Below, piece after piece: positions 1 to 64,000 of a stretch of DNA of 64,000 nucleotides. The notes under the pieces are model-generated. The model did not search any database, was not told the DNA's origin, and was given only the letters and a program-made list of their open reading frames with translations. The position numbers and the translations under genes are program-made. Positions within the stretch are counted from its first letter, which is position 1. Every line of letters begins with the position of its first letter. Source of the stretch: an uncultured Lachnospiraceae bacterium (lineage in GTDB: Bacteria; Bacillota; Clostridia; Lachnospirales; Lachnospiraceae); the NCBI GenBank assembly GCA_947164605.1, contig CAMUXE010000001.1, forward strand, positions 62,001 to 126,000, in the 5' to 3' direction.

Positions 1-1099
1 TGCTGACTGCTGCTCCTTGCATAGCATAGACTCCATCTTTAGATTTGCCTGTGTATGAGGCCAATTCATTGTCCACAGCATCCTGAAGCAACTGCTGTTT
101 ATCCATATCAATCGAGGTATATATTGTATAACCTCCACCCAGCAACATCTGCTGACATGTAGAATAATACACATCATACTGTTCATTGTACTGGGCTTCA
201 TCATCCTCATCATTAAAGGAATATCTGAAATTAAAGCCTATATGCTTCATAAGGGACTCTGTCGCACAGTGTCTTACATATGTCACTACGTAATTGTTGA
301 TTTCAACATCCTCAGATGGATTCAGTACAATCTCCTCGGCCAATGCATCTCTATACTCAGTCTCTGTGATAGAGCCTGCTTCCTTCATCTTGCCAAGGAC
401 GAGATCCCTACGCCTCAAAGTATTGTCAAAATTCACAAGTGGATCATATCTGCTTGGTCCATTAGGGATTGCAGCGATAAAAGCCTGCTGGGACAAGCTG
501 AGCTCACTGGCATGTTTGCTGAAATAGCCCTGAGCCGCAGATTCTACTCCATAATAGCCGTTGCTAAAGTAGATATTGTTAAGGTAGAATTCAAGGATTT
601 GTTTCTTAGTGTACTTTTTTTCAAGTTCATGAGCTATAAACATCTCCTTAACCTTTCTCTCCCAAGTAACCTCTTGAGAGAGGAAAGTGTTTCTTGCAAG
701 CTGCTGAGTAATAGTACTTGCACCCTGAACCACAGCATTTGACTTCTGATTAGCTATAATAGCTCTAATAATAGCCTTATAATCCACACCTGTGTGGGTA
801 TAGAAATCAGTATCTTCCACATCAACAAAGGCAAGTCCCAAAGTCTCTGGAATATCCTTGTACTCCACATAATACAAATCCTTGCTGCTCTTGAGCTTTG
901 TCAGCTCCTCGCCATTTGTATCATATACAAGAGTAGTTTTAGATTCCTTGAATGTAGATACTGTGCTGTTCTCTACCAATCTGATAGCTTCCGACCTATA
1001 CTTCATTGCAAGAACAAACTTAGGCCCGAAATAAACGCCAAGTCCCACTAAGGCTATCAGGAACAAAATCAGAATAGTTCTCTTAATTACTTTTTTCAT
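1..1099 (-). CDS. Class A penicillin-binding protein (transglycosylase domain), partial
   Basis: Bifunctional peptidoglycan synthase; only the N-terminal 366 residues are in the window and the gene runs off the left edge. Visible: a short basic N-terminus, one membrane segment at about residues 8-30, then a GT51 glycosyltransferase domain. The family signature EDTDFYTHTGVD is at residues 95-106, with E95 the expected catalytic glutamate, followed by the conserved ASTITQQLARN stretch. The transpeptidase domain should lie outside the window, so class A is inferred from the GT51 domain. It is the distal gene of a pair with the protein at 1120-3606, whose stop is about 20 bases upstream, so the two are probably co-transcribed. 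The start is the ATG at 1099. Confidence 0.93.
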   Translation of the reverse strand, partial: MKKVIKRTILILFLIALVGLGVYFGPKFVLAMKYRSEAIRLVENSTVSTFKESKTTLVYDTNGEELTKLKSSKDLYYVEYKDIPETLGLAFVDVEDTDFYTHTGVDYKAIIRAIIANQKSNAVVQGASTITQQLARNTFLSQEVTWERKVKEMFIAHELEKKYTKKQILEFYLNNIYFSNGYYGVESAAQGYFSKHASELSLSQQAFIAAIPNGPSRYDPLVNFDNTLRRRDLVLGKMKEAGSITETEYRDALAEEIVLNPSEDVEINNYVVTYVRHCATESLMKHIGFNFRYSFNDEDDEAQYNEQYDVYYSTCQQMLLGGGYTIYTSIDMDKQQLLQDAVDNELASYTGKSKDGVYAMQGAAVS

Positions 1100-1119
1100 T
1101 TAATCATACCTTCTAACTT

Positions 1120-3606
1120 TTAATAATATGTAACGAATGTATTGCCACCCTGTGAAAAATACTTGCTGACATTTTTCATGCTATCAGTTTTCTTTACGCC
1201 CTTGCTATCAATATAAGTCACATTATTAGAGTCATAGGCCAAAACCTGTGCATAGCCATCAAGAGTCTTTCCTATCAAAGGCTTTCCTTCGCTCACATAC
1301 CAGAGAATCATGCTCACATTGCTTCCGCTTATAGTAATCCTCTTGGCTGAATTAGCAGCTACTTTTGCATCGGCACTATTTATGCTATCACCAATATCGC
1401 CAGCCATAGATATTTCACTAGCTTGAGCGCTTGAAGGCTTAACACTGTGATATGCCAGCTTTCCATCAGCATCTATCACATATCCATTATTGTCCGCTGC
1501 AGATATAATAGCCTTTTCAAGCTCAATATAAGCTGCTACAAAACGCCCATTTCCATAGACATAGTAAAGATTAGATTCCTTAATCTCCTTGGCTATATCA
1601 GGTATTTTGTCATCATTAAATCTCACTGCATTGGCTCTGCTTATTTTTATAGCTGATGCATCTTCTATAGCCTGAGGCAGGACAATTATCAGCTCTGTCT
1701 CCTTGAGAGAAGAAAAAGTACTTGTAAGATATGCGACAGCTTTCTTATCATTCTCATCCTTGTTTATGAGCTGATCTATAGAAGTTGATGTATAGGTATC
1801 TCCAGACTTTGTCACTCTTGACATATTGAATCTTAAGCCGTCAACCTCTGTATCTGTCACATAAATTCCGTCTTGCTCATATTTCTTTATATTTTCATAA
1901 TTCTCATTCAGGATATTGATAGAGTACATAGGAAAAACCTGGTTTGACAGTTCATCTACTAAAATATCGTCCTCATGGGCAATACCATATATAAAATCAG
2001 TCTGTATAAAGGCCAGAGCTTTTACCTTATCTCCATCATCAGCCTTTATCTCATAACTTGTACCCTTCTCCATGTTAAAGATTTTAATCTTTTTCATATC
2101 ATCAGGCTCGACATAGGCAATAATTCGCCCATTATCAGCCACTACATAATCCTGTCTTTTAAGGTCTGTCACCTCAGTCATAACCTCTTTACTGTCTATA
2201 TCAATCGCATAGAGAGTTCCGTCTATCATACAATAGAAAAGTCTATCCTTTAAGTAAGCTAAGGAACAAGTGTTGGCCATAACCTTCCAAGGTGTGCTGT
2301 CAATCGGTATGAAAACTAATTCATCAACATTTGCCGCTTTATTGGAATAGCTGTATAGAGAGATTCCAACCTTTCCTTCATGCTTACCCCTGTTCATATA
2401 GCCATAGACAGCAAAGACCACATCGCCATCATCGCTAACTGATACTATTTTGTAATCATGCTGCTTAAGCCTCTCCCTCTTATTGTCACTACCCTCAGAT
2501 TCAAAAGTAAATACCTGGGTAAAGGTCTTATCCTTTTGCGAATAAAGCCAGAGATTGCCTTCATTTTCAAACACAAGCTCTGTATTGTCAGCATTTGCAG
2601 CCAAACTGACATCTTTATCATATGTTATTCCGAGATTAATATTTCCTGTTTTTGTAACTGCATTCGACGCGTCAAATATTTGACTTGCCTTTCTGCTATA
2701 GTTGAGCAGGTAAATCTTGCTTCCGCTATTTCTGAGTCTGTAATACTCATAGACATTGAGACTAGAGAGCTTATCCTCCTCATCGATTAGGCTAATCCTA
2801 TAGGTAAGACCGACTTCGCATACCTCAGGGCTTGCCGAAATTAGGTTGTAAGCAATCTCGCCCTCTATCTTAGTATCTAAATTTCCCCAACCAATCTGAG
2901 TCTGGGTATTCTTAATATTTACCGAAGAAAAATCAGTATTATCCTGGGTTCCGTCAGTCTCTATATAGCTTGCAATATTTGACAATTTTGAGTCGTCATA
3001 AGTGTAGGAAGCAAAGTCAGATGCAAAATTAAAGGCTGCATCTATATCTGAGTCCTGTCCCTTTTTTATAATCGCATAAAAGTAAGACTCATCCCTCTTA
3101 TCTGTTTTTAAATTAAGTTCAAGCAGGTAGTCCTTGCCATCCTCGATAAGATTCTTGATTTCAAGATTTAAATTATAACCTCCAAGAGTCTCCTCAAAAT
3201 CTTTAAGCTCAGTATTCTCTATAAGTTCACGGCTTTCCTTGTCCCTTATCTTGTAATTGACAGCCTCAAGCTCAGCGCCGTAAGACTCCACATAAAGCCT
3301 CAGCTTTCTGTCCTGTGGAATCATACTTACATTCCCCTCATAGCCTTTGGCATCAATTGGATCAACATAACCAATCATCTGATTATACTTCTTGTCTTCT
3401 GGGCTCAAAGTCCACACCAAAGGCATAGTCGCTATGTCCATAGTGGATGTAGCCTTAATTTTAGTCTGATAGGGCATACTTAGGTAGGTTGCAACCAAAG
3501 TAAGCAGAAAAATCAATATATATATATAAGCATTGCCAGCAGTCTTATCTTTTTTCCCACTGTCAGCTAGACTAAAACCTCTTTCCTTGCTATTAAAAAA
3601 GTTCAC
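1120..3606 (-). CDS. Large membrane-anchored protein of unknown function, propeller-like
   Basis: I do not recognise the family. The 828-residue product has a basic N-terminal tail, one membrane segment at about residues 27-44, and a long extracytoplasmic part rich in short beta-like segments containing aspartate, asparagine and aromatic residues (for example NLWLYSQ, GTLYAIDI and NGRIIAYVE), which resembles a beta-propeller or a chain of WD/TolB-like strands. The start is a GTG with an AGAGGA sequence upstream. It lies directly before a class A penicillin-binding protein, so a cell-wall or sensory role at the outer membrane face is plausible, but this is inference from context only. Confidence 0.75.
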   Translation of the reverse strand: MNFFNSKERGFSLADSGKKDKTAGNAYIYILIFLLTLVATYLSMPYQTKIKATSTMDIATMPLVWTLSPEDKKYNQMIGYVDPIDAKGYEGNVSMIPQDRKLRLYVESYGAELEAVNYKIRDKESRELIENTELKDFEETLGGYNLNLEIKNLIEDGKDYLLELNLKTDKRDESYFYAIIKKGQDSDIDAAFNFASDFASYTYDDSKLSNIASYIETDGTQDNTDFSSVNIKNTQTQIGWGNLDTKIEGEIAYNLISASPEVCEVGLTYRISLIDEEDKLSSLNVYEYYRLRNSGSKIYLLNYSRKASQIFDASNAVTKTGNINLGITYDKDVSLAANADNTELVFENEGNLWLYSQKDKTFTQVFTFESEGSDNKRERLKQHDYKIVSVSDDGDVVFAVYGYMNRGKHEGKVGISLYSYSNKAANVDELVFIPIDSTPWKVMANTCSLAYLKDRLFYCMIDGTLYAIDIDSKEVMTEVTDLKRQDYVVADNGRIIAYVEPDDMKKIKIFNMEKGTSYEIKADDGDKVKALAFIQTDFIYGIAHEDDILVDELSNQVFPMYSINILNENYENIKKYEQDGIYVTDTEVDGLRFNMSRVTKSGDTYTSTSIDQLINKDENDKKAVAYLTSTFSSLKETELIIVLPQAIEDASAIKISRANAVRFNDDKIPDIAKEIKESNLYYVYGNGRFVAAYIELEKAIISAADNNGYVIDADGKLAYHSVKPSSAQASEISMAGDIGDSINSADAKVAANSAKRITISGSNVSMILWYVSEGKPLIGKTLDGYAQVLAYDSNNVTYIDSKGVKKTDSMKNVSKYFSQGGNTFVTYY

Positions 3607-3903
3607 TTATTATTCCTCTTTCCATTCTTCAAAGTCCACGTTCAGCCGCAATTATATCGCTTTTATGGCAAATATACAAGAATGGCATAGACTGTTTTAA
3701 ATATAATTTTCATGATATAATCAGACTTATCTATTAAGCTTGAGTCAGCTTCTTGTCGCTCACAGCCTCTTGCTAAACGACATAAAGAGTCAAGCAAAAA
3801 ATATTCTTCAAGCCCCCGCGTGTCTTGAAGACCACGATGCGCATCTTTGCGCACCTACAAATACTAAGGCATATTACAGATAATTAAGAGTGAGGAAATT
3901 GCT

Positions 3904-5118
3904 ATGAAGGTTCAAGATCGTTTTCTACATTACATCACAATCCCTACATCATCTATAGAAGAGAATCTATCATGTCCAAGTAACCCAGATGAATTAAAGC
4001 TCGCTGAGTATCTGGCTGACGAATTGAGAGGCATGGGGCTTAAGTCAGTCACCCTGACTGAAAGCTCATATCTTTATGCACATTTGCCTGCAAGTGAGGG
4101 CTGCACTAGGCTTCCTAGTATAGGATTTATCGCCCATCTTGATACATCTCCATCATTTAATGGCAATGACATAAAGCCTCAAATTATCTACAACTACAGC
4201 GGTGTTGATATACTTCTCAAAGGAGCTAAGGATTACATTAAAGTTAGTGATTTCCCTGATTTAAAAGAAATGGTCAACAAAACTGTAATCACTAGTGATG
4301 GAACAAGCCTGCTTGGCAGCGACGACAAGGCTGGCATAGCTGAAATCATGACTGCTCTTGAGCAGATAATTACAGAGCAACTGCCACACGGCCATATATA
4401 TGTCGCCTTCACACCTGACGAAGAGCTAGGAAGAGGCTGCGACAAGTTTGAAAAAGACTACTTCCCTGTAGACTTTGCATTTACCGTGGACGGCGATTAT
4501 GAAGCTGAGGTTGCATATGAAAATTTCAATGCAGCAAGCGCAAAGTTTGAAATTAAAGGACGTGAGGTTCACCCCGGTGAGGCCAAAGGCATCATGGTCA
4601 ATGCATCACTTATTGCCGCTGAACTTATCTCCCTTCTTCCGGCCCACGAAAGGCCTGAAAACACTGAAGGTCGTCAAGGTTTCTTCCATGTATGCGACAT
4701 AAAAGGCGATGTATCACACGCCGAGGTCAATCTTATAGTTAGAGACCATGACAAGAAGCTCTTTAATAAGAAAATCGACCTTTTAAGAACACTTGAGCGC
4801 AAACTCAAGCTTAAATACTCTGAGGACACCGTTGAACTCACAGTCACGGATTCTTATTACAATATGCTCGATGTCATGCAGGATCATATGGATATCATAA
4901 CCCTAGCCAATCAGGCTATTGCAAAAACTGGATTGGCCCCTATATCAAGGCCTGTCAGGGGCGGTACTGATGGCGCTCAGCTCTCCTTTATGGGAATCCC
5001 ATGTCCTAACTTGGGAACAGGCGGCTACGGTTTCCACGGCCCATACGAGCATGTATGTGTAGAATCTATGGAGACGGTCGTCAATGTGATTAAAAACATT
5101 GTCAGCTCGGCAAAATAG
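3904..5118 (+). CDS. pepT: Peptidase T (tripeptide aminopeptidase)
   Basis: Cytoplasmic zinc metallopeptidase of family M20B that removes the N-terminal residue from tripeptides. The 404-residue length fits the family. Visible metal and catalytic motifs: HLDTSP near residue 79, the GSDDKAG stretch near residue 139, DEELGRG near residue 178, and RGGTDGAQLSF and GFHGPYEHV in the C-terminal part. The ATG at 3904 follows a GAGGAAA sequence. It is a single plus-strand gene that converges on the ATP synthase operon and shares a bidirectional terminator with it at 5134-5167. Confidence 0.97.
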   Translation: MKVQDRFLHYITIPTSSIEENLSCPSNPDELKLAEYLADELRGMGLKSVTLTESSYLYAHLPASEGCTRLPSIGFIAHLDTSPSFNGNDIKPQIIYNYSGVDILLKGAKDYIKVSDFPDLKEMVNKTVITSDGTSLLGSDDKAGIAEIMTALEQIITEQLPHGHIYVAFTPDEELGRGCDKFEKDYFPVDFAFTVDGDYEAEVAYENFNAASAKFEIKGREVHPGEAKGIMVNASLIAAELISLLPAHERPENTEGRQGFFHVCDIKGDVSHAEVNLIVRDHDKKLFNKKIDLLRTLERKLKLKYSEDTVELTVTDSYYNMLDVMQDHMDIITLANQAIAKTGLAPISRPVRGGTDGAQLSFMGIPCPNLGTGGYGFHGPYEHVCVESMETVVNVIKNIVSSAK

Positions 5119-5133
5119 GCATTTTAATTATAA

Positions 5134-5167
5134 AAAAGACCCGGACCACTAAGGTCCGGGCTTTATT
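5134..5167. terminator. Bidirectional terminator between pepT and atpC
   Basis: Perfect stem CCCGGACC / GGTCCGGG (5140-5147 with 5153-5160) with a five-base loop. It has an A-run on the left and a T-run on the right, so it can work for both convergent transcripts. Confidence 0.9.
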
Positions 5168-5578
5168 TTAAAGCTTTGCAACTCCTGTACGGATTAATGC
5201 TCTCTTCAACTTAGCTTCAGCGATTGCCACATCGTGATCGTTGAGCTTATCCTTCTGATTAAGTCTCTCCTCAGCACGATTCTTAGCTGACTCTGCTCTG
5301 TCTAAGTCTATGTCTTCCTTCCACTCCCAAGTTGTGGCCACAACTCTACATTCGCCATTCATAACTGTGAGCATTCCGCCCATGCATGCTGCGATCTTGC
5401 TTGTGCCATCCTCAAGTTCTACCTTGGCCATTCCCATGCCAAGAGAAGTAACATAGTTGGCGTGTTTTGCCATAATACAGAAATCTCCGCTCGCTCCTCT
5501 TGCGATAAAACGAGTAGCTTCTCCGTCATAAACACTTCCATCAGGCGTTGCGATAATAAGTTTAAATGGAGCTGACAA
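5168..5578 (-). CDS. atpC: F1Fo ATP synthase epsilon subunit
   Basis: Central-stalk subunit of F1 that couples rotation to catalysis and can inhibit ATP hydrolysis. The 136-residue length is normal: an N-terminal beta-sandwich (residues 1-85, starting KLIIATPDG) and a C-terminal helical hairpin with many Ala, Glu and Arg residues. It is the last gene of the operon, 14 bases after atpD, and its stop abuts the shared terminator. Confidence 0.95.
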   Translation of the reverse strand: MSAPFKLIIATPDGSVYDGEATRFIARGASGDFCIMAKHANYVTSLGMGMAKVELEDGTSKIAACMGGMLTVMNGECRVVATTWEWKEDIDLDRAESAKNRAEERLNQKDKLNDHDVAIAEAKLKRALIRTGVAKL

Positions 5579-5592
5579 ACTTTTCTCCTTCC

Positions 5593-7862
<2,270 letters not shown>

Positions 7863-7883
7863 TGATACTTCCTCCTTCCAGTA

Positions 7884-9404
7884 TTAACCAATAGATGTAA
7901 ATCTCTTTGTATATTCTGTTAATGCTTCATTAAGGTTTGCAATTACCTGATCGTCATAAGCACCTGACTCGGCAATCATATTCATAGCTGCAAGACCTGA
8001 AACATTGGTGTCAAGAAAATCGTAGAATCCGCTCTCGTACTCAGCAACCTTTTCTACAGGCACATCATTCAAGTAATCATTGATTACGGCAAATATGATG
8101 GCTACCTGCTTCTCAACTGGAATAGGTGTTCCACGGTTCTGCTTTAATACTTCAACAATACGAGCACCCTTCTCGAGACGAGCCTTTGTGTCATCATCAA
8201 GGTCTGAACCAAACTGAGCAAAAGACTGCAACTCACGATACTGAGAATATACGAGTTTCAATGTACCGGCTACCTTCTTCATAGCCTTAATCTGAGCGTT
8301 ACCACCAACTCGGCTTACTGAAATACCAGGGTTTACAGCCGGTCTTACACCTTCATGGAAAAGCTCTGTCTCAAGGAAGATCTGACCATCAGTAATTGAG
8401 ATAACGTTAGTTGGAATATAGGCAGATACATCTCCTGCCTGAGTCTCAATGATTGGAAGTGCTGTGAGAGAACCTCCACCATTCTTCTCAGAAAGCTTAG
8501 CAGCACGCTCTAAGAGACGGCTGTGTAAGTAGAATACATCTCCAGGATAAGCCTCACGTCCTGGTGGTCTTCTGATGAGCAAAGACAGCTCACGGTATGC
8601 AACAGCGTGCTTACTCAAATCATCATAGATAATCAAAGCATGCTTTCCATTATTCATGAAGTACTCACCAATTGCACATCCAGCATATGGTGCTATGTAC
8701 TGAAGTGGTGCTCCTTCTGAAGCAGTAGCAGCAACTACGCAAGTATACTCCATAGCGCCTGCTGCTGTGAGTTCCTTAACAAGGTTTGCAACAGTTGACT
8801 GTTTCTGGCCAATTGCTACATAGATACAATAAACGCCCTTACCCTTCTGGTTGATAATAGTATCTGTTGCGATAACTGTCTTACCAGTCTGTCTATCGCC
8901 GATAATAAGCTCTCTCTGTCCACGTCCGATAGGAATCATGGAATCGATAGCCTTAATACCAGTCTGTAAAGGCTCCTTTACTGGCTGTCTATCAATGATA
9001 CCAGGAGCTGTGTGCTCGATTGGCTCAAAAGATGCTGCCTCGATTGCTGGACCGCCATCTACAGGCTGACCAAGTGCATTTACTACACGTCCAAGCATAG
9101 CATCGCCAACAGGTACAGATACAACCTTGCCAGTACGTTTTACAACGTCGCCTTCCTTAATTCCTACTTCGGATCCAAGAAGGACGACTGATACACTGTT
9201 TTCTTCCAGATTCTGAGCCATTCCGTATGTTCCATTAGAGAACACAACCAACTCTCCAGCCATACACTTTTCAAGTCCAGAAACTCTTGCGATACCATCA
9301 CCTACAAGAATTACTGTACCAGTCTCTGACTGTTCGATAGCTGCGGAATAATGCTTAATCTGGCTTTTAATAATCTGAGAAATCTCTTCAGGTTTTAGTG
9401 CCAT
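7884..9404 (-). CDS. atpA: F1Fo ATP synthase alpha subunit
   Basis: Non-catalytic nucleotide-binding subunit of F1. The P-loop GDRQTGKT is at residues 169-176, and the conserved C-terminal segment with [10 protein letters not shown] is present. Length 506 residues, typical. Starts at an ATG preceded by an AAAGAGGAAAAAG sequence, 39 bases after atpH. Confidence 0.98.
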
Positions 9405-9443
9405 TTCACTTTTTCCTCTTTAATCTAATTTAATGTTAACTTT

Positions 9444-9983
9444 TCAGACAGATTTTTCTATAATGCTTGAAAGCTCATCAAATCTGTGTTTAGCCGATCC
9501 GTCATATCTCTTGCCTTCCATATCTAAGCGTATACCGCCAATGAGGGCTGGATTTACATAGACTGTCATATCGACTTTCTTTCCTGTCATATTTTCGAGC
9601 TTTGTAAGAAGCGCCTGTCTTTGCTCCTCAGTGAGCGAACGAGCTGATGTAACAGAAGCCTCAGCTATATTGTTATCATCATTAAAGCGCTTTTTATACT
9701 CCTTCAAGCAGCCTTTTAAATCTCCTAAATAACCATGTTCACAAAGAACCTTAATAAAATTTAAAAGATAAGGCCAAACCTTATCGCCGAAAGCTTCATC
9801 TATAAGCTTAATGCGCTCCATCATAGGAATGCTCGGCTCAGCTAAAAGACGTCTGTAATCAGGATTCTCATCAAAAAGTTTAACTATTTCGCCAAACTGT
9901 TCGAGAACCTGACTTGCCTGACCTTCTTCTAGTGCAAGATCATAGAAACTGTCTCCATATTTTTTAGCAGTTTCTGTCATCAT
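9444..9983 (-). CDS. atpH: F1Fo ATP synthase delta subunit
   Basis: Peripheral-stalk subunit that ties F1 to the b subunits. The 179-residue product has the expected N-terminal helical domain beginning AKKYGDSFYDLALEEGQ and the C-terminal part with the motif PALIGGIRLDMEGKRYDGS. Its start overlaps the atpF stop by four bases, which indicates translational coupling. Confidence 0.94.
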   Translation of the reverse strand: MMTETAKKYGDSFYDLALEEGQASQVLEQFGEIVKLFDENPDYRRLLAEPSIPMMERIKLIDEAFGDKVWPYLLNFIKVLCEHGYLGDLKGCLKEYKKRFNDDNNIAEASVTSARSLTEEQRQALLTKLENMTGKKVDMTVYVNPALIGGIRLDMEGKRYDGSAKHRFDELSSIIEKSV

Positions 9984-10492
9984 ACGTAAGTCTCACCTAC
10001 ATTCTTTATGAAATCATCAACGAGATCCTTGTGATCTTCTTCATTAATTTCACGACCGATTACCTTGCCAGCAATACCCATTGCCATGGAACCGATCTCT
10101 TCTTTGGCATCATTGACTGCCTTTTTCTTCTGCTGCTCAATGTCATTTTCAGCCTGTAATTTAAGCTTAGCTGCTTCAGCCTGTGCCTCTGACACAATCT
10201 TTTCGCTCTTCTTAGATGCCACACTAGTTGCATCCTTGATAATTGCATCAGCCTCAGCCTTAGCATTGCTCAAGTTCTCTTCATACTTAGCCTTGAGTGA
10301 AAGAGCCTCAGCCTTAGCCTCATCAGCTTCTCTCTGTGGTGCATCAACCTCTTCCTGTCTCTTAGAAAGAATGTTCATAACCGGCTTGTATAAGAATTTT
10401 TTAAATAACAAAATCTGAATAAACAGGTTGATCAGCTGAATGACTATTGTCTGCCAGTCAATATTTACCAAGAGATTATAGTCAGTTGTCAT
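9980..10492 (-). CDS. atpF: F1Fo ATP synthase b subunit
   Basis: Peripheral-stalk subunit. One membrane helix lies at about residues 15-35 (VIQLINLFIQILLFKKFLY), followed by a long charged Ala/Glu/Lys coiled coil reaching the C-terminus. The 170-residue length is normal. A single b gene is present, as in other heterotrophic Firmicutes, with no b-prime. Confidence 0.95.
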   Translation of the reverse strand: MTTDYNLLVNIDWQTIVIQLINLFIQILLFKKFLYKPVMNILSKRQEEVDAPQREADEAKAEALSLKAKYEENLSNAKAEADAIIKDATSVASKKSEKIVSEAQAEAAKLKLQAENDIEQQKKKAVNDAKEEIGSMAMGIAGKVIGREINEEDHKDLVDDFIKNVGETYV

Positions 10493-10543
10493 ACTGTTTC
10501 TCCTTTTTAAGACTTTTGTCTAAACTTTATAATTTCGTCAGAA

Positions 10544-10840
<297 letters not shown>

Positions 10841-10872
10841 TTAAATTTTTTAAATACAATTTTGTTTTACCA

Positions 10873-11628
10873 TTAATCTGCTTCTGAAGCCTGTTTGATA
10901 AACATACAAGTCAGAGTACAGAAAATAAATGGTTGGATCAGGCCGCTGAACCAGTCGAAATACAGCGACAAAAATGCTGGTATACCAATTTCAAATATTG
11001 GAATATGTGCACCGAGCCATACACCTATCTCTGGAATCAGTCCAAGTAAAGCACTTGAAGCCAATCCTAAAGCCGCATAGATCAGTGTATTGATAACCAT
11101 GCCTGAGAGGATGTTACCAAAGTGACGGCAGGCCATACTTACTGGCGTTGCAAGTTCACTGATGATATTGATTGGAAGCATTGGAGCCAGTGGCTGCAAG
11201 TATCCTTTCAAGTAACCTCCCATGCCCTGCGATTTGATCTTATAATAGGTAATCAAGACAAAAGCTATCATTGCCCAGCCAAGTTCCGTATTCAAATCAG
11301 CAGTAGGGCTCCACACACCAAATAAAGAGATCAGATTACTGAATATAGCAGTTGCAAACATAGCTCCAATAAATGGAATATACTTGTCAAACTGATTGCC
11401 CATATTTCCACGTACGAATTTGTTCAAGGCCTCAACTATATATTCCGCAGCAGCTTGGCGCTTGGAAATATTATGCACCTTCAAATTATGTCCAAGGATG
11501 AAACAAATAGTCGACAAGACAAGCAAAACTACCCAGCCTATGATCATTGTCATAGTGATGTGAATGTCGCCCAGCGGCGTGTCCTTCAGGATTGTGATAT
11601 ACCACGATCCATGAAGATTAATTTCCAT
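10873..11628 (-). CDS. atpB: F1Fo ATP synthase a subunit
   Basis: Membrane stator subunit that forms the ion access channels. About five to six membrane segments are visible. The essential arginine is R168 in the stretch ACRHFGN, matching the universally conserved Arg of this subunit. The 251-residue length is normal. The start ATG follows a GAGGGATGATTT sequence and lies four bases after the atpI stop. Confidence 0.96.
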   Translation of the reverse strand: MEINLHGSWYITILKDTPLGDIHITMTMIIGWVVLLVLSTICFILGHNLKVHNISKRQAAAEYIVEALNKFVRGNMGNQFDKYIPFIGAMFATAIFSNLISLFGVWSPTADLNTELGWAMIAFVLITYYKIKSQGMGGYLKGYLQPLAPMLPINIISELATPVSMACRHFGNILSGMVINTLIYAALGLASSALLGLIPEIGVWLGAHIPIFEIGIPAFLSLYFDWFSGLIQPFIFCTLTCMFIKQASEAD

Positions 11629-11631
11629 AAA

Positions 11632-12099
11632 TCATCCCTCACCTCCTTCTTCACTAGAAATATTCTTATTTTTTTTCAATTTGCCCTTTGCCTGCGAAAC
11701 CAAGATAGATATTCTTGGAAATAAGAGAGGCAATAAACCACAAATTGTAATAAGCGGTACAAAGTCCCCATAAATCATCTTAGGGACAAAAATGTCGAGC
11801 ACAATCCATATTGCCTGAGCAAATAATCTTTGATTGTAACCCTTAGCTACACCTGCATTGATATTCTTTCCTTCTTTAGTAGCCTCATCAAGAGCCTTCT
11901 GTATGGATTTTGCCATCCACCAAAAACAGAGGACTATAACGAGAGTTCCACCAATTGAAGATGCGATAATCAGAGGATTGAATGTAACTAAACCAGTGGC
12001 AGCGAGCAAAGAAACCAGAACTATCTCAATCACGCAAAGGATTGAGCAGCCGCAAGTCACGCTCATAGCCAACTTTTTTACATCTCCATCAAGATTCAA
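11632..12099 (-). CDS. atpI: ATP synthase subunit I (AtpI-like), TTG start
   Basis: Small membrane protein of the ATP-synt_I family, which assists c-ring assembly and may carry Mg2+ or Ca2+. Four hydrophobic segments are visible, with a charged C-terminal tail (KGKLKKNKN). The reading frame can be extended to another TTG at 12156, but I prefer the TTG at 12099. It has a full AGGAGG six bases upstream, whereas the longer version lacks a good ribosome site. This gives 155 residues. It sits between the AtpZ-like gene and atpB. Confidence 0.8.
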   Translation of the reverse strand: MNLDGDVKKLAMSVTCGCSILCVIEIVLVSLLAATGLVTFNPLIIASSIGGTLVIVLCFWWMAKSIQKALDEATKEGKNINAGVAKGYNQRLFAQAIWIVLDIFVPKMIYGDFVPLITICGLLPLLFPRISILVSQAKGKLKKNKNISSEEGGEG

Positions 12100-12163
12100 T
12101 CTAAACCTCCTACTGTTTATTATTAAATTCAAAGAAGAATAAATCCTCTTTTTCAATTTTTAA

Positions 12164-12436
12164 TCAAGTGTGTTTTGAAAATCTAGGTATTTCGCTCTCC
12201 TTCTCATTTCTCTTCTCAACATCCTTCATCACAATCTTATGATAAAATTTCTTAAAATTGGTGACACCTGCTGCAAGTCCAAGCACTAGAGCGGGAAGAT
12301 AAACAAAGATACCTAATCCAAACTTTGAATCTAGGTAATAAGCAAGAAGCATACACAAAATTACAGGCATAATCAAGTCAAGACCTAACTGGCCGACCAT
12401 ACATACACCTGTCCATACTTTGTTAAAATCTTTCAT
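12164..12436 (-). CDS. atpZ: AtpZ/AtpI-family protein (ATPase gene 1)
   Basis: First gene of the ATP synthase operon. The 90-residue product has two membrane helices (about 15-38 and 43-65) separated by the short stretch LDSKFGLG, and a basic C-terminus. This is the two-helix layout of the putative F0F1-ATPase subunit (gene 1/AtpZ) family, which pairs with AtpI in many sodium-type and alkaliphile ATPases. The start ATG is close to the putative operon promoter. The assignment rests on size, topology and position. Confidence 0.8.
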   Translation of the reverse strand: MKDFNKVWTGVCMVGQLGLDLIMPVILCMLLAYYLDSKFGLGIFVYLPALVLGLAAGVTNFKKFYHKIVMKDVEKRNEKESEIPRFSKHT

Positions 12437-12472
12437 GCATTTCCCTCTTCACTTTACTTAAAAATTACACTT

Positions 12473-12502
12473 ATTTTACCACGCAAAGAACGATATTTGC
12501 AA
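12473..12502 (-). promoter_or_regulatory. Putative promoter of the atp operon
   Basis: Reading leftwards, TTGCAA (12497-12502), an 18-base spacer and TAAAAT (12473-12478), about 37 bases before the atpZ start. It is back to back with the DUF402 promoter. Confidence 0.6.
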
Positions 12503-12559
12503 TGTTTTTTAAGTTTTTTGACTGAATCAAAAATGCCTAATTATCTGTGATTGACTTGC

Positions 12560-12588
12560 TTGTCTCGAGTGAGCTTTTTTGATATAAT
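12560..12588 (+). promoter_or_regulatory. Putative promoter of the DUF402 gene
   Basis: TTGTCT (12560-12565), 17-base spacer, TATAAT (12583-12588), 35 bases before the start codon. Confidence 0.65.
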
Positions 12589-12622
12589 TTTGTCCAAAAT
12601 AAATGTCATGAGAGGTATTTTT

Positions 12623-13093
12623 ATGGAATTATTTAGGAAAAGACTTATTCCAGATGAATGTGTGAAATTAAAGGATGACATCATCCTCTACAAAGATCAG
12701 ACAAGAATAGTGACTAAATGGGAAACCCTTCATGCTAAGCTTGCTTTTTCTCACGGAATGTCTCTTTACTGCATTGAAGAGGGGTTTAAAATCAGCCGTT
12801 TCTTCAAGGAAGGCAAGAGCCAATGCTACATCTATTGTGACATAATCGATACAGACTACAACGAAAATGACGACTCCTATATTTTTACCGACCTTTTAGC
12901 TGACGTGATAATTGAAAATGATGGTTTTGTAAGGGTAGTCGATATAGACGAGCTTGCCGATGCTCACGAAAGCGGAATACTCTCAGACAAGCAACTCACA
13001 TCCGCATTGAGAAAGCTCAATAAGCTTTTAAGTATTATATACAGTGATAATCTTAAACCTTATTTAGACTTCCTCGATAAATTTTCAAATTAA
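12623..13093 (+). CDS. DUF402 domain protein
   Basis: The 156-residue product resembles the DUF402 / FomD-like family, some members of which hydrolyse nucleoside di- and triphosphates using metal-binding acidic residues. The central part shows the family pattern: CYIYCDIIDTDY near residue 72, then a run of conserved acidic residues with DLLADVIIENDG and VDIDELADA. The ATG at 12623 was chosen because AGAGG lies seven bases upstream; an upstream in-frame ATG at 12551 lies inside the promoter region. A single gene between two bidirectional signals. The precise substrate is unknown. Confidence 0.75.
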   Translation: MELFRKRLIPDECVKLKDDIILYKDQTRIVTKWETLHAKLAFSHGMSLYCIEEGFKISRFFKEGKSQCYIYCDIIDTDYNENDDSYIFTDLLADVIIENDGFVRVVDIDELADAHESGILSDKQLTSALRKLNKLLSIIYSDNLKPYLDFLDKFSN

Positions 13094-13095
13094 AA

Positions 13096-13155
13096 AAAAG
13101 CCCAGTAATTGGATTTAAGCTTAAAGCTTACCTGCCAATCACTGGGCTTAATTTT
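13096..13155. terminator. Bidirectional terminator
   Basis: Stem AAGCCCAGT (13099-13107) with ACTGGGCTT (13141-13149), extended by TTGG/CCAA, with an inner palindrome TAAGCTTAAAGCTTA and an A/T-run on each side. It can end both the DUF402 transcript and the tsaC operon. Between it and the dCMP deaminase stop (13160-13262) there are only AAGC-like low-complexity bases. Confidence 0.85.
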
Positions 13156-13263
13156 TATTTAAATATATCTTCAAGAATTCAAGTCCATATTTAAGCTATA
13201 AAGCTTAAGCCGCGTAAACATAAAGCCATAAAGCTATAAAGCTATAGAGCCAAAAGGCCAGTC

Positions 13264-13755
13264 TTAGAGATCCATCTCAAGCTTTCTGCCTGTCTTAGAG
13301 TATTTATAGTATCTGACTCCTGCAGCATCAAGCATTCTCTTGGAAGCTATTGTAGCTGGTGTCATTCCATACTTATCACTCTCATAAACCAGGGTCTTAA
13401 TACCTGCCTGAATTATAGCCTTTGCGCACTCATTGCAAGGAAATAGAGTCACATACATCTTTGAGTTATCAAGGCTGCCTCCGCGATAATTCAATATAGC
13501 ATTGAGTTCACTGTGAGCTGTATACATATATTTTACATCGAGCGGATCGTCTCCTTCTCTAACCCAAGGAAAATCATCGTCTGAACAGCCTATAGGCAGA
13601 CCATTATATCCCATCGAAAGAATCTTGTTATCAGAGCTTACAATACAAGCTCCAACCTGAGTATTTGGATCCTTACTTCTTAAGGCAGACATCTTTGCCA
13701 CTCCCATGAAATACTCATCCCATGTTATATAGTCTGCTCTCTTATCTTCTTTCAT
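13264..13755 (-). CDS. dCMP deaminase (ComEB family)
   Basis: Converts dCMP to dUMP for dTTP synthesis. The 163-residue product has the zinc-deaminase motif: HSELNAILN with the zinc histidine and catalytic glutamate, and PCNECAK with the two zinc cysteines. The N-terminal DPNTQVGACIV segment is typical of deoxycytidylate deaminases. Four bases separate it from rpiB, so it is the last gene of the tsaC-led operon. Confidence 0.93.
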   Translation of the reverse strand: MKEDKRADYITWDEYFMGVAKMSALRSKDPNTQVGACIVSSDNKILSMGYNGLPIGCSDDDFPWVREGDDPLDVKYMYTAHSELNAILNYRGGSLDNSKMYVTLFPCNECAKAIIQAGIKTLVYESDKYGMTPATIASKRMLDAAGVRYYKYSKTGRKLEMDL

Positions 13756-13758
13756 AAA

Positions 13759-14187
13759 TTAATCCTCGATCATACTGATACGTCTCTTATGTCTCTCATC
13801 CTCAGAGAATTTTGTCTCAAGGAAAGTATCTGCAATTCTAAAAGCAAGCTCATTGCCTAAAACTCTTGCACCCATGCAAAGAATATTGGCATTATTATGC
13901 TCTCTAGTCTTTTCAGCGCTAAAACAATCCGAACATACAGCAGCACGAATTCCACTTACCTTGTTTGCAGCCATGCTCATACCAATACCTGTACCGCATA
14001 TGAGAATTCCAAGTTCGCTCTCGCCATCAATAATTGACTGAGCCACTTTCTTTGCATATACAGGATAGTCACAAGAATCACTTGTATATGTGCCAAAATC
14101 CTTGATTTCATATCCCTTTTTCTCCAAGTGCTCTACCAACTGCTTTTTTAAATCCAAACCGCCGTGATCACATCCAATTGCTATCAT
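13759..14187 (-). CDS. rpiB: Ribose-5-phosphate isomerase B
   Basis: Interconverts ribose 5-phosphate and ribulose 5-phosphate in the pentose phosphate pathway. Family hallmarks: CDHGGLDLK at the N-terminus, the active-site stretch LICGTGIGMSMAANK with its cysteine, and EHNNANILCMGAR. Length 142 residues, normal. Its start immediately follows the stop of the phosphatase gene. Confidence 0.96.
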   Translation of the reverse strand: MIAIGCDHGGLDLKKQLVEHLEKKGYEIKDFGTYTSDSCDYPVYAKKVAQSIIDGESELGILICGTGIGMSMAANKVSGIRAAVCSDCFSAEKTREHNNANILCMGARVLGNELAFRIADTFLETKFSEDERHKRRISMIED

Positions 14188-14652
14188 TTACAAATCCTCC
14201 TTAATAAGTCGTTCATACACCTTTTCTACTACTTCTTCAAGTTGTTCAAAAACATGATTATACTCCTCTGTTCCCTTTCCATAAGGATCCTTAACCTCAA
14301 GATCACTTATGCCAGTAAACTCTCCTAAAGTATACACATTGATTGAATCTTCGTAATTGTCATATATCTTATTCTTCATCTCAGAATCCATTACAAGAAC
14401 CAAGGTATACCTGTCAAAATCGCTATTCTTTATCTGGCTAGCGCTGTTGTTAGGCATAATCATATCATGTTTTGCAGCACATGCTATAGCCTTAGGATTG
14501 TAGGGCTCAGAAAAAAGCACAACCATACCCCTTGACTCAACAAGAATATCCAGCTTAGCCTCAAGCAGCTTAGCATTCATAATTGTTGCAGCCATAGGAC
14601 TTCTACATGTATTTCCCTGACATACGAAAATTATCTTTCTAAAATTAATCAT
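14188..14652 (-). CDS. Low-molecular-weight phosphatase, YwlE-like
   Basis: Phosphatase with the C-X5-R loop CQGNTCR at residues 11-17 and a C-terminal acid in VKDPYGKG. The threonine inside the loop (GNTCRSPMA) is the pattern of the Bacillus protein-arginine phosphatase YwlE rather than of ordinary tyrosine phosphatases. So arginine phosphatase activity is possible. No McsB kinase lies in the window to support it. The neighbours tsaC and rpiB match the Bacillus ywlC-ywlE-ywlF order. Length 154 residues. Confidence 0.85.
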   Translation of the reverse strand: MINFRKIIFVCQGNTCRSPMAATIMNAKLLEAKLDILVESRGMVVLFSEPYNPKAIACAAKHDMIMPNNSASQIKNSDFDRYTLVLVMDSEMKNKIYDNYEDSINVYTLGEFTGISDLEVKDPYGKGTEEYNHVFEQLEEVVEKVYERLIKEDL

Positions 14653-14666
14653 TAAAGCCTCTTGTG

Positions 14667-15719
14667 TCAGACATGAATAATCTTGTGACCAGCTGCCTTG
14701 ACAAGCCTATTCATAACTGCTGCCCCAACATCATGGGAAGTAAATTCTTCTGAATAAGCAAAGTCAATTTCCTCCTGATCAAGCCTTCTCAAGGCCGCAA
14801 AGAGTTGTCTTGCCTCTCCTGCCTCGTCAGTTTTACTGCCAAGGTCTATAACAAGATCTGCACTGTACTTATCAAAATCCTCTGTGTTGCATAAAACTCC
14901 GGTCTTAAATCCCAAAGCTTTCTTTTCCAAAACAAGGCTATTAATTTTTTCCTCCACTTGGGCTGGCTGGCCCGACACTATGGTAACCTCGGCATTAGGA
15001 GAATAATGCTTATACTTCATGCCTGGCGCTCTTGGAACTACGCCTTTTGCAAGTCCATTTTGAATAGCTGGATCTATCTCAACCTGGCCCAAAGTCTCTC
15101 TTAGCTGCTCAATAGTAATAAATCCAGGTCTAAGCAAGATAGGTACTTGGCCTGATATATCAACGATTGTAGATTCAACTCCGATTTTGGATGCATCGTC
15201 ACAGATAATCATATCTATCCTTCCATCCATATCATGAATTACATGTTCTCCTGTTGTAGGACTTGGCTTGCCCGATATATTAGCGCTTGGTGCGGCAATA
15301 TAGACTCCCGATTCCTTGATAAGCCTTGATGCTACTGGATGAGATGGCATCCTTATGGCAACCGTATCCAAGCCTCCTGTGATTGAATCCGGAACCTTAG
15401 GGCTCTTCTTAAGTATCATGGTCAATGGACCAGGCCAAAACTTATCCGCAAGCTTCAAAGCTCTTTCATTAACCTGACATGACAGATCATAGAGAGCATC
15501 TGTATCAGCTATATGGACAATCAAGGGATTGTCAGACGGTCTGCCCTTGGCTGAGTATATCTTAGCTGATGCAGCCTCATCCAAAGCATCCGCTCCAAGA
15601 CCATACACAGTCTCAGTTGGAAAGGCCACCAAGCCACCCTCCTTTAGAATCTGAGATGCCTTCTCATATACAATTGAATCTTCGCTATTATGCTGAATCC
15701 TACTTATGATTGTTTTCAT
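14667..15719 (-). CDS. tsaC: L-threonylcarbamoyladenylate synthase (Sua5 type)
   Basis: Makes threonylcarbamoyl-AMP from threonine, bicarbonate and ATP for t6A37 tRNA modification. The YrdC domain (about residues 10-200) shows GGLVAFPTETVYGLGADAL and SAKGRPSDNPLIVHI. The C-terminal Sua5 domain begins after APGMKYKHYSP, so this is the long Sua5/YwlC form of 350 residues. It is the first gene of a four-gene operon with the phosphatase, rpiB and dCMP deaminase. A promoter lies at 15767-15795. Confidence 0.95.
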   Translation of the reverse strand: MKTIISRIQHNSEDSIVYEKASQILKEGGLVAFPTETVYGLGADALDEAASAKIYSAKGRPSDNPLIVHIADTDALYDLSCQVNERALKLADKFWPGPLTMILKKSPKVPDSITGGLDTVAIRMPSHPVASRLIKESGVYIAAPSANISGKPSPTTGEHVIHDMDGRIDMIICDDASKIGVESTIVDISGQVPILLRPGFITIEQLRETLGQVEIDPAIQNGLAKGVVPRAPGMKYKHYSPNAEVTIVSGQPAQVEEKINSLVLEKKALGFKTGVLCNTEDFDKYSADLVIDLGSKTDEAGEARQLFAALRRLDQEEIDFAYSEEFTSHDVGAAVMNRLVKAAGHKIIHV

Positions 15720-15766
15720 AAAAGCCTCTTAAATCAATGAAATAATAATACACATTACCGAGACAA

Positions 15767-15795
15767 AGTATACAACATTAGGCAAATCTAGTAAA
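15767..15795 (-). promoter_or_regulatory. Putative tsaC operon promoter
   Basis: Reading leftwards, TTTACT (15790-15795), 17-base spacer, TATACT (15767-15772). Confidence 0.6.
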
Positions 15796-16184
15796 GTGGA
15801 CAAAACCGCTTTTTACAAGGATTTAATCAAGTAAAAAGCGGTAATACATGTGATATATTTCCAAAAAGTGCACTATTATGTGACAAAACTAGAGTCAGCT
15901 TATATCATCAGCTGTGATCCGAAATACAAAGCCAACTTTAACCTTTTTTACCATAATCATGCCAGAAAACAGGATTCCTATAAAAATCAATATAGAATAA
16001 TTTAAAAATCCCTCTTAATAGATATTCCCAAAACTATATTTTGCTATAAACCCCCTTTCATTCCCCCTTGTATCTCGACTAGTATTGATACAATATTTTC
16101 TATATTCTAATAATATATCAATATAATCATTTTGTCAATATATATTTATTATCTATTATATCATTGCAAATAAGAGCTCTAAAC

Positions 16185-16213
16185 TTTACAATATGACCAA
16201 AAATAGGTATTAT
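16185..16213 (+). promoter_or_regulatory. Putative promoter of the MecA-like gene
   Basis: TTTACA (16185-16190), 17-base spacer, TATTAT (16208-16213), followed by an AAAGGAG ribosome site at 16234-16240. Confidence 0.7.
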
Positions 16214-16245
16214 GTTCATATAAAGATGTTAAGAAAGGAGTTTTC

Positions 16246-17499
16246 ATGAGAATAGATCTAATAAATGAGAAAAAAATTCAAATAATAATCTCAGCCGAAG
16301 AGTGTATCAATAATGGTATCGATCTTGATACTCTGACTTATGAATCTCCTATCTTGAGGAAGATAGCAAGGTCAGCCATCGAGGACTTAAGTGCTCGCGA
16401 CAAGTCAAAGCTAAGCCCTTATGCCTTGAGCTCACAATTTGCCCTTGAGGCGACAGTCCTCAGAGACTCTTCCCTTCTGCTTATGGTCACCTTGGCAACC
16501 GAGCCAGACGAGCTGGACATAAGATTTTCCGACTTTACCCCTCTAGTTGAGACCAGGTCAAAAATCAATCCTAACGATATGCTCATGGGTGGAAGCGACT
16601 TATTTAAGGACTCCAGCTTATCCAAAGATTCATCATCTAGCAAGAACTTGTTTTCAAATCGCCAGGGCAAGCTATCAGCTAAATCATCGCTTGAAAACAG
16701 TGACTCAATAGCTGGTCTCAACAGAGATGACGCGGAAAATATTTTAAAGCTCCTCGCCTCTATGATTAGCAATATGTCCGATGACGACTTAGATTCATTG
16801 AATAAGGCATCCGGCTCTAAATCAGGCTTCCAAGCCTTCCCACAAGCCGATGGCCAAACTAAGTCTGAAGCAGATGCTGAGCCTAATTCTGAACTCAATT
16901 CTGAAGCTAATTCAGAACTTAGTTCTGAATCTGATTCTGATAATAAATCAGATGACTATTTCACAACCTACGATGGAAAAAAGGTACGCCCTTTCCATGC
17001 CCCACATATAAATCCAGACGGCAGTTTGTCAGATGAAAAGAAGCCAAAGAAGACTGGCAAAACAAAACCTAGCAAGCAAGACTTGATTCCTGCTGGAAGT
17101 AACAGTGTAAAAGAGACAGAGCCAAGCTCAGCTAAGGCCGCCTCTTCCTTTAGACCTGCTGCCAATAAGGAAGCCTCCCTGCTTGGAGATAAAATGCAAC
17201 GCGAGCATATGCCAGCTCAGATTTTTTGTTTCAAATCTTTTGATGATGCTTGCTATGCCTGTGCTACCTGTTCCAGCGATTTTGAAGGTGAGAGTTCTCT
17301 CCACAAAGATTCAAAGGGAAGTGACTACTATCTGATACTCAAGTCCAGGATGACAAGAAAACAGTTCATTCGCTATTGCAACTCCATGTTTGAGTACAGC
17401 TACAAGAAACTGGACTTCAAGCAGCAAGCGGCCTATATAAAGGAGCACTGTGAGACAATAATATCTGCAGATGCCGTTGACAAGCTAAAATCTCTCTAA
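16246..17499 (+). CDS. MecA-like adaptor protein with a long linker
   Basis: The 417-residue product looks like a MecA-family adaptor, which in Bacillus brings substrates to the ClpC unfoldase. The N-terminal domain (1-112) starts MRIDLINEKKIQIIIS, the usual substrate-binding-domain opening. The C-terminal domain (322-417) starts with a hydrophobic strand and FKSFDDACYACAT, and ends in an IISADAVDKLKSL-type tail, as in MecA. Between them is a low-complexity Ser/Asp/Glu/Lys linker of about 200 residues, so the protein is about twice the usual 220 residues. A frameshift is not suspected because one frame is open throughout. The family call is by pattern, not by search. Confidence 0.7.
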   Translation: MRIDLINEKKIQIIISAEECINNGIDLDTLTYESPILRKIARSAIEDLSARDKSKLSPYALSSQFALEATVLRDSSLLLMVTLATEPDELDIRFSDFTPLVETRSKINPNDMLMGGSDLFKDSSLSKDSSSSKNLFSNRQGKLSAKSSLENSDSIAGLNRDDAENILKLLASMISNMSDDDLDSLNKASGSKSGFQAFPQADGQTKSEADAEPNSELNSEANSELSSESDSDNKSDDYFTTYDGKKVRPFHAPHINPDGSLSDEKKPKKTGKTKPSKQDLIPAGSNSVKETEPSSAKAASSFRPAANKEASLLGDKMQREHMPAQIFCFKSFDDACYACATCSSDFEGESSLHKDSKGSDYYLILKSRMTRKQFIRYCNSMFEYSYKKLDFKQQAAYIKEHCETIISADAVDKLKSL

Positions 17500-17550
17500 A
17501 TAGACCAGCTTTCTCATATGGCGTCTTTAGACAAATAGATAAGCATAAAT

Positions 17551-17629
17551 GCATTAAGCAAAAAGCATTAAACATTAAGCATTAAGCAAAAAGCAAAAAG
17601 CAAAAAGCATTAAGCAAAAAGCAAAAAGC
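17551..17629. repeat. AAGC-type low-complexity repeat
   Basis: Irregular tandem units of AAGCATTA and AAGCAAA directly after the MecA-like gene. There are no spacers, so it is not CRISPR. Confidence 0.8.
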
Positions 17630-17690
17630 GCGAGCCTTATGTGCCGCCAGAATTCTGGCCCAGCACAGGGCTCGCGCTCTTTTAATCTTT
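17627..17690. terminator. Bidirectional terminator
   Basis: Stem AGCGCGAGCC (17627-17636) with GGCTCGCGCT (17669-17678) and an inner palindrome GCCAGAATTCTGGC. It serves the MecA-like gene on the plus strand and the DUF1858 gene on the minus strand. Confidence 0.85.
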
Positions 17691-17713
17691 AATATTTTAA
17701 GCAAATATTGGAC

Positions 17714-17920
17714 TTAACCTACAGACTCAAGGTAGTCATTGATGCTCTCCATAAGATCATCAACATCTAAGCCGTGAACCATAGCAGCTTCCTCGATTGA
17801 CTCACCAATTGATGAAGGACAACCTATGCAATGCATGCCTGCGCTCATAAGAATAGGTACAAGACCAGGTGCTGCCTGGATTGCATCTCCAATAGTTGTA
17901 TCTTTAGTAATTTTTACCAT
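17714..17920 (-). CDS. DUF1858 domain protein (putative redox-disulfide domain)
   Basis: The 68-residue product matches the DUF1858 pattern: ITKDTTIGDAIQA, then the conserved GMHCIGCPSS with its Cys-X2-Cys pair, and a helical C-terminus. Family members are small cytoplasmic proteins often found beside ferredoxins and hybrid-cluster proteins. The ATG at 17920 was chosen over the upstream ATG at 17932 because AAAGGA lies at a sensible distance for the first and overlaps the second. A ferredoxin gene lies divergently upstream. Confidence 0.85.
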   Translation of the reverse strand: MVKITKDTTIGDAIQAAPGLVPILMSAGMHCIGCPSSIGESIEEAAMVHGLDVDDLMESINDYLESVG

Positions 17921-18046
17921 AACAATTACCATCCTTTCATGAAATACGTCTTAACTATAATCTGATTTTACAACATATGTCAACCCATATATTATAAAAG
18001 CCTTTTTGAAGCCCTCTTAATGCCCTTTGAATTTATTCAAACCCAC

Positions 18047-18075
18047 TTGAAAGAAAACTATTATTATTGTATAAT
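18047..18075 (+). promoter_or_regulatory. Putative ferredoxin promoter
   Basis: TTGAAA (18047-18052), 17-base spacer, TATAAT (18070-18075). Confidence 0.75.
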
Positions 18076-18172
18076 CTGAACAGATTATGCAAGACACCAA
18101 CTATTCAGTAAGGTCTTGCGGCCACAAGATTTTTCTTGAGGTCACTATTTTATTTTAAGGAGGAACTAAATT

Positions 18173-18343
18173 ATGGCATATGTAATTAGTGATGATTGTA
18201 TCAGTTGTGGTTCTTGCGAGGCAGGTTGTCCTGTTAGCGCTATCAGCCAGGGCGATGCTCACTACGAAATCAATGCTGATGCTTGCATCGAGTGTGGTGC
18301 TTGTGCTTCAGTATGTCCTGTAGGCGCTCCAAATCAGCAGTAA
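18173..18343 (+). CDS. 2[4Fe-4S] ferredoxin, 56 residues
   Basis: Short clostridial-type ferredoxin, an electron carrier for reductive pathways. Two motifs bind the clusters: CISCGSCEAGC with CP following, and CIECGACASVC with CP following. So all eight cysteines are present. The ATG at 18173 follows AAGGAGG at a good distance. It is an independent gene with its own promoter and terminator and lies opposite the DUF1858 gene. Confidence 0.95.
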   Translation: MAYVISDDCISCGSCEAGCPVSAISQGDAHYEINADACIECGACASVCPVGAPNQQ

Positions 18344-18446
18344 TAGCCCCGCTATTGAGATCACTGCTATTAAGATCACTGCTAATCAGTGTCTATAAAC
18401 AGTTTTGGTTTAGGTTTATCCTCAGCCAAATCGCCTAAGGATTAAT

Positions 18447-18487
18447 AAAGCCGAACCTTTGGATTTCTCCTTGGTTCGGCTTTTTTT
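18447..18487 (+). terminator. Terminator after the ferredoxin gene
   Basis: Stem AAAGCCGAACC (18447-18457) with GGTTCGGCTTT (18473-18483) followed by a T-run. It may also act for dnaB on the minus strand. Confidence 0.85.
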
Positions 18488-18514
18488 CTATCAATTTTTC
18501 TATAAGTTTCTCTA

Positions 18515-19870
18515 TCAGTTTCTCTCTCTGACCAAGTTGGCAAATCTTGTCTGTTCAGCCAGCCAAGCAAGCTTGACAGTTCCTACAGGACCATTTCTTT
18601 GCTTACCAATAATAATCTCTGAAACACCCTTGCTCTCTGAATCCCTGTTATAATAGTCATCTCTATAGATAAACATTACTACATCGGCATCCTGCTCAAT
18701 CGCACCGGACTCTCTCAAGTCAGACATCATAGGTCTGTGATCATCTCTCTTCTCGGGAGCTCTTGATAACTGTGAAAGGGTAACTACAGGCACATCAAGC
18801 TCTCTCGCAAGCGCCTTGAGCGATCTAGATATATCAGATACCTCGCTCTGTTTTGATTCATAATGACCTGAACTTCCCATCAACTGAAGGTAATCGATAA
18901 TAATCAGGCCCAATCCCTTCTCCATCTTTATCTTTCTGCACTTAGAAGCCAGCTCTCCAACTGTGATACTAGGAGTATCATCTATAACCAAGTTAGACTT
19001 TGCTATATCATCAGCGCCCTCTACAAGTCTCTCCCACTCATCGGTGTGAAGCCGACCTGTACGAAGTTTTTCAGCATCAACAGTAGACTCAAGCGAAAGC
19101 ATACGCTTTACCAGCTGGGATGATGACATTTCCAGCGAGAAGATAGCAGTTGTAATTCCCTGCTTTACCGCAACATTGTCCGCTATATTCAGGACAAATG
19201 CTGTTTTTCCCATTGATGGTCTGGCAGCAACCAGGATAAAATCTGAAGGCTGCAAGCCTGAAAGATAGTCATCCAAGTCTGTGAAGCCGGTAGGTACACC
19301 AGTTACAGTATCTCTCATCCTTGCTGCATCAGAAATCTGCTTTAAGGTCTCACTTGTGATATCATCAATGCCTCTAATATCCTTAGAAGCCTTACTTTGA
19401 GTCAAATTAAAAATCTTCTTCTCAGTTGTCTCAAGAATCGAGTCAACATTCTCATTTAAGGCATAACAAGAGTCTGCAATCTCATTATTGACCTCAATAA
19501 TTCTTCTTAAGAGGGCATTATCCTTGATAATCTTAGCATGGTCCTTAGCATTGGACACGGTCTGTACGGCCATAATCAAAGACTTGAGGAAGGCTGTAGA
19601 CTGGACGGCTGCAGGAGCATTAGCCTCTTTCAATTTCTCACTCAGAGTAATCAAGTCGACGGTTAAACCCTCATCGGCCATTTTCACCATAGTTTCAAAG
19701 ATAATTCCATTTTCATTTCTGTAGAAATCTTCCTTGGTCAAGATAGCAGACATCTCTACAAGGACGTCCCTAGACATAATCATAGAGCCAAGGACAGACT
19801 GCTCAGCCTCAATATTATTAGGTTTGACCCTAACTGCAGACGCCTCGCTTATTCCTGAAAAATCATCCAT
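18515..19870 (-). CDS. dnaB: Replicative DNA helicase
   Basis: Hexameric DnaB-type helicase that unwinds DNA at the replication fork. The N-terminal domain begins PNNIEAEQSVLGSM, and the RecA-like domain carries the Walker A ARPSMGKTA, Walker B LIIIDYLQLM and the DLRESGAIEQDADVVMF segment near the C-terminus. Length 451 residues, normal. It follows rplI by seven bases in the common order gdpP-rplI-dnaB. Confidence 0.97.
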   Translation of the reverse strand: MDDFSGISEASAVRVKPNNIEAEQSVLGSMIMSRDVLVEMSAILTKEDFYRNENGIIFETMVKMADEGLTVDLITLSEKLKEANAPAAVQSTAFLKSLIMAVQTVSNAKDHAKIIKDNALLRRIIEVNNEIADSCYALNENVDSILETTEKKIFNLTQSKASKDIRGIDDITSETLKQISDAARMRDTVTGVPTGFTDLDDYLSGLQPSDFILVAARPSMGKTAFVLNIADNVAVKQGITTAIFSLEMSSSQLVKRMLSLESTVDAEKLRTGRLHTDEWERLVEGADDIAKSNLVIDDTPSITVGELASKCRKIKMEKGLGLIIIDYLQLMGSSGHYESKQSEVSDISRSLKALARELDVPVVTLSQLSRAPEKRDDHRPMMSDLRESGAIEQDADVVMFIYRDDYYNRDSESKGVSEIIIGKQRNGPVGTVKLAWLAEQTRFANLVRERN

Positions 19871-19877
19871 AAACTAC

Positions 19878-20324
19878 CTACTCTTCTGTAACTATTACCT
19901 TAAGTGTCGCTGTTACTTCCTTGTGAAGCTTTACAGGGATATCATAAGTTCCCAAAGTCTTGATTGACTCTTCCAACTTCATCTTTTTCTTATCGATATC
20001 AAGTCCAAGCTGCTGTTTAGCACCTGTTGCAATTTCCTTAGAAGATACTGCGCCAAATGTTCTTCCGCCCTCACCAATCTTCATAGTGAGCTTAACCGGC
20101 TTAGCCTCAATCTTCTTTGCGTACTCCTTAGCCTCGTTAAGGATTTCCTCAGCCTCTTTCTCTTCCTTCTTCTTCTGAATTTTCAGCTCATTGAGGTTCT
20201 TTGGTGTTGCCTCAACTCCTAAATTTTTAGGCAAGATAAAATTTCTTGCATATCCATCATTAACCTTTACTATTTCACCCCTCTTGCCGAGTGACTTAAC
20301 ATCTGAAAGCAATATAACCTGCAT
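19878..20324 (-). CDS. rplI: Ribosomal protein L9
   Basis: Large-subunit protein that binds 23S rRNA at the L1 side. The start [21 protein letters not shown] and the following [10 protein letters not shown] are the L9 signature; the long central helix is rich in Lys and Glu. Length 148 residues. It lies 23 bases after gdpP. Confidence 0.98.
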
Positions 20325-20347
20325 AATAATTCCTCCAATAAAAAATC

Positions 20348-22420
20348 TTAAAGCTCACCATTGTTGAGCATTGAATCAATTGTAACCTTAATAGTCTGAA
20401 CAGCCTGATCAGGAGTGCACTCCTTGAGCTGGGCCGCAGCTATAGTCATATGGCCACCGCCGCCGAGCTTTTCCATAATAAGCTGAACATTGACATCATC
20501 TATAGATCTGGCACTGAGATATACGATATCGTTAAATCTCGTGATAGCAAAAGATGCCTTAATTCCTGAGATATCAAGCAACTGATTGGCCGCTTTTGCT
20601 CCGCCAATTGTCGGAGAACTAAGTCCATCCCCGTCAAATATTGTGATTGCATAAGCATCTCTGTAGACAGTTGCCTCGCTGACAGCCTTAGCAATAGCTC
20701 TGTACTCATCCATATCTGTTCTAAGCATCTTACGAACACGGTTCACATCTGCTCCATGTCTTCTCAGATATGCTGCAGCCTCAAAGGTTCTTGGACCTGA
20801 CTTGTTGTTAAAACCATCAGTATCGATAACAATACCAGCATACATGGCATCTGCCTCATATGGCTTAATTTTAACTCCGTCATCAATATACTGGATCATC
20901 TCAGTAATCATCTCACTTGCACTCGATGCATATGGGTCGATGTATGAGATAACTGCATTCTTGATAAACTCAGAAGTCTGTCTGTGGTGGTCAAAAACTA
21001 TCTTTGTCTTGCACTGATTCAAAAGCTGAGGACAGTCAGTTCTGTCCGGAATGTTAACATCCACAACAATAAGCGCTGTCTGTGAGTTCACAAAGGCTGA
21101 AACGCTGTCATGGTCCACAAACATGTCATTAGGATAATCCTCGTTTTCGAGAAATTTATTCATAAAGGGCTTGATGCTTAAGTTGTCTTCATTGATTACA
21201 ATGTGAGCCTTTCTTCCAAGTCTGGCACAGATTGCAAACATACCTATAGCCGAACCAAAAGAGTCCACGTCAGGGAACTTGTGGCCCATAATCAAAACAT
21301 TGTCCGTGCTCTCTAAGATTGAAGTCAGGGCATGAGCCTTAACTCTAACCTTAACTCGAGTATTCTTCTCCATCTGCTGGCTCTTACCGCCGTAGTAGAG
21401 AGTTTTATCTCCATCCTTGACAACAGCCTGATCTCCACCTCTGCCCAAAGCCAAATCCATAGCCGCTCTGGCTATATCATAGTTCTTAGAGTAGTCATTG
21501 CTGCCAGTACCGATGGCAATACTCAAGGTAATTGTCATCTCATTTCTAGCCTTGATTGTCTTGATATCTTCAAGGATGCTGAACTTGTCCTCCATAAGCT
21601 GTTCAAGGAACTTATAACGAAAGACTACAAGATACTTATCCTTTTCAAGTTTCCTTACAATCGAACCGCCTTGAGCAAAGTACTTATTAACCCTCTTATC
21701 TACAAGACCGATAAGAAGTGACTTTCTAGCATCATCGACACTCTCGAGCACATCTTCATAGTTGTCTATATAAATCTGTCCGACTACAAATCTTTCATCT
21801 CTGATCTTTTTGATATACATATTGATATCTGTATTATCAAACATATACATGACTATAAAGGCTGATTCTTCCTTGGTTTCGTCGACAATGTCAACATCAT
21901 CCATAAGATTGGTCATCTTGATTCTCTTTAATTCAACCGAGTAGTCTCTGTCATTGAAACTGAGTCCAATCTCTTTTGAATCGTCACTCTGAGGAAAGAG
22001 TTCTACCTTTATCTCAGGAAAGACGCTATCCACAGTTTTTTTGACATCAACCTTATGGCCTATAATCTTGGTCATCATTTTGTTGCCCCAAAGCATATGT
22101 CCATTCTCATCCATAAGGGCATAAGGAACGCTAAGTTCGTTAATCATATCCCTCTGAACATGGGAAAAATTAGATGAGAACTTAACCATCTCGTATATAA
22201 TAGACGGTCCCAGATAGGCTGTAATCAGCGCTATAGCCAGGGCAAATATGATGGTGACCGCAAGCAATATGTTGCCACAATAGACATTTATTGCATACAT
22301 AGATATTGTGGTTATCAAAAGCACAATTCCTGTCACTATCTCAAGTGCAATCAGCTCTTTTAGCTTACCAGATATCTTATATGACTTATTTTTATTTTTT
22401 CTATTCTCTAAAGCTGCCAT
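20348..22420 (-). CDS. gdpP: Cyclic-di-AMP phosphodiesterase GdpP
   Basis: Degrades c-di-AMP to pApA and so affects cell-wall and potassium homeostasis. Domain order: two membrane helices (about 25-75), a PAS-like domain (about 95-200), a degenerate GGDEF domain, and a DHH-DHHA1 phosphoesterase. The DHH part shows [15 protein letters not shown] from residue 379, DHHR at 477 and GGGGH at 653-657. Length 690 residues, slightly longer than usual. It is the first gene before rplI and dnaB, with a promoter at 22574-22602. Confidence 0.95.
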
Positions 22421-22573
22421 AATAATTATCTCCCTGCAAGGTGCGACTTATAAAGGAGCTCGCAAATCAATCTCATTTATAAATCTACCATTCAACAAAT
22501 AGGCTCCTTTTGCTAATTTCAAAGTTTTTAAAAGATATGAAAGCCATAATTTTTGCAAAAAGTCACAATTTGT

Positions 22574-22602
22574 ATTATATCAAATGAAGACTGTATTGTC
22601 CA
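22574..22602 (-). promoter_or_regulatory. Putative gdpP-rplI-dnaB promoter
   Basis: Leftwards: TGGACA (22597-22602), 17-base spacer, TATAAT (22574-22579). Confidence 0.65.
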
Positions 22603-22727
22603 TGCGATATGCGAGTTGAAGTGTGTTTGCTAAGCAGGCATACTTTGAGCTCGCTTCCCTTAAGCACAAGCCCTTTAAGCACAAGTCTTATGTGTATGCA
22701 TACATAATAAATCAATCTTTCCTATGC

Positions 22728-22762
22728 AAAAAAGAAGCCGCCCGATTCCTCGGACGGCTCAA
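22728..22762 (-). terminator. Terminator of the rpsF-ssb-rpsR operon
   Basis: Stem GCCGCCCGA / CGGACGGC (22737-22745 with 22751-22758) followed leftwards by TTCTTTTTT. Confidence 0.85.
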
Positions 22763-22786
22763 TAAGCTTAATAAAATAATCAAAAA

Positions 22787-23050
22787 TTATTCTACTGTGT
22801 ATGGAAGAAGTGCAACGTGACGAGCTCTCTTTACTGCAATAGTAAGGGCTCTCTGATGCTTAGCACAGTTGCCTGTGATTCTTCTTGGAAGGATCTTTCC
22901 TCTCTCAGAAACGAACTTCTTAAGAGTAGCTACATCCTTGTAATCGATTTCTTTATTAGCTTCAGCACAAAATGCGCAGACTTTCTTTCTTCTACGTGGT
23001 GCTCTTCTTCTCATCTGACCTTCAGGTCTCTCTGACTTCTTCTCTGGCAT
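22787..23050 (-). CDS. rpsR: Ribosomal protein S18
   Basis: Small-subunit protein that binds S6. Length 87 residues with the S18 core [21 protein letters not shown] and [11 protein letters not shown]. It carries CAFC and a later CAKH, so the zinc-ribbon (C+) form is likely. Last gene after ssb. Confidence 0.97.
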
Positions 23051-23070
23051 GTCAGTTTCCTCCTTTTAGT

Positions 23071-23526
23071 TTAGTTAAAAGGCAAATTTTCGTCATCAAC
23101 CCCACCAGGAATATTAAGGAAACCATCATCTGCTCCGCCTACAGGCTGTGCTGATGACTGATTTGACTGTCCTCCTGTAAAGGACTGAGATGAAGCTTTG
23201 CTTTCTGCAAACTCTTGATCTTCAACAACCACATCTGTTGTGTAAACCTTGGCGCCATCCTTGTTAGTATAACTACCAGTCTGGATACGTCCAGTAACAA
23301 CAAGCTTTGTTCCCTGATGTAAATACTTCTCAGCGAACTCACCAGACTTACCAAATGCTACGCATGAGATAAAATCTGCTGTCTGCTCATTACCACCGTC
23401 AGTTCTTCTGCCTCTACGGTCTACAGCTAATGTGTATCTTGCAATTGCAAGAGAACCGTTAGCACTCTGTGAATAACGTACATCTGGATCTCTTGTTAAT
23501 CTTCCCATTAAAACAACTTTATTCAT
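23071..23526 (-). CDS. ssb: Single-stranded DNA-binding protein
   Basis: Protects ssDNA during replication and repair. OB-fold at residues 1-105 starting MNKVVLMGRLTRDPDVRYSQ; then a flexible Gln/Ser/Gly-rich tail and the acidic tip DDENLPFN, close to the usual DDDLPF tip. Length 151 residues. It sits between rpsF and rpsR as in most Firmicutes. Confidence 0.97.
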   Translation of the reverse strand: MNKVVLMGRLTRDPDVRYSQSANGSLAIARYTLAVDRRGRRTDGGNEQTADFISCVAFGKSGEFAEKYLHQGTKLVVTGRIQTGSYTNKDGAKVYTTDVVVEDQEFAESKASSQSFTGGQSNQSSAQPVGGADDGFLNIPGGVDDENLPFN

Positions 23527-23576
23527 AACTTAATTCTCCTTATCTTTATAAAAGAAGCTGTTAAGTTGAACGTTAA

Positions 23577-23864
23577 TTACTCTCCGTCTTTAACGATGAG
23601 GAATCTTAATACGTTGTCCATAATACGAAGTCTTGACTCAACCTCAGCTGGGCAAGTTGTTACTGCCTCAAACTTGATGAAATCATAGTAGCCTTCGCTC
23701 ATCTTCTGGATGTCGTAAGCAAGCTTCTTCTTCTCGCATGTACCTGGATCAGTAACTGTGCCACCGAAACGTGTAATGAGATCTTTTACCTGATCTACTG
23801 TGGCATTTCTTACTTCATCATCGACGTTCGCACTTACAACTAATGCTAATTCATACTTATTCAT
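23577..23864 (-). CDS. rpsF: Ribosomal protein S6
   Basis: Small-subunit protein that pairs with S18. The core YELALVVSANVDDE and the downstream KKLAYDIQKMSEGYYDFIKFEA are diagnostic. The ATG at 23864 was chosen: GGAGGT lies about 10 bases upstream. A GTG at 23876 would lie inside that ribosome site. This gives 95 residues. Confidence 0.96.
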   Translation of the reverse strand: MNKYELALVVSANVDDEVRNATVDQVKDLITRFGGTVTDPGTCEKKKLAYDIQKMSEGYYDFIKFEAVTTCPAEVESRLRIMDNVLRFLIVKDGE

Positions 23865-23949
23865 TCTACGTCGCACCTCCTTCTGGTCTCTGGCCCCTTC
23901 AAATTAATTCACAGTGAAAGAGCAAGGAAAAAATATATCACAGATTGAT

Positions 23950-23978
23950 ATTATACAAGGCTTTTTTAAATATATCAA
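23950..23978 (-). promoter_or_regulatory. Putative rpsF-ssb-rpsR promoter
   Basis: Leftwards: TTGATA (23973-23978), 17-base spacer, TATAAT (23950-23955). Confidence 0.7.
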
Positions 23979-24018
23979 GTACATTTTTAAAAGTTTATAT
24001 ATTTTATTAGTTTATTTA

Positions 24019-24198
24019 TCATATTTCAAAATATGACCCCTTATCCAGGCCCCGCTCTGTCAGCCAGCTCTCAGGCCTTTCTATGCGAGTTTTATCCCCA
24101 TCATCTGATTCAATCAAAATAGAGACATGAGGTCCATCCTTTGGAAACTCTTCACAGCCATAATCAGGATCATCAAGGCTTAATATCTTGTATCTCAT
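24019..24198 (-). CDS. Small protein of unknown function
   Basis: A 59-residue acidic product, starting MRYKILSLDDPDYGCEEFP. The start is the ATG at 24198, almost on top of the DUF951 stop at 24201, so it is translated with that gene. I do not recognise the family. No membrane segment or metal motif is visible. Its tight coupling to the DUF951 gene makes it likely real rather than chance. Confidence 0.55.
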   Translation of the reverse strand: MRYKILSLDDPDYGCEEFPKDGPHVSILIESDDGDKTRIERPESWLTERGLDKGSYFEI

Positions 24199-24200
24199 AA

Positions 24201-24398
24201 TCACTCTCCATCCGGATGCTTAACTGATTTGGTGCTTTTTTGGAGCTGAGTTCTACTTATCATAACTTCCCTGCCACAGCCCATACATATAAGCTTGAAG
24301 TCCTGACCTACTCTCAAGACTTTCCAATCAGCGCTTCCACAAGGATGCTTCTTCTTCATTGTAACAATATCGTTAATTTCATACTTTATAGGCAGCAT
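24201..24398 (-). CDS. DUF951 domain protein
   Basis: The 65-residue product shows the DUF951 pattern: YEINDIVTMKKKHPCGS, then WKVLRVGQDFKLICMGCGREVMI, with three conserved cysteines (CGS, CMGC) that could bind a metal. The ATG at 24398 has GGAGG upstream and lies one base after the sirtuin stop, so the two genes are coupled. The role of this family is not known. Confidence 0.85.
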   Translation of the reverse strand: MLPIKYEINDIVTMKKKHPCGSADWKVLRVGQDFKLICMGCGREVMISRTQLQKSTKSVKHPDGE

Positions 24399-24399
24399 A

Positions 24400-25158
24400 C
24401 TAAACCTCCACTCTCTCAAAGACCTTGCCAAGAGCTGCATGTATCAAAAGATTTGCCGAAGAATCATAAGGAGTCTTTGATTTGTTTATAAGAACCAGCT
24501 TATTTCCCCTGTAATAATCAATCATTCCCGCTGCAGGATAGACCCCAAGAGAAGTTCCGCCGACTATAAGCACATCAGCCTCACTAATCAACTTAATAGC
24601 CTTGCTTATATCATCCGAGTTAAGGGACTCCTCATAGAGGACCACGTCTGGCTTTATCAAGCCTCCACAGCTACAGCGAGGCAGGCCTTCAGACTTTACA
24701 ATATAGTCTAAATCGTAGAATTTGGCACACTTGGTGCAATAATTTCTCAAGACACTTCCGTGAAGTTCTACAACTTCCTTGCTTCCAGCCATCTGATGAA
24801 GGCCATCTATGTTCTGAGTCACAATACCTCTAAGTTTTCCAGCCTTTTCTAAAGCTGCTAATTTCTCGTGTGTTATTGATGGTTTTGCATCCTTATAGAT
24901 CATCCTGTCCTTGTAGAATTCATAAAATTCCTCAGTTCTGGCCCTAAAAAAACTGTGGCTGATAATGGTCTCAGGCGGAAACTTATACTTTTGATTATAG
25001 AGACCATCAGGACTTCTAAAGTCTGGGATTCCGCTCTCAGTTGACACGCCAGCTCCTCCAAAAAAGACAATATTGTCGCTCTCATTCAAGTATTTCAAAA
25101 AAGTCTCTATCTTTTCCTGTAAATCCTTCTCAATATCTTCTTTAGCCAAATCCAACAT
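24400..25158 (-). CDS. cobB: NAD-dependent protein deacylase (sirtuin)
   Basis: Removes acetyl or acyl groups from protein lysines using NAD+. Motifs: GGAGVSTESGIPDFRS for NAD, TQNIDGLH and the catalytic histidine in VELHGS, then four cysteines (CTKC and CSCGG) for the zinc site. Length 252 residues, normal for bacterial class U or III sirtuins. It lies downstream of the CpsD-like gene, separated by a small hairpin at 25211-25233. Confidence 0.94.
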   Translation of the reverse strand: MLDLAKEDIEKDLQEKIETFLKYLNESDNIVFFGGAGVSTESGIPDFRSPDGLYNQKYKFPPETIISHSFFRARTEEFYEFYKDRMIYKDAKPSITHEKLAALEKAGKLRGIVTQNIDGLHQMAGSKEVVELHGSVLRNYCTKCAKFYDLDYIVKSEGLPRCSCGGLIKPDVVLYEESLNSDDISKAIKLISEADVLIVGGTSLGVYPAAGMIDYYRGNKLVLINKSKTPYDSSANLLIHAALGKVFERVEV

Positions 25159-25210
25159 AGGCTTCCCTCCCTAAGAAAAGCAAAAAGTAATTTTTTTTCT
25201 AAAGACTAAA

Positions 25211-25233
25211 GTGCTAAGCAAAAAGCTTAGCAC
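25211..25233 (-). terminator. Hairpin between the CpsD-like gene and the sirtuin
   Basis: Perfect 9-bp stem GTGCTAAGC / GCTTAGCAC with a five-base loop. The T-run beyond it is interrupted, so it may be a weak terminator. Confidence 0.55.
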
Positions 25234-25244
25234 CCTAAATCATC

Positions 25245-25841
25245 TTATTCGTAGCTCGCTACACCGAGACAGTAACAGCCCCTGCGATCCAAGGCCTGAA
25301 CTCTCAACTCAGCAAGTGTTTTTGTATATGTTTTGGCTTCAATAAAGGCCAATGTCCTATCGCACAGAGCTGCCATCTTGCCCTCATTGTCAGATTGAAC
25401 TATAAGGATGTCATAGCTTCCCTTCATTGTGTCCAAGAGCTCTGACAGCTTATCCTTATATGTATCCACCCCGGCAAATGTGTCGACATCGCCAGTGAAC
25501 ATAAGGTGTAGGTTCTGCTGACTTGTAAGGCATAAAAGTTCCTTAGGATCCATAGGAAGACTCACATAATCCGTCACACCCTTGAGGGACTTTCCCAGCT
25601 TGAATTTACCTAAAAATACTTCCTTAGAAAAATCTCCATCTATAAAGAGAACCTTTCTGCCCTTCTTTGCAAGTATGTTTGCGAACTTCAATGCCAATCT
25701 GGCATTTCCAACCATGCCTATGCTTCTGATTGTCTCGTTCTCAAAAGAGATCTTAGTCAGGACATTATTCACTGTATCTGAAATTGAAGCCTGTTCAGTG
25801 TCTGTCATCTCGACAAGTTTATCAATCTTTATACTAAACAT
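25245..25841 (-). CDS. CpsD-like P-loop-less protein (degenerate BY-kinase fold)
   Basis: The 198-residue product resembles the cytoplasmic BY-kinase (CpsD/Wzc) of capsule regulation, with a Walker A-prime strand VLFIDGDF at residues 64-71 and the following order of strands. At the place of Walker A there is only IGMVGNARLALKF (41-53), without the GK[ST] needed to bind ATP phosphate, and the C-terminal tyrosine cluster is missing. It follows the CpsC-like gene by 10 bases. So it may be a pseudo-kinase that works only as a partner of the CpsC-like protein. The family call is by pattern and has moderate certainty. Confidence 0.65.
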   Translation of the reverse strand: MFSIKIDKLVEMTDTEQASISDTVNNVLTKISFENETIRSIGMVGNARLALKFANILAKKGRKVLFIDGDFSKEVFLGKFKLGKSLKGVTDYVSLPMDPKELLCLTSQQNLHLMFTGDVDTFAGVDTYKDKLSELLDTMKGSYDILIVQSDNEGKMAALCDRTLAFIEAKTYTKTLAELRVQALDRRGCYCLGVASYE

Positions 25842-25851
25842 ATGTCCCTCC

Positions 25852-27813
25852 TTACTTTAAGATCATGCCAAGCAACTCTGAGCTTGACTTAATTGATCCT
25901 ACTGCCTCTCTCAAAGCCTTTAATTCAGCCTCTTCCTTAAGCTTGCGTTCCTCTTCTTTTCTAGCCTTTTCTTCCTGCTCAGATGCAAGTCTCAAGGCTT
26001 CATCAGCCTTTCTCTTAGCCTCTTCTATCTCTCTGGCTTCCTGTTCAGCCGCAAGTCTTGCTGCCTCTTCAGCCTGCTTAGCCTCCAAGGCCCTCTTCTC
26101 TTCAAGAGCTCTAGCCTCTTCCTCTTTCTGTCTCTGAGCCTTTGCTAAGTTTTCTGCTGCAATTCTTTCAGCCTCTGCCTTTACTAAGGCCTCCGCTGCA
26201 AGCTTCTGTGCCGCAAGCTTAAGAGCCTCATCAGTTGTGTCATTCAACACATTATCAGATACCTCTGCAACCTTTTCTTCAGCCTGCTTAATCTTTTCCT
26301 GAGCTTGAATAGCCTCAGCTTCCTCAGCCTTTCTTGATTCTTCCATACGAAGATTCTCAGCTTCCCTAGCCTTCTCTATATCAGCCTCAGTTATCTCATC
26401 TTCCTTAAATTTCTTTTTAAAGAAGCCCTTAAACTTTCCTAACTTGCTAAGCTTAGATTCAGGCTTCTCATCACTCGCCTCAGCCTCTGATCCATCCTCA
26501 GTGTCAGCCTCTGCTGCAGTATCTTCTGCCTTTTTAGCTTCCTCAGCCTTTGCAGCTTCCTCAGCCTTTCTTGCTTCTTCGGCTTTTCTTGCCTCCTCAG
26601 CCTTTCTTGCTTCTTCGGCTTTTCTTGCCTCCTCAGCCTTTGCAGCTTCCTCGGCTTTTCTTGCCTCCTCAGCCTTTCTAGCTTCCTCAGCCTTTCTTGC
26701 CTCCTCAGCCTTTCTTGCTTCCTCAGCCTTTCTTGCTTCTTCGGCTTTTCTTGCCTCCTCAGCCTTTGCAGCTTCCTCAGCATCCTTGCCTGACTCAGCC
26801 TTTGCTCTCTCCTCTTCTCTCTGCTTAGCCTGAAGTTGTGCAACTTCCTCCTCAGAGAGCAGGAGCATAGGATTTACTGCATACTCAGTGTTTTTACGGC
26901 GTCCGAAAAGACCTTTTCTTTCTCTCTTCTTTTTCTTATTCTTATTATCCTCAGGTTCTAGTTCCTCAAATGCATTGATTTCGGCATCTGACTCAGTTTC
27001 ATGAGGAGCTGGAGTCTGACTTCCTTCAGTCTTATCTTCAGTCTTATCGCCCTTTTCAAGCATTCCGATTACATCTGCAATATTCTTTGACTTGTCAATC
27101 TGCTCTTCAAGAGTCTGATCAGACTGAGCCTCATCTTGAATTCCATCAGAAGCTTCATCCTTGTCATCCTCATCTTTATCAGAGCTAAGTTTATTCCTAG
27201 GACTTCTTTTCTTAGAACTTCTCTTCTTAGAAGGATTGCCTTTAGATGCTTCCTCAGTCTTAGGTTTAAATGCTGCGATTGCAAGCATAAGAACAAGAAG
27301 AATTGCAGCTGTTACGCCGGCAGTGATCTCACCAATTCTTATTGTCTTATTCATCAATTCTGGCTTAAATGACTGATTGGAGATATCACCCTCCGAAGAA
27401 ATCATAACAAGTGCTATTGGTACAATCTGCTGAATAAGATTTGCATTGCCTGCAACCGCATCAACATAGCGCTTTGCAGTGTTCTGATCCTTATATGTAA
27501 CTGTGAGCTCAATTATATTGCTGTTTGGCTTTGAAACAACTGTCAGATACTTAGCTATATCCTCATCAGTTTTAGCGTCTTCCTTGGCCGCTTTAATTAC
27601 CGAATCTGACTTAAACACATCAACAAAGTCATCTCTAAAGCCACCATTTTCCGCGCGGATGGATGGCTCATAGCTTGTTCCTGGTGTTATAACCAACTTT
27701 GCTGTAGATGTATAGAGCGGAACTATATGTGAGCTCTCATAGAAATATCCTGCAATTGTTCCTATCAATGTCACCAAAATCAGAACCAAGGCGCATCTTG
27801 CAAATTTTTTCAT
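25852..27813 (-). CDS. CpsC/Wzz-like membrane protein with giant repeat tail
   Basis: The 653-residue product has two membrane segments (about 7-25 and 161-182) with an outer domain between them (residues 26-160, starting VPLYTSTAKLVITPG), as in CpsC/Wzz chain-length or kinase-adaptor proteins. The rest, about 470 residues, is cytoplasmic and highly charged. It contains 13 tandem KAEEA[RAK] hexapeptides, KEEE-rich coiled-coil stretches and a basic patch (KKKKRER). Such a tail is far longer than in known CpsC proteins. The partner CpsD-like protein lies downstream. The tail could be a scaffold or a low-complexity spacer. Confidence 0.75.
   Translation of the reverse strand: MKKFARCALVLILVTLIGTIAGYFYESSHIVPLYTSTAKLVITPGTSYEPSIRAENGGFRDDFVDVFKSDSVIKAAKEDAKTDEDIAKYLTVVSKPNSNIIELTVTYKDQNTAKRYVDAVAGNANLIQQIVPIALVMISSEGDISNQSFKPELMNKTIRIGEITAGVTAAILLVLMLAIAAFKPKTEEASKGNPSKKRSSKKRSPRNKLSSDKDEDDKDEASDGIQDEAQSDQTLEEQIDKSKNIADVIGMLEKGDKTEDKTEGSQTPAPHETESDAEINAFEELEPEDNKNKKKKRERKGLFGRRKNTEYAVNPMLLLSEEEVAQLQAKQREEERAKAESGKDAEEAAKAEEARKAEEARKAEEARKAEEARKAEEARKAEEARKAEEAAKAEEARKAEEARKAEEARKAEEARKAEEAAKAEEAKKAEDTAAEADTEDGSEAEASDEKPESKLSKLGKFKGFFKKKFKEDEITEADIEKAREAENLRMEESRKAEEAEAIQAQEKIKQAEEKVAEVSDNVLNDTTDEALKLAAQKLAAEALVKAEAERIAAENLAKAQRQKEEEARALEEKRALEAKQAEEAARLAAEQEAREIEEAKRKADEALRLASEQEEKARKEEERKLKEEAELKALREAVGSIKSSSELLGMILK
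26529..26767. repeat. 18-bp coding repeats (KAEEA[RAK] hexapeptide)
   Basis: Thirteen near-identical 18-base units in frame in the CpsC-like gene, consensus CCTCAGCCTTTCTTGCTT on the plus strand. The number of units may vary between strains. Confidence 0.9.
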
Positions 27814-27840
27814 ATTATACCCATTCCTTCACTTAAATCA

Positions 27841-28608
27841 TCAATCGTTGATTTCCTTGAAATAATCCCAACTGATATATTTCACTGTACCACCGTCAAC
27901 CTCTATATAGAGCTGACAGAAATCATCTTCATCAGTAGCATAACCCTTCTTGTAAGGGACATCCATATAAGTATACTCAAACACATAGTTATTAGTGTAC
28001 TCAATCAAGTTATCGCCATTGACATTGAGAAGACCATATTCCACCTTACCTGCAGGCTTAATCTTCTCAAGCTCAGCAAGCGTGTAATCTCCATAGAGGA
28101 ATTTGCCTAAAAGTTCAGTATTATCCTCTGAGAGATAATTCTTGTTATATGGATCGTCATCGTGGTAGAAAGTTTCAAGAACCTTGTCAAAACTGTCACC
28201 GATCTTGATGCCTCTGGCAAATGTATGATCTTCACTTGAAGATGTAAGAGCTGTAAGCACTGATTTGCCATCAATATTCTCAAAAAAGAAGGTGAGATCT
28301 GTATAAAAATAAGTCTTAGCTCCCTCTTTTTCATCGATAGCATCAGGATCACCAAATGCTGCTTTCACCTCGTCCTCACTGGCCTTGTACTTGATAGAGT
28401 CTATAATCATATCATCAGGTCCAAACTTTGCAGATGTGTTTTTTTCAATAACATCATCTACATGCTCAACCTCTATAGGTGCCTTATCTTCCGAGTCCTG
28501 AACCAGGACCATCTCCTTGCTCTTGCTTGAACAAGCCGCCATAGATGCCATAAGTGTGAGACTTAAGCCCAAAGCCACTGCTCTTTTAATTTTTTTAATT
28601 CTAATCAT
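27841..28608 (-). CDS. Putative lipoprotein of unknown function
   Basis: The 255-residue product begins with a basic region, a hydrophobic stretch and the lipobox ASMAAC with C26 as the lipid-modified cysteine, so it should be anchored outside the membrane. The mature part is acidic with no recognised domain. It lies 27 bases upstream of the CpsC-like gene and may belong to the same envelope system. Not recognised as a known family. Confidence 0.8.
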   Translation of the reverse strand: MIRIKKIKRAVALGLSLTLMASMAACSSKSKEMVLVQDSEDKAPIEVEHVDDVIEKNTSAKFGPDDMIIDSIKYKASEDEVKAAFGDPDAIDEKEGAKTYFYTDLTFFFENIDGKSVLTALTSSSEDHTFARGIKIGDSFDKVLETFYHDDDPYNKNYLSEDNTELLGKFLYGDYTLAELEKIKPAGKVEYGLLNVNGDNLIEYTNNYVFEYTYMDVPYKKGYATDEDDFCQLYIEVDGGTVKYISWDYFKEIND

Positions 28609-28617
28609 AAAATTCCT

Positions 28618-29841
28618 TTAATCTTCAAGTGACATAACATACTTGTCCATGTCGTCTGCAATCTGCTTAGAGTAGCGAACTGCATGTACAACAGTGTTAG
28701 CACCTGTAACAACGTCTCCTGATGCGAAAACGCCCTTCATTGTTGTCTCACCTCTGTCATCAGTCTGAAGGTTGCCCTTCTCAGTGAGTGTGAGATCCTT
28801 GTCCCTGTTGACAAGCTTATCCTGTGGTATCTGTGACACAGAGATAATAATTGTATCAGCCTCAACAAGTCTAGCTGTATCCTTCAATACAGTAACCTTG
28901 CCCTGCTCATCAATCTCAGTGTCACACATAATCAAACCTTCATCCTTAATCTCGATTGGAGCCTTCTTATATTCGAACTTAGCTCCATCAAGAAGTGTGT
29001 ACTCTATCTCATCCTGAGAAGCTGCTGCCTTATCCCTTCTGAGATAAATTGTAACTTCCTTAGAGCCATGTCTAATAGCTGTACGAGCCACGTCCATAGC
29101 TGAGTTACCAGCACCTATAATCGCTACCTTATCGCCGAGATCGTAAACATCTGGATTGTTAAGGTAATTGATAGCATAGTGTACATTTCCAAATGTCTCG
29201 CCAGGAATTCTCAAATGCTTTGGCTTCCAAGCACCAGTACCGATAAATACAGCCTTATAGCCATCGTCAAACATATCCTGAATACTTGTAGATCCTCCTA
29301 CTGAGAAGTTAGGTCTAAACATGATGCCAAGCTCTCTCATCTTATCGTAGTAGCGATCAAGAATCTTCTTTGGAAGTCTAAACTCAGGAATTCCATAACG
29401 CATAATTCCACCAATCTTATCTCTTGTCTCAAATACTGTTATCTTATAACCCTTCTGAGCAAGGATAAGAGCAATTGTGATACCTGCAGGGCCTGAACCG
29501 ATAACGCCGATTTTCTTGCCATTGTCAGGCTTTTTCTCCAATTTGATTCTCTCGAAACAAGCATCAGAGATATAGTTTTCAATTGCTGATATATGAACTG
29601 GTGCACCCTTTATTCCTCTTACACAATGGCCCTCACACTGCTTTTCGTGATCACATACAAGTGAACATACTACAGAGAGTGGGTTGTTGGCAAAGAGCAT
29701 ATTGGCAGCTACCATTATGTCATCCTCTTTAATCAGTCTAATCATCTCCGGTATATTGGTGCTTATAGGACAGCCCTTTCTACACTGTGGATTTTTACAC
29801 TGTAGACAACGATTGGCTTCTTCGATAATATGTGCAGACAT
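28618..29841 (-). CDS. GltD-like NAD(P)H oxidoreductase with Fe-S domain
   Basis: Flavoprotein of the glutamate synthase small-subunit family. An N-terminal Fer4_20-type domain with cysteines (CLQCKNPQCRKGC and CSLVCDHEKQCEGHC) would bind [4Fe-4S] clusters. It is followed by FAD-binding GVIGSGPAGI and a second dinucleotide motif IIGAGNSAMDVA. The 407-residue length is a little short for GltD (about 460). No large subunit is nearby, so the true electron acceptor is uncertain; it may act as a stand-alone NADPH-linked reductase (homotetrameric GltA or NfnB-type partner). Confidence 0.85.
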   Translation of the reverse strand: MSAHIIEEANRCLQCKNPQCRKGCPISTNIPEMIRLIKEDDIMVAANMLFANNPLSVVCSLVCDHEKQCEGHCVRGIKGAPVHISAIENYISDACFERIKLEKKPDNGKKIGVIGSGPAGITIALILAQKGYKITVFETRDKIGGIMRYGIPEFRLPKKILDRYYDKMRELGIMFRPNFSVGGSTSIQDMFDDGYKAVFIGTGAWKPKHLRIPGETFGNVHYAINYLNNPDVYDLGDKVAIIGAGNSAMDVARTAIRHGSKEVTIYLRRDKAAASQDEIEYTLLDGAKFEYKKAPIEIKDEGLIMCDTEIDEQGKVTVLKDTARLVEADTIIISVSQIPQDKLVNRDKDLTLTEKGNLQTDDRGETTMKGVFASGDVVTGANTVVHAVRYSKQIADDMDKYVMSLED

Positions 29842-29947
29842 ATTTCCTCCTAGTATTCTTATTTATAGTAATTAATCTAGTTTGGGGTCTAATTCTCCCC
29901 AAGTATTTGCATACTTGTTAGAAGTATACCACAATTAATGCCCTATT

Positions 29948-30616
29948 TTAAAGTGTTTTCAAAATTATTGTGAGAAGCTCTTCAGGCGATGAGACTATTG
30001 CAGTGACATCACTCTTATATTTTTCAAGATCTTTAGCATCTCTAAAGCCCCAATCGACCAAAATTCCATACTTAATGCCTGCATTTTTGTAAGTCTCATA
30101 ATCGACTTCAGAATCACCTATATAGGCAACTTCCTCCTTCTTTGCCCCCAGCTGTCTCATAACTTCCAAAATAGAGTCAGGCTCTGGTTTGCGTCGAATT
30201 CCTTCCCTCTCGCCAACAGTAATCTCTATATTGCTAAAATACTTAGCTGCAAGCTTTTTGACTGCACTATCACCCTTATTGGATACCACAGCCAGCTTAA
30301 TCCCCTTGGCCTTCAAAGTCTCAAGCAGGAAGTCCACCCCTTCATAAGGAGCAGTCTTGCAATCACAATGCTCTATGTAATAAGCCGAAAAATCTGCCAT
30401 CAGTTTATCAATCTGACTCTGACTCGCCTCATAGCCCATATTCTTGCATGTATCGGCAAGCAGCCTTCTATAGCCATTTCCCAGTGCCATCTTAACCTTG
30501 TCTTCCTCGACGCTTCCAAGTCCATTCTCGGCCAATGCTACATTTACCGCAGCACTCAGGTCACCAATTGTATTTAAAAGAGTCCCGTCCAGATCAAAAA
30601 TTGCAGTTTTTATCAT
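29948..30616 (-). CDS. HAD-family phosphatase, phosphoglycolate phosphatase-like
   Basis: Haloacid-dehalogenase phosphatase. Motif I is FDLDGTLLNT with the catalytic aspartates, motif II is VVSNKGD, and motif IV is IGDSEVDYE. A helical cap domain lies between motif I and II. Length 222 residues. The substrate cannot be told from sequence; a phosphoglycolate or other small phosphate ester is likely. Its ribosome site GGAGGCA is part of a 33-base direct repeat at 30621-30718. Confidence 0.88.
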   Translation of the reverse strand: MIKTAIFDLDGTLLNTIGDLSAAVNVALAENGLGSVEEDKVKMALGNGYRRLLADTCKNMGYEASQSQIDKLMADFSAYYIEHCDCKTAPYEGVDFLLETLKAKGIKLAVVSNKGDSAVKKLAAKYFSNIEITVGEREGIRRKPEPDSILEVMRQLGAKKEEVAYIGDSEVDYETYKNAGIKYGILVDWGFRDAKDLEKYKSDVTAIVSSPEELLTIILKTL

Positions 30617-30620
30617 ATAT

Positions 30621-30718
30621 TGCCTCCACTTGTCATCATTGAAATTCTTGTATTATCTCCACTTGTCATTATTGAAGTTCTTGTATTGCCTCCACTTGTC
30701 ATACTTTCAGTTTTTGCC
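30621..30718. repeat. 33-bp direct repeats in the divergent HAD/pgeF promoter region
   Basis: Two 33-base units (30621-30653 and 30654-30686) with four differences, and a partial third from 30687. On the minus strand the units carry GGAGGCA ribosome-site copies; on the plus strand they carry the TTGTCA -35 hexamer. Confidence 0.85.
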
Positions 30719-30724
30719 TATAAT
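30696..30724 (+). promoter_or_regulatory. Putative pgeF promoter
   Basis: TTGTCA (30696-30701), 17-base spacer, TATAAT (30719-30724), 36 bases before the start codon. The -35 box lies inside the third repeat. Confidence 0.75.
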
Positions 30725-30759
30725 TTTAACATATTATACTTGTAAATGAGGATTAAATT

Positions 30760-31695
30760 ATGGAAATAAATATAGGCAAGGCCCCTGTTTTCAACAGGGT
30801 TGATAACTCAGTTATTCTAAGCGGCTTGATTGAGCGCTTTAAACTTGAAGAGGAACAATACAAGAAAACTACCAGGGTTCGTGATTTTGGCAATGATCTA
30901 ATCATGCTCTACAGCCCTCATATCAACGACTTAGGCTTTACCCAGTACTTCTCCACCAGATTGGGCGGCGTAAGTCAGGGTATATATTCATCCTTAAACC
31001 TTTCCTTTGACAGGGGAGACAATCCAGCCTGTGTACTTGAAAATTACCAGAGGGTTGGCAAGGCTATAGGACTTTCTTGCAACCGCATGATTTACACCCA
31101 CCAAACCCACACCAACAAATTCCGCTGTGTCACAGGGCTTGATGCCGGTGCCGGCATCACAAGGCCTAAATTTGAAGATGATGTCGACGGCCTTATCAGT
31201 GATGAGAAGAACTTGGGCCTTATCACAACATTTGCCGATTGTGTGCCTGTAATTGTGGTAGATAAAGAAAGGAAGGTCGTAGCCAGCCTCCACTCAGGTT
31301 GGAAGGGCACTGTCACTGATATTCCAGGCCATGCCATCAAGACCATGCTAGATACTTATTCCTGCAAGACTAGTGACCTTGTAGCCTATATCGGGCCATC
31401 AATTTGTGAGACCTGTTATGAGGTCAGTCAAGACCTGATTGAACAGTTTGAATCAGCCTACCCAATAGATGAGTGGGAGCTTCTATACAGAAAGGGCCGT
31501 CAAATTGGCAATGAGACCAAGTACCAACTCAATCTCTGGTCCGCCTCCTTCCTAAATCTAGTTCATGCCGGCCTTGACCCTAAGAATATCTATATAAATG
31601 ATATCTGCACCTGCATGAACCAAGACCTTCTCTTCTCTCATCGTGCAAGCATGGGCAAGAGGGGCAATCTCTGCAACTTTATCTATATCAATTAG
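30760..31695 (+). CDS. pgeF: Peptidoglycan editing factor / purine nucleoside phosphorylase-like (YfiH)
   Basis: Cu-oxidase_4 (YfiH) family, which in bacteria removes wrongly made muropeptide precursors or acts on purine nucleosides. Motifs: the HQTHTN stretch, FADCVPV with the metal cysteine, HSGWKG, and YIGPSICETCYEV. The protein has an N-terminal extension of about 45 residues before the family domain (from about residue 55). Length 311 residues. A single plus-strand gene with its own promoter and terminator. Confidence 0.9.
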   Translation: MEINIGKAPVFNRVDNSVILSGLIERFKLEEEQYKKTTRVRDFGNDLIMLYSPHINDLGFTQYFSTRLGGVSQGIYSSLNLSFDRGDNPACVLENYQRVGKAIGLSCNRMIYTHQTHTNKFRCVTGLDAGAGITRPKFEDDVDGLISDEKNLGLITTFADCVPVIVVDKERKVVASLHSGWKGTVTDIPGHAIKTMLDTYSCKTSDLVAYIGPSICETCYEVSQDLIEQFESAYPIDEWELLYRKGRQIGNETKYQLNLWSASFLNLVHAGLDPKNIYINDICTCMNQDLLFSHRASMGKRGNLCNFIYIN

Positions 31696-31722
31696 CCATA
31701 ATCCCTTATATAAAACTGCAAA

Positions 31723-31778
31723 ATAAGCCCCTTATCTAGGACCTGGCAAGAAGCCAGTCCCGATAAGGGGCTTTTAAT
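31723..31778. terminator. Bidirectional terminator between pgeF and ANTAR gene
   Basis: Perfect 12-bp stem AAGCCCCTTATC (31725-31736) with GATAAGGGGCTT (31762-31773) and flanking A/T-runs. Confidence 0.9.
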
Positions 31779-32351
31779 TTAAATTTCGCTTTCCAATATT
31801 TTTTTTGCAAAATCGACAAGTGCCATTCCATTATCCATAGCATATTTCTGTATAAATCTGTGTGCTTCTGGCTCGGACATGGCTCTAGTCTGCATAAGTT
31901 TGGCCTTGGCCTTGCTTATAACTTCATCGTCTTCATGCCGTCTTAGCTTCTTTTTAAAAGGTTTTGATATTCTGCTATTCTCTACCGCCTGCATCAAACT
32001 CATTAAGTCTGCCAAAAAAGCCTGCTTTGACAGGGGCATTTTGAGGACTTTAAATCTTGACTCATCAAGGTCTATATCGCTAACAAGCTGGTCTAGGATA
32101 GGCATATCCTGACCTGTAGCCAAGAGACAAAGGGCAAAATTCTTTGGAAGAAATGAGGCAAACTCGTTTATAAACATATCACTCATCTTTACCGAAGCAA
32201 TAACCACTCCGCAATCCAGCTGGTGAGTATGGCTCAAAACCGCCGCTCCACTCGTCTCAATCTTATATACATCAAAACCATTAGTCTTAAGCATTCCCGC
32301 AATTTTCTCAGAAGTTAATTGCCGCTGCATAACTAAGATAAGGCTTCCCAT
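31779..32351 (-). CDS. ANTAR-domain antiterminator with degenerate receiver
   Basis: The 190-residue product has an N-terminal receiver-like domain (1-115) and a C-terminal ANTAR RNA-binding domain (130-190) with the conserved EPEAHRFIQKYAMDN stretch. Typical members stop premature termination in nitrogen genes. The receiver lacks the normal phospho-acceptor aspartate (ASVKMSD at the expected strand) and the acidic pocket (LILVMQRQ), so phosphorylation control seems lost. It lies four bases after glnA, so glutamine metabolism is the probable target. Confidence 0.88.
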   Translation of the reverse strand: MGSLILVMQRQLTSEKIAGMLKTNGFDVYKIETSGAAVLSHTHQLDCGVVIASVKMSDMFINEFASFLPKNFALCLLATGQDMPILDQLVSDIDLDESRFKVLKMPLSKQAFLADLMSLMQAVENSRISKPFKKKLRRHEDDEVISKAKAKLMQTRAMSEPEAHRFIQKYAMDNGMALVDFAKKILESEI

Positions 32352-32355
32352 TCAA

Positions 32356-33642
32356 TCAGATCCTATATAAATATTTCTGCAATTCCCATTCTGTGACTTG
32401 TTCCATAAACTCAAACCACTCCTGGCTCTTTGCTCCACCATATTGATTTACAAATTCTTCCGGCATAGATTCCAAAATGCAATCATCCTGAATTCCCAGC
32501 TTTACAGCCTCCTCCAAGTTTTCTGGCATATTGTTAATCATGAATATATTTCCATTCTCATTTTTTCTGATGTCGCCAGTGATTCCCGCTCTAATCAGAA
32601 CTGAAAGGACAAGGTAAATATTTGCCGCTGCGTCAGGGAAACAAACCTCAGCCTTAATATCTTCGCCGCGTCTCTTGTGAAGCTTAATATCAAGAGTTCT
32701 CTCTCTCTTGTAAGAGTTCACTGTAGGGTTTGTGAACATGCTCATAGCTGCTGCATGCTGGTTGATTCCTGAAACAAAATTGATACCTAAATCTGTCTTA
32801 TCAGATGCCTTGAGCTGCTTGATATAAAAGTTTGCATCCGCATCACTGCTCTTCTTTACATTTCTGTAGAGCTCTTTGAATATATTGTAATCATCCTTAT
32901 AGGCAGCAATATTGATATGCATACCGCTTCCTGGCTGCCCCATCTTTGGCTTAGGCATAAATGTCGCGTGCAATCCAAAGCCCTTTGCTATAGACCTTAA
33001 AGCAGCCTTAAATGTCACGAATGAATCAGCAATTTCGAGTGGCTCATCCTCCTCAAAATCTATTTCATGCTGAGCTCTAGCGGCTTCATGGTGAGATGAC
33101 TTTATTCCAAAGCCCATATTCTCAAGCATGATTACCATATCTCTTCTGGCATTCTCGCCCAAATCAAGAGGTGAGACATCCATATATCCAGCTTCCTCGT
33201 GAGTGAGAGTTGTTGGAATTCCATTGTCATCTGTGTGGTAGAGGAAGAATTCACACTCTGGATTTATCGAAAAGCTATAGCCCTGTGCCTTAGCATACTC
33301 AACAGTCTTTTTCAAGATACTTCTTGGTGAAATCTCAACTTCATTGCCATCCTCATCGCAGATATCGCAGATAAATCTTGCAACCTTACTGCTCTGAGGT
33401 CTCCAAGGCAAGATGGCAAATGTTGACAAGTCAGGCACAAGATAGTATTCATCATCATCATCTGCAAAATCAGAAAAGACCTTATTCATATCAAACTCAT
33501 AACCATATTCCATTACATGCTCGATACTGTGAGCTGTAACTGCTACATTTCTAAGTTCTCCAAATGGGTCTGTAAACTGAAGTCTTATGAATTCTATGTC
33601 CTCTTTTTCAATTAAATCAATTATTTCTTCTTTTGTGTACAT
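32356..33642 (-). CDS. glnA: Glutamine synthetase (type I)
   Basis: Makes glutamine from glutamate, ammonia and ATP. Length 428 residues, short for the type but normal for this subgroup. Motifs: NPECEFFL for metal binding, SHHEAARAQHEIDF, and PGSGMHINI for the nucleotide-linked strand. A RREDIKAEV-like arginine segment is also present (KRRGEDIKAEV). The ATG at 33642 follows GCGGGGATTTATA. Its promoter lies at 33683-33711, within the tail region of pyrG, so it can be expressed apart from pyrG. The ANTAR gene follows. Confidence 0.96.
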   Translation of the reverse strand: MYTKEEIIDLIEKEDIEFIRLQFTDPFGELRNVAVTAHSIEHVMEYGYEFDMNKVFSDFADDDDEYYLVPDLSTFAILPWRPQSSKVARFICDICDEDGNEVEISPRSILKKTVEYAKAQGYSFSINPECEFFLYHTDDNGIPTTLTHEEAGYMDVSPLDLGENARRDMVIMLENMGFGIKSSHHEAARAQHEIDFEEDEPLEIADSFVTFKAALRSIAKGFGLHATFMPKPKMGQPGSGMHINIAAYKDDYNIFKELYRNVKKSSDADANFYIKQLKASDKTDLGINFVSGINQHAAAMSMFTNPTVNSYKRERTLDIKLHKRRGEDIKAEVCFPDAAANIYLVLSVLIRAGITGDIRKNENGNIFMINNMPENLEEAVKLGIQDDCILESMPEEFVNQYGGAKSQEWFEFMEQVTEWELQKYLYRI

Positions 33643-33682
33643 TATAAATCCCCGCTTTCACGTAATTTTCCAAATTTATTTT

Positions 33683-33711
33683 ATTATACAATTCATTTAA
33701 AAATGCGTAAA
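33683..33711 (-). promoter_or_regulatory. Putative glnA promoter
   Basis: Leftwards: TTTACG (33706-33711), 17-base spacer, TATAAT (33683-33688). Confidence 0.65.
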
Positions 33712-33712
33712 G

Positions 33713-35371
33713 TCAAGATTTCAAATCTACAACAGCCTTGATCAAGCCCTCAAATAACGGATGGGCATGATTAGGCCTTGATTTAAATTCCGGGTGGGCC
33801 TGTGTGGCAATAAAGTAGGGATGTTCTTCCCTATCAAGCTCTATCATTTCCACTATATGGCCATCCGGCGACTGACCAGATATAACCAAACCGCTATTTT
33901 CTAAGACATCTCTATAATCATTATTTACCTCATACCTGTGCCTGTGTCTCTCCGATATCTCTTCCTTAGCATACAAATCATATGCCAAACTATCTTTTTT
34001 CAAAAGGCATGGATATGCTCCAATTCTCATAGTTCCGCCCAAATTCTTGACTCCCTTCTGCTCAGGCATAAGGTCTATCACCGGATTTCTGCAATCCTTA
34101 TCAAATTCAGTGCTATTGGCCTCAGCAAGATTTGCTACGTTTCTAGCATAGTCTATAAGAGCCATCTGCATTCCAAGACATATACCAAGAAATGGCTTCT
34201 TCTTCTCTCTGGCATAAGCAACTGCCTGGACCATTCCCTCAACGCCTCTATTTCCGAATCCTCCAGGAACAATGATACCATCAACATCTGACAGCATAGC
34301 CTCTGCTCCCTGACTCTCAATCTGCTCAGAATCAACCCACTTTATCTTTACACTCACATTATTGGCGATTCCACTGTGATTGAGGGCCTCAACAACCGAG
34401 AGATAAGAATCGTGCAGCTTAACATACTTGCCAACCAGACCAATTGTGACTTGACCTTTAGGATTCTTGATTTTATCAACCATATCAGACCAGGCCTTGA
34501 TACCAGCCTCTCTGTCTTCTTTTGAATTCTCCTTTAACTTAAGGCAGTCCATAACAGCATCTGCAAGGCCTTCCTCCTCCATCATGAGTGGGACCTCATA
34601 GATAGAACTTGCATTAAGATTCTCTAGGACATGACTCGATGGAAGGTTGCAAAAGAGCCCTATCTTATCTTTCATATCCTGACCTATAGGCTGATTGCAC
34701 CTGCAAACTATGATATCTGCCCTTATGCCCATTCTTTGCAGTTCTCTTACTGAAGCCTGAGTTGGCTTTGTCTTTAGCTCGCCAGAGCCATATAGATAAG
34801 GGATTAAGGTCACATGGATCATGCAGGCTTTGTCAGGCCCCTTCTTTTGCATAAACTGTCTTATAGCCTCATAGAAAGGTTGAGATTCTATATCACCCAC
34901 AGTTCCTCCAACCTCAATAATGGCTATCTCTACCTGATTATCATCTTCCCCTTCTTCTATGCCATCAGAAGCCTGGTCCAACTCTGCCTTATAGAACTTA
35001 GCTTTTATCTCATCTGTGACGTGAGGAATTACCTGAACCGTTCCTCCTCCGTACTTTCCTTCTCTCTCCTTGTTTAATACCGACCAATATATTTTTCCCG
35101 ATGTCACATTGGAGTTTTTATCAAGATTCTCATCTATAAAACGCTCGTAATGGCCAAGATCCAAATCTGTCTCTGTGCCATCATCAGTAACATAAACCTC
35201 TCCGTGTTGAATTGGATTCATGGTACCTGGGTCAATGTTTAGGTAAGGATCAAATTTTTGCATTGTTACCTTGAAACCTCTAATCTTCAACAGCCTGCCC
35301 AGGGATGCAGCCGTTATTCCCTTGCCCAGTCCTGACACAACGCCGCCTGTGACAAATACATACTTGACCAT
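33713..35371 (-). CDS. pyrG: CTP synthase
   Basis: Converts UTP to CTP with glutamine. The N-terminal synthetase domain starts [19 protein letters not shown] and contains the P-loop SGLGKG. The C-terminal class I glutamine amidotransferase domain has the nucleophile cysteine in LGICLGMQ and the final AQAHPEFKS. Length 552 residues, normal. An attenuator-like leader lies upstream (35372-35548). Confidence 0.97.
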
Positions 35372-35494
35372 ACTCTCGTCCTTTCTTATAACTATTTTGA
35401 GACTTTACAAGTGCGAGATTTGCCAGCCAATTCTCGCCAGCTCAATCAATCTAGTCTAACTTTAAAGTCAGATTACATAAATTGGGCATAAAAA

Positions 35495-35534
35495 AGGGCA
35501 AGGGTGCCTTGATTTCTCAAAGCACCCTTGCCTT
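35495..35534 (-). terminator. Attenuator-like terminator in the pyrG leader
   Basis: Leftwards, stem GGCAAGGGTGC (35522-35532) with GCACCCTTGCC (35497-35507), followed by TTTTTT. It lies right after the promoter at 35543-35571 and about 120 bases before pyrG, which is the position of an attenuator. Confidence 0.75.
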
Positions 35535-35542
35535 ATGTTAGA

Positions 35543-35571
35543 AGTATAATTTACCTGTCTTTATTTTGCAA
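35543..35571 (-). promoter_or_regulatory. Putative pyrG promoter
   Basis: Leftwards: TTGCAA (35566-35571), 17-base spacer, TATACT (35543-35548). Confidence 0.7.
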
Positions 35572-35685
35572 TATTTTTTTGACTTTTATTTTTATATAGA
35601 CTTATTCTTCTTGTATATTAAGCCTTTAGGACTTATGATTATTTATATTGGATTTTTTATGACCGCATCGTATATCGGAGGCTTT

Positions 35686-36171
35686 ATGGAAGAAAAAATC
35701 AGAGCTGTAAATAATAAAAACGATTATTATATTTATTTTGAAATCATTAATCAGATTGAGCCTTCTTCTGTTCTAGACTTAGGTTCCTTTTTGAAGGCTG
35801 CTGGTGCCATCAGCCGCAATATTATGGATATAAGCATCAGTGAGGAAATTATTTTGGATAGTTTGGATTTTTGTCCTAAGAATAATATTTTAGTCTATGA
35901 AAAAATCTATAACTCTATCTACACAGAGCAAGAAATAGATGAACTTCTTATGAAAAACTACGAGCTAATAGTCAGTCTCAATGCTTACGACTACAAATCT
36001 TCAAGCTGGCTGCGTGACTTTTATATCAAGTTTAAAGACAAAGTGCATTGGATTCTAACGAAAGCTGACATTTTAGATATAAAGGCAATAGGTCCCTTTT
36101 ATGACACAAAGCCTATTTATCTCGACCAAGATGCTTATTTATTGCTGACTTCTAAGTCATGGAGGGAATAA
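35686..36171 (+). CDS. Methyltransferase-like small protein, function unknown
   Basis: The 161-residue product has a stretch IEPSSVLDLGSFLKAAGAISRN that looks like the SAM-binding motif I of class I methyltransferases, and a later LIVSLNAYDY that resembles motif IV. The C-terminal half lacks the rest of the fold, so it may be a degenerate or minimal version. The ATG at 35686 has GGAG five bases upstream; in-frame upstream ATGs lie in the promoter region. Its stop is one base before the next start, so the two genes form a coupled pair. Not recognised beyond this. Confidence 0.6.
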   Translation: MEEKIRAVNNKNDYYIYFEIINQIEPSSVLDLGSFLKAAGAISRNIMDISISEEIILDSLDFCPKNNILVYEKIYNSIYTEQEIDELLMKNYELIVSLNAYDYKSSSWLRDFYIKFKDKVHWILTKADILDIKAIGPFYDTKPIYLDQDAYLLLTSKSWRE

Positions 36172-36172
36172 G

Positions 36173-37783
36173 ATGGATACTAGAATTTATGTCATGACTC
36201 ACAAGACTTTCACAAAGCCTGATGACGAGCTCTACACAAGCCTGCATGTAGGAAGAGCAATCAGCGCAGACCTAACTTATCTAGGTGATGACACCGGCCA
36301 GTCCATTTCCGCCAAAAACCCAAATTACTGTGAGCTGACCGGAATCTATTGGCTTTGGAAAAATGTAAGATGTGATATTGTCGGCATCTGTCATTATAGA
36401 CGCTATTTTGTCGTCGACGAAGATTATATAAAAAAGGACTATATTGAAAAATGTCTTGAGACCTATGATCTTATCCTTCCACATTCTTGTGCTTCTAAAC
36501 ACAAAAGTCTTTATGATCACTACACAAATACACACTATAAGTGTGATATAGATCTCACCAGAGAAGTAATAGAAGACTTAAGTCCCGACTATCTTCAGGC
36601 ATTTGACCTTTGTATGGACTGCAACCTTGAATCTATAGGTAATATGATGATATGCAAGAAGGAAATCTTTGACTCCTACTGTGAATGGCTCTTCAAGATT
36701 CTATTTGCAGTCGAAGAAAGATGCGATATCAGCTCTTACAGCCAATTCCAAGCCCGCATATTTGGCTATCTCTCTGAAAGACTGCTCAGGGTATGGGTTT
36801 TAAGACACGCCTACAAGGTCAAGGAAGTAGAGGTAAGACTTATCGAGCGCGATAAATCCCTTGACGGTTCTCAAATTCTAGCCTTAAAGAAGGGTATCAC
36901 TCAGCTCTATCTAAATGATTTCACCAATTCCTTCATTAAGTCTAGCTTAGAGGAATGGCAGGAGCATCTGGACTTAAGCAAAGAGGATAACACGGTTGAT
37001 TTCCATGGCAAAATACCTGTCTTTAGTGCATGGTGGCAAGGAATTGATGATATGCCTGATTTAGTTGAGACTTGTCTAAAAAGTATTGATTCCGCTCTCC
37101 CTCAGGATCTATGCGAATTTCATCTTATAACTTTGGACAATGTTACAAACTACTGCCTATTTCCTGATTCTATCCTCGAAAAATTCAAGAGTGGACATAT
37201 TTCTCTGACCTGCCTCTCAGACATATTAAGAACTACTCTCTTGACGAAGTATGGAGGAATGTGGATTGATGCTACTTATTTTTGTGCTAAAGAATTCCCA
37301 AGGAAACTCTTCGCTGATCTCATTGAGTCCAATGAGTTAAAAAAAGACTACCTTTGGACCATCAAAAACTCAGTGCCAAAGTTCAGGCATGATGTAAGCC
37401 AAGGACGATGGGCTGGCAATATTTTGATAGCCAGCAAATCCCATCCCCTCTTCCGTTATATATCCAATGCCTTCTTTGACTTCTTTAAAGAACATGATGA
37501 TATACCTGATTACTTCTTTATCGATTACATCTTCAACAATGCCTACGATTACATAGGAGAAATAAAAAGTGTTATAGATTCTGTCCCTATCAGCAATCCA
37601 AAGGTTCTTGATCTGGCTGATTTATTGAATTCAAAATTCAAGGCCCAAGTTTGGACTGACTTATGTAAAGACACTTGGCTCTTTAAGCTTAACAGACGTG
37701 CAGTTTTATCAGAGAGGAATATTGCTGATCAATTGACCTTCTACGGCTATATTCAAAGCTTATATAAAAATAAGGAGTTATAA
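36173..37783 (+). CDS. DUF4422 - capsular polysaccharide glycosyltransferase fusion
   Basis: The 536-residue protein has two domains. Residues 1-235 are DUF4422, a glycosyltransferase-related domain of capsule loci: IYVMTHKTF at the start, then SAKNPNYCELTGIYWLWKN and VGICHYRRYF. Residues 275-520 are like the capsular polysaccharide synthesis / sugar-binding DXD glycosyltransferases: FSAWWQGIDDMPDLV, then LSDILRTTLLTKYGGMWIDAT, with the aspartate of the DXD region. Both domains would act on a nucleotide sugar at the inner membrane face. A broken homologue of its first domain lies at 59536-60042. Confidence 0.85.
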   Translation: MDTRIYVMTHKTFTKPDDELYTSLHVGRAISADLTYLGDDTGQSISAKNPNYCELTGIYWLWKNVRCDIVGICHYRRYFVVDEDYIKKDYIEKCLETYDLILPHSCASKHKSLYDHYTNTHYKCDIDLTREVIEDLSPDYLQAFDLCMDCNLESIGNMMICKKEIFDSYCEWLFKILFAVEERCDISSYSQFQARIFGYLSERLLRVWVLRHAYKVKEVEVRLIERDKSLDGSQILALKKGITQLYLNDFTNSFIKSSLEEWQEHLDLSKEDNTVDFHGKIPVFSAWWQGIDDMPDLVETCLKSIDSALPQDLCEFHLITLDNVTNYCLFPDSILEKFKSGHISLTCLSDILRTTLLTKYGGMWIDATYFCAKEFPRKLFADLIESNELKKDYLWTIKNSVPKFRHDVSQGRWAGNILIASKSHPLFRYISNAFFDFFKEHDDIPDYFFIDYIFNNAYDYIGEIKSVIDSVPISNPKVLDLADLLNSKFKAQVWTDLCKDTWLFKLNRRAVLSERNIADQLTFYGYIQSLYKNKEL

Positions 37784-37785
37784 AA

Positions 37786-37825
37786 AAAGGCTTCCCGAGT
37801 AATCTCGGAAAGCCTTTTAAATTTA
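37786..37825. terminator. Bidirectional terminator between the glycan cassette and tuf
   Basis: Stem AAGGCTTCCCGAG (37788-37800) with CTCGGAAAGCCTT, one mismatch, A-run on the left and T-run on the right. Confidence 0.85.
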
Positions 37826-37856
37826 AGTTTTAGTGATTGCTCACTTATAAGTAGAA

Positions 37857-39050
37857 TTACTCTACGATAGTTGCAACAGCACCTGAACCTACTGTGTGAC
37901 CACCCTCACGGATAGCGAATCTCTGTCCAGCTTCCATAGCTACCTTGTGGATAAGCTCGATAGACATCTCTACGTTATCACCAGGCATGCACATCTCTGT
38001 ACCCTCTGGAAGTATGCAAACACCAGTAACATCAGTTGTTCTGAAGTAGAACTGTGGTCTGTAGTTGTTGAAGAATGGAGTATGACGTCCACCTTCTTCT
38101 TTTGTAAGTACGTAAACCTGAGCTGTGAACTTGTGGTGTGGTGTGATAGAACCTGTCTTACAAAGAACCTGACCTCTTTCGATCTCGTCTCTCTGAACAC
38201 CTCTAAGAAGAGCACCAATGTTATCACCAGGCTGAGCCTCGTCAAGGAGCTTTCTGAACATCTCGATACCAGTTACAACAACCTTACGTGTCTCATCTGT
38301 AATACCAACGATTTCAACTTCCTCGTTAACGTGGAGAACACCTCTCTCTACTCTACCAGTTGCAACAGTACCACGACCTGTGATTGAGAAAATATCCTCT
38401 ACAGGCATAAGGAAAGGCTTATCTGTCTCTCTCTGTGGTTCTGGAACGTACTCATCAACTGTGTGCATGAGCTCAAGAACCTTGTCGCCCCACTCAGATG
38501 ATGGATCCTCAAGAGCCTTAAGAGCTGAACCCTGGATGATTGGTGTATCATCGCCTGGGAAATCATACTCATCAAGAAGTTCTCTAACTTCCATCTCTAC
38601 GAGCTCAAGAAGTTCTGGATCGTCAACCATATCACACTTGTTAAGGAATACGATGATGTATGGAACACCTACCTGACGAGCAAGAAGAACGTGCTCTCTT
38701 GTCTGAGCCATAACACCGTCAGTAGCAGCAACAACGAGGATAGCAGCATCCATCTGTGCAGCACCTGTGATCATGTTCTTTACGTAATCAGCATGTCCTG
38801 GGCAGTCTACGTGTGCGTAGTGTCTCTGCTCTGTCTCGTACTCAACGTGAGCTGAAGAAATTGTGATTCCTCTTTCTCTCTCTTCTGGAGCCTTATCGAT
38901 GTTATCGAAAGCTACAGCCTCACCTGTACCAAGTCTTGCGTTAAGTGTCTTTGTGATAGCAGCAGTAAGAGTTGTCTTACCGTGATCAACGTGTCCGATT
39001 GTACCAATGTTAACATGTGGTTTTGTACGTTCGAATTTAGCCTTAGCCAT
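37857..39050 (-). CDS. tuf: Elongation factor Tu
   Basis: Delivers aminoacyl-tRNA to the ribosome. GTP-binding motifs GHVDHGKT at residues 19-26, DCPGHADY and NKCD are all visible. Length 397 residues. It has its own promoter (39104-39132) and follows fusA by 164 bases. Confidence 0.99.
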
Positions 39051-39103
39051 TATTAAAATCCTCCTTTAATAACCATAATAGGTTTTTTACATAGCTGAAT
39101 TTT

Positions 39104-39132
39104 ATTATATTGCATTGCAATAATTTTTTCAA
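39104..39132 (-). promoter_or_regulatory. Putative tuf promoter
   Basis: Leftwards: TTGAAA (39127-39132), 17-base spacer, TATAAT (39104-39109), 54 bases before the start codon. Confidence 0.75.
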
Positions 39133-39150
39133 CCTAATTTTTTTATTTAC

Positions 39151-39176
39151 TCAAAGAGGATCGAAATCCTCTTTGA
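39151..39176. other. Perfect hairpin upstream of the tuf promoter
   Basis: TCAAAGAGGAT (39151-39161) and ATCCTCTTTGA (39166-39176) with a four-base loop. On the minus strand no T-run follows, so it is not a good terminator for fusA. Confidence 0.7.
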
Positions 39177-39214
39177 GATTTTAATTTTTTAAATCAAAAA
39201 CAAGAATTAATCAA

Positions 39215-41332
39215 TTACTTTGCTCTTGCAGAAATAACCTTATCCTGTACTGACTTTGGAGCCTGCTCATACTTATCGAAGAACATAGAGTAGTTACCAC
39301 GACCCTGTGTCTTAGAACGAAGATCTGTAGCATAACCAAACATCTCAGCAAGTGGAACATAAGCCTTAACAAGCTTACCACCACCGATATCTTCCATACC
39401 CTCAACACGACCACGTCTTGAGTTGATATCACCGATAACGTCGCCCATGTACTCTTCTGGCATAGTTACTTCAACCTTCATGATAGGCTCTAAGATTGCA
39501 GGAGCAGCCTTAGCCATAGCATCCTTGAATGCCATAGAACCAGCGATGTGGAATGCCATTTCTGAAGAATCGACTTCATGGTATGATCCATCGTATACAG
39601 TAGCCTTAACACCAAGAACTGGGAATCCAGCAAGGATACCAGCCTGTGAAGCCTCTTCGATACCTTCTCCAACTGATGGGATGTACTCCTTAGGAATAGC
39701 ACCACCGACAACTTCTGAAACGAACTCAAATGTCTTCTCAGCATTTACGTCCATAGGCTCGAATCTAACCTTACAGTGACCGTACTGACCACGACCACCT
39801 GACTGCTTAGCGTACTTACTATCAACATCAACAGCCTTTGTGAAGCACTCCTTGTATGAAACCTGAGGTGCACCAACATTAGCCTCTACGTGGAACTCAC
39901 GAAGAAGTCTGTCAACGATAACGTCAAGGTGAAGCTCACCCATTCCGGCGATGATTGTCTGACCAGTCTCCTGATCTGTGTGTGCACGGAATGTTGGATC
40001 TTCTTCAGAAAGCTTAGCAAGGGCTTCGCCCATCTTACCCTGGTCATTCTTTGTCTTTGGCTCAATAGCAAGCTCGATAACTGGCTCTGGGAACTCCATA
40101 GACTCTAAGATTACTGGGTGCTGCTCGTCACAGATTGTATCACCTGTTCCTGTGTCCTTAAGACCTACAGCAGCTGCGATATCTCCTGAGTAAACCTTTT
40201 CGATTTCTGTTCTCTGGTTAGCGTGCATCTGAAGGATACGGCCTACTCTTTCCTTCTTGTTCTTTGTAGCGTTAAGTACATAAGAACCAGAATTTAAAGT
40301 ACCAGAGTAAACTCTGAAGAATGCTAACTTACCTACGAAAGGATCAGTCATAATCTTGAATGCTAAAGCTGAGAAAGGCTCAGAATCTGAAGACTTTCTG
40401 TCAACTTCGTTACCATCTTCATCAACACCCTTGATATCAGGGATATCTGTTGGAGCTGGCATATACTCAAGTACAGCATCAAGGAGCTTCTGAACACCCT
40501 TGTTCTTATAAGCTGTACCACAGAGACATGGAATTGCATCACCTGCAATAGTAGCCTTTCTTAAAGCAGCCTTTAACTGATCAACAGTTGGCTCTTCACC
40601 TTCAAGGTACTTCTCCATCATCTCCTCATCAAACTCAACGATCTGCTCAACCATCTTGTCATGGTATTCCTGAGCCTGCTCCTTTAAGTCATCAGAAATT
40701 TCTCCTACCTGGATATCATCACCCTTATCTCCGTTGAATACATAAGACTGCATCTCCATGAGATCGATGATTCCCTGGAATGTATCTTCCTTACCAATAG
40801 GAATCTGAATAAGAACTGGGTTCTTACCAAGCTTATCAATAAGCTGCTGGCATGATCCGTAGAAATCAGCACCCATCTTATCCATCTTGTTCATGAAAGC
40901 CATACGAGGAACGTTATACTTATCAGCCTGACGCCAAACGTTCTCTGACTGTGGTTCAACACCGTTCTGAGCATCAAATACACCTACAGCACCATCAAGT
41001 ACTCTTAAAGAACGCTCAACTTCAACTGTAAAGTCTACGTGTCCTGGAGTATCGATAATGTTGATACGATATTCTGGAGCTCCTGCCTTCTTCTTACCAT
41101 TTTCCTCAATAGTCCAATGACAAGTTGTAGCGGCTGATGTGATTGTGATACCTCTTTCCTGCTCCTGGGCCATCCAGTCCATAGTTGCAGTACCATCATG
41201 TGTATCACCGATTTTATGATTTACACCAGTATAATAAAGGATACGCTCTGTTAATGTTGTCTTACCAGCATCAATATGAGCCATAATTCCGATATTTCTG
41301 GTTCTCTCCAATGGATATTCTCTTCCAGCCAT
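39215..41332 (-). CDS. fusA: Elongation factor G
   Basis: Translocase of translation. GTPase motifs AHIDAGKT at residues 18-25, DTPGHVDF and NKMDKMGAD are present, and the C-terminal domain ends near [18 protein letters not shown]. Length 705 residues, normal. It lies 17 bases after rpsG in the str operon. Confidence 0.99.
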
Positions 41333-41349
41333 CGGTTTCCTCCTAAAAA

Positions 41350-41820
41350 TTAGAACTTATAATGTGCAAATGCCTTATTAGCCTCAGCAGCCTTATGCAT
41401 ATCCTCTTTCCTCTTTACAGATGCACCTGTGTTGTTAGATGCGTCAAGGATCTCGTTAGCAAGACGATCAACCATAGTCTTCTCGCCTCTAGCTCTTGAA
41501 TATGTTGTAAGCCATCTAAGTGCTAATGCCTGTCTTCTGTCTGGCTTAACTTCGATAGGTACCTGATATGTAGCTCCACCGATACGCTTTGCCTTAACCT
41601 CAAGAAGTGGCATAATGTTGTTCATAGCTTCCTCGAATACTTCTATTGCTGGCTTGCCAGACTTGTCTGCAACCTGCTCGAAAGCACCGTATACAATCTT
41701 CTGAGCTACTCCTCTCTTACCATCAAGCATAATGTTGTTGATAAGCTTAGTAACCACTTTGTTATTGTAAATAGGATCTGCTAATACATCTCTTTTTTGA
41801 GTATGTCCTTTACGTGGCAC
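41350..41820 (-). CDS. rpsG: Ribosomal protein S7
   Basis: Binds the 3' domain of 16S rRNA and starts small-subunit head assembly. Begins [20 protein letters not shown], and contains RQALALRWL and [21 protein letters not shown]. Length 156 residues. It lies 217 bases after rpsL, an unusually long gap that contains small hairpins. Confidence 0.98.
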
Positions 41821-42037
41821 GGTTCTTCCCTCCTTAATTATTTATCATTAAATCATAGGTACTCACAAATTTTGTGTACGTGCTCGGTATATCTTAACCT
41901 GCAGCCTTCGGATTAATCTAATTCCGGCACTCTACTTAATTATCGTGAATATGTTTGCGCTCAATATGCGCTATTTTTTGATTCTTATTCAGAATCTATT
42001 AAATTGCGCTTATATCACGCAATCGGCTTTACGCTAA

Positions 42038-42454
42038 TTACTTAGCCTTTGGTCTCTTAGCGCCGTACTTAGAACGAGCCTGTCTTCTATCAGCAACACC
42101 TGCTGTATCAAGTGTACCTCTGATGATGTGGTATCTTGTACCTGGTAAATCCTTAACTCTTCCGCCTCTTATAAGAACAACTGAGTGCTCCTGAAGATTG
42201 TGGCCTTCGCCTGGAATGTAAGAAGTAACCTCGATACCGTTAGACAAACGAACTCTGGCAATCTTTCTAAGAGCTGAGTTAGGCTTCTTAGGTGTAGCAG
42301 TCTTAACAGCTGTACATACACCTCTCTTCTGTGGAGAAGATGTGTTAGTAGCCTTCTTGTGAAGAGAGTTGTAACCCTTCTGAAGGGCTGGTGCTGTTGA
42401 CTTCTTTTCAGCAGACTTTCTACCCTGTCTTACGATCTGGTTAAATGTTGGCAT
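42038..42454 (-). CDS. rpsL: Ribosomal protein S12
   Basis: Decoding-centre protein. The loop [11 protein letters not shown] and the later motif [15 protein letters not shown]-like segment ([14 protein letters not shown]) are intact, with the lysine at the usual streptomycin position, so no resistance change is seen. Length 138 residues. It has its own promoter at 42579-42607. Confidence 0.98.
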
Positions 42455-42578
42455 TATTTCACCTCCCGGAATTAGAATATTTTTGATGGCTGCATATTCA
42501 GAATCACTGAATACGTGTCATAATTAATAATTTTCTAAACTAGCTTAGCTAGTCAGCCATTTATTGACACGCTAGAGT

Positions 42579-42607
42579 ATTATACAAGCATTTTTTTGCC
42601 TTGTCAA
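42579..42607 (-). promoter_or_regulatory. Putative str operon (rpsL) promoter
   Basis: Leftwards: TTGACA (42602-42607), 17-base spacer, TATAAT (42579-42584); both boxes match the consensus. Confidence 0.85.
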
Positions 42608-42790
42608 CAAGAAGACCTAGGCAAATGCTTATCCTTCCTATAATTTTTTTGTAAAATCGAGTGCTAATTTTGCATATTAAGTTCAAAAGCTTGCAATTTA
42701 TTTCCTATCTTTGCTTCTAAAGTCGCTTTTGCCAGCTGTTTTATCATTTCAAAATTTGGCTTAGCTCCTAAGCATTGGCCGAATAGAGTA

Positions 42791-42823
42791 AAAAAAGCTG
42801 CGGGTTAAAGAACCCGCAGCTCT
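42791..42823 (-). terminator. Terminator of the rpoBC operon
   Basis: Perfect 10-bp stem GCTGCGGGTT (42797-42806) with AACCCGCAGC (42811-42820), followed leftwards by seven T's. Confidence 0.92.
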
Positions 42824-42845
42824 TAATCAAGATAAAATCTTAAAA

Positions 42846-42905
42846 ATCATTCATCTAAATCATTTCAAATCATTCATCTAAATCATTTCGAATCATTTAT
42901 CTCAA
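42846..42905. repeat. 23-bp tandem repeat in the rpoC 3' region
   Basis: Two units of 23 bases (42846-42868, 42869-42891) with one difference, and a partial third to about 42905, containing ATCATTCATCTAAATCATTT. It lies between the rpoC stop and its terminator. Confidence 0.85.
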
Positions 42906-42918
42906 TATCTTCTTTATC

Positions 42919-45900
42919 TTACTTATCTTCCTGCTCACTGTCAGAAACTTCGCCAGCTTCCTCTGCTTCCTTAAGAAGTTCTGCCTCCTCATCGAAGACA
43001 ATACCTGTGTTAAGTTTAACATTCTTGTAGCGCTTCATACCAGTACCAGCTGGGATAAGCTTACCGATAATTACATTCTCCTTGAGACCAATCAATGGAT
43101 CAATCTTTCCGTAGATAGCAGCATCTGTGAGAACCTTAGTTGTCTCCTGGAATGATGCAGCTGACATGAATGAGTTAGTAGCAAGTGAAGCCTTAGTAAT
43201 ACCAAGGATAATTGGTGTACCTGTAGCTGGAGTCTTGCCCTGCTCTTCAAGTTCTTCATTGATTTCGTTGAACTCAAGTGTCTCAACCTGAGAACCTGGA
43301 AGATATCCAGAATCTCCTGGATCATCGATAACGATCTTCTTGAGCATCTGACGAATGATGAGCTCGATATGCTTATCATTGATTTCTACACCCTGGATAC
43401 GGTAAACCTTCTGTACCTCACGGATGATGTAATCCTGAACAGCACGTACGCCAAGGATTCTGATGATATCATGTGGATTCTCAGAACCTTCTGTAAGCTC
43501 TTCACCAGTTACAACAACCTGGCCTTCTCTTACCTTAACTCTTGTATCTCTAGATACTGGGTAGCTCTTAGAGTTGCCAGCATCGTCTGTAATTACGATA
43601 TCAGTCTTCTTCTCTGTCTTTGTGAAACTTACTGTTCCACCAAACTCAGCGAGTACTGCGAGTGTCTTTGGCTTTCTAGCCTCGAAAAGCTCTTCTACTC
43701 TAGGAAGACCCTGTGTAATGTTACTACCGGCAACACCACCAGTATGGAAAGTTCTCATAGTAAGCTGTGTACCAGGCTCACCAATTGACTGAGCAGCGAT
43801 AATACCAACAGCTTCACCAACCTGTACAGACTGACCTGTAGCAAGGTTAGCACCATAACACTTAGCACATACACCGATGTGTGAACGGCAAGTAAGGATT
43901 GTTCTAATCTTAACCTTCTCAACACCTGTAGCTACAATCTTTGAAGCTCTTGCAGGTGTTACAAGACGGTTAGCAGCGAGTACAAGCTCACCTGACTTAG
44001 GATCAACAATATCCTCAGCAAGGAATCTGCCTGTGATACGCTCTTCAAGTGACTCAAGAACGTCTGCCTTTGCATCGCTGTCTGCTGTAGCTCTGTCGTT
44101 AACGAACTCGCTTACATACATACCAGGAATGACATTTCTGTTAAGGCTACAATCATTCTCTCTGATTACAAGATCCTGAGATACATCAACAAGTCTTCTT
44201 GTCAAGTATCCTGAATCGGCTGTTCTAAGAGCTGTATCAGAAAGTCCCTTACGAGCACCGTGAGCAGAGATGAAGTACTCGAGTACGTCAAGACCTTCAC
44301 GGAAGTTAGACTTGATTGGGAGTTCGATTGTGTTACCTGATGTATCGGCCATCAAACCACGCATACCAGCAAGCTGCTTGATCTGCTGGTTAGAACCTCT
44401 CGCACCAGAGTCAGCCATCATGAAGATGTTGTTATACTTATCAAGACCTGAAAGGAGGGCATCCTTAAGTTTGTCATCAGTCTCCTGCCATACCTTGATA
44501 ACGTTCTTATGTCTCTCTTCATCAGTTGAACGACCTCTGTTGTAAGACTTAGTGATCTTTTCAACCTTTTCCTCAGCCTCAGCAAGAAGAGCCTTCTTGA
44601 TTGGAGGCACTGTCATCTCAGAAATCGAAACTGTGAGGGCAGCGATTGTAGAGAATTTATAACCGATAGCCTTGATATCATCAAGAACTTCAGCTGTCTT
44701 TGTTGTACCATGTACATTGATTACGTGCTGTAAGATATCCTTAAGCTGCTTCTTTCCTACGTGGAAATCAACCTCGAGGCTGAGCTCGTTCTTAGGATCG
44801 CTACGATCAACATAACCAAGATCCTGTGGAAGAATCTCATTGAAGAGGATTCTACCAAGTGTGCACTGAACAAGACCTGCTGTCTTATGTCCATCTGCAT
44901 ACTCTCTTGTCTTCTCAATTGCAATCTTAGCATGAAGTGTAATTATATCATTCTTGTAAGCAAGGATAGCTTCATTTGCATCCTTGAAGATCTTACCTTC
45001 ACCCTTTGCACCAGGTCTCTCCTGTGTGAGGTAGTAAATACCAAGCACCATATCCTGTGAAGGAACGGCTACAGGGCCACCATCAGATGGCTTGAGGAGG
45101 TTGTTAGGTGAAAGAAGCATAAATCTACACTCAGCCTGAGCCTCTACTGAAAGTGGAAGATGTACGGCCATCTGGTCACCATCGAAGTCAGCGTTGAAGG
45201 CTGTACATACGAGTGGGTGAAGCTTAATAGCCTTACCTTCTACAAGAATAGGCTCGAATGCCTGAATACCTAATCTGTGAAGTGTAGGAGCACGGTTTAA
45301 CATAACTGGATGCTCTTTAATGACGTACTCAAGTACATCCCATACAGAGTCATCTAACTGCTCTACATTTCTCTTTGCCTGCTTAATATTATCAGCAATA
45401 CCACGTCTTACAAGCTCTCTCATAACGAAAGGCTTAAAGAGCTCAATTGCCATTTCCTTAGGAAGACCACACTGATAAATCTTAAGTTCTGGTCCTACTA
45501 CGATAACTGAACGTCCAGAATAGTCAACTCGCTTACCAAGAAGGTTCTGTCTGAAACGTCCCTGCTTACCCTTAAGGAAATCAGATAATGACTTGAGTGG
45601 ACGGTTACCAGGACCTGTTACAGGTCTGCCGTTTCTTCTACCATTATCGATAAGAGCATCAACAGCTTCCTGAAGCATTCTCTTCTCGTTACGTACCATA
45701 ATCTCAGGTGCGCCGAGCTCCATAAGCTTAGCAAGTCTGTTGTTACGGTTGATAATTCTTCTATAAAGATCATTAAGGTCAGATGTGGCAAATCTTCCAC
45801 CATCAAGCTGAACCATTGGTCTTAAATCTGGTGGGATTACAGGAATCTCTGTGAGGATCATCCACTCAGGTCTTGTACCTGAGCTGATGAATGCATCCAT

Positions 45901-46623
45901 AACTTCAACTCTCTTAAGGATTCTGATAGCCTTCTGAGATGTTGTTGTCGAAAGTTCCTCTCTCAAGGCCTCAACTTCAGTCTCAAGATCGATTGTCTGT
46001 AAAAGCTCTAAAATAGCCTCAGCACCCATACCAACACGGAATGTGTCGCCATAAGTCTCTAAAAGCTCTCTGTACTCTGTCTCTGTAAGTACTCTCTTTA
46101 CAGGAATTTCTGGCTCTTCAGACTCAAGAACGATGTAAGATGCAAAGTAAAGCACCTTCTCAAGGTTCTTTGGTCCGATATCAAGAAGTAAATCCATACG
46201 GCTAGGGATTCCCTTAAAGTACCAAATATGTGATACAGGTGCAGCGAGATGAATGTGACCCATTCTATCTCGACGTACACTTGCCTTTGTAACTTCTACT
46301 CCACACTTATCACAGATAATACCCTTATCTTTGATCTTCTTGTACTTACCACAATGACATTCCCAGTCCTTGCTTGGTCCAAAAATCTTCTCACAGAAAA
46401 GGCCATCCTTCTCTGGCTTAAGTGTTCTATAGTTGATGGTCTCAGGCTTTGTTACCTCACCATAAGACCAGCCAATACCTTCACGCGCATTGCCGCTAAT
46501 AATCTCTGGAGATGCAAGCTTAATCTGCATCTTGTCAAACTTCATAGATCTCTTTGGCTCCTGCTTAGGTGTCTCAGCTGCAATCTGCTCACCTACTACA
46601 GGTGTGTTTGATTCTTCTGCCAT
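42919..46623 (-). CDS. rpoC: RNA polymerase beta-prime subunit
   Basis: Catalytic subunit of RNA polymerase. N-terminal zinc cysteines ([20 protein letters not shown]), the absolutely conserved NADFDGD magnesium site and the later zinc site with [11 protein letters not shown] are visible. Length 1234 residues, usual for Firmicutes. It lies 16 bases after rpoB. Confidence 0.99.
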
Positions 46624-46639
46624 GTACTACCTCGTTTCT

Positions 46640-49600
46640 TTATTCTTCGATGTCTCCGTCGCCGTAATCTTCATCAGCTTCTTCAACTAAATCATCTGAG
46701 TTCATATCTTCATGCTCCTCGCCATCTTCTTTCAAAGATACAGCAGAGAAACCTGAACGGCTCATCTCAGCCTCATCATTTCTTGAGTTTCTGTGATAGT
46801 CACCATCATCAAGTACCTTCTTGAAGTCTGTAACTTCGTAATCAGCACTCTCGATAAGCTTAACTTCATTGTCCTCGTTATCAAGGAGACGAACGTCAAG
46901 TGCAAGTGACTGTAATTCCTTAAGAAGTACCTTAAATGATTCTGGGACGCCTGACTCTGGGATATTTTCACCCTTAATGATTGCTTCGTAAGTCTTAACT
47001 CTACCTACAACATCATCAGACTTAACAGTAAGTATCTCCTGAAGTGTATAAGCTGCGCCATAAGCCTCAAGAGCCCAAACTTCCATTTCTCCGAATCTCT
47101 GTCCACCGAACTGAGCTTTACCACCGAGTGGCTGCTGAGTTACAAGTGAGTAAGGACCTGTAGAACGAGCATGGATCTTATCATCTACAAGGTGGTGGAG
47201 CTTCAAGTAGTGCATGAAACCGATTGTAACACGGTTATCAAAATTCTCACCTGTACGACCATCACGCATTGTAACCTTACCATCTCTGCCAATTCTAACG
47301 CCCTTCCACTCAGCTCTGTGAGCTCTGTTTGTGCTTAAGAACTCAAATACTTCTGGGTTAAGAAGGTCTTTATATCTTGACTCAAATGTAAACATGTCAT
47401 CTGGATAATCCTCGCCTTCAGCCTCGGCCTTAGCCTTCTCCTCAGCAAGTTCCTTATCATCAAATGGGTTGTTTGCGTAAATATCAGCCATCTCAAGTGC
47501 ATCCTGAATATCATTCTCGTTAGCACCGTCGAATACTGGAGTTGAAATATTAAATCCAAGAACCTTAGCTGCGAGACTCAAGTGAATCTCAAGTACCTGT
47601 CCAATGTTCATTCGAGAAGGAACGCCCAATGGGTTAAGTACAATATCAAGCTGACGGCCGTTTGGAAGGAATGGCATATCCTCAACTGGAAGAACTCTTG
47701 AAACTACACCCTTGTTACCGTGACGACCAGCCATCTTATCACCAACAGAGATCTTTCTCTTCTGTGCGATATAGATTCTAACTGACTGATTTACACCTGG
47801 TGCAAGATCATCGCCATTTTCTCTTGTAAATACCTTAACTGCTACTACAATACCGTACTCACCGTGAGGAACCTTGAGGGAAGTATCTCTTACCTCTCTA
47901 GCCTTCTCACCGAAGATAGCACGGAGGAGTCTCTCCTCAGCTGTAAGCTCTGTCTCTCCCTTAGGAGTAACCTTACCAACTAAGACATCTCCTGCACGAA
48001 CCTCGGCACCGATACGGATGATACCATCTGCATCAAGATCCTTGATAGATTCTGTAGCTGCACCAGGAATATCACGAGTGATTTCTTCTGGTCCGAGCTT
48101 AGTATCTCTTGCTTCTGACTCGTACTCTTCTATATGAATTGATGTATAAACATCATCTCTGACAAGCTTCTCACTAAGAAGAACAGCATCCTCGTAGTTG
48201 TAACCTTCCCATGTCATGAAACCGATAAGTGGGTTCTTACCAAGAGCTATCTCACCGTTAGAAGTAGAAGGACCATCAGCGATAACTTCGCCCTTCTTAA
48301 CCTCATCACCCTTAAATACGATAGGGCGCTGGTTGTAGCAGTTAGACTGGTTAGATCTAGCGAACTTAGAGAGCTTGTACTCATGCTTTGTTCCATCTGC
48401 TTCCTGAACTACGATGCGGTTAGACTCAGATGAGAGAACTACTCCATCTTCCTCTGCAACTACACATACACCTGAGTCAACTGCAGCCTTATTCTCAATA
48501 CCTGTACCGATAACTGGTGCTTCTGTAGTGAGAAGTGGCACTGCCTGACGCTGCATGTTTGAACCCATGAGGGCACGGTTAGCATCATCGTTCTGAAGGA
48601 AAGGAATCATTGATGTAGCAACTGAGAATACCATCTTAGGTGATACATCCATGAGATCGATAAGAGTCTTATCGTACTCTGCTGTCTCTTCCTTATAACG
48701 TCCAGAAACTGTGTTCTTTTTGAAATATCCATTCTCGTCAATCTCAGCATTAGCCTGAGCTACGTGGAAATCATCTTCCTCGTCTGCAGCGAAGTATCTT
48801 ACCTCATCTGTAACTCTAGGATTCTTTGCATCTGACTTATCTACGATACGATAAGGAGCCTCAATGAAGCCATACTTATTGATTCTTGCATATGAAGCAA
48901 GTGAGTTGATAAGACCGATGTTAGGACCTTCAGGTGTCTCAACAGGACACATACGACCATAGTGAGTATAGTGTACATCTCGAACTTCGAATCCGGCACG
49001 ATCTCTTGAAAGACCACCAGGACCGAGGGCTGAGAGTCTTCTCTTATGAGTAAGCTCACCAAGTGGGTTGTTCTGATCCATGAACTGTGACAACTGAGAA
49101 CTTCCGAAGAACTCCTTGATTGCAGCTGTTACAGGCTTAATATTAATCAATGACTGTGGAGATACACCAGAAAGATCCTGTGTAGACATTCTCTCTCTTA
49201 CTACTCTCTCCATTCTTGAGATACCAATTCTGAACTGGTTCTGAAGGAGCTCACCAACAGAACGGATACGTCTGTTACCGAGGTGATCGATGTCATCCTT
49301 GTAACCAATACCATACTCAAGATTTAAGTTATAGTTAACTGAAGCGATGATATCCTCAACAGTGATGTGCTTAGGAATAAGGTCGCCAATATTCTTAACT
49401 AAAGCATCCTTAAGTTCATCAAGGTCAGAGTACTCTGCCATCAACTGCTTAAGAATTGGATAGTAAACATTCTCGTTAATTCCAAGTGCCTCAGCCTCTT
49501 CATAGCTGATATCAATGTACTTAGTGATATCTACAGCCATGTTAGAGAGAACTTTCTCTCTTCTTGTAGAAGGAGTACCATCATTAAGTCTGTACTCTGC

Positions 49601-50602
49601 CATTACATAAACTGCAACAACACCGGCATTCTGAATAGCCTCACCATCTTCTCTTGTGAGCTTATCTCCAGCCTTGTACATTACGCTTCCATCTTCTGGA
49701 TTGATTACATCATCAGCAAGTACCTGACCAGCAAGTCTGTACTTGAATGAAAGCTTCTTATTGTACTTATATCTACCAACTCTAGCGAGGTCATATCTTC
49801 TCTGATCGAAGAACATACCGTCAATCAAAGACTCTGCACTATCAAGTGAAAGTGGCTCGCCCGGTCTTAACTTCTTATAGAGTTCGAGAATACCTTCGTT
49901 ATGGTTTGTTGTAGTATCCTTCTCAAATGTGTCGATAATCTTTGGCTCATCACCAAAAACATCAAGAATCTCTTCGTTAGTGCTGATACCAATAGAACGA
50001 AGAAGTACTGTTATAGGTACCTTCTTGTTACGGTCAACCTTAACAAAGAACATATTATTGGCATCTGTCTCATACTCGAGCCATGCACCACGGCTAGGAA
50101 TTACCTGGCTGGAATAGAGATTGATCTTACCGTACTTATCCTTCTGGATATCAAAATATATACCAGGTGAACGTACAAGCTGGCTGACAATAACTCTCTC
50201 GGCACCGTTAATTACAAATGTACCTGTTCTCGTCATAATTGGAAGATCACCCATGAATATTTCATGTTCACTGATGTCTTCGCTCTCTTTGTTGTGGAGT
50301 CTTACTCTGGCCTTGAGTGGAGCTGCATATGTAGCATCTCTTTCTTTGCACTCTTCAATATTGTACTTTACTTCATCCTCGCAGAGTTTATAATCAACAA
50401 ACGACAAACTAAGTCTGTTATTATAATCTGTAATTGGAGAGATGTCTTCAAATACTTCTTTGAGACCTTCTTTAAGAAACCATCTATAGGATTCTTTCTG
50501 TACTTCAATAAGGTTAGGCATCTCAAGAACTTCTTTTTGTCTTGAGTAACTCATTCTGGTACTTCTACCCGACTTTATTGGGCGTATCCTGTTTTTCTCC
50601 AT
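46640..50602 (-). CDS. rpoB: RNA polymerase beta subunit
   Basis: Main RNA polymerase subunit with the rifampicin region [16 protein letters not shown] followed by [16 protein letters not shown]; the aspartate, histidine and serine linked to resistance are wild-type. The C-terminal part ends in an acidic tail ([14 protein letters not shown]). I chose the ATG at 50602 because AAGGGG lies 11 bases upstream. A GTG at 50614 overlaps that site. Length then 1320 residues. Confidence 0.98.
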
Positions 50603-50679
50603 TTGACGTTTCACCCCTTAATCTTATTTTGCGGAGTTTATGGCGCACTTGTCGCTATAAACACAATGACGCATTGTCC

Positions 50680-50708
50680 ATAGTATCACAGTAAGTCAAG
50701 GATGTCAA
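50680..50708 (-). promoter_or_regulatory. Putative rpoBC promoter
   Basis: Leftwards: TTGACA (50703-50708), 17-base spacer, TACTAT (50680-50685). Confidence 0.8.
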
Positions 50709-50894
50709 CTTAAATATAGGGGATTTTCTTGATTTTTAGATTTATATTTTTGATTTTATTTTTACTTGTAAAATTACTTTTAATTTTACTTTTAAGATCG
50801 GCCCGGAAATTAAAAGATATATTTCCTCTTATACAGGACATGGGTTTAGACGACACATTTGCCGAGTTTAGAAATGAATATTATATGACTATAA

Positions 50895-50940
50895 AGAAGA
50901 AAAGATGGCTGCCATTGCAATGCAGTGGCAACCATCTTTG
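50895..50940 (-). terminator. Terminator or attenuator after rplL
   Basis: Stem AAAGATGGCTGCCA (50901-50914) with TGGCAACCATCTTT (50926-50939), two weak pairs, followed leftwards by TTCTTCTTT. It ends most rplJL transcripts or lets some reach rpoB. Confidence 0.75.
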
Positions 50941-50969
50941 AATTTTCAAAAATAGGATGATCCCTAAAA

Positions 50970-51332
50970 TTACTTAAGAGTAACCTTAGCGCCTTCAGCC
51001 TCAAGCTTCTTCTGGATATCCTCAGCCTCTTCCTTAGAAGCGCCTTCCTTGATGATCTTTGGAGCGCCGTCAACGACTTCCTTAGCTTCCTTAAGACCAA
51101 GACCTGTGATTTCACGTACAGCCTTGATAACCTTAACCTTGTTAGCACCAGCCTCTGTAAGCTCTACATCGAAATCTGTCTTCTCATCTGCTGCGCCACC
51201 TGCTGCAGGACCTGCAACTACAACGCCTGCTGCTGCAGAAACGCCAAACTCTTCCTCACAAGCCTTAACTAAATCGTTAAGCTCTAATACTGATAAACCC
51301 TTAATAGCTTCAATGAACTCTGCTGTTGTCAT
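50970..51332 (-). CDS. rplL: Ribosomal protein L7/L12
   Basis: Stalk protein that recruits translation factors. N-terminal dimer domain, Ala/Gly hinge ([14 protein letters not shown]) and C-terminal domain with [14 protein letters not shown]. The ATG at 51332, after AAAGGAGATTATACA, gives 120 residues. An upstream in-frame ATG at 51368 would add 12 residues but lacks a ribosome site. Confidence 0.98.
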
Positions 51333-51431
51333 TGTATAATCTCCTTTATTAAAAAATTTGCGAATCATGTCGCTTAATATGAACTCTTAGGTTCTGTTCA
51401 GACTAACTGAACTAAGTTAAATGCATAATTA

Positions 51432-51926
51432 TTATGCGTTCTCGCCCTGCTTCTCAGCAATCTGCTTAAGCACACGAGCAAAGTTTGTAATAGGTGACTG
51501 CATGCTTCCAAGGAGTCTTGAAAGAAGAACTTCTCTTGATGGAATGTTTGCGATAACCTTAATACCTTCAGCATCGTAATATGTACCTTCTACGACGCCT
51601 GCCTTAAGCTCAAGCTTGTCAGCCTTCTTAGCAAACTCGCTAAGAATTCTAGCTGGAGCTGTAGCATCACTAGCGCTGATTGCTACTGCTGTAGGTCCCT
51701 CGAGCTGTGCTCCAAGAGCCTCATATTCTGTACCAGCAATTGCTCTCTTAACTAATGTGTTCTTATAAACCTTGTAGACAATACCTTCTTCTCTAAGCTG
51801 CTTACGAAGCTCTGTATCCTGAGTAACTGTAAGTCCACGATAGTCAACGAGTACTACGCTTACTGCATCCTTGATGTAGCTTGAAATCTCGTCAACGATA
51901 GGCTGTTTAAGTTCTACCTTTGCCAT
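51432..51926 (-). CDS. rplJ: Ribosomal protein L10
   Basis: Stalk base that binds 23S rRNA and anchors L7/L12. Begins MAKVELKQPIVDEISSYIK, with LVDYRGLTVTQDTELR and LKAGVVEGTYYDAEGI. Length 164 residues. Its mRNA leader at about 52020-52145 is the L10 autoregulatory element. Confidence 0.97.
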   Translation of the reverse strand: MAKVELKQPIVDEISSYIKDAVSVVLVDYRGLTVTQDTELRKQLREEGIVYKVYKNTLVKRAIAGTEYEALGAQLEGPTAVAISASDATAPARILSEFAKKADKLELKAGVVEGTYYDAEGIKVIANIPSREVLLSRLLGSMQSPITNFARVLKQIAEKQGENA

Positions 51927-52014
51927 GAATGATCTTTACCTCCTGTTAGATTTCCCTTTATAAGGGGATGTATCTGCCGTAAGATCAACAATTGTGCATC
52001 ACTGCACTCATTAT

Positions 52015-52145
52015 AAAACCCTCCTGACATAAAGACAGGAGGGGAATTAACAATACTATTGTCTTTCCTCGGTAGGCGTTTTACCTTTAACCCATCGCTG
52101 GGACCTGCTGTCTTAGGGCAAATGTGTCGTCAACTGACGAACGTT
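52015..52145 (-). ncRNA. Ribosomal protein L10 leader (autoregulatory element)
   Basis: On the minus strand the leader carries the conserved pieces GACAGCAGGTCCCAGCGATGG, shortened here to GCAGGTC and GATGGGTTAAA, and CCTACCGAGG, known from L10 leaders of Firmicutes. It ends in the stem CCCTCCTG / CAGGAGGG (52019-52026 with 52036-52043) and TTTTA, a terminator-like attenuator. L10(L12)4 is known to bind this element and reduce its own synthesis. Confidence 0.85.
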
Positions 52146-52148
52146 GAT

Positions 52149-52177
52149 ATTATAATATCATATTTATTGAATGTCAA
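52149..52177 (-). promoter_or_regulatory. Putative rplJL promoter
   Basis: Leftwards: TTGACA (52172-52177), 17-base spacer, TATAAT (52149-52154); both boxes match consensus. Confidence 0.85.
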
Positions 52178-52190
52178 TAGTTAATTTTAA

Positions 52191-52889
52191 TTAACCTGCA
52201 ATAAACTTTGAAGTGCTGACTTTAACGCCAGGACCCATTGTTGATGAAAGAACGATGCTCTTAAGATAAGCACCCTTTACTGTTGCAGGCTTAGCCTTAA
52301 CTATAGCACCCATGATTGCCTGGAAGTTGTCTGATAACTGGTCTTCAGTGAATGAAGCCTTACCGATTGGCACGTGAATGATATTAGCTTTATCAAGTCT
52401 GTACTCAATTTTACCAGCCTTGATATCGTTAACAGCCTTTGTTACGTCCATTGTTACTGTACCAGCCTTAGGGTTTGGCATAAGACCCTTTGGTCCGAGT
52501 ACACGTCCTAAACGACCAACGACGCCCATCATGTCAGGTGTAGCAACTACTACATCAAACTCAAACCAGTTGTCGTTCTGGATCTTTGGAATAAGCTCCT
52601 CAGCTCCAACGAAATCAGCGCCTGCTGCACGAGCCTCATCAGCCTTGTCTCCCTTAGCGAAAACAAGTACTCTAACCTTCTTACCTGTTCCGTGTGGAAG
52701 TACAACTGCGCCTCTGATCTGCTGCTCAGCGTGACGTCCGTCACAACCTGTTCTGATATGTGCTTCAATTGTCTCGTCAAATTTAGCAACTGCGTTCTTC
52801 TTTACTAAAGTAACTGCATCAGCTGCATCATATAATGTTGCACGGTCTACATTTTTAGCGACCTCAACATATCTCTTTCCTCTTTTCAT
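52191..52889 (-). CDS. rplA: Ribosomal protein L1
   Basis: Forms the L1 stalk at the E site. Begins [16 protein letters not shown], with [16 protein letters not shown] and [15 protein letters not shown]. Length 232 residues. It follows rplK by 57 bases, the normal order. Confidence 0.98.
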
Positions 52890-52946
52890 GATTAAAACCT
52901 CCTAGTGGTATTATCGGAAGGGTTAATTCCTCCCACGTTGTGAATA

Positions 52947-53372
52947 TCAATCCTCAACAACGATTCCCATACTTCTTGCTGTACCAGCAATCATTGATGT
53001 TGCAGCCTCGATAGATGCAGCGTTAAGATCTGGCATCTTGAGCTCAGCAATCTTCTGAACCTCTGATCTCTTAATAGTAGCAACCTTGTCCTTGTTAGGA
53101 ACGCCTGAGCCTGATTTGATATTAGCAGCTTTCTTAAGAAGTACTGCTGCAGGTGGTGTCTTTGTGATGAAGCTGAAACTTCTATCAGCATATACTGTAA
53201 TAACTACAGGGATTATCAAGTCACCCTTATCAGCTGTCTTAGCGTTGAACTGCTTTGTGAATTCAACGATATTTACACCGTGCTGTCCAAGTGCAGGACC
53301 AACAGGTGGTGCTGGTGTTGCCTTGCCTGCAGGAATCTGTAATTTAATATAACCTGTTACTTTCTTTGCCAT
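52947..53372 (-). CDS. rplK: Ribosomal protein L11
   Basis: Component of the GTPase-associated centre of the 50S subunit. Begins [23 protein letters not shown] with the invariant [14 protein letters not shown]. Length 141 residues. It follows nusG after a 135-base spacer in which no clear leader structure was seen. Confidence 0.98.
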
Positions 53373-53507
53373 AATGGCACCTCCTAATAATAAATGTGGT
53401 TTATGGCGAAGCGGATGTCTTCACCCACCTCTCCCACGCAAAAGATAGCCTGCTAATGATCAGCTAACCTCTGCATTTTGTCAATATACCGATGTTCCTG
53501 TCATGCC

Positions 53508-54047
53508 TTACAGTAATTCAACATCAGTAAATCCGATTTCAACCGGTGTTTCACGGCCGAACATCTCAACATTAATTGTGATGCACTGTTTGCTCTCATT
53601 AATGTCTCTAATCTCGCCGATAGTATTTTCCCATGCACCAGACATAATTCTTGCCTGATCACCAACTTTACCATCAAACTTAATAAGTGTCTTTTCCTCA
53701 TTCTCAGCTCTAGCAAAATCAATTCCGAGTGACTTGATTTCTGCTGCAGTAAGTGGAACTGGCTTAGATCCAGGTCCAACAAATCCTGTAACACCTCTAG
53801 TGTTACGAACCACATACCAGCTGTCGTCATTCATAATCATGTGAATGAGAACATAGCCAGGAAACATCTTTTTCTTAGCGCTCTTCTCTTTACCATTCTT
53901 AATCTCGACAACAGTTTCAAGTGGAACAAGTACTTCTAGGATCTGATCCTGAAGGTTAAGATTCTCAACACTCTTTTCGATGTTTGCTTTCACCTTATTC
54001 TCATATCCAGAATATGTGTGAGCCACATACCATTTTGCTTCTTCCAT
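53508..54047 (-). CDS. nusG: Transcription termination/antitermination factor NusG
   Basis: Links RNA polymerase to Rho or the ribosome. N-terminal NGN domain begins WYVAHTYSGYENKVKANIEK; the C-terminal KOW domain contains VGDQARIMSGAWENTIGEI. Length 179 residues, normal. It lies 14 bases after secE. Confidence 0.97.
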   Translation of the reverse strand: MEEAKWYVAHTYSGYENKVKANIEKSVENLNLQDQILEVLVPLETVVEIKNGKEKSAKKKMFPGYVLIHMIMNDDSWYVVRNTRGVTGFVGPGSKPVPLTAAEIKSLGIDFARAENEEKTLIKFDGKVGDQARIMSGAWENTIGEIRDINESKQCITINVEMFGRETPVEIGFTDVELL

Positions 54048-54061
54048 CTTATCACCCTTCT

Positions 54062-54259
54062 TTACTTAACTAAGAACTCAATTCCAATACGTGTAACAAA
54101 GTCCACGATTGCAATTATAAGACCCATAATTATCGATACGAACAATACATCGCCTGTCTGTCTTGTAATTGTCTTTCTGTTAGGCCATACAACTTTCTTG
54201 TACTCGCCCTTAAGACCCTTAAACCAACTTGTCTTGGTTTTCTTTGCAGTATCAGCCAT
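54062..54259 (-). CDS. secE: Preprotein translocase subunit SecE
   Basis: Small subunit of the Sec channel. The 65-residue single-helix form: charged start with KKVVWPNRKTITRQT (the conserved W-P-x-R), then one membrane helix (LFVSIIMGLIIAIVDF). It lies between rpmG and nusG. Confidence 0.97.
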   Translation of the reverse strand: MADTAKKTKTSWFKGLKGEYKKVVWPNRKTITRQTGDVLFVSIIMGLIIAIVDFVTRIGIEFLVK

Positions 54260-54276
54260 ATGATTACCTCACTGTA

Positions 54277-54426
54277 TTACTTCGTCTCTTTGTGCATTGT
54301 ATGCTTCTTGCAGAACTTACAATACTTCTGTGTTTCCATTCTGTCAGGATGAGTCTTCTTATCCTTTGTCAGGTTGTAATTACGCTGTTTGCATTCTGTA
54401 CATGCCAATGTTATCTTAACGCGCAC
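54277..54426 (-). CDS. rpmG: Ribosomal protein L33
   Basis: Large-subunit protein of 49 residues. Starts at the GTG at 54426 with GGAGGTGG upstream: [17 protein letters not shown]. Two cysteine pairs, CTEC and CKFC, form the zinc-binding (C+) version. First gene of the rpmG-secE-nusG operon; its promoter is at 54544-54572. Confidence 0.96.
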
Positions 54427-54543
54427 AACTTCCACCTCCATCTTTTTTTAAAATATTAAGGTGTTAAGTGCCCTTTTTACAGGGTTTTGACACCAATCGG
54501 CTTTTTTTAGGCATAAAAAAAAGGCCTCTTCCATAGCCGTTCT

Positions 54544-54572
54544 AATATAGCACAGCCAAAAGACAAGGTCAA
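54544..54572 (-). promoter_or_regulatory. Putative rpmG-secE-nusG promoter
   Basis: Leftwards: TTGACC (54567-54572), 17-base spacer, TATATT (54544-54549). Confidence 0.7.
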
Positions 54573-54947
54573 CAAATTTTTTTGATGGATTAGAGGCTTT
54601 GCTCTGAGGCTGGGGTGGAGGGCTAGCTTTAATTGGCTTTTCGGGCCTTTCGGGCTTGTTCCGGCGGGGCTGGCTTTAATCGGCCTTTCGGCCTTTAATC
54701 CGCTTTTCGGGCCATAATCCAAGATTTTCTTTTATTTATTTGATTTCTTGGTTTTTTTCCTCGACTTTTTTATAAAAATCCAAGATTCTATTCCTCTAAG
54801 ATTTTATCTTGGATTTCCCCCCTATCAATTTCCTAAAAGCCCGAAAAATTTCCAAGAATTCTTCTTATTACAATAAAATCTTGGTCAATGTCCCAGACAG
54901 CCTCAAGACTTTCTTTCAAACCCAGCAAAAAATCAACCTTCCAGCCA

Positions 54948-54987
54948 AAAAAAGCCCCCACTGCCGGTATTCCAGCAGCGGGGGCAA
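54948..54987 (-). terminator. Terminator of the FliD-like gene
   Basis: Stem GCCCCCACTGC (54954-54964) with GCAGCGGGGGC (54975-54985), one mismatch, followed leftwards by seven T's. Confidence 0.85.
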
Positions 54988-55034
54988 AACAGCCACCTAA
55001 AGTAGCCATCTTAAATTAGTCATTAAATCAGCCA

Positions 55035-56306
55035 TTAAATATAGTCATTAAACATCATGCCTGTGTAAGCTGATAGATTGTAAGGATCCATGCTTGGATG
55101 CTTAGGGTCCTTGTAGGCCACGATCTTGTTGTTGACGTAATTCATTGGGTCGGTCGCAACCGCCTCAGCTTTCTCTCTGATTGATTTGTTGAAGTCGCCA
55201 AGCTCCTTGAAGACATTGTCCAAGTTGCCAGAATGAGCAGCCTCAAGAATCGCATCTTCATCCAGACTGATTGTGCCGTCATCATTGATATTCAAGCCAT
55301 TGTTGCTAAGGGTTGTCCTGTGCTTGTTTGCAATAGACATAAACTCTCTTTTCAATAGCTCATTGCCTTTAAATTCATCTCCCTCAGCAGAATTTGTAAC
55401 ACCCATCATAGAATTATATCCGCTGACCAACTCAGCAATACTCTCAATAATAGAATTATCATCATCGACAAGGGAGATTTTTACCGGCTCTTGCGTAGGG
55501 GCCTTAATCTTAATATTGTAATTATTATTTACAACAAACTCATTGCTAGGTGAGCTTTTAGTCTCACCGTTGAGCTCAAAAATAGCATTTGACGGGAGCT
55601 GCCTTGTCCTGTTTAAGCCAAGTTCACTGACAACAGGATTATCCTGAGGCGTTATCTCAAAGATATAAGGCGAAGCTTGAGGCACGCCAGTCGCATCAGA
55701 CTCTATGTTAATGGCCTTATTTCCGAGATTGTCCGTAATAACTTCAGAATTCAAACCAACCTTAGATCTGTTAATCAGTCGAGAAATCTTGTTTTGAAGA
55801 TCTTCATTCGTCTCGTCTTCCGAAACATTGAACTCAAACTCATAGGTCAGATTATTTATATTCAGGTCAAATGTGTAGGCTCCGTTAGGAAGTGCCTTAC
55901 CTGTAGGTTGCAAGTAATTGCCAGTATTGATCTGCGGTTCAGCAATCTGGGATACTTCGACATCAAAGCTTTGCTCCTCAGCTGCCTCCTTAGAATTCCC
56001 TATATACCTAACTGACACAGCTTCAGGATTGCTTGATTCAGCATTCTTCCTATAAGTCAGGTCTCCGCTGGTCTCATCCGACAAATCCTTTGCAATATTA
56101 GTTATCTCTCTGGCATGTTCTTTTAGGTCAATTGCATATTTTTGCGCCTTTTCAGACACATCAACTTTATATACAGGAGTACGACTGTTTACATTGCGCA
56201 CTCTTTTAGTAGTATCTTTTAATTGAGATTTTGTATGCGTATCATACTTGGTACTGGCCTTATGCCCGTACTGCGAAATGTAATAGCTATAAGCAGTGCT
56301 AATCAT
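55035..56306 (-). CDS. FliD-like (flagellar hook-associated protein 2-related) protein
   Basis: The 423-residue product has a helical N-terminus and a central beta-rich region. Its C-terminal half resembles the FliD filament-cap family: SIAELVSGYNSMMGVTNS, then FMSIANKHRTTLSNNGLNINDDGTISLDEDAILEA, typical of the FliD C-terminal domain. It is about as long as short FliD proteins. No other flagellar gene lies in the window. The ATG at 56306 with AAGGAGGTGACTGTT upstream was chosen over a longer frame. It might be a second cap-like protein; certainty is moderate. Confidence 0.6.
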   Translation of the reverse strand: MISTAYSYYISQYGHKASTKYDTHTKSQLKDTTKRVRNVNSRTPVYKVDVSEKAQKYAIDLKEHAREITNIAKDLSDETSGDLTYRKNAESSNPEAVSVRYIGNSKEAAEEQSFDVEVSQIAEPQINTGNYLQPTGKALPNGAYTFDLNINNLTYEFEFNVSEDETNEDLQNKISRLINRSKVGLNSEVITDNLGNKAINIESDATGVPQASPYIFEITPQDNPVVSELGLNRTRQLPSNAIFELNGETKSSPSNEFVVNNNYNIKIKAPTQEPVKISLVDDDNSIIESIAELVSGYNSMMGVTNSAEGDEFKGNELLKREFMSIANKHRTTLSNNGLNINDDGTISLDEDAILEAAHSGNLDNVFKELGDFNKSIREKAEAVATDPMNYVNNKIVAYKDPKHPSMDPYNLSAYTGMMFNDYI

Positions 56307-56397
56307 AACAGTCACCTCCTTGTCTGTTAATCTTAGGAAATAGATATGGAAATTCCTTTTCCCATAAAGAATAAAATTTAGGCTTTTATTCAACCTA

Positions 56398-56426
56398 ATA
56401 ATCTCACAAAGACATACTTTTGTCAA
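56398..56426 (-). promoter_or_regulatory. Putative promoter of the FliD-like gene
   Basis: Leftwards: TTGACA (56421-56426), 17-base spacer, GATTAT (56398-56403). It is a sigma-A type, not the flagellar sigma-28 type. Confidence 0.6.
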
Positions 56427-56466
56427 TCACCCTCAAAAGCCCTGTCAAGTTCTTTTTCAAAAACAT

Positions 56467-56500
56467 AGTGCGCCAGATTCAGAATCCAGCGCACTTCTAA
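56467..56500 (-). terminator. Terminator after the adenylation-like gene
   Basis: Stem AGTGCGC (56467-56473) with GCGCACT (56489-56495), inner GATTC/AATC pairing, followed leftwards by TTTTT after three bases. Confidence 0.65.
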
Positions 56501-56624
56501 AAACATAAAATAATAGATTTTTTTAAGAAATTAAATCAACTTATACATAGACCATCAGTGCAGACCCCATCATAACAGAACCATCCGCACAGGACCATCA
56601 GAACAGGCCCCTCAGCATAGACCA

Positions 56625-58091
56625 TCAGTTCTTAAACTGGTCTTCCTCTATAACATCTGCAAAGCGGTCTGGCCTTGATTCATAGATCTCCTCGATTGCC
56701 TTATCCATATCGCTCTCTTCCGGCATTTGATCTAGGAGAACCAATTTCTCAATCTCCCATCTATAACCCTTCTTCTTGTTATAGTTTCGAATTCTTCTCA
56801 CAAAGTGCTCCTTCTTCTCCTCCTTATCGAGCGGAAGAATCACAGCTGTAAGCTTTTCCTTATATTTAGTGAAATAGGCAGCCTCAACGCCGCTAAATTG
56901 AGCAAGTTCAGAGCAAGTCACCCTTCTTGAAATATTTTCTCCTGTAGGGAGCAAGATAATATCAGGATCAAGCTTGCTTACAAATATTTTCGAATTCTCG
57001 TCCATTCTACCGCTGTGACCAGTATTAAAGGTCCTAATCTGGCCTTCCTCAGAACCTGCCTCAGAATCTGCCGCAGAAGCTACTGCAAATCCACCCATAT
57101 TCGTATTCTTTTCCGAATAATCAGCATAGCCCCTCGCCACGCAAGGACCGCTAACCACAATTTTGCCATCGCCGTCAATTTGGACAGTTCCCTTGATCAT
57201 CTCGTCAAATGCGCCGTCATCACTGTAGCTATAGCCAATGCATCCGCAGCACTCATCCATGCCGTAAATGCTGTAAGTCTGTATACCCTTTCGGCGAAGG
57301 TAATCTATGAGTCTGTATTGGCCGGGTGCCTCGCCGATGAGAATCTGTTTAACCCCGAGATTGATAGTCGAAATCTTCCTCATATATTCAGTCGTTGCCG
57401 GATTTAAAGGCAAGATTGTCGGATTGTAGTATGTTGTGTCTGCATCGATATGCTTAAGTCCTCGGCCTATGCAGACGCAAGCTCCGGATTTTAATGGCCA
57501 AAAAAGGCTATAAATCAGTCCAAAAGAATTGTGAATGCCCGACATAGCAAGAACCTTGTCATCCTCGCCGCAATTAAAATTGTTGCGAATTGCATCAACT
57601 GCGGCAAATATATTCTCATTTCCTATAACTATTGGCCTATCGCACTGGTCTGCTGTCGCGGTAAATGTGACTATGCAGCCTTCATGCTCTGGTTTATTGT
57701 AGTTGAGCCCAGTGACGTCATCCTTTTCAGCCCCCTCAATAACCTTAGCCTTAGAATCAGACAATACATACTGATTGGTCGAGCACAAGATATGCTCAAC
57801 ACCGACCTTGTCGAGAAGCTTGAATCTAACTTCAGGTGGAAGGAAAAAGTCAATAATAACCGCATTTTTTCCAGCCAAGAGTACTCCAAAAAGATTTACC
57901 AAAGTTCTGTAAGACAGAGGGCCATAGAGAGCTATGCTCTTGCCATCATATCTCATAAGGTGAATAGCCTTTTTTACAGCATCCTCAAAAAGCTTCTCAA
58001 AGCTGACCTCCATGGTATCATAGAGAATGGCAGTCCTATCCTTATATGTATCACTAATCTCTTTAAGAAAATCATAAAAAAGATTTTTCAT
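56625..58091 (-). CDS. Adenylate-forming (AMP-binding) enzyme homologue, P-loop degenerate
   Basis: The 488-residue protein has the ANL superfamily (acyl-CoA synthetase/adenylation) layout. The A5-like motif YGMDE is at residues 276-280, and TGHSG near residue 380 resembles A7. The phosphate loop (A3), normally SGTTGKPK, here is TATADQCDRP at about residues 144-153, with the glycines and lysine gone. The A8 arginine segment also differs (VSKLDPD). So activity is doubtful. The ATG at 58091 has GGAGG upstream. It lies among glycosyltransferase and LicD genes. Confidence 0.75.
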   Translation of the reverse strand: MKNLFYDFLKEISDTYKDRTAILYDTMEVSFEKLFEDAVKKAIHLMRYDGKSIALYGPLSYRTLVNLFGVLLAGKNAVIIDFFLPPEVRFKLLDKVGVEHILCSTNQYVLSDSKAKVIEGAEKDDVTGLNYNKPEHEGCIVTFTATADQCDRPIVIGNENIFAAVDAIRNNFNCGEDDKVLAMSGIHNSFGLIYSLFWPLKSGACVCIGRGLKHIDADTTYYNPTILPLNPATTEYMRKISTINLGVKQILIGEAPGQYRLIDYLRRKGIQTYSIYGMDECCGCIGYSYSDDGAFDEMIKGTVQIDGDGKIVVSGPCVARGYADYSEKNTNMGGFAVASAADSEAGSEEGQIRTFNTGHSGRMDENSKIFVSKLDPDIILLPTGENISRRVTCSELAQFSGVEAAYFTKYKEKLTAVILPLDKEEKKEHFVRRIRNYNKKKGYRWEIEKLVLLDQMPEESDMDKAIEEIYESRPDRFADVIEEDQFKN

Positions 58092-58138
58092 CTTAAAATC
58101 CTCCAATAAATCCTCCAAATTTTTCCAGCCCAGATCCA

Positions 58139-58200
58139 ATTCCCTATTTCAATGGCACCCACAGCCCTAAGTCTCATTCCCTATTTCAAGGGCATCCACA
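58139..58200. repeat. 25-bp direct repeat
   Basis: 58139-58163 and 58176-58200 differ at two positions. Lies between the adenylation-like gene and the glycosyltransferase gene. Confidence 0.8.
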
Positions 58201-58205
58201 TCTCA

Positions 58206-59369
58206 CTAATTCATAGCAATTTCAAGCATCTGAGTCAGAATATTTTTATATGTATAATTGTCCTTGATTTTTCCAAGTCCATTGGCCGCAATCTGGGCCC
58301 TTTCAGCATCATGTGCCAGGTAATATCTACATTTATCCAGCAAATCCTGCTCAGATTCAAAAATCACCATATCTGAACCCGGCTCAAAAAAGTCATAAAA
58401 CTCGCTCTGGTAATTTGAAAGCAGAAAACCACCTGCGCCCATGACGTCAATAGCTCTGAGCGGAATACCAGTTCTTATACTCCTTAGAGTAATATTTAAA
58501 TTAATCTTGCTGTCATGAAAGACAAGCGGACATTGCTCATAATAATCGACCTTGCCCTTAGCCGCAGCCAGAGGCAAAAGTTTTGAAATATCGCCCGGCG
58601 TATAAACATTAATCGAAAACTGCTTAGATACCGCATTCAAAAGGCGAGTCCTCTCCATAGTCGCAAGCTTTCTTGCAATAAAATAATCGCTGTATATATA
58701 TTCGACCGTCTCAACGCCATACTTATTTGTCTTCACAGGAACGCTCTTCTGCATATCAGCGACGATTTCAGGCGTCAGAAGCTTTGGAATAAAGTATTCG
58801 CCGTAAACTCCCAACTGAGCTTCCATAATAGCATCAAGATAGCCCCTTGTATACTCATTTAAGTCATGCAGGCGATCAAAGAAGTTGTGCTCCTCATTAT
58901 AGAGCTGCCCGACAAATGCTATGTCACCATCATACTTCCTTCGGTCTGCCGCCTCAATCTGTCTTGTCACTCTGTCCACATTGCAGGCCAGAGGGCAGTG
59001 ATAGACCGTGTTGATTCCCTGCCTTGACAATTCCTCAAACTGGGCCTTATCAAAAATAAAAACATGATTATTCTTATTGATAAGAGTGCAAGAATACAAA
59101 AGCACCTGAGGCGAATCATATACATAGGCCACATAAGGCAAGTCATGCCTCATGCAGGCATTAGATATAATAGGGCTATAGTTAAAGGTAAAAAGCAAAT
59201 CCGGCTTAAAGCTCTCAACTTTTATATCAAAATCGCTATCAAATTCAGCATTTACACGTTCTCTTTTTCTGTCATCCTCAATCGCAAGTACCTCATGTCC
59301 CATGTTTTTCAGCGTCTCTACAACATCAAGCACGCCAAAATCTTTAATTTCATAAATTAAAACTCTCAT
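58206..59369 (-). CDS. CgeB/DUF3880-type glycosyltransferase
   Basis: The 387-residue product has the DUF3880 N-terminal half (YEIKDFGVLDVVETLK, then LLFTFNYSPIISNAC and YVYDSPQVLLYSC) and a GT4-like C-terminal half with FHDSKINLNITLRSIRTGIPLRAIDVMGAGGFLL. The last segment is the family signature. Such enzymes decorate spore or surface glycans. The ATG at 59369 has GAGGAAC upstream. It is a paralogue of the protein at 59902-61086 and is separated from it by a broken DUF4422 gene. Confidence 0.88.
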   Translation of the reverse strand: MRVLIYEIKDFGVLDVVETLKNMGHEVLAIEDDRKRERVNAEFDSDFDIKVESFKPDLLFTFNYSPIISNACMRHDLPYVAYVYDSPQVLLYSCTLINKNNHVFIFDKAQFEELSRQGINTVYHCPLACNVDRVTRQIEAADRRKYDGDIAFVGQLYNEEHNFFDRLHDLNEYTRGYLDAIMEAQLGVYGEYFIPKLLTPEIVADMQKSVPVKTNKYGVETVEYIYSDYFIARKLATMERTRLLNAVSKQFSINVYTPGDISKLLPLAAAKGKVDYYEQCPLVFHDSKINLNITLRSIRTGIPLRAIDVMGAGGFLLSNYQSEFYDFFEPGSDMVIFESEQDLLDKCRYYLAHDAERAQIAANGLGKIKDNYTYKNILTQMLEIAMN

Positions 59370-59407
59370 AAGTTCCTCACCATCTAATTTGTGCTTAATA
59401 TACATCA

Positions 59408-59452
59408 GCTTATATACATCACTTCATGCGCATCAACTTATATACATCAGCC
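59408..59452. repeat. Short direct repeat CTTATATACATCA
   Basis: Two exact copies of ACTTATATACATCA-like sequence flank ACTTCATGCGCATCA. Confidence 0.7.
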
Positions 59453-59535
59453 AAATATAAATAATCACAATAAAATTAAATTCCGCAATTTGTTATAATT
59501 ATATCATAACGTCCCACCCAAAGGAGGCCAATATA

Positions 59536-60042
59536 GTGAAAACTATAATTTTTGTACTCACCCACAAAAAATATGACGAAATCGATGATGAGACCTACAT
59601 CATCTTACAAGTCAGCAAGGGAAACAGTCATCTGGAATTAAACTACCTATCAGACGATAGCGGGGACAATATTTCTGACCAAAATTAGCTTTATGGCGAG
59701 CTGAGCGGAGTCTACTGGATTTACAAAAATTACATTCCAGCCCATAACATCCAGGATATGCTAGCCTGCAAAAATGCCATAAAGAGAGTTTATGGCTTTT
59801 TGTCAGAATTTTTGCTCGATGTTTGGCTTTCACATAATAAGCTCAATATATATGAGAGCAAAATCGGTTTAATTGAGGAAAAAGCCGAATTTGATTTAAT
59901 ATCAATTTTTAAATGCAGCATCTATGATTTGCAACATGCGCACATCATAGGTGTGGTATTTTTTTACTGTCTCGTAGCCATGCCTTGCAATCTCTTCCCT
60001 CTCGTCATCATGAGCCAGATAATACTGACATATTTCCTTTAA
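59536..60042 (+). pseudogene. Broken DUF4422 glycosyltransferase gene
   Basis: Starts at a GTG with AAGGAGG eight bases upstream. The frame reads MKTIIFVLTHKKYDEIDDE, matches the first 50 residues of the intact DUF4422 protein at 36173 (HK, DDE, LSDDSGDNIS), then meets an in-frame TAG at 59686. Past the stop the same frame continues LYGELSGVYWIYKN, the expected next part, but then jumps to YGFLSEFLLDVW, which corresponds to about residues 200-212 of the intact protein; some 140-150 residues between are missing. So two lesions are present. Its 3' part overlaps the end of the convergent glycosyltransferase. Confidence 0.85.
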
Positions 60043-61086
60043 GGAATCAATTGAATCATAGGTGACTAAATCCTTTCCAATTTCGAAATATTCACCAATT
60101 TCCTTCTGATAATTTGTCAGCAAAAATCCGCCACAGCCCAACACATCAAATACCCTCAGCGAAATTCCCGATCTTATGGATTTAGCTGTGATATTTAAAT
60201 TAATCTTTGATTCATGAAAAATCAAAGGCATCTCTTCATGAGATTTTGCAAAGCCCCTATTTCTGATATTTGGCATGCCAGAAGTGTCCGAACCCGTGTA
60301 AAAATCCACCTCAAAATTATCTGACAAAAGTTTCAAAGCTCTAAGCCTCTCCTGTTCTGCCACCTTGACTGAAATATAGAGCTGAGCAACCACCGCTCTG
60401 TAATTCTCATCACAATTCTCAGGAAACCTGTAAGAGCCGGGTGTCGAGTCCAAAAAGCGCGCGGCAAATTCATCGCTTATATGTTCTTCTATGAAATTAT
60501 AACCATATACTCCCAGCTGAGCCTCTATAAGTCCATTGCAGAAGCCCCTGTCATAATCTGACAATTTTGCCCTGTTGTATGGGCATTTTTCCTGATAGGT
60601 AGAGCCCACAAAGGAAATCTGGCTCTTATATTTTTGTCTCAAAACAGGTGATGCCTGAGCTATAAACTTGTCAGTTCTCTCAGTATTAGCGCAGAGAGGA
60701 AGGTGAAAAACCCCGCTTGGATTCTTAGGACTAAACTCCTTATAAAGCTCCTCATCAAAAAGAAAGACTCTGTTATATTCCCTCTTAATTGAATTTGAAT
60801 ATAGCTCCAAAACCGGGCTATCTACAATCAAAGAAATATATCTAACTTTTATTATCTGACACAATTCAGCTATCCAAGGGAAAAAATTAATGGTAAAAAT
60901 AAATGCGTAATTATTCTTATCCACCCACTTTCTCATCAAGGCCAAGCCATCAGACGGAGTCAATTCCTTATTGTAAATCTCAGCTCTCTCCTCATCCACC
61001 TTGATTCCCAGCCTCTTTAGTGAATCAATCACATCATCCTCGCATATACTTCCATATCTGTATATCAGAACTCTCATCTCGTCCAT
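59902..61086 (-). CDS. CgeB/DUF3880-type glycosyltransferase
   Basis: Paralogue of the protein at 58206. The 394-residue product starts at the ATG 61086 (GAGG five bases upstream), giving MDEMRVLIYRYGSICEDDVIDSL. It shows FTINFFPWIAELCQ, ISLIVDSPVLELYSNS and the C-terminal FHESKINLNITAKSIRSGISLRVFDVLGCGGFLL. It would act on a surface glycan with an unknown sugar. The stop overlaps the DUF4422 remnant on the plus strand. Upstream in the same transcript lie the LicD genes. Confidence 0.88.
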   Translation of the reverse strand: MDEMRVLIYRYGSICEDDVIDSLKRLGIKVDEERAEIYNKELTPSDGLALMRKWVDKNNYAFIFTINFFPWIAELCQIIKVRYISLIVDSPVLELYSNSIKREYNRVFLFDEELYKEFSPKNPSGVFHLPLCANTERTDKFIAQASPVLRQKYKSQISFVGSTYQEKCPYNRAKLSDYDRGFCNGLIEAQLGVYGYNFIEEHISDEFAARFLDSTPGSYRFPENCDENYRAVVAQLYISVKVAEQERLRALKLLSDNFEVDFYTGSDTSGMPNIRNRGFAKSHEEMPLIFHESKINLNITAKSIRSGISLRVFDVLGCGGFLLTNYQKEIGEYFEIGKDLVTYDSIDSLKEICQYYLAHDDEREEIARHGYETVKKYHTYDVRMLQIIDAAFKN

Positions 61087-61142
61087 AAAAACCTCATTAT
61101 TATCTATAGGCATCATAATTTATGGCAATTAAGCCCTAAAAC

Positions 61143-62111
61143 CTAACTCCACATTTGATCCACATCATCACAATTAAGCCCCAAATACTGTCTTCTCTTG
61201 ATTTCCTGGGCCTTAAAAAATGGATATTCATGGTTAGTGGTAAACTTCCTAATTGTCATATAATCGCCAAATTCAAATTCCAAAAGCTTCTGGTAGCCTG
61301 CCGGCGCCTCAAGGAATATATGCTCAAATGGCAATGTCACCGTCTTTTCGAACCATTCAGTCTTCTTAAACATCCTAGACAAGTCTGAAGTATCCAGATT
61401 AATTCCCGATGAAAATTGAATAAAAGTACAGCGCTCGCAATCCTCATCAGCATAAAGGCCAGCAACTCTTGCCTCCAAAAACTTTAATTCATCTCTGGTC
61501 TTCTCGTAGCTATCCCTGCTGATACTGACCCCGCAAAGTTCTTCCACCTGCGTCAAATGTTCCTCAAGCTCCCCATCCTTGGCTAAGCGGTCATAATTAA
61601 AAAGGACAAAATATACTATATTGTAAAGTAAAAGGAATTCTTTTAGCTCCTCATCGTCATCAGGCAGCTTATCGATAGGATATATGTCAATTCCACACAC
61701 GTATGGCAGGTCATAAAACTGGCGGCTAATTTCTTGATCTGATGCAGATCCTACATCTATTCTAGACCTGTTGGCAATCGCTGCATTGGCCGTATTATGA
61801 CCTTTTTGAGTATATATGCTGTTAACCACATAAGGCTCTGGCAACTCTTTAGCAAGAATCCTCATCAAGGGTTCAAAGTCTTTCCTCATGACACTGATAT
61901 CTATATCATCGTCCCAAGGAATAAATCCACCATGTCTCACAGCCCCCAAAAGACTGCCACAATCCAAATAATATTTAATGCCATATTTTCTGCATATCTT
62001 CGCAACCTTATTTAAGACAGCCATGGAAATTGCCCAAGCCTTCTTCATATCAGAAGAAATCTTAAATCCACATCTTATTTCTTCATTTAAAAAAGCAGCC
62101 AAGTCTTCCAT
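61143..62111 (-). CDS. LicD-family phosphotransferase
   Basis: LicD/Fukutin-type nucleotidyltransferase-fold protein that attaches phosphocholine or similar groups to glycans. The core motif DCGSLLGAVRHGGFIPWDDD lies at residues 50-69 with the three acidic metal ligands, followed by DISVMRKDF. Length 322 residues. It follows the LicD gene at 62133 by 21 bases. No choline kinase or licC gene is in the window, so the donor is unknown. Confidence 0.92.
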   Translation of the reverse strand: MEDLAAFLNEEIRCGFKISSDMKKAWAISMAVLNKVAKICRKYGIKYYLDCGSLLGAVRHGGFIPWDDDIDISVMRKDFEPLMRILAKELPEPYVVNSIYTQKGHNTANAAIANRSRIDVGSASDQEISRQFYDLPYVCGIDIYPIDKLPDDDEELKEFLLLYNIVYFVLFNYDRLAKDGELEEHLTQVEELCGVSISRDSYEKTRDELKFLEARVAGLYADEDCERCTFIQFSSGINLDTSDLSRMFKKTEWFEKTVTLPFEHIFLEAPAGYQKLLEFEFGDYMTIRKFTTNHEYPFFKAQEIKRRQYLGLNCDDVDQMWS

Positions 62112-62132
62112 AATCTAAAATATACTCCTTCA

Positions 62133-63080
62133 TCAAAGGCCTAATATACGCTCTCTCTCAGCTTTCTGATCCTTATAAAAAGGATAATCATGTCCACCAG
62201 AAATTCTTTTTTTCACCATATAATCCCCAAATTCAGCCTTCAATATTGAATCATAAGCACTAGGGATTTTTATATCAACATACTCAAACTTGTGAGTCTC
62301 AGTTTTTTCAAACCATTTTGTCTCTTTAGTCATCGACATAGGATCAAAGCCTTCCAAAAGCTGCCTTTCCCCTATATCCTGCATAAGGGCGCACCTTTGG
62401 CAATCAAGGTCAGAAAAAGCTCCAGCTATATCAGCCAGCAAAATCCTCAATTCTATCAAAGCCTGTCTATCTCTATCTTGGCTAAAAGTTATGTCACACA
62501 TACTCTCAATCTGAGTCAGCATAGAATCCAACATGCCCGACTTCTTCAAATCCATATACATATATTCTGTGTAATAGACTATATTATACAAGTTAAAGAA
62601 ATTATCTCTAAGTTCTTCATCGTCTGGAATCTTGTCTATAGGGAATATATCGATACCACATCCATATGGCGAGCCATAATACTGCCCAGTGATAAGTTTA
62701 TCTTCCTCACTTCCCAAATCTATACGTCTTCGATTCAAAATCGAGGCACTAGGCATACTGTGAGTTTCCTGGGTATAAATGCTTGCCACCACATAATTAC
62801 CAGGCAATTCACGAGCCAAAATTTCAAGCAAGGGCCTGAAATCCTTCCTCATAACGCTGATATCTATATCATCATCCCAGGGAATATAGCCATCATGCCT
62901 TATGGCTCCAAGCAGAGTTCCATAATCCGCATAATAAGTTATATTATGTCTCTCGCAAACCCGAGCCACATCCATAAGAGTCTTTATAGATGCCGCCCAG
63001 GCCCTCTTCATCTCAGAGACAATCAAAAAATCATCTCTTACTTCATCATTTAAAAAGCCTTCCGGCAGCCTTAATTCCAT
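62133..63080 (-). CDS. LicD-family phosphotransferase
   Basis: Second LicD paralogue, with GTLLGAIRHDGYIPWDDD near residues 54-71 and DISVMRKDF following. I chose the ATG at 63080 over a GTG at 63092 because AGAGTGG lies about nine bases upstream of it; the GTG has no ribosome site. Length 315 residues. It lies 23 bases after the third LicD gene, so the three were probably made by tandem duplication and then diverged. Confidence 0.9.
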   Translation of the reverse strand: MELRLPEGFLNDEVRDDFLIVSEMKRAWAASIKTLMDVARVCERHNITYYADYGTLLGAIRHDGYIPWDDDIDISVMRKDFRPLLEILARELPGNYVVASIYTQETHSMPSASILNRRRIDLGSEEDKLITGQYYGSPYGCGIDIFPIDKIPDDEELRDNFFNLYNIVYYTEYMYMDLKKSGMLDSMLTQIESMCDITFSQDRDRQALIELRILLADIAGAFSDLDCQRCALMQDIGERQLLEGFDPMSMTKETKWFEKTETHKFEYVDIKIPSAYDSILKAEFGDYMVKKRISGGHDYPFYKDQKAERERILGL

Positions 63081-63103
63081 AAGCAAATCCACTCTTTACT
63101 CAA

Positions 63104-64000
63104 TTATTGATCAAAACTATCCATGTTATCTAAAGAAAGGCCTAAATACTTCCTTCTCTTGATTTCCTGCGACTTGTAGATAGGATATGCATGATCCGCA
63201 AGATATTTTCTAGGAGTCATATAGTCTCCATACTCAGACTTAAGAACACCGTCAAAGCCACATGGAAGTTCAATCTGCCCACTTTCAAATTTATGACTTG
63301 TGCTTGTCTCAAACCAGCTTGTCTCCTTAAAAGCCTCATGGTAGTCCTTATCATCTTCAAACTTTAGCTTTCCAATATCTGCCATAACAGCGCAGTATCT
63401 TGTTTGATCCTCAGCAAAAAGACCTGAAACCTTATCGACAAGGAATCTGAGCTCCTTCTTTGTCTTTGCCTTATCCCCTCTAGATATCTTACAATTCAGC
63501 ATCTCCTCAATAGCATCAAGATTTTCATCAATCAAACCATTTGCCTCAATCTTGTCATAAAAATGAGATATAAAGTAGACTGAATCATAAAGCTCTATAA
63601 ATGTATCCCTGAGTTCCTCATCGTCAGGTATGTTATCCAAAGGGAATATATCAACGCCACCAATGTATGGGCATCCAAAAAATTCCTGGCTTATCTCCAT
63701 ATCCTTTTCATTACCAACATCAATAGTAGCCCTGTTCAAAATCGTAGTAAAAGCCTGAACATGGCTATCTTTGGTATAAATGCTGTGAACAACATAATTG
63801 TCAGCAAGTTCTTTATTAAGTATATCAAGCAGCCTGTTATAATCCTTTCTCATGACACTGATATCCATATCGTCATCCCAAGGTATAAAGCCATTATGTC
63901 TCACAGCCCCCAAAAGAGTTCCATAATCCGCAAAGTATTTAATATTATATTTTTTGCAAACCTCAGCCACAGCATCTAAAGTCTTCATGCACGTAGCCCA
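63104..64000 (-). CDS. LicD-family phosphotransferase, partial
   Basis: Third LicD paralogue. An ATG at 63988 opens the frame, but the preceding codons to the window edge (W-A-T-C) continue the alignment with the other two (WAISMAVL and WAASIKTL), so the true start lies beyond 64000. Motif DYGTLLGAVRHNGFIPWDDD is intact with the acidic ligands, and DISVMRKDY follows. Confidence 0.92.
   Translation of the reverse strand, partial: WATCMKTLDAVAEVCKKYNIKYFADYGTLLGAVRHNGFIPWDDDMDISVMRKDYNRLLDILNKELADNYVVHSIYTKDSHVQAFTTILNRATIDVGNEKDMEISQEFFGCPYIGGVDIFPLDNIPDDEELRDTFIELYDSVYFISHFYDKIEANGLIDENLDAIEEMLNCKISRGDKAKTKKELRFLVDKVSGLFAEDQTRYCAVMADIGKLKFEDDKDYHEAFKETSWFETSTSHKFESGQIELPCGFDGVLKSEYGDYMTPRKYLADHAYPIYKSQEIKRRKYLGLSLDNMDSFDQ

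Follow-up and report, generated by a model that had tools for sequence, protein, structure and literature searches.

A CpsC/CpsD-like gene pair of Lachnospiraceae with a P-loop-less partner and a tail of variable length

How might a protein pair related to the capsule regulators CpsC and CpsD work when the kinase-like partner has no P-loop and the membrane protein carries a tail of about 468 residues after its second membrane segment? The question is raised by a locus of an uncultured Lachnospiraceae bacterium, within a 64,000-nt stretch that we call the window (assembly GCA_947164605.1, contig CAMUXE010000001.1, positions 62,001 to 126,000 of the forward strand). Both genes lie on the minus strand. 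The first (25852-27813) encodes the long-tailed CpsC-like or Wzz-like membrane protein, P0002, of 653 residues, and the second (25245-25841) encodes the 198-residue CpsD-like protein, P0001. Ten nucleotides separate the stop of the former from the start of the latter, which is preceded by AGGAGGG, a plausible ribosome-binding site. An earlier note on this DNA had proposed that the pair derives from CpsC and CpsD, and both HMM searches and predicted folds agree with it. The CpsC-like protein matches TIGR01006 (E 1.1e-10, 41 bits) and the CpsD-like protein matches TIGR01007 (E 1.1e-13, 51 bits), each below the respective cut-off of 296 or 108 bits; PF02706 scores 14.5 with the CpsC-like protein, against a cut-off of 25.5.

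The N-terminal part of the CpsC-like protein is predicted to resemble Wzc. In the AF2 model, two helices with hydrophobic sequences, at residues 2-29 (TM1, 27727-27810, minus strand; with the basic MKKFAR before it) and 151-181 (TM2, 27271-27363, minus strand), flank an alpha/beta domain of the Wzz type (residues 33-149; 27367-27717, minus strand), matching the two membrane segments and outer domain originally described. Residues 1-179 align with Wzc 7nhr (VIA-align Z 14.8, rmsd 3.8 Å, 163 aligned residues). Wzc is the nearest fold, followed by KpsE, and WzzE is lower (Z 7.8). The design of an outer Wzz-type domain between two membrane segments is thus supported by the profile and the predicted fold. 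A Pro-rich stretch that precedes TM2 in canonical CpsC is reduced.

The partner was modeled with a mean pLDDT of 90 (AF2, 14 sequences), and the model has a BY-kinase fold. Its best structural matches are the kinase domains of Wzc, Etk, CapB, BceF and VpsO (VIA-align Z 18-21.5), including Wzc 7nhr (Z 21.5) and CapA1B1 4jlv (Z 20.7, rmsd 2.5 Å, 184 aligned residues). MinD and ParA are the second-best matches. We rejected membership in the MinD/ParA family, as their Z of about 13-14 and below is clearly lower than that of the BY-kinases.

Although the fold is retained, the catalytic parts are not. We aligned 15 variants of the CpsD-like protein with 44 relatives that bear GK[ST], mostly canonical CpsD proteins and a few distant ParA-like ones. 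None of the 15 variants has the Walker A GK[ST], and all share an identical 6-residue gap at the P-loop; a second gap follows Walker B in all of them. In the window's protein, SIGMVGN aligns with TSCGPDEGKST of the canonical CpsD encoded in the same genome. The deleted site corresponds to residues 42-46, GMVGN (25704-25718, minus strand), and in the AF2 model strand 40-44 turns straight into helix 47-59 there. The Walker A' strand FIDGD (residues 66-70; 25632-25646, minus strand) is retained, so the observation that the partner keeps IDGD without a GK[ST] P-loop holds. Within the Walker A' motif DxDxR, both Asp residues are invariant (15/15), and the Arg is lost in 14 of the 15 variants and present in one. 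Walker B keeps its Asp in 5/15 variants and its Pro in none. The last Arg of the oligomerization motif EX2RX2R is found in 0/15 variants versus 40/44 relatives, and the PPNP motif is also lost. Finally, the chain stops at the last core strand with no further extension, and the C-terminal Tyr cluster is gone: the last 25 residues contain 0-2 Tyr in the variants and typically 7 in the relatives.

The two invariant Asp residues could mean that a metal or ligand still binds, as might be expected of an ATPase of another family with its nucleotide site elsewhere. We regard such an ATPase as highly improbable, because the best fold and profile matches are all to BY-kinase domains and there is no other P-loop. 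A literal GKS does occur at residues 83-85, in a KLGK loop. We rejected it as a P-loop, since it comes after Walker A' and GK[ST] is not a conserved feature of the family at this place. Judging from the motifs as a whole, the CpsD-like protein is a BY pseudokinase in which the fold is kept and the P-loop and Tyr cluster are gone, and it cannot be a normal kinase. The note had inferred that the kinase function was replaced; it is better described as lost.

The loss of so many hallmark residues, along with the low-complexity repeats of the other protein, might suggest a decaying remnant, i.e., a duplicated kinase gene that is losing function while its partner gathers repeats. However, the CpsD-like gene is under purifying selection: three close pairs give dN/dS values of about 0.19, 0.13 and 0.10. 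The reading frames are intact, adjacency is conserved across loci, the model reaches its high pLDDT, one deletion is kept throughout the clade, and the C-terminal tip of the CpsC-like protein (see below) is conserved. We find decay scarcely credible. The variants form one clade (support 97/92), which requires the state to change only once on the tree. As the root of this tree is not fixed, their origin may lie either within Lachnospiraceae CpsD or next to it. Scores fall into two groups, with 247-284 bits for members of the family and at most 131 for the relatives that come next.

The pair occurs side by side at 13 further loci of Lachnospiraceae type, in Lachnospira multipara, L. pectinoschiza, Lactobacillus rogosae ATCC 27753, [Clostridium] fimetarium and several MAGs. 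Most of these loci share one neighborhood, with sir2, rpsF, ssb and rpsR. The two genes are adjacent at every locus long enough to show it; one locus (L078) is cut by a contig end, leaving only the CpsD-like gene. Eight of 397 genomes in a family-level sample and 7 of 392 in an order-level sample carry the pair, all within the window's own family. Two MAGs with the pair are labeled Bacteroides. For one of them, whose contig equals that of G118, this label looks wrong, given that G118 groups with the window's family.

How could the two proteins interact? The CpsC-like protein ends with a conserved tip, SSSELLGMILK (residues 643-653; 25855-25887, minus strand), which is a putative docking strand based on alignment and a motif match. 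The tip aligns in 13/13 rows with the consensus E[VI][LI]G[RK]I[PR]K, in which Gly is invariant; the window's version, LLGMILK, is weaker than this consensus. Canonical CpsC proteins of the same family have VLGxIP after TM2, and CapA1 ends with PVLGSIQKFN. We built a matrix from 32 canonical motifs only and scored it along the whole tail of 14 proteins. The tip ranks first in 9/14, the window's protein among them, and its distance from the end is the same in these; three others have it in second or fourth place. In the remaining two (L079 and L082), the tip IFGRVKK ranks 14th and 17th. Because the 14 rows are related, this result supports one ancestral motif and does not amount to 14 independent tests. 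Compared with LGxxVLGxIP, the short tip is kept, whereas the sequence of the canonical preceding helix and the Phe are not, and statistical support is present in most but not all rows.

In Staphylococcus aureus, the C-terminal end of CapA forms an alpha-beta motif on CapB, where it touches the CapB N-terminus and its Phe stacks on the adenine (PMC3795738). The tip studied here resembles the canonical CpsC docking strand VLGxIP in sequence, minus this adenine-contacting Phe. The N-terminus of the CpsD-like protein, MFSVNIDKL, is among its most conserved stretches. That the Phe and the P-loop are both missing and the partner's N-terminus is conserved would fit docking without a nucleotide.

Between TM2 and the tip lies a variable, charged tail (residues 186-640; 25894-27258, minus strand). 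AF2 assigns low confidence to residues 187-320, 431-474 and 641-653 and long helices to 321-433, 476-521 and 529-639, and on such low-complexity sequence it tells little beyond helix propensity. The tail contains exactly the 13 tandem KAEEA[RAK] hexapeptides that had been reported (residues 350-427; 26533-26766, minus strand). In 1000 shuffles of the tail that preserve composition, this hexapeptide occurs 0.08 times on average and at most 3 times. The underlying DNA has an 18-bp period with 14.1 copies (26528-26781; TRF), and the protein unit is kept although the copies use different synonymous codons. Helix 321-433 spans the array. Since large hydrophobic residues make up just 2% of this helix, we infer that a single helix describes it better than a coiled coil does. 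Within the otherwise acidic tail, the region 26400-26930 of the window encodes the basic patches KKKKRERKGLFGRRK and SKLSKLGKFKGFFKKKFK (about residues 295-312 and 455-470 of P0002), which are possible membrane- or nucleic-acid-binding spots.

Across the family, the tails range from 98 to 561 residues, are mostly unalignable and acidic overall, and have no Cys. Those of L. multipara and L. pectinoschiza differ by a 28-residue insertion, and those of two other loci (L066 and L076) by insertions of 29 and 32 residues, while their partner proteins are 97-98.5% identical. An acidic-hydrophobic motif, [DE]3[ILV][ILVF], is present in 8/11 tails (L070-L076 and L081; for example, DEDIL or DDELV), with its first match 31-68 residues past TM2. 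It is absent from the window's tail, and the counts in individual tails are mostly not significant. As the earlier note had surmised, the tail is not a recognized globular domain, which we rejected because its matches are of low complexity only (Plasmodium HRP, EntC wall-binding repeats) and the tails of relatives are mostly unalignable. The note's suggestion of a scaffold or anchor needs revision: the tail does not appear to be a scaffold that was simply added, but sits between TM2 and the conserved tip and looks like a variable tether.

We next consider the genes around the pair. A predicted lipoprotein with weak BamE/CAP_assoc_N similarity is encoded just upstream in the window (27841-28608, minus strand). 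In most relatives, a lipoprotein gene is likewise found upstream, either adjoining the pair or with a nucleotidyltransferase gene in between. Just downstream is the gene for a Sir2-family deacylase (24400-25158, minus strand). Long loci show the gene order (lipoprotein or manA)-(nucleotidyltransferase)-C-D-sir2-rpsF-ssb-rpsR-gdpP. Among the 13 loci with both genes, 10 (L066, L070-L072, L076-L080 and L082) have an 8-nt overlap of the CpsD-like gene with sir2, which suggests translational coupling. In the window, this overlap is replaced by an 86-nt gap that holds a stable hairpin (25205-25237, minus strand; fold z -3.8). The hairpin is a possible terminator with a weak T-tract; it received no call in a terminator scan, and neither the terminator nor the promoter scan gave a result above shuffles.

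In no genome examined is the pair inside a polysaccharide cluster. Sugar genes near it in some genomes are the sole link of this kind to a glycan pathway, and a search of the window's own genome, which had no internal positive control, gave no match to the sugar nucleotidyltransferase that neighbors the pair in many relatives. The window also has a gene for a DUF4422 and Caps_synth protein (36173-37783), about 8 kb from the pair and a possible surface-glycan gene, a glycosyltransferase gene (58206-59405), and an 828-aa ORF (1120-3606) with zero Pfam matches at 1e-5.

This neighborhood of sir2-rpsF-ssb-rpsR-gdpP rather than glycan genes, the frequent sir2 overlap and the second-best resemblance to MinD and ParA could be explained if the pair were a tether from membrane to cytoplasm that has ceased to act in polysaccharide export. 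In that case, the outer domain would sense or anchor to the wall, and the tail and the ParA/MinD-like pseudokinase would recruit a cytoplasmic process, for example the deacylase, ssb or nucleoid machinery of the neighboring genes. The retention of the pair in genomes that lack a canonical kinase above the cut-off points the same way; two of these genomes had no match to Wzy_C. However, other Lachnospiraceae have the order sir2-rpsF-ssb without the pair, so the neighborhood is independent of it; the pair therefore either joined an existing neighborhood or was lost elsewhere. For the same reason, we rejected the claim that Sir2 is proven to be its partner. Moreover, the pair at L074 has no adjoining sir2, the only such case in that gene order. 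We consider it unlikely that the pair has this recruiting role. A related reading is, in our view, somewhat more doubtful still: a Gram-positive family of membrane tethers that left polysaccharide export, in which a pseudokinase on a length-tunable tail brings a cytoplasmic partner to the ring of outer domains, and the tail evolves by gain and loss of repeats. Under such a scenario, the neighboring Sir2 deacylase could possibly regulate the tether by acting on Lys residues of the tail.

Glycan genes elsewhere in the host genomes are also relevant. The initiating sugar transferase PF02397 is present in 8/8 host genomes, so a glycan pathway exists for the pair to serve, which again speaks against a role outside export. 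Wzy_C is above the cut-off in 4/8; this is weak evidence either way, as Wzy is too divergent for its absence to count. A canonical CpsB-CpsC-CpsD cluster lies on another contig (C22) of the window's genome. This cluster and the resemblance of the tip to canonical tips raise the idea that the pair regulates the genome's own CpsC/CpsD, with the tail delivering an activating tip or the pseudokinase entering the canonical ring as a decoy. A BY-kinase is reported to have alternative activators in some cases (PMC5035731). On the other hand, three of the eight host genomes (G067, G118 and G414) carry the pair and have no BY-kinase above the TIGR01007 cut-off. These genomes are 99% complete, and G414 is a single contig. 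Dependence of the pair on a canonical kinase is thus unlikely, and the ring motif EX2RX2R is lost in the variants. We regard regulation of the canonical system as very unlikely.

We therefore favor, with some confidence, the reading that the pair is a phosphorylation-independent relative of the polysaccharide co-polymerase CpsC/CpsD (CapA/CapB), in which a docking tip on a variable tether controls glycan export by binding. It probably works by binding and not by phosphorylation. From the motif, its place in the protein and the conservation of the partner's N-terminus, the tip would be expected to bind the pseudokinase as an edge strand, in the way that the CapA tip binds CapB. The stretch from TM2 to the tip would be a tether of variable length, made of disordered and helical segments, that could keep the pseudokinase away from the membrane. 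By analogy with EcpK/EpsV, binding and unbinding, instead of Tyr phosphorylation, may control how the outer domain oligomerizes while a surface glycan is exported.

The locus adds Gram-positive Lachnospiraceae, among them Lachnospira, a genus of gut and rumen, to a phosphorylation-independent class of PCP-2 that was recently proposed for Gram-negatives. It is also a clean example from nature of a pair that stays under selection despite the deletion of the P-loop and the loss of the phosphorylated tail. In addition, it is a natural experiment on tether length, with 98 to 561 residues leading from the membrane ring to the cytoplasmic partner.

The earlier note knew of no described system with this design, but pairs of PCP-2 and BY pseudokinase have been published: EcpK/EpsV of Myxococcus xanthus and HfsB/HfsA of Caulobacter each consist of a PCP-2 without a kinase domain and a stand-alone BY pseudokinase (PMC12004946). 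The pair studied here has the same feature, as a kinase fold without catalytic motifs adjoins a PCP-2-like protein without a kinase domain. The EcpK and HfsB pseudokinases also lack Walker A, A', B and the Tyr tail, and docking via the cytoplasmic PCP C-terminus was modeled for them; EcpK interacts with EpsV and is important for exopolysaccharide (PMC12004946). The known pairs are Gram-negative and belong to Wzx/Wzy pathways, whereas ours is Gram-positive and in a housekeeping locus. Their docking tails have 25-27 residues, in contrast to 98-561 here. Given that the cytoplasmic tail of EpsV has just 25, the long tether needs a reason of its own. Furthermore, EcpK and HfsB have their own C-terminal helix, whereas our pseudokinase has nothing beyond its last core strand.

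CapA/CapB of S. aureus and CpsC/CpsD of streptococci are likewise encoded by two genes and have a Wzz-type outer domain, a BY-kinase fold and a C-terminal tip VLGxI. By contrast, our pair has neither their P-loop and Tyr cluster nor their EX2RX2R and terminal Phe, and the juxtamembrane segment of CapA is short. CapB1 is an inactive BY-kinase, yet it binds ADP (PMC3795738). The canonical CpsD of the window's genome has the same general fold as the CpsD-like protein (33% identity over 123 residues). Unlike the pair, it has an intact GPDEGKST and the tail YGKYYGKYY, and its CpsC has 250 aa. Our search of the open-access literature found no paper on a Gram-positive tethered pair. The principle of a PCP-2 with a BY pseudokinase is thus already published for Gram-negatives (PMC12004946); what is new here is its Gram-positive setting outside glycan clusters, the deletion of the P-loop, and a length-variable tether before the putative docking tip.
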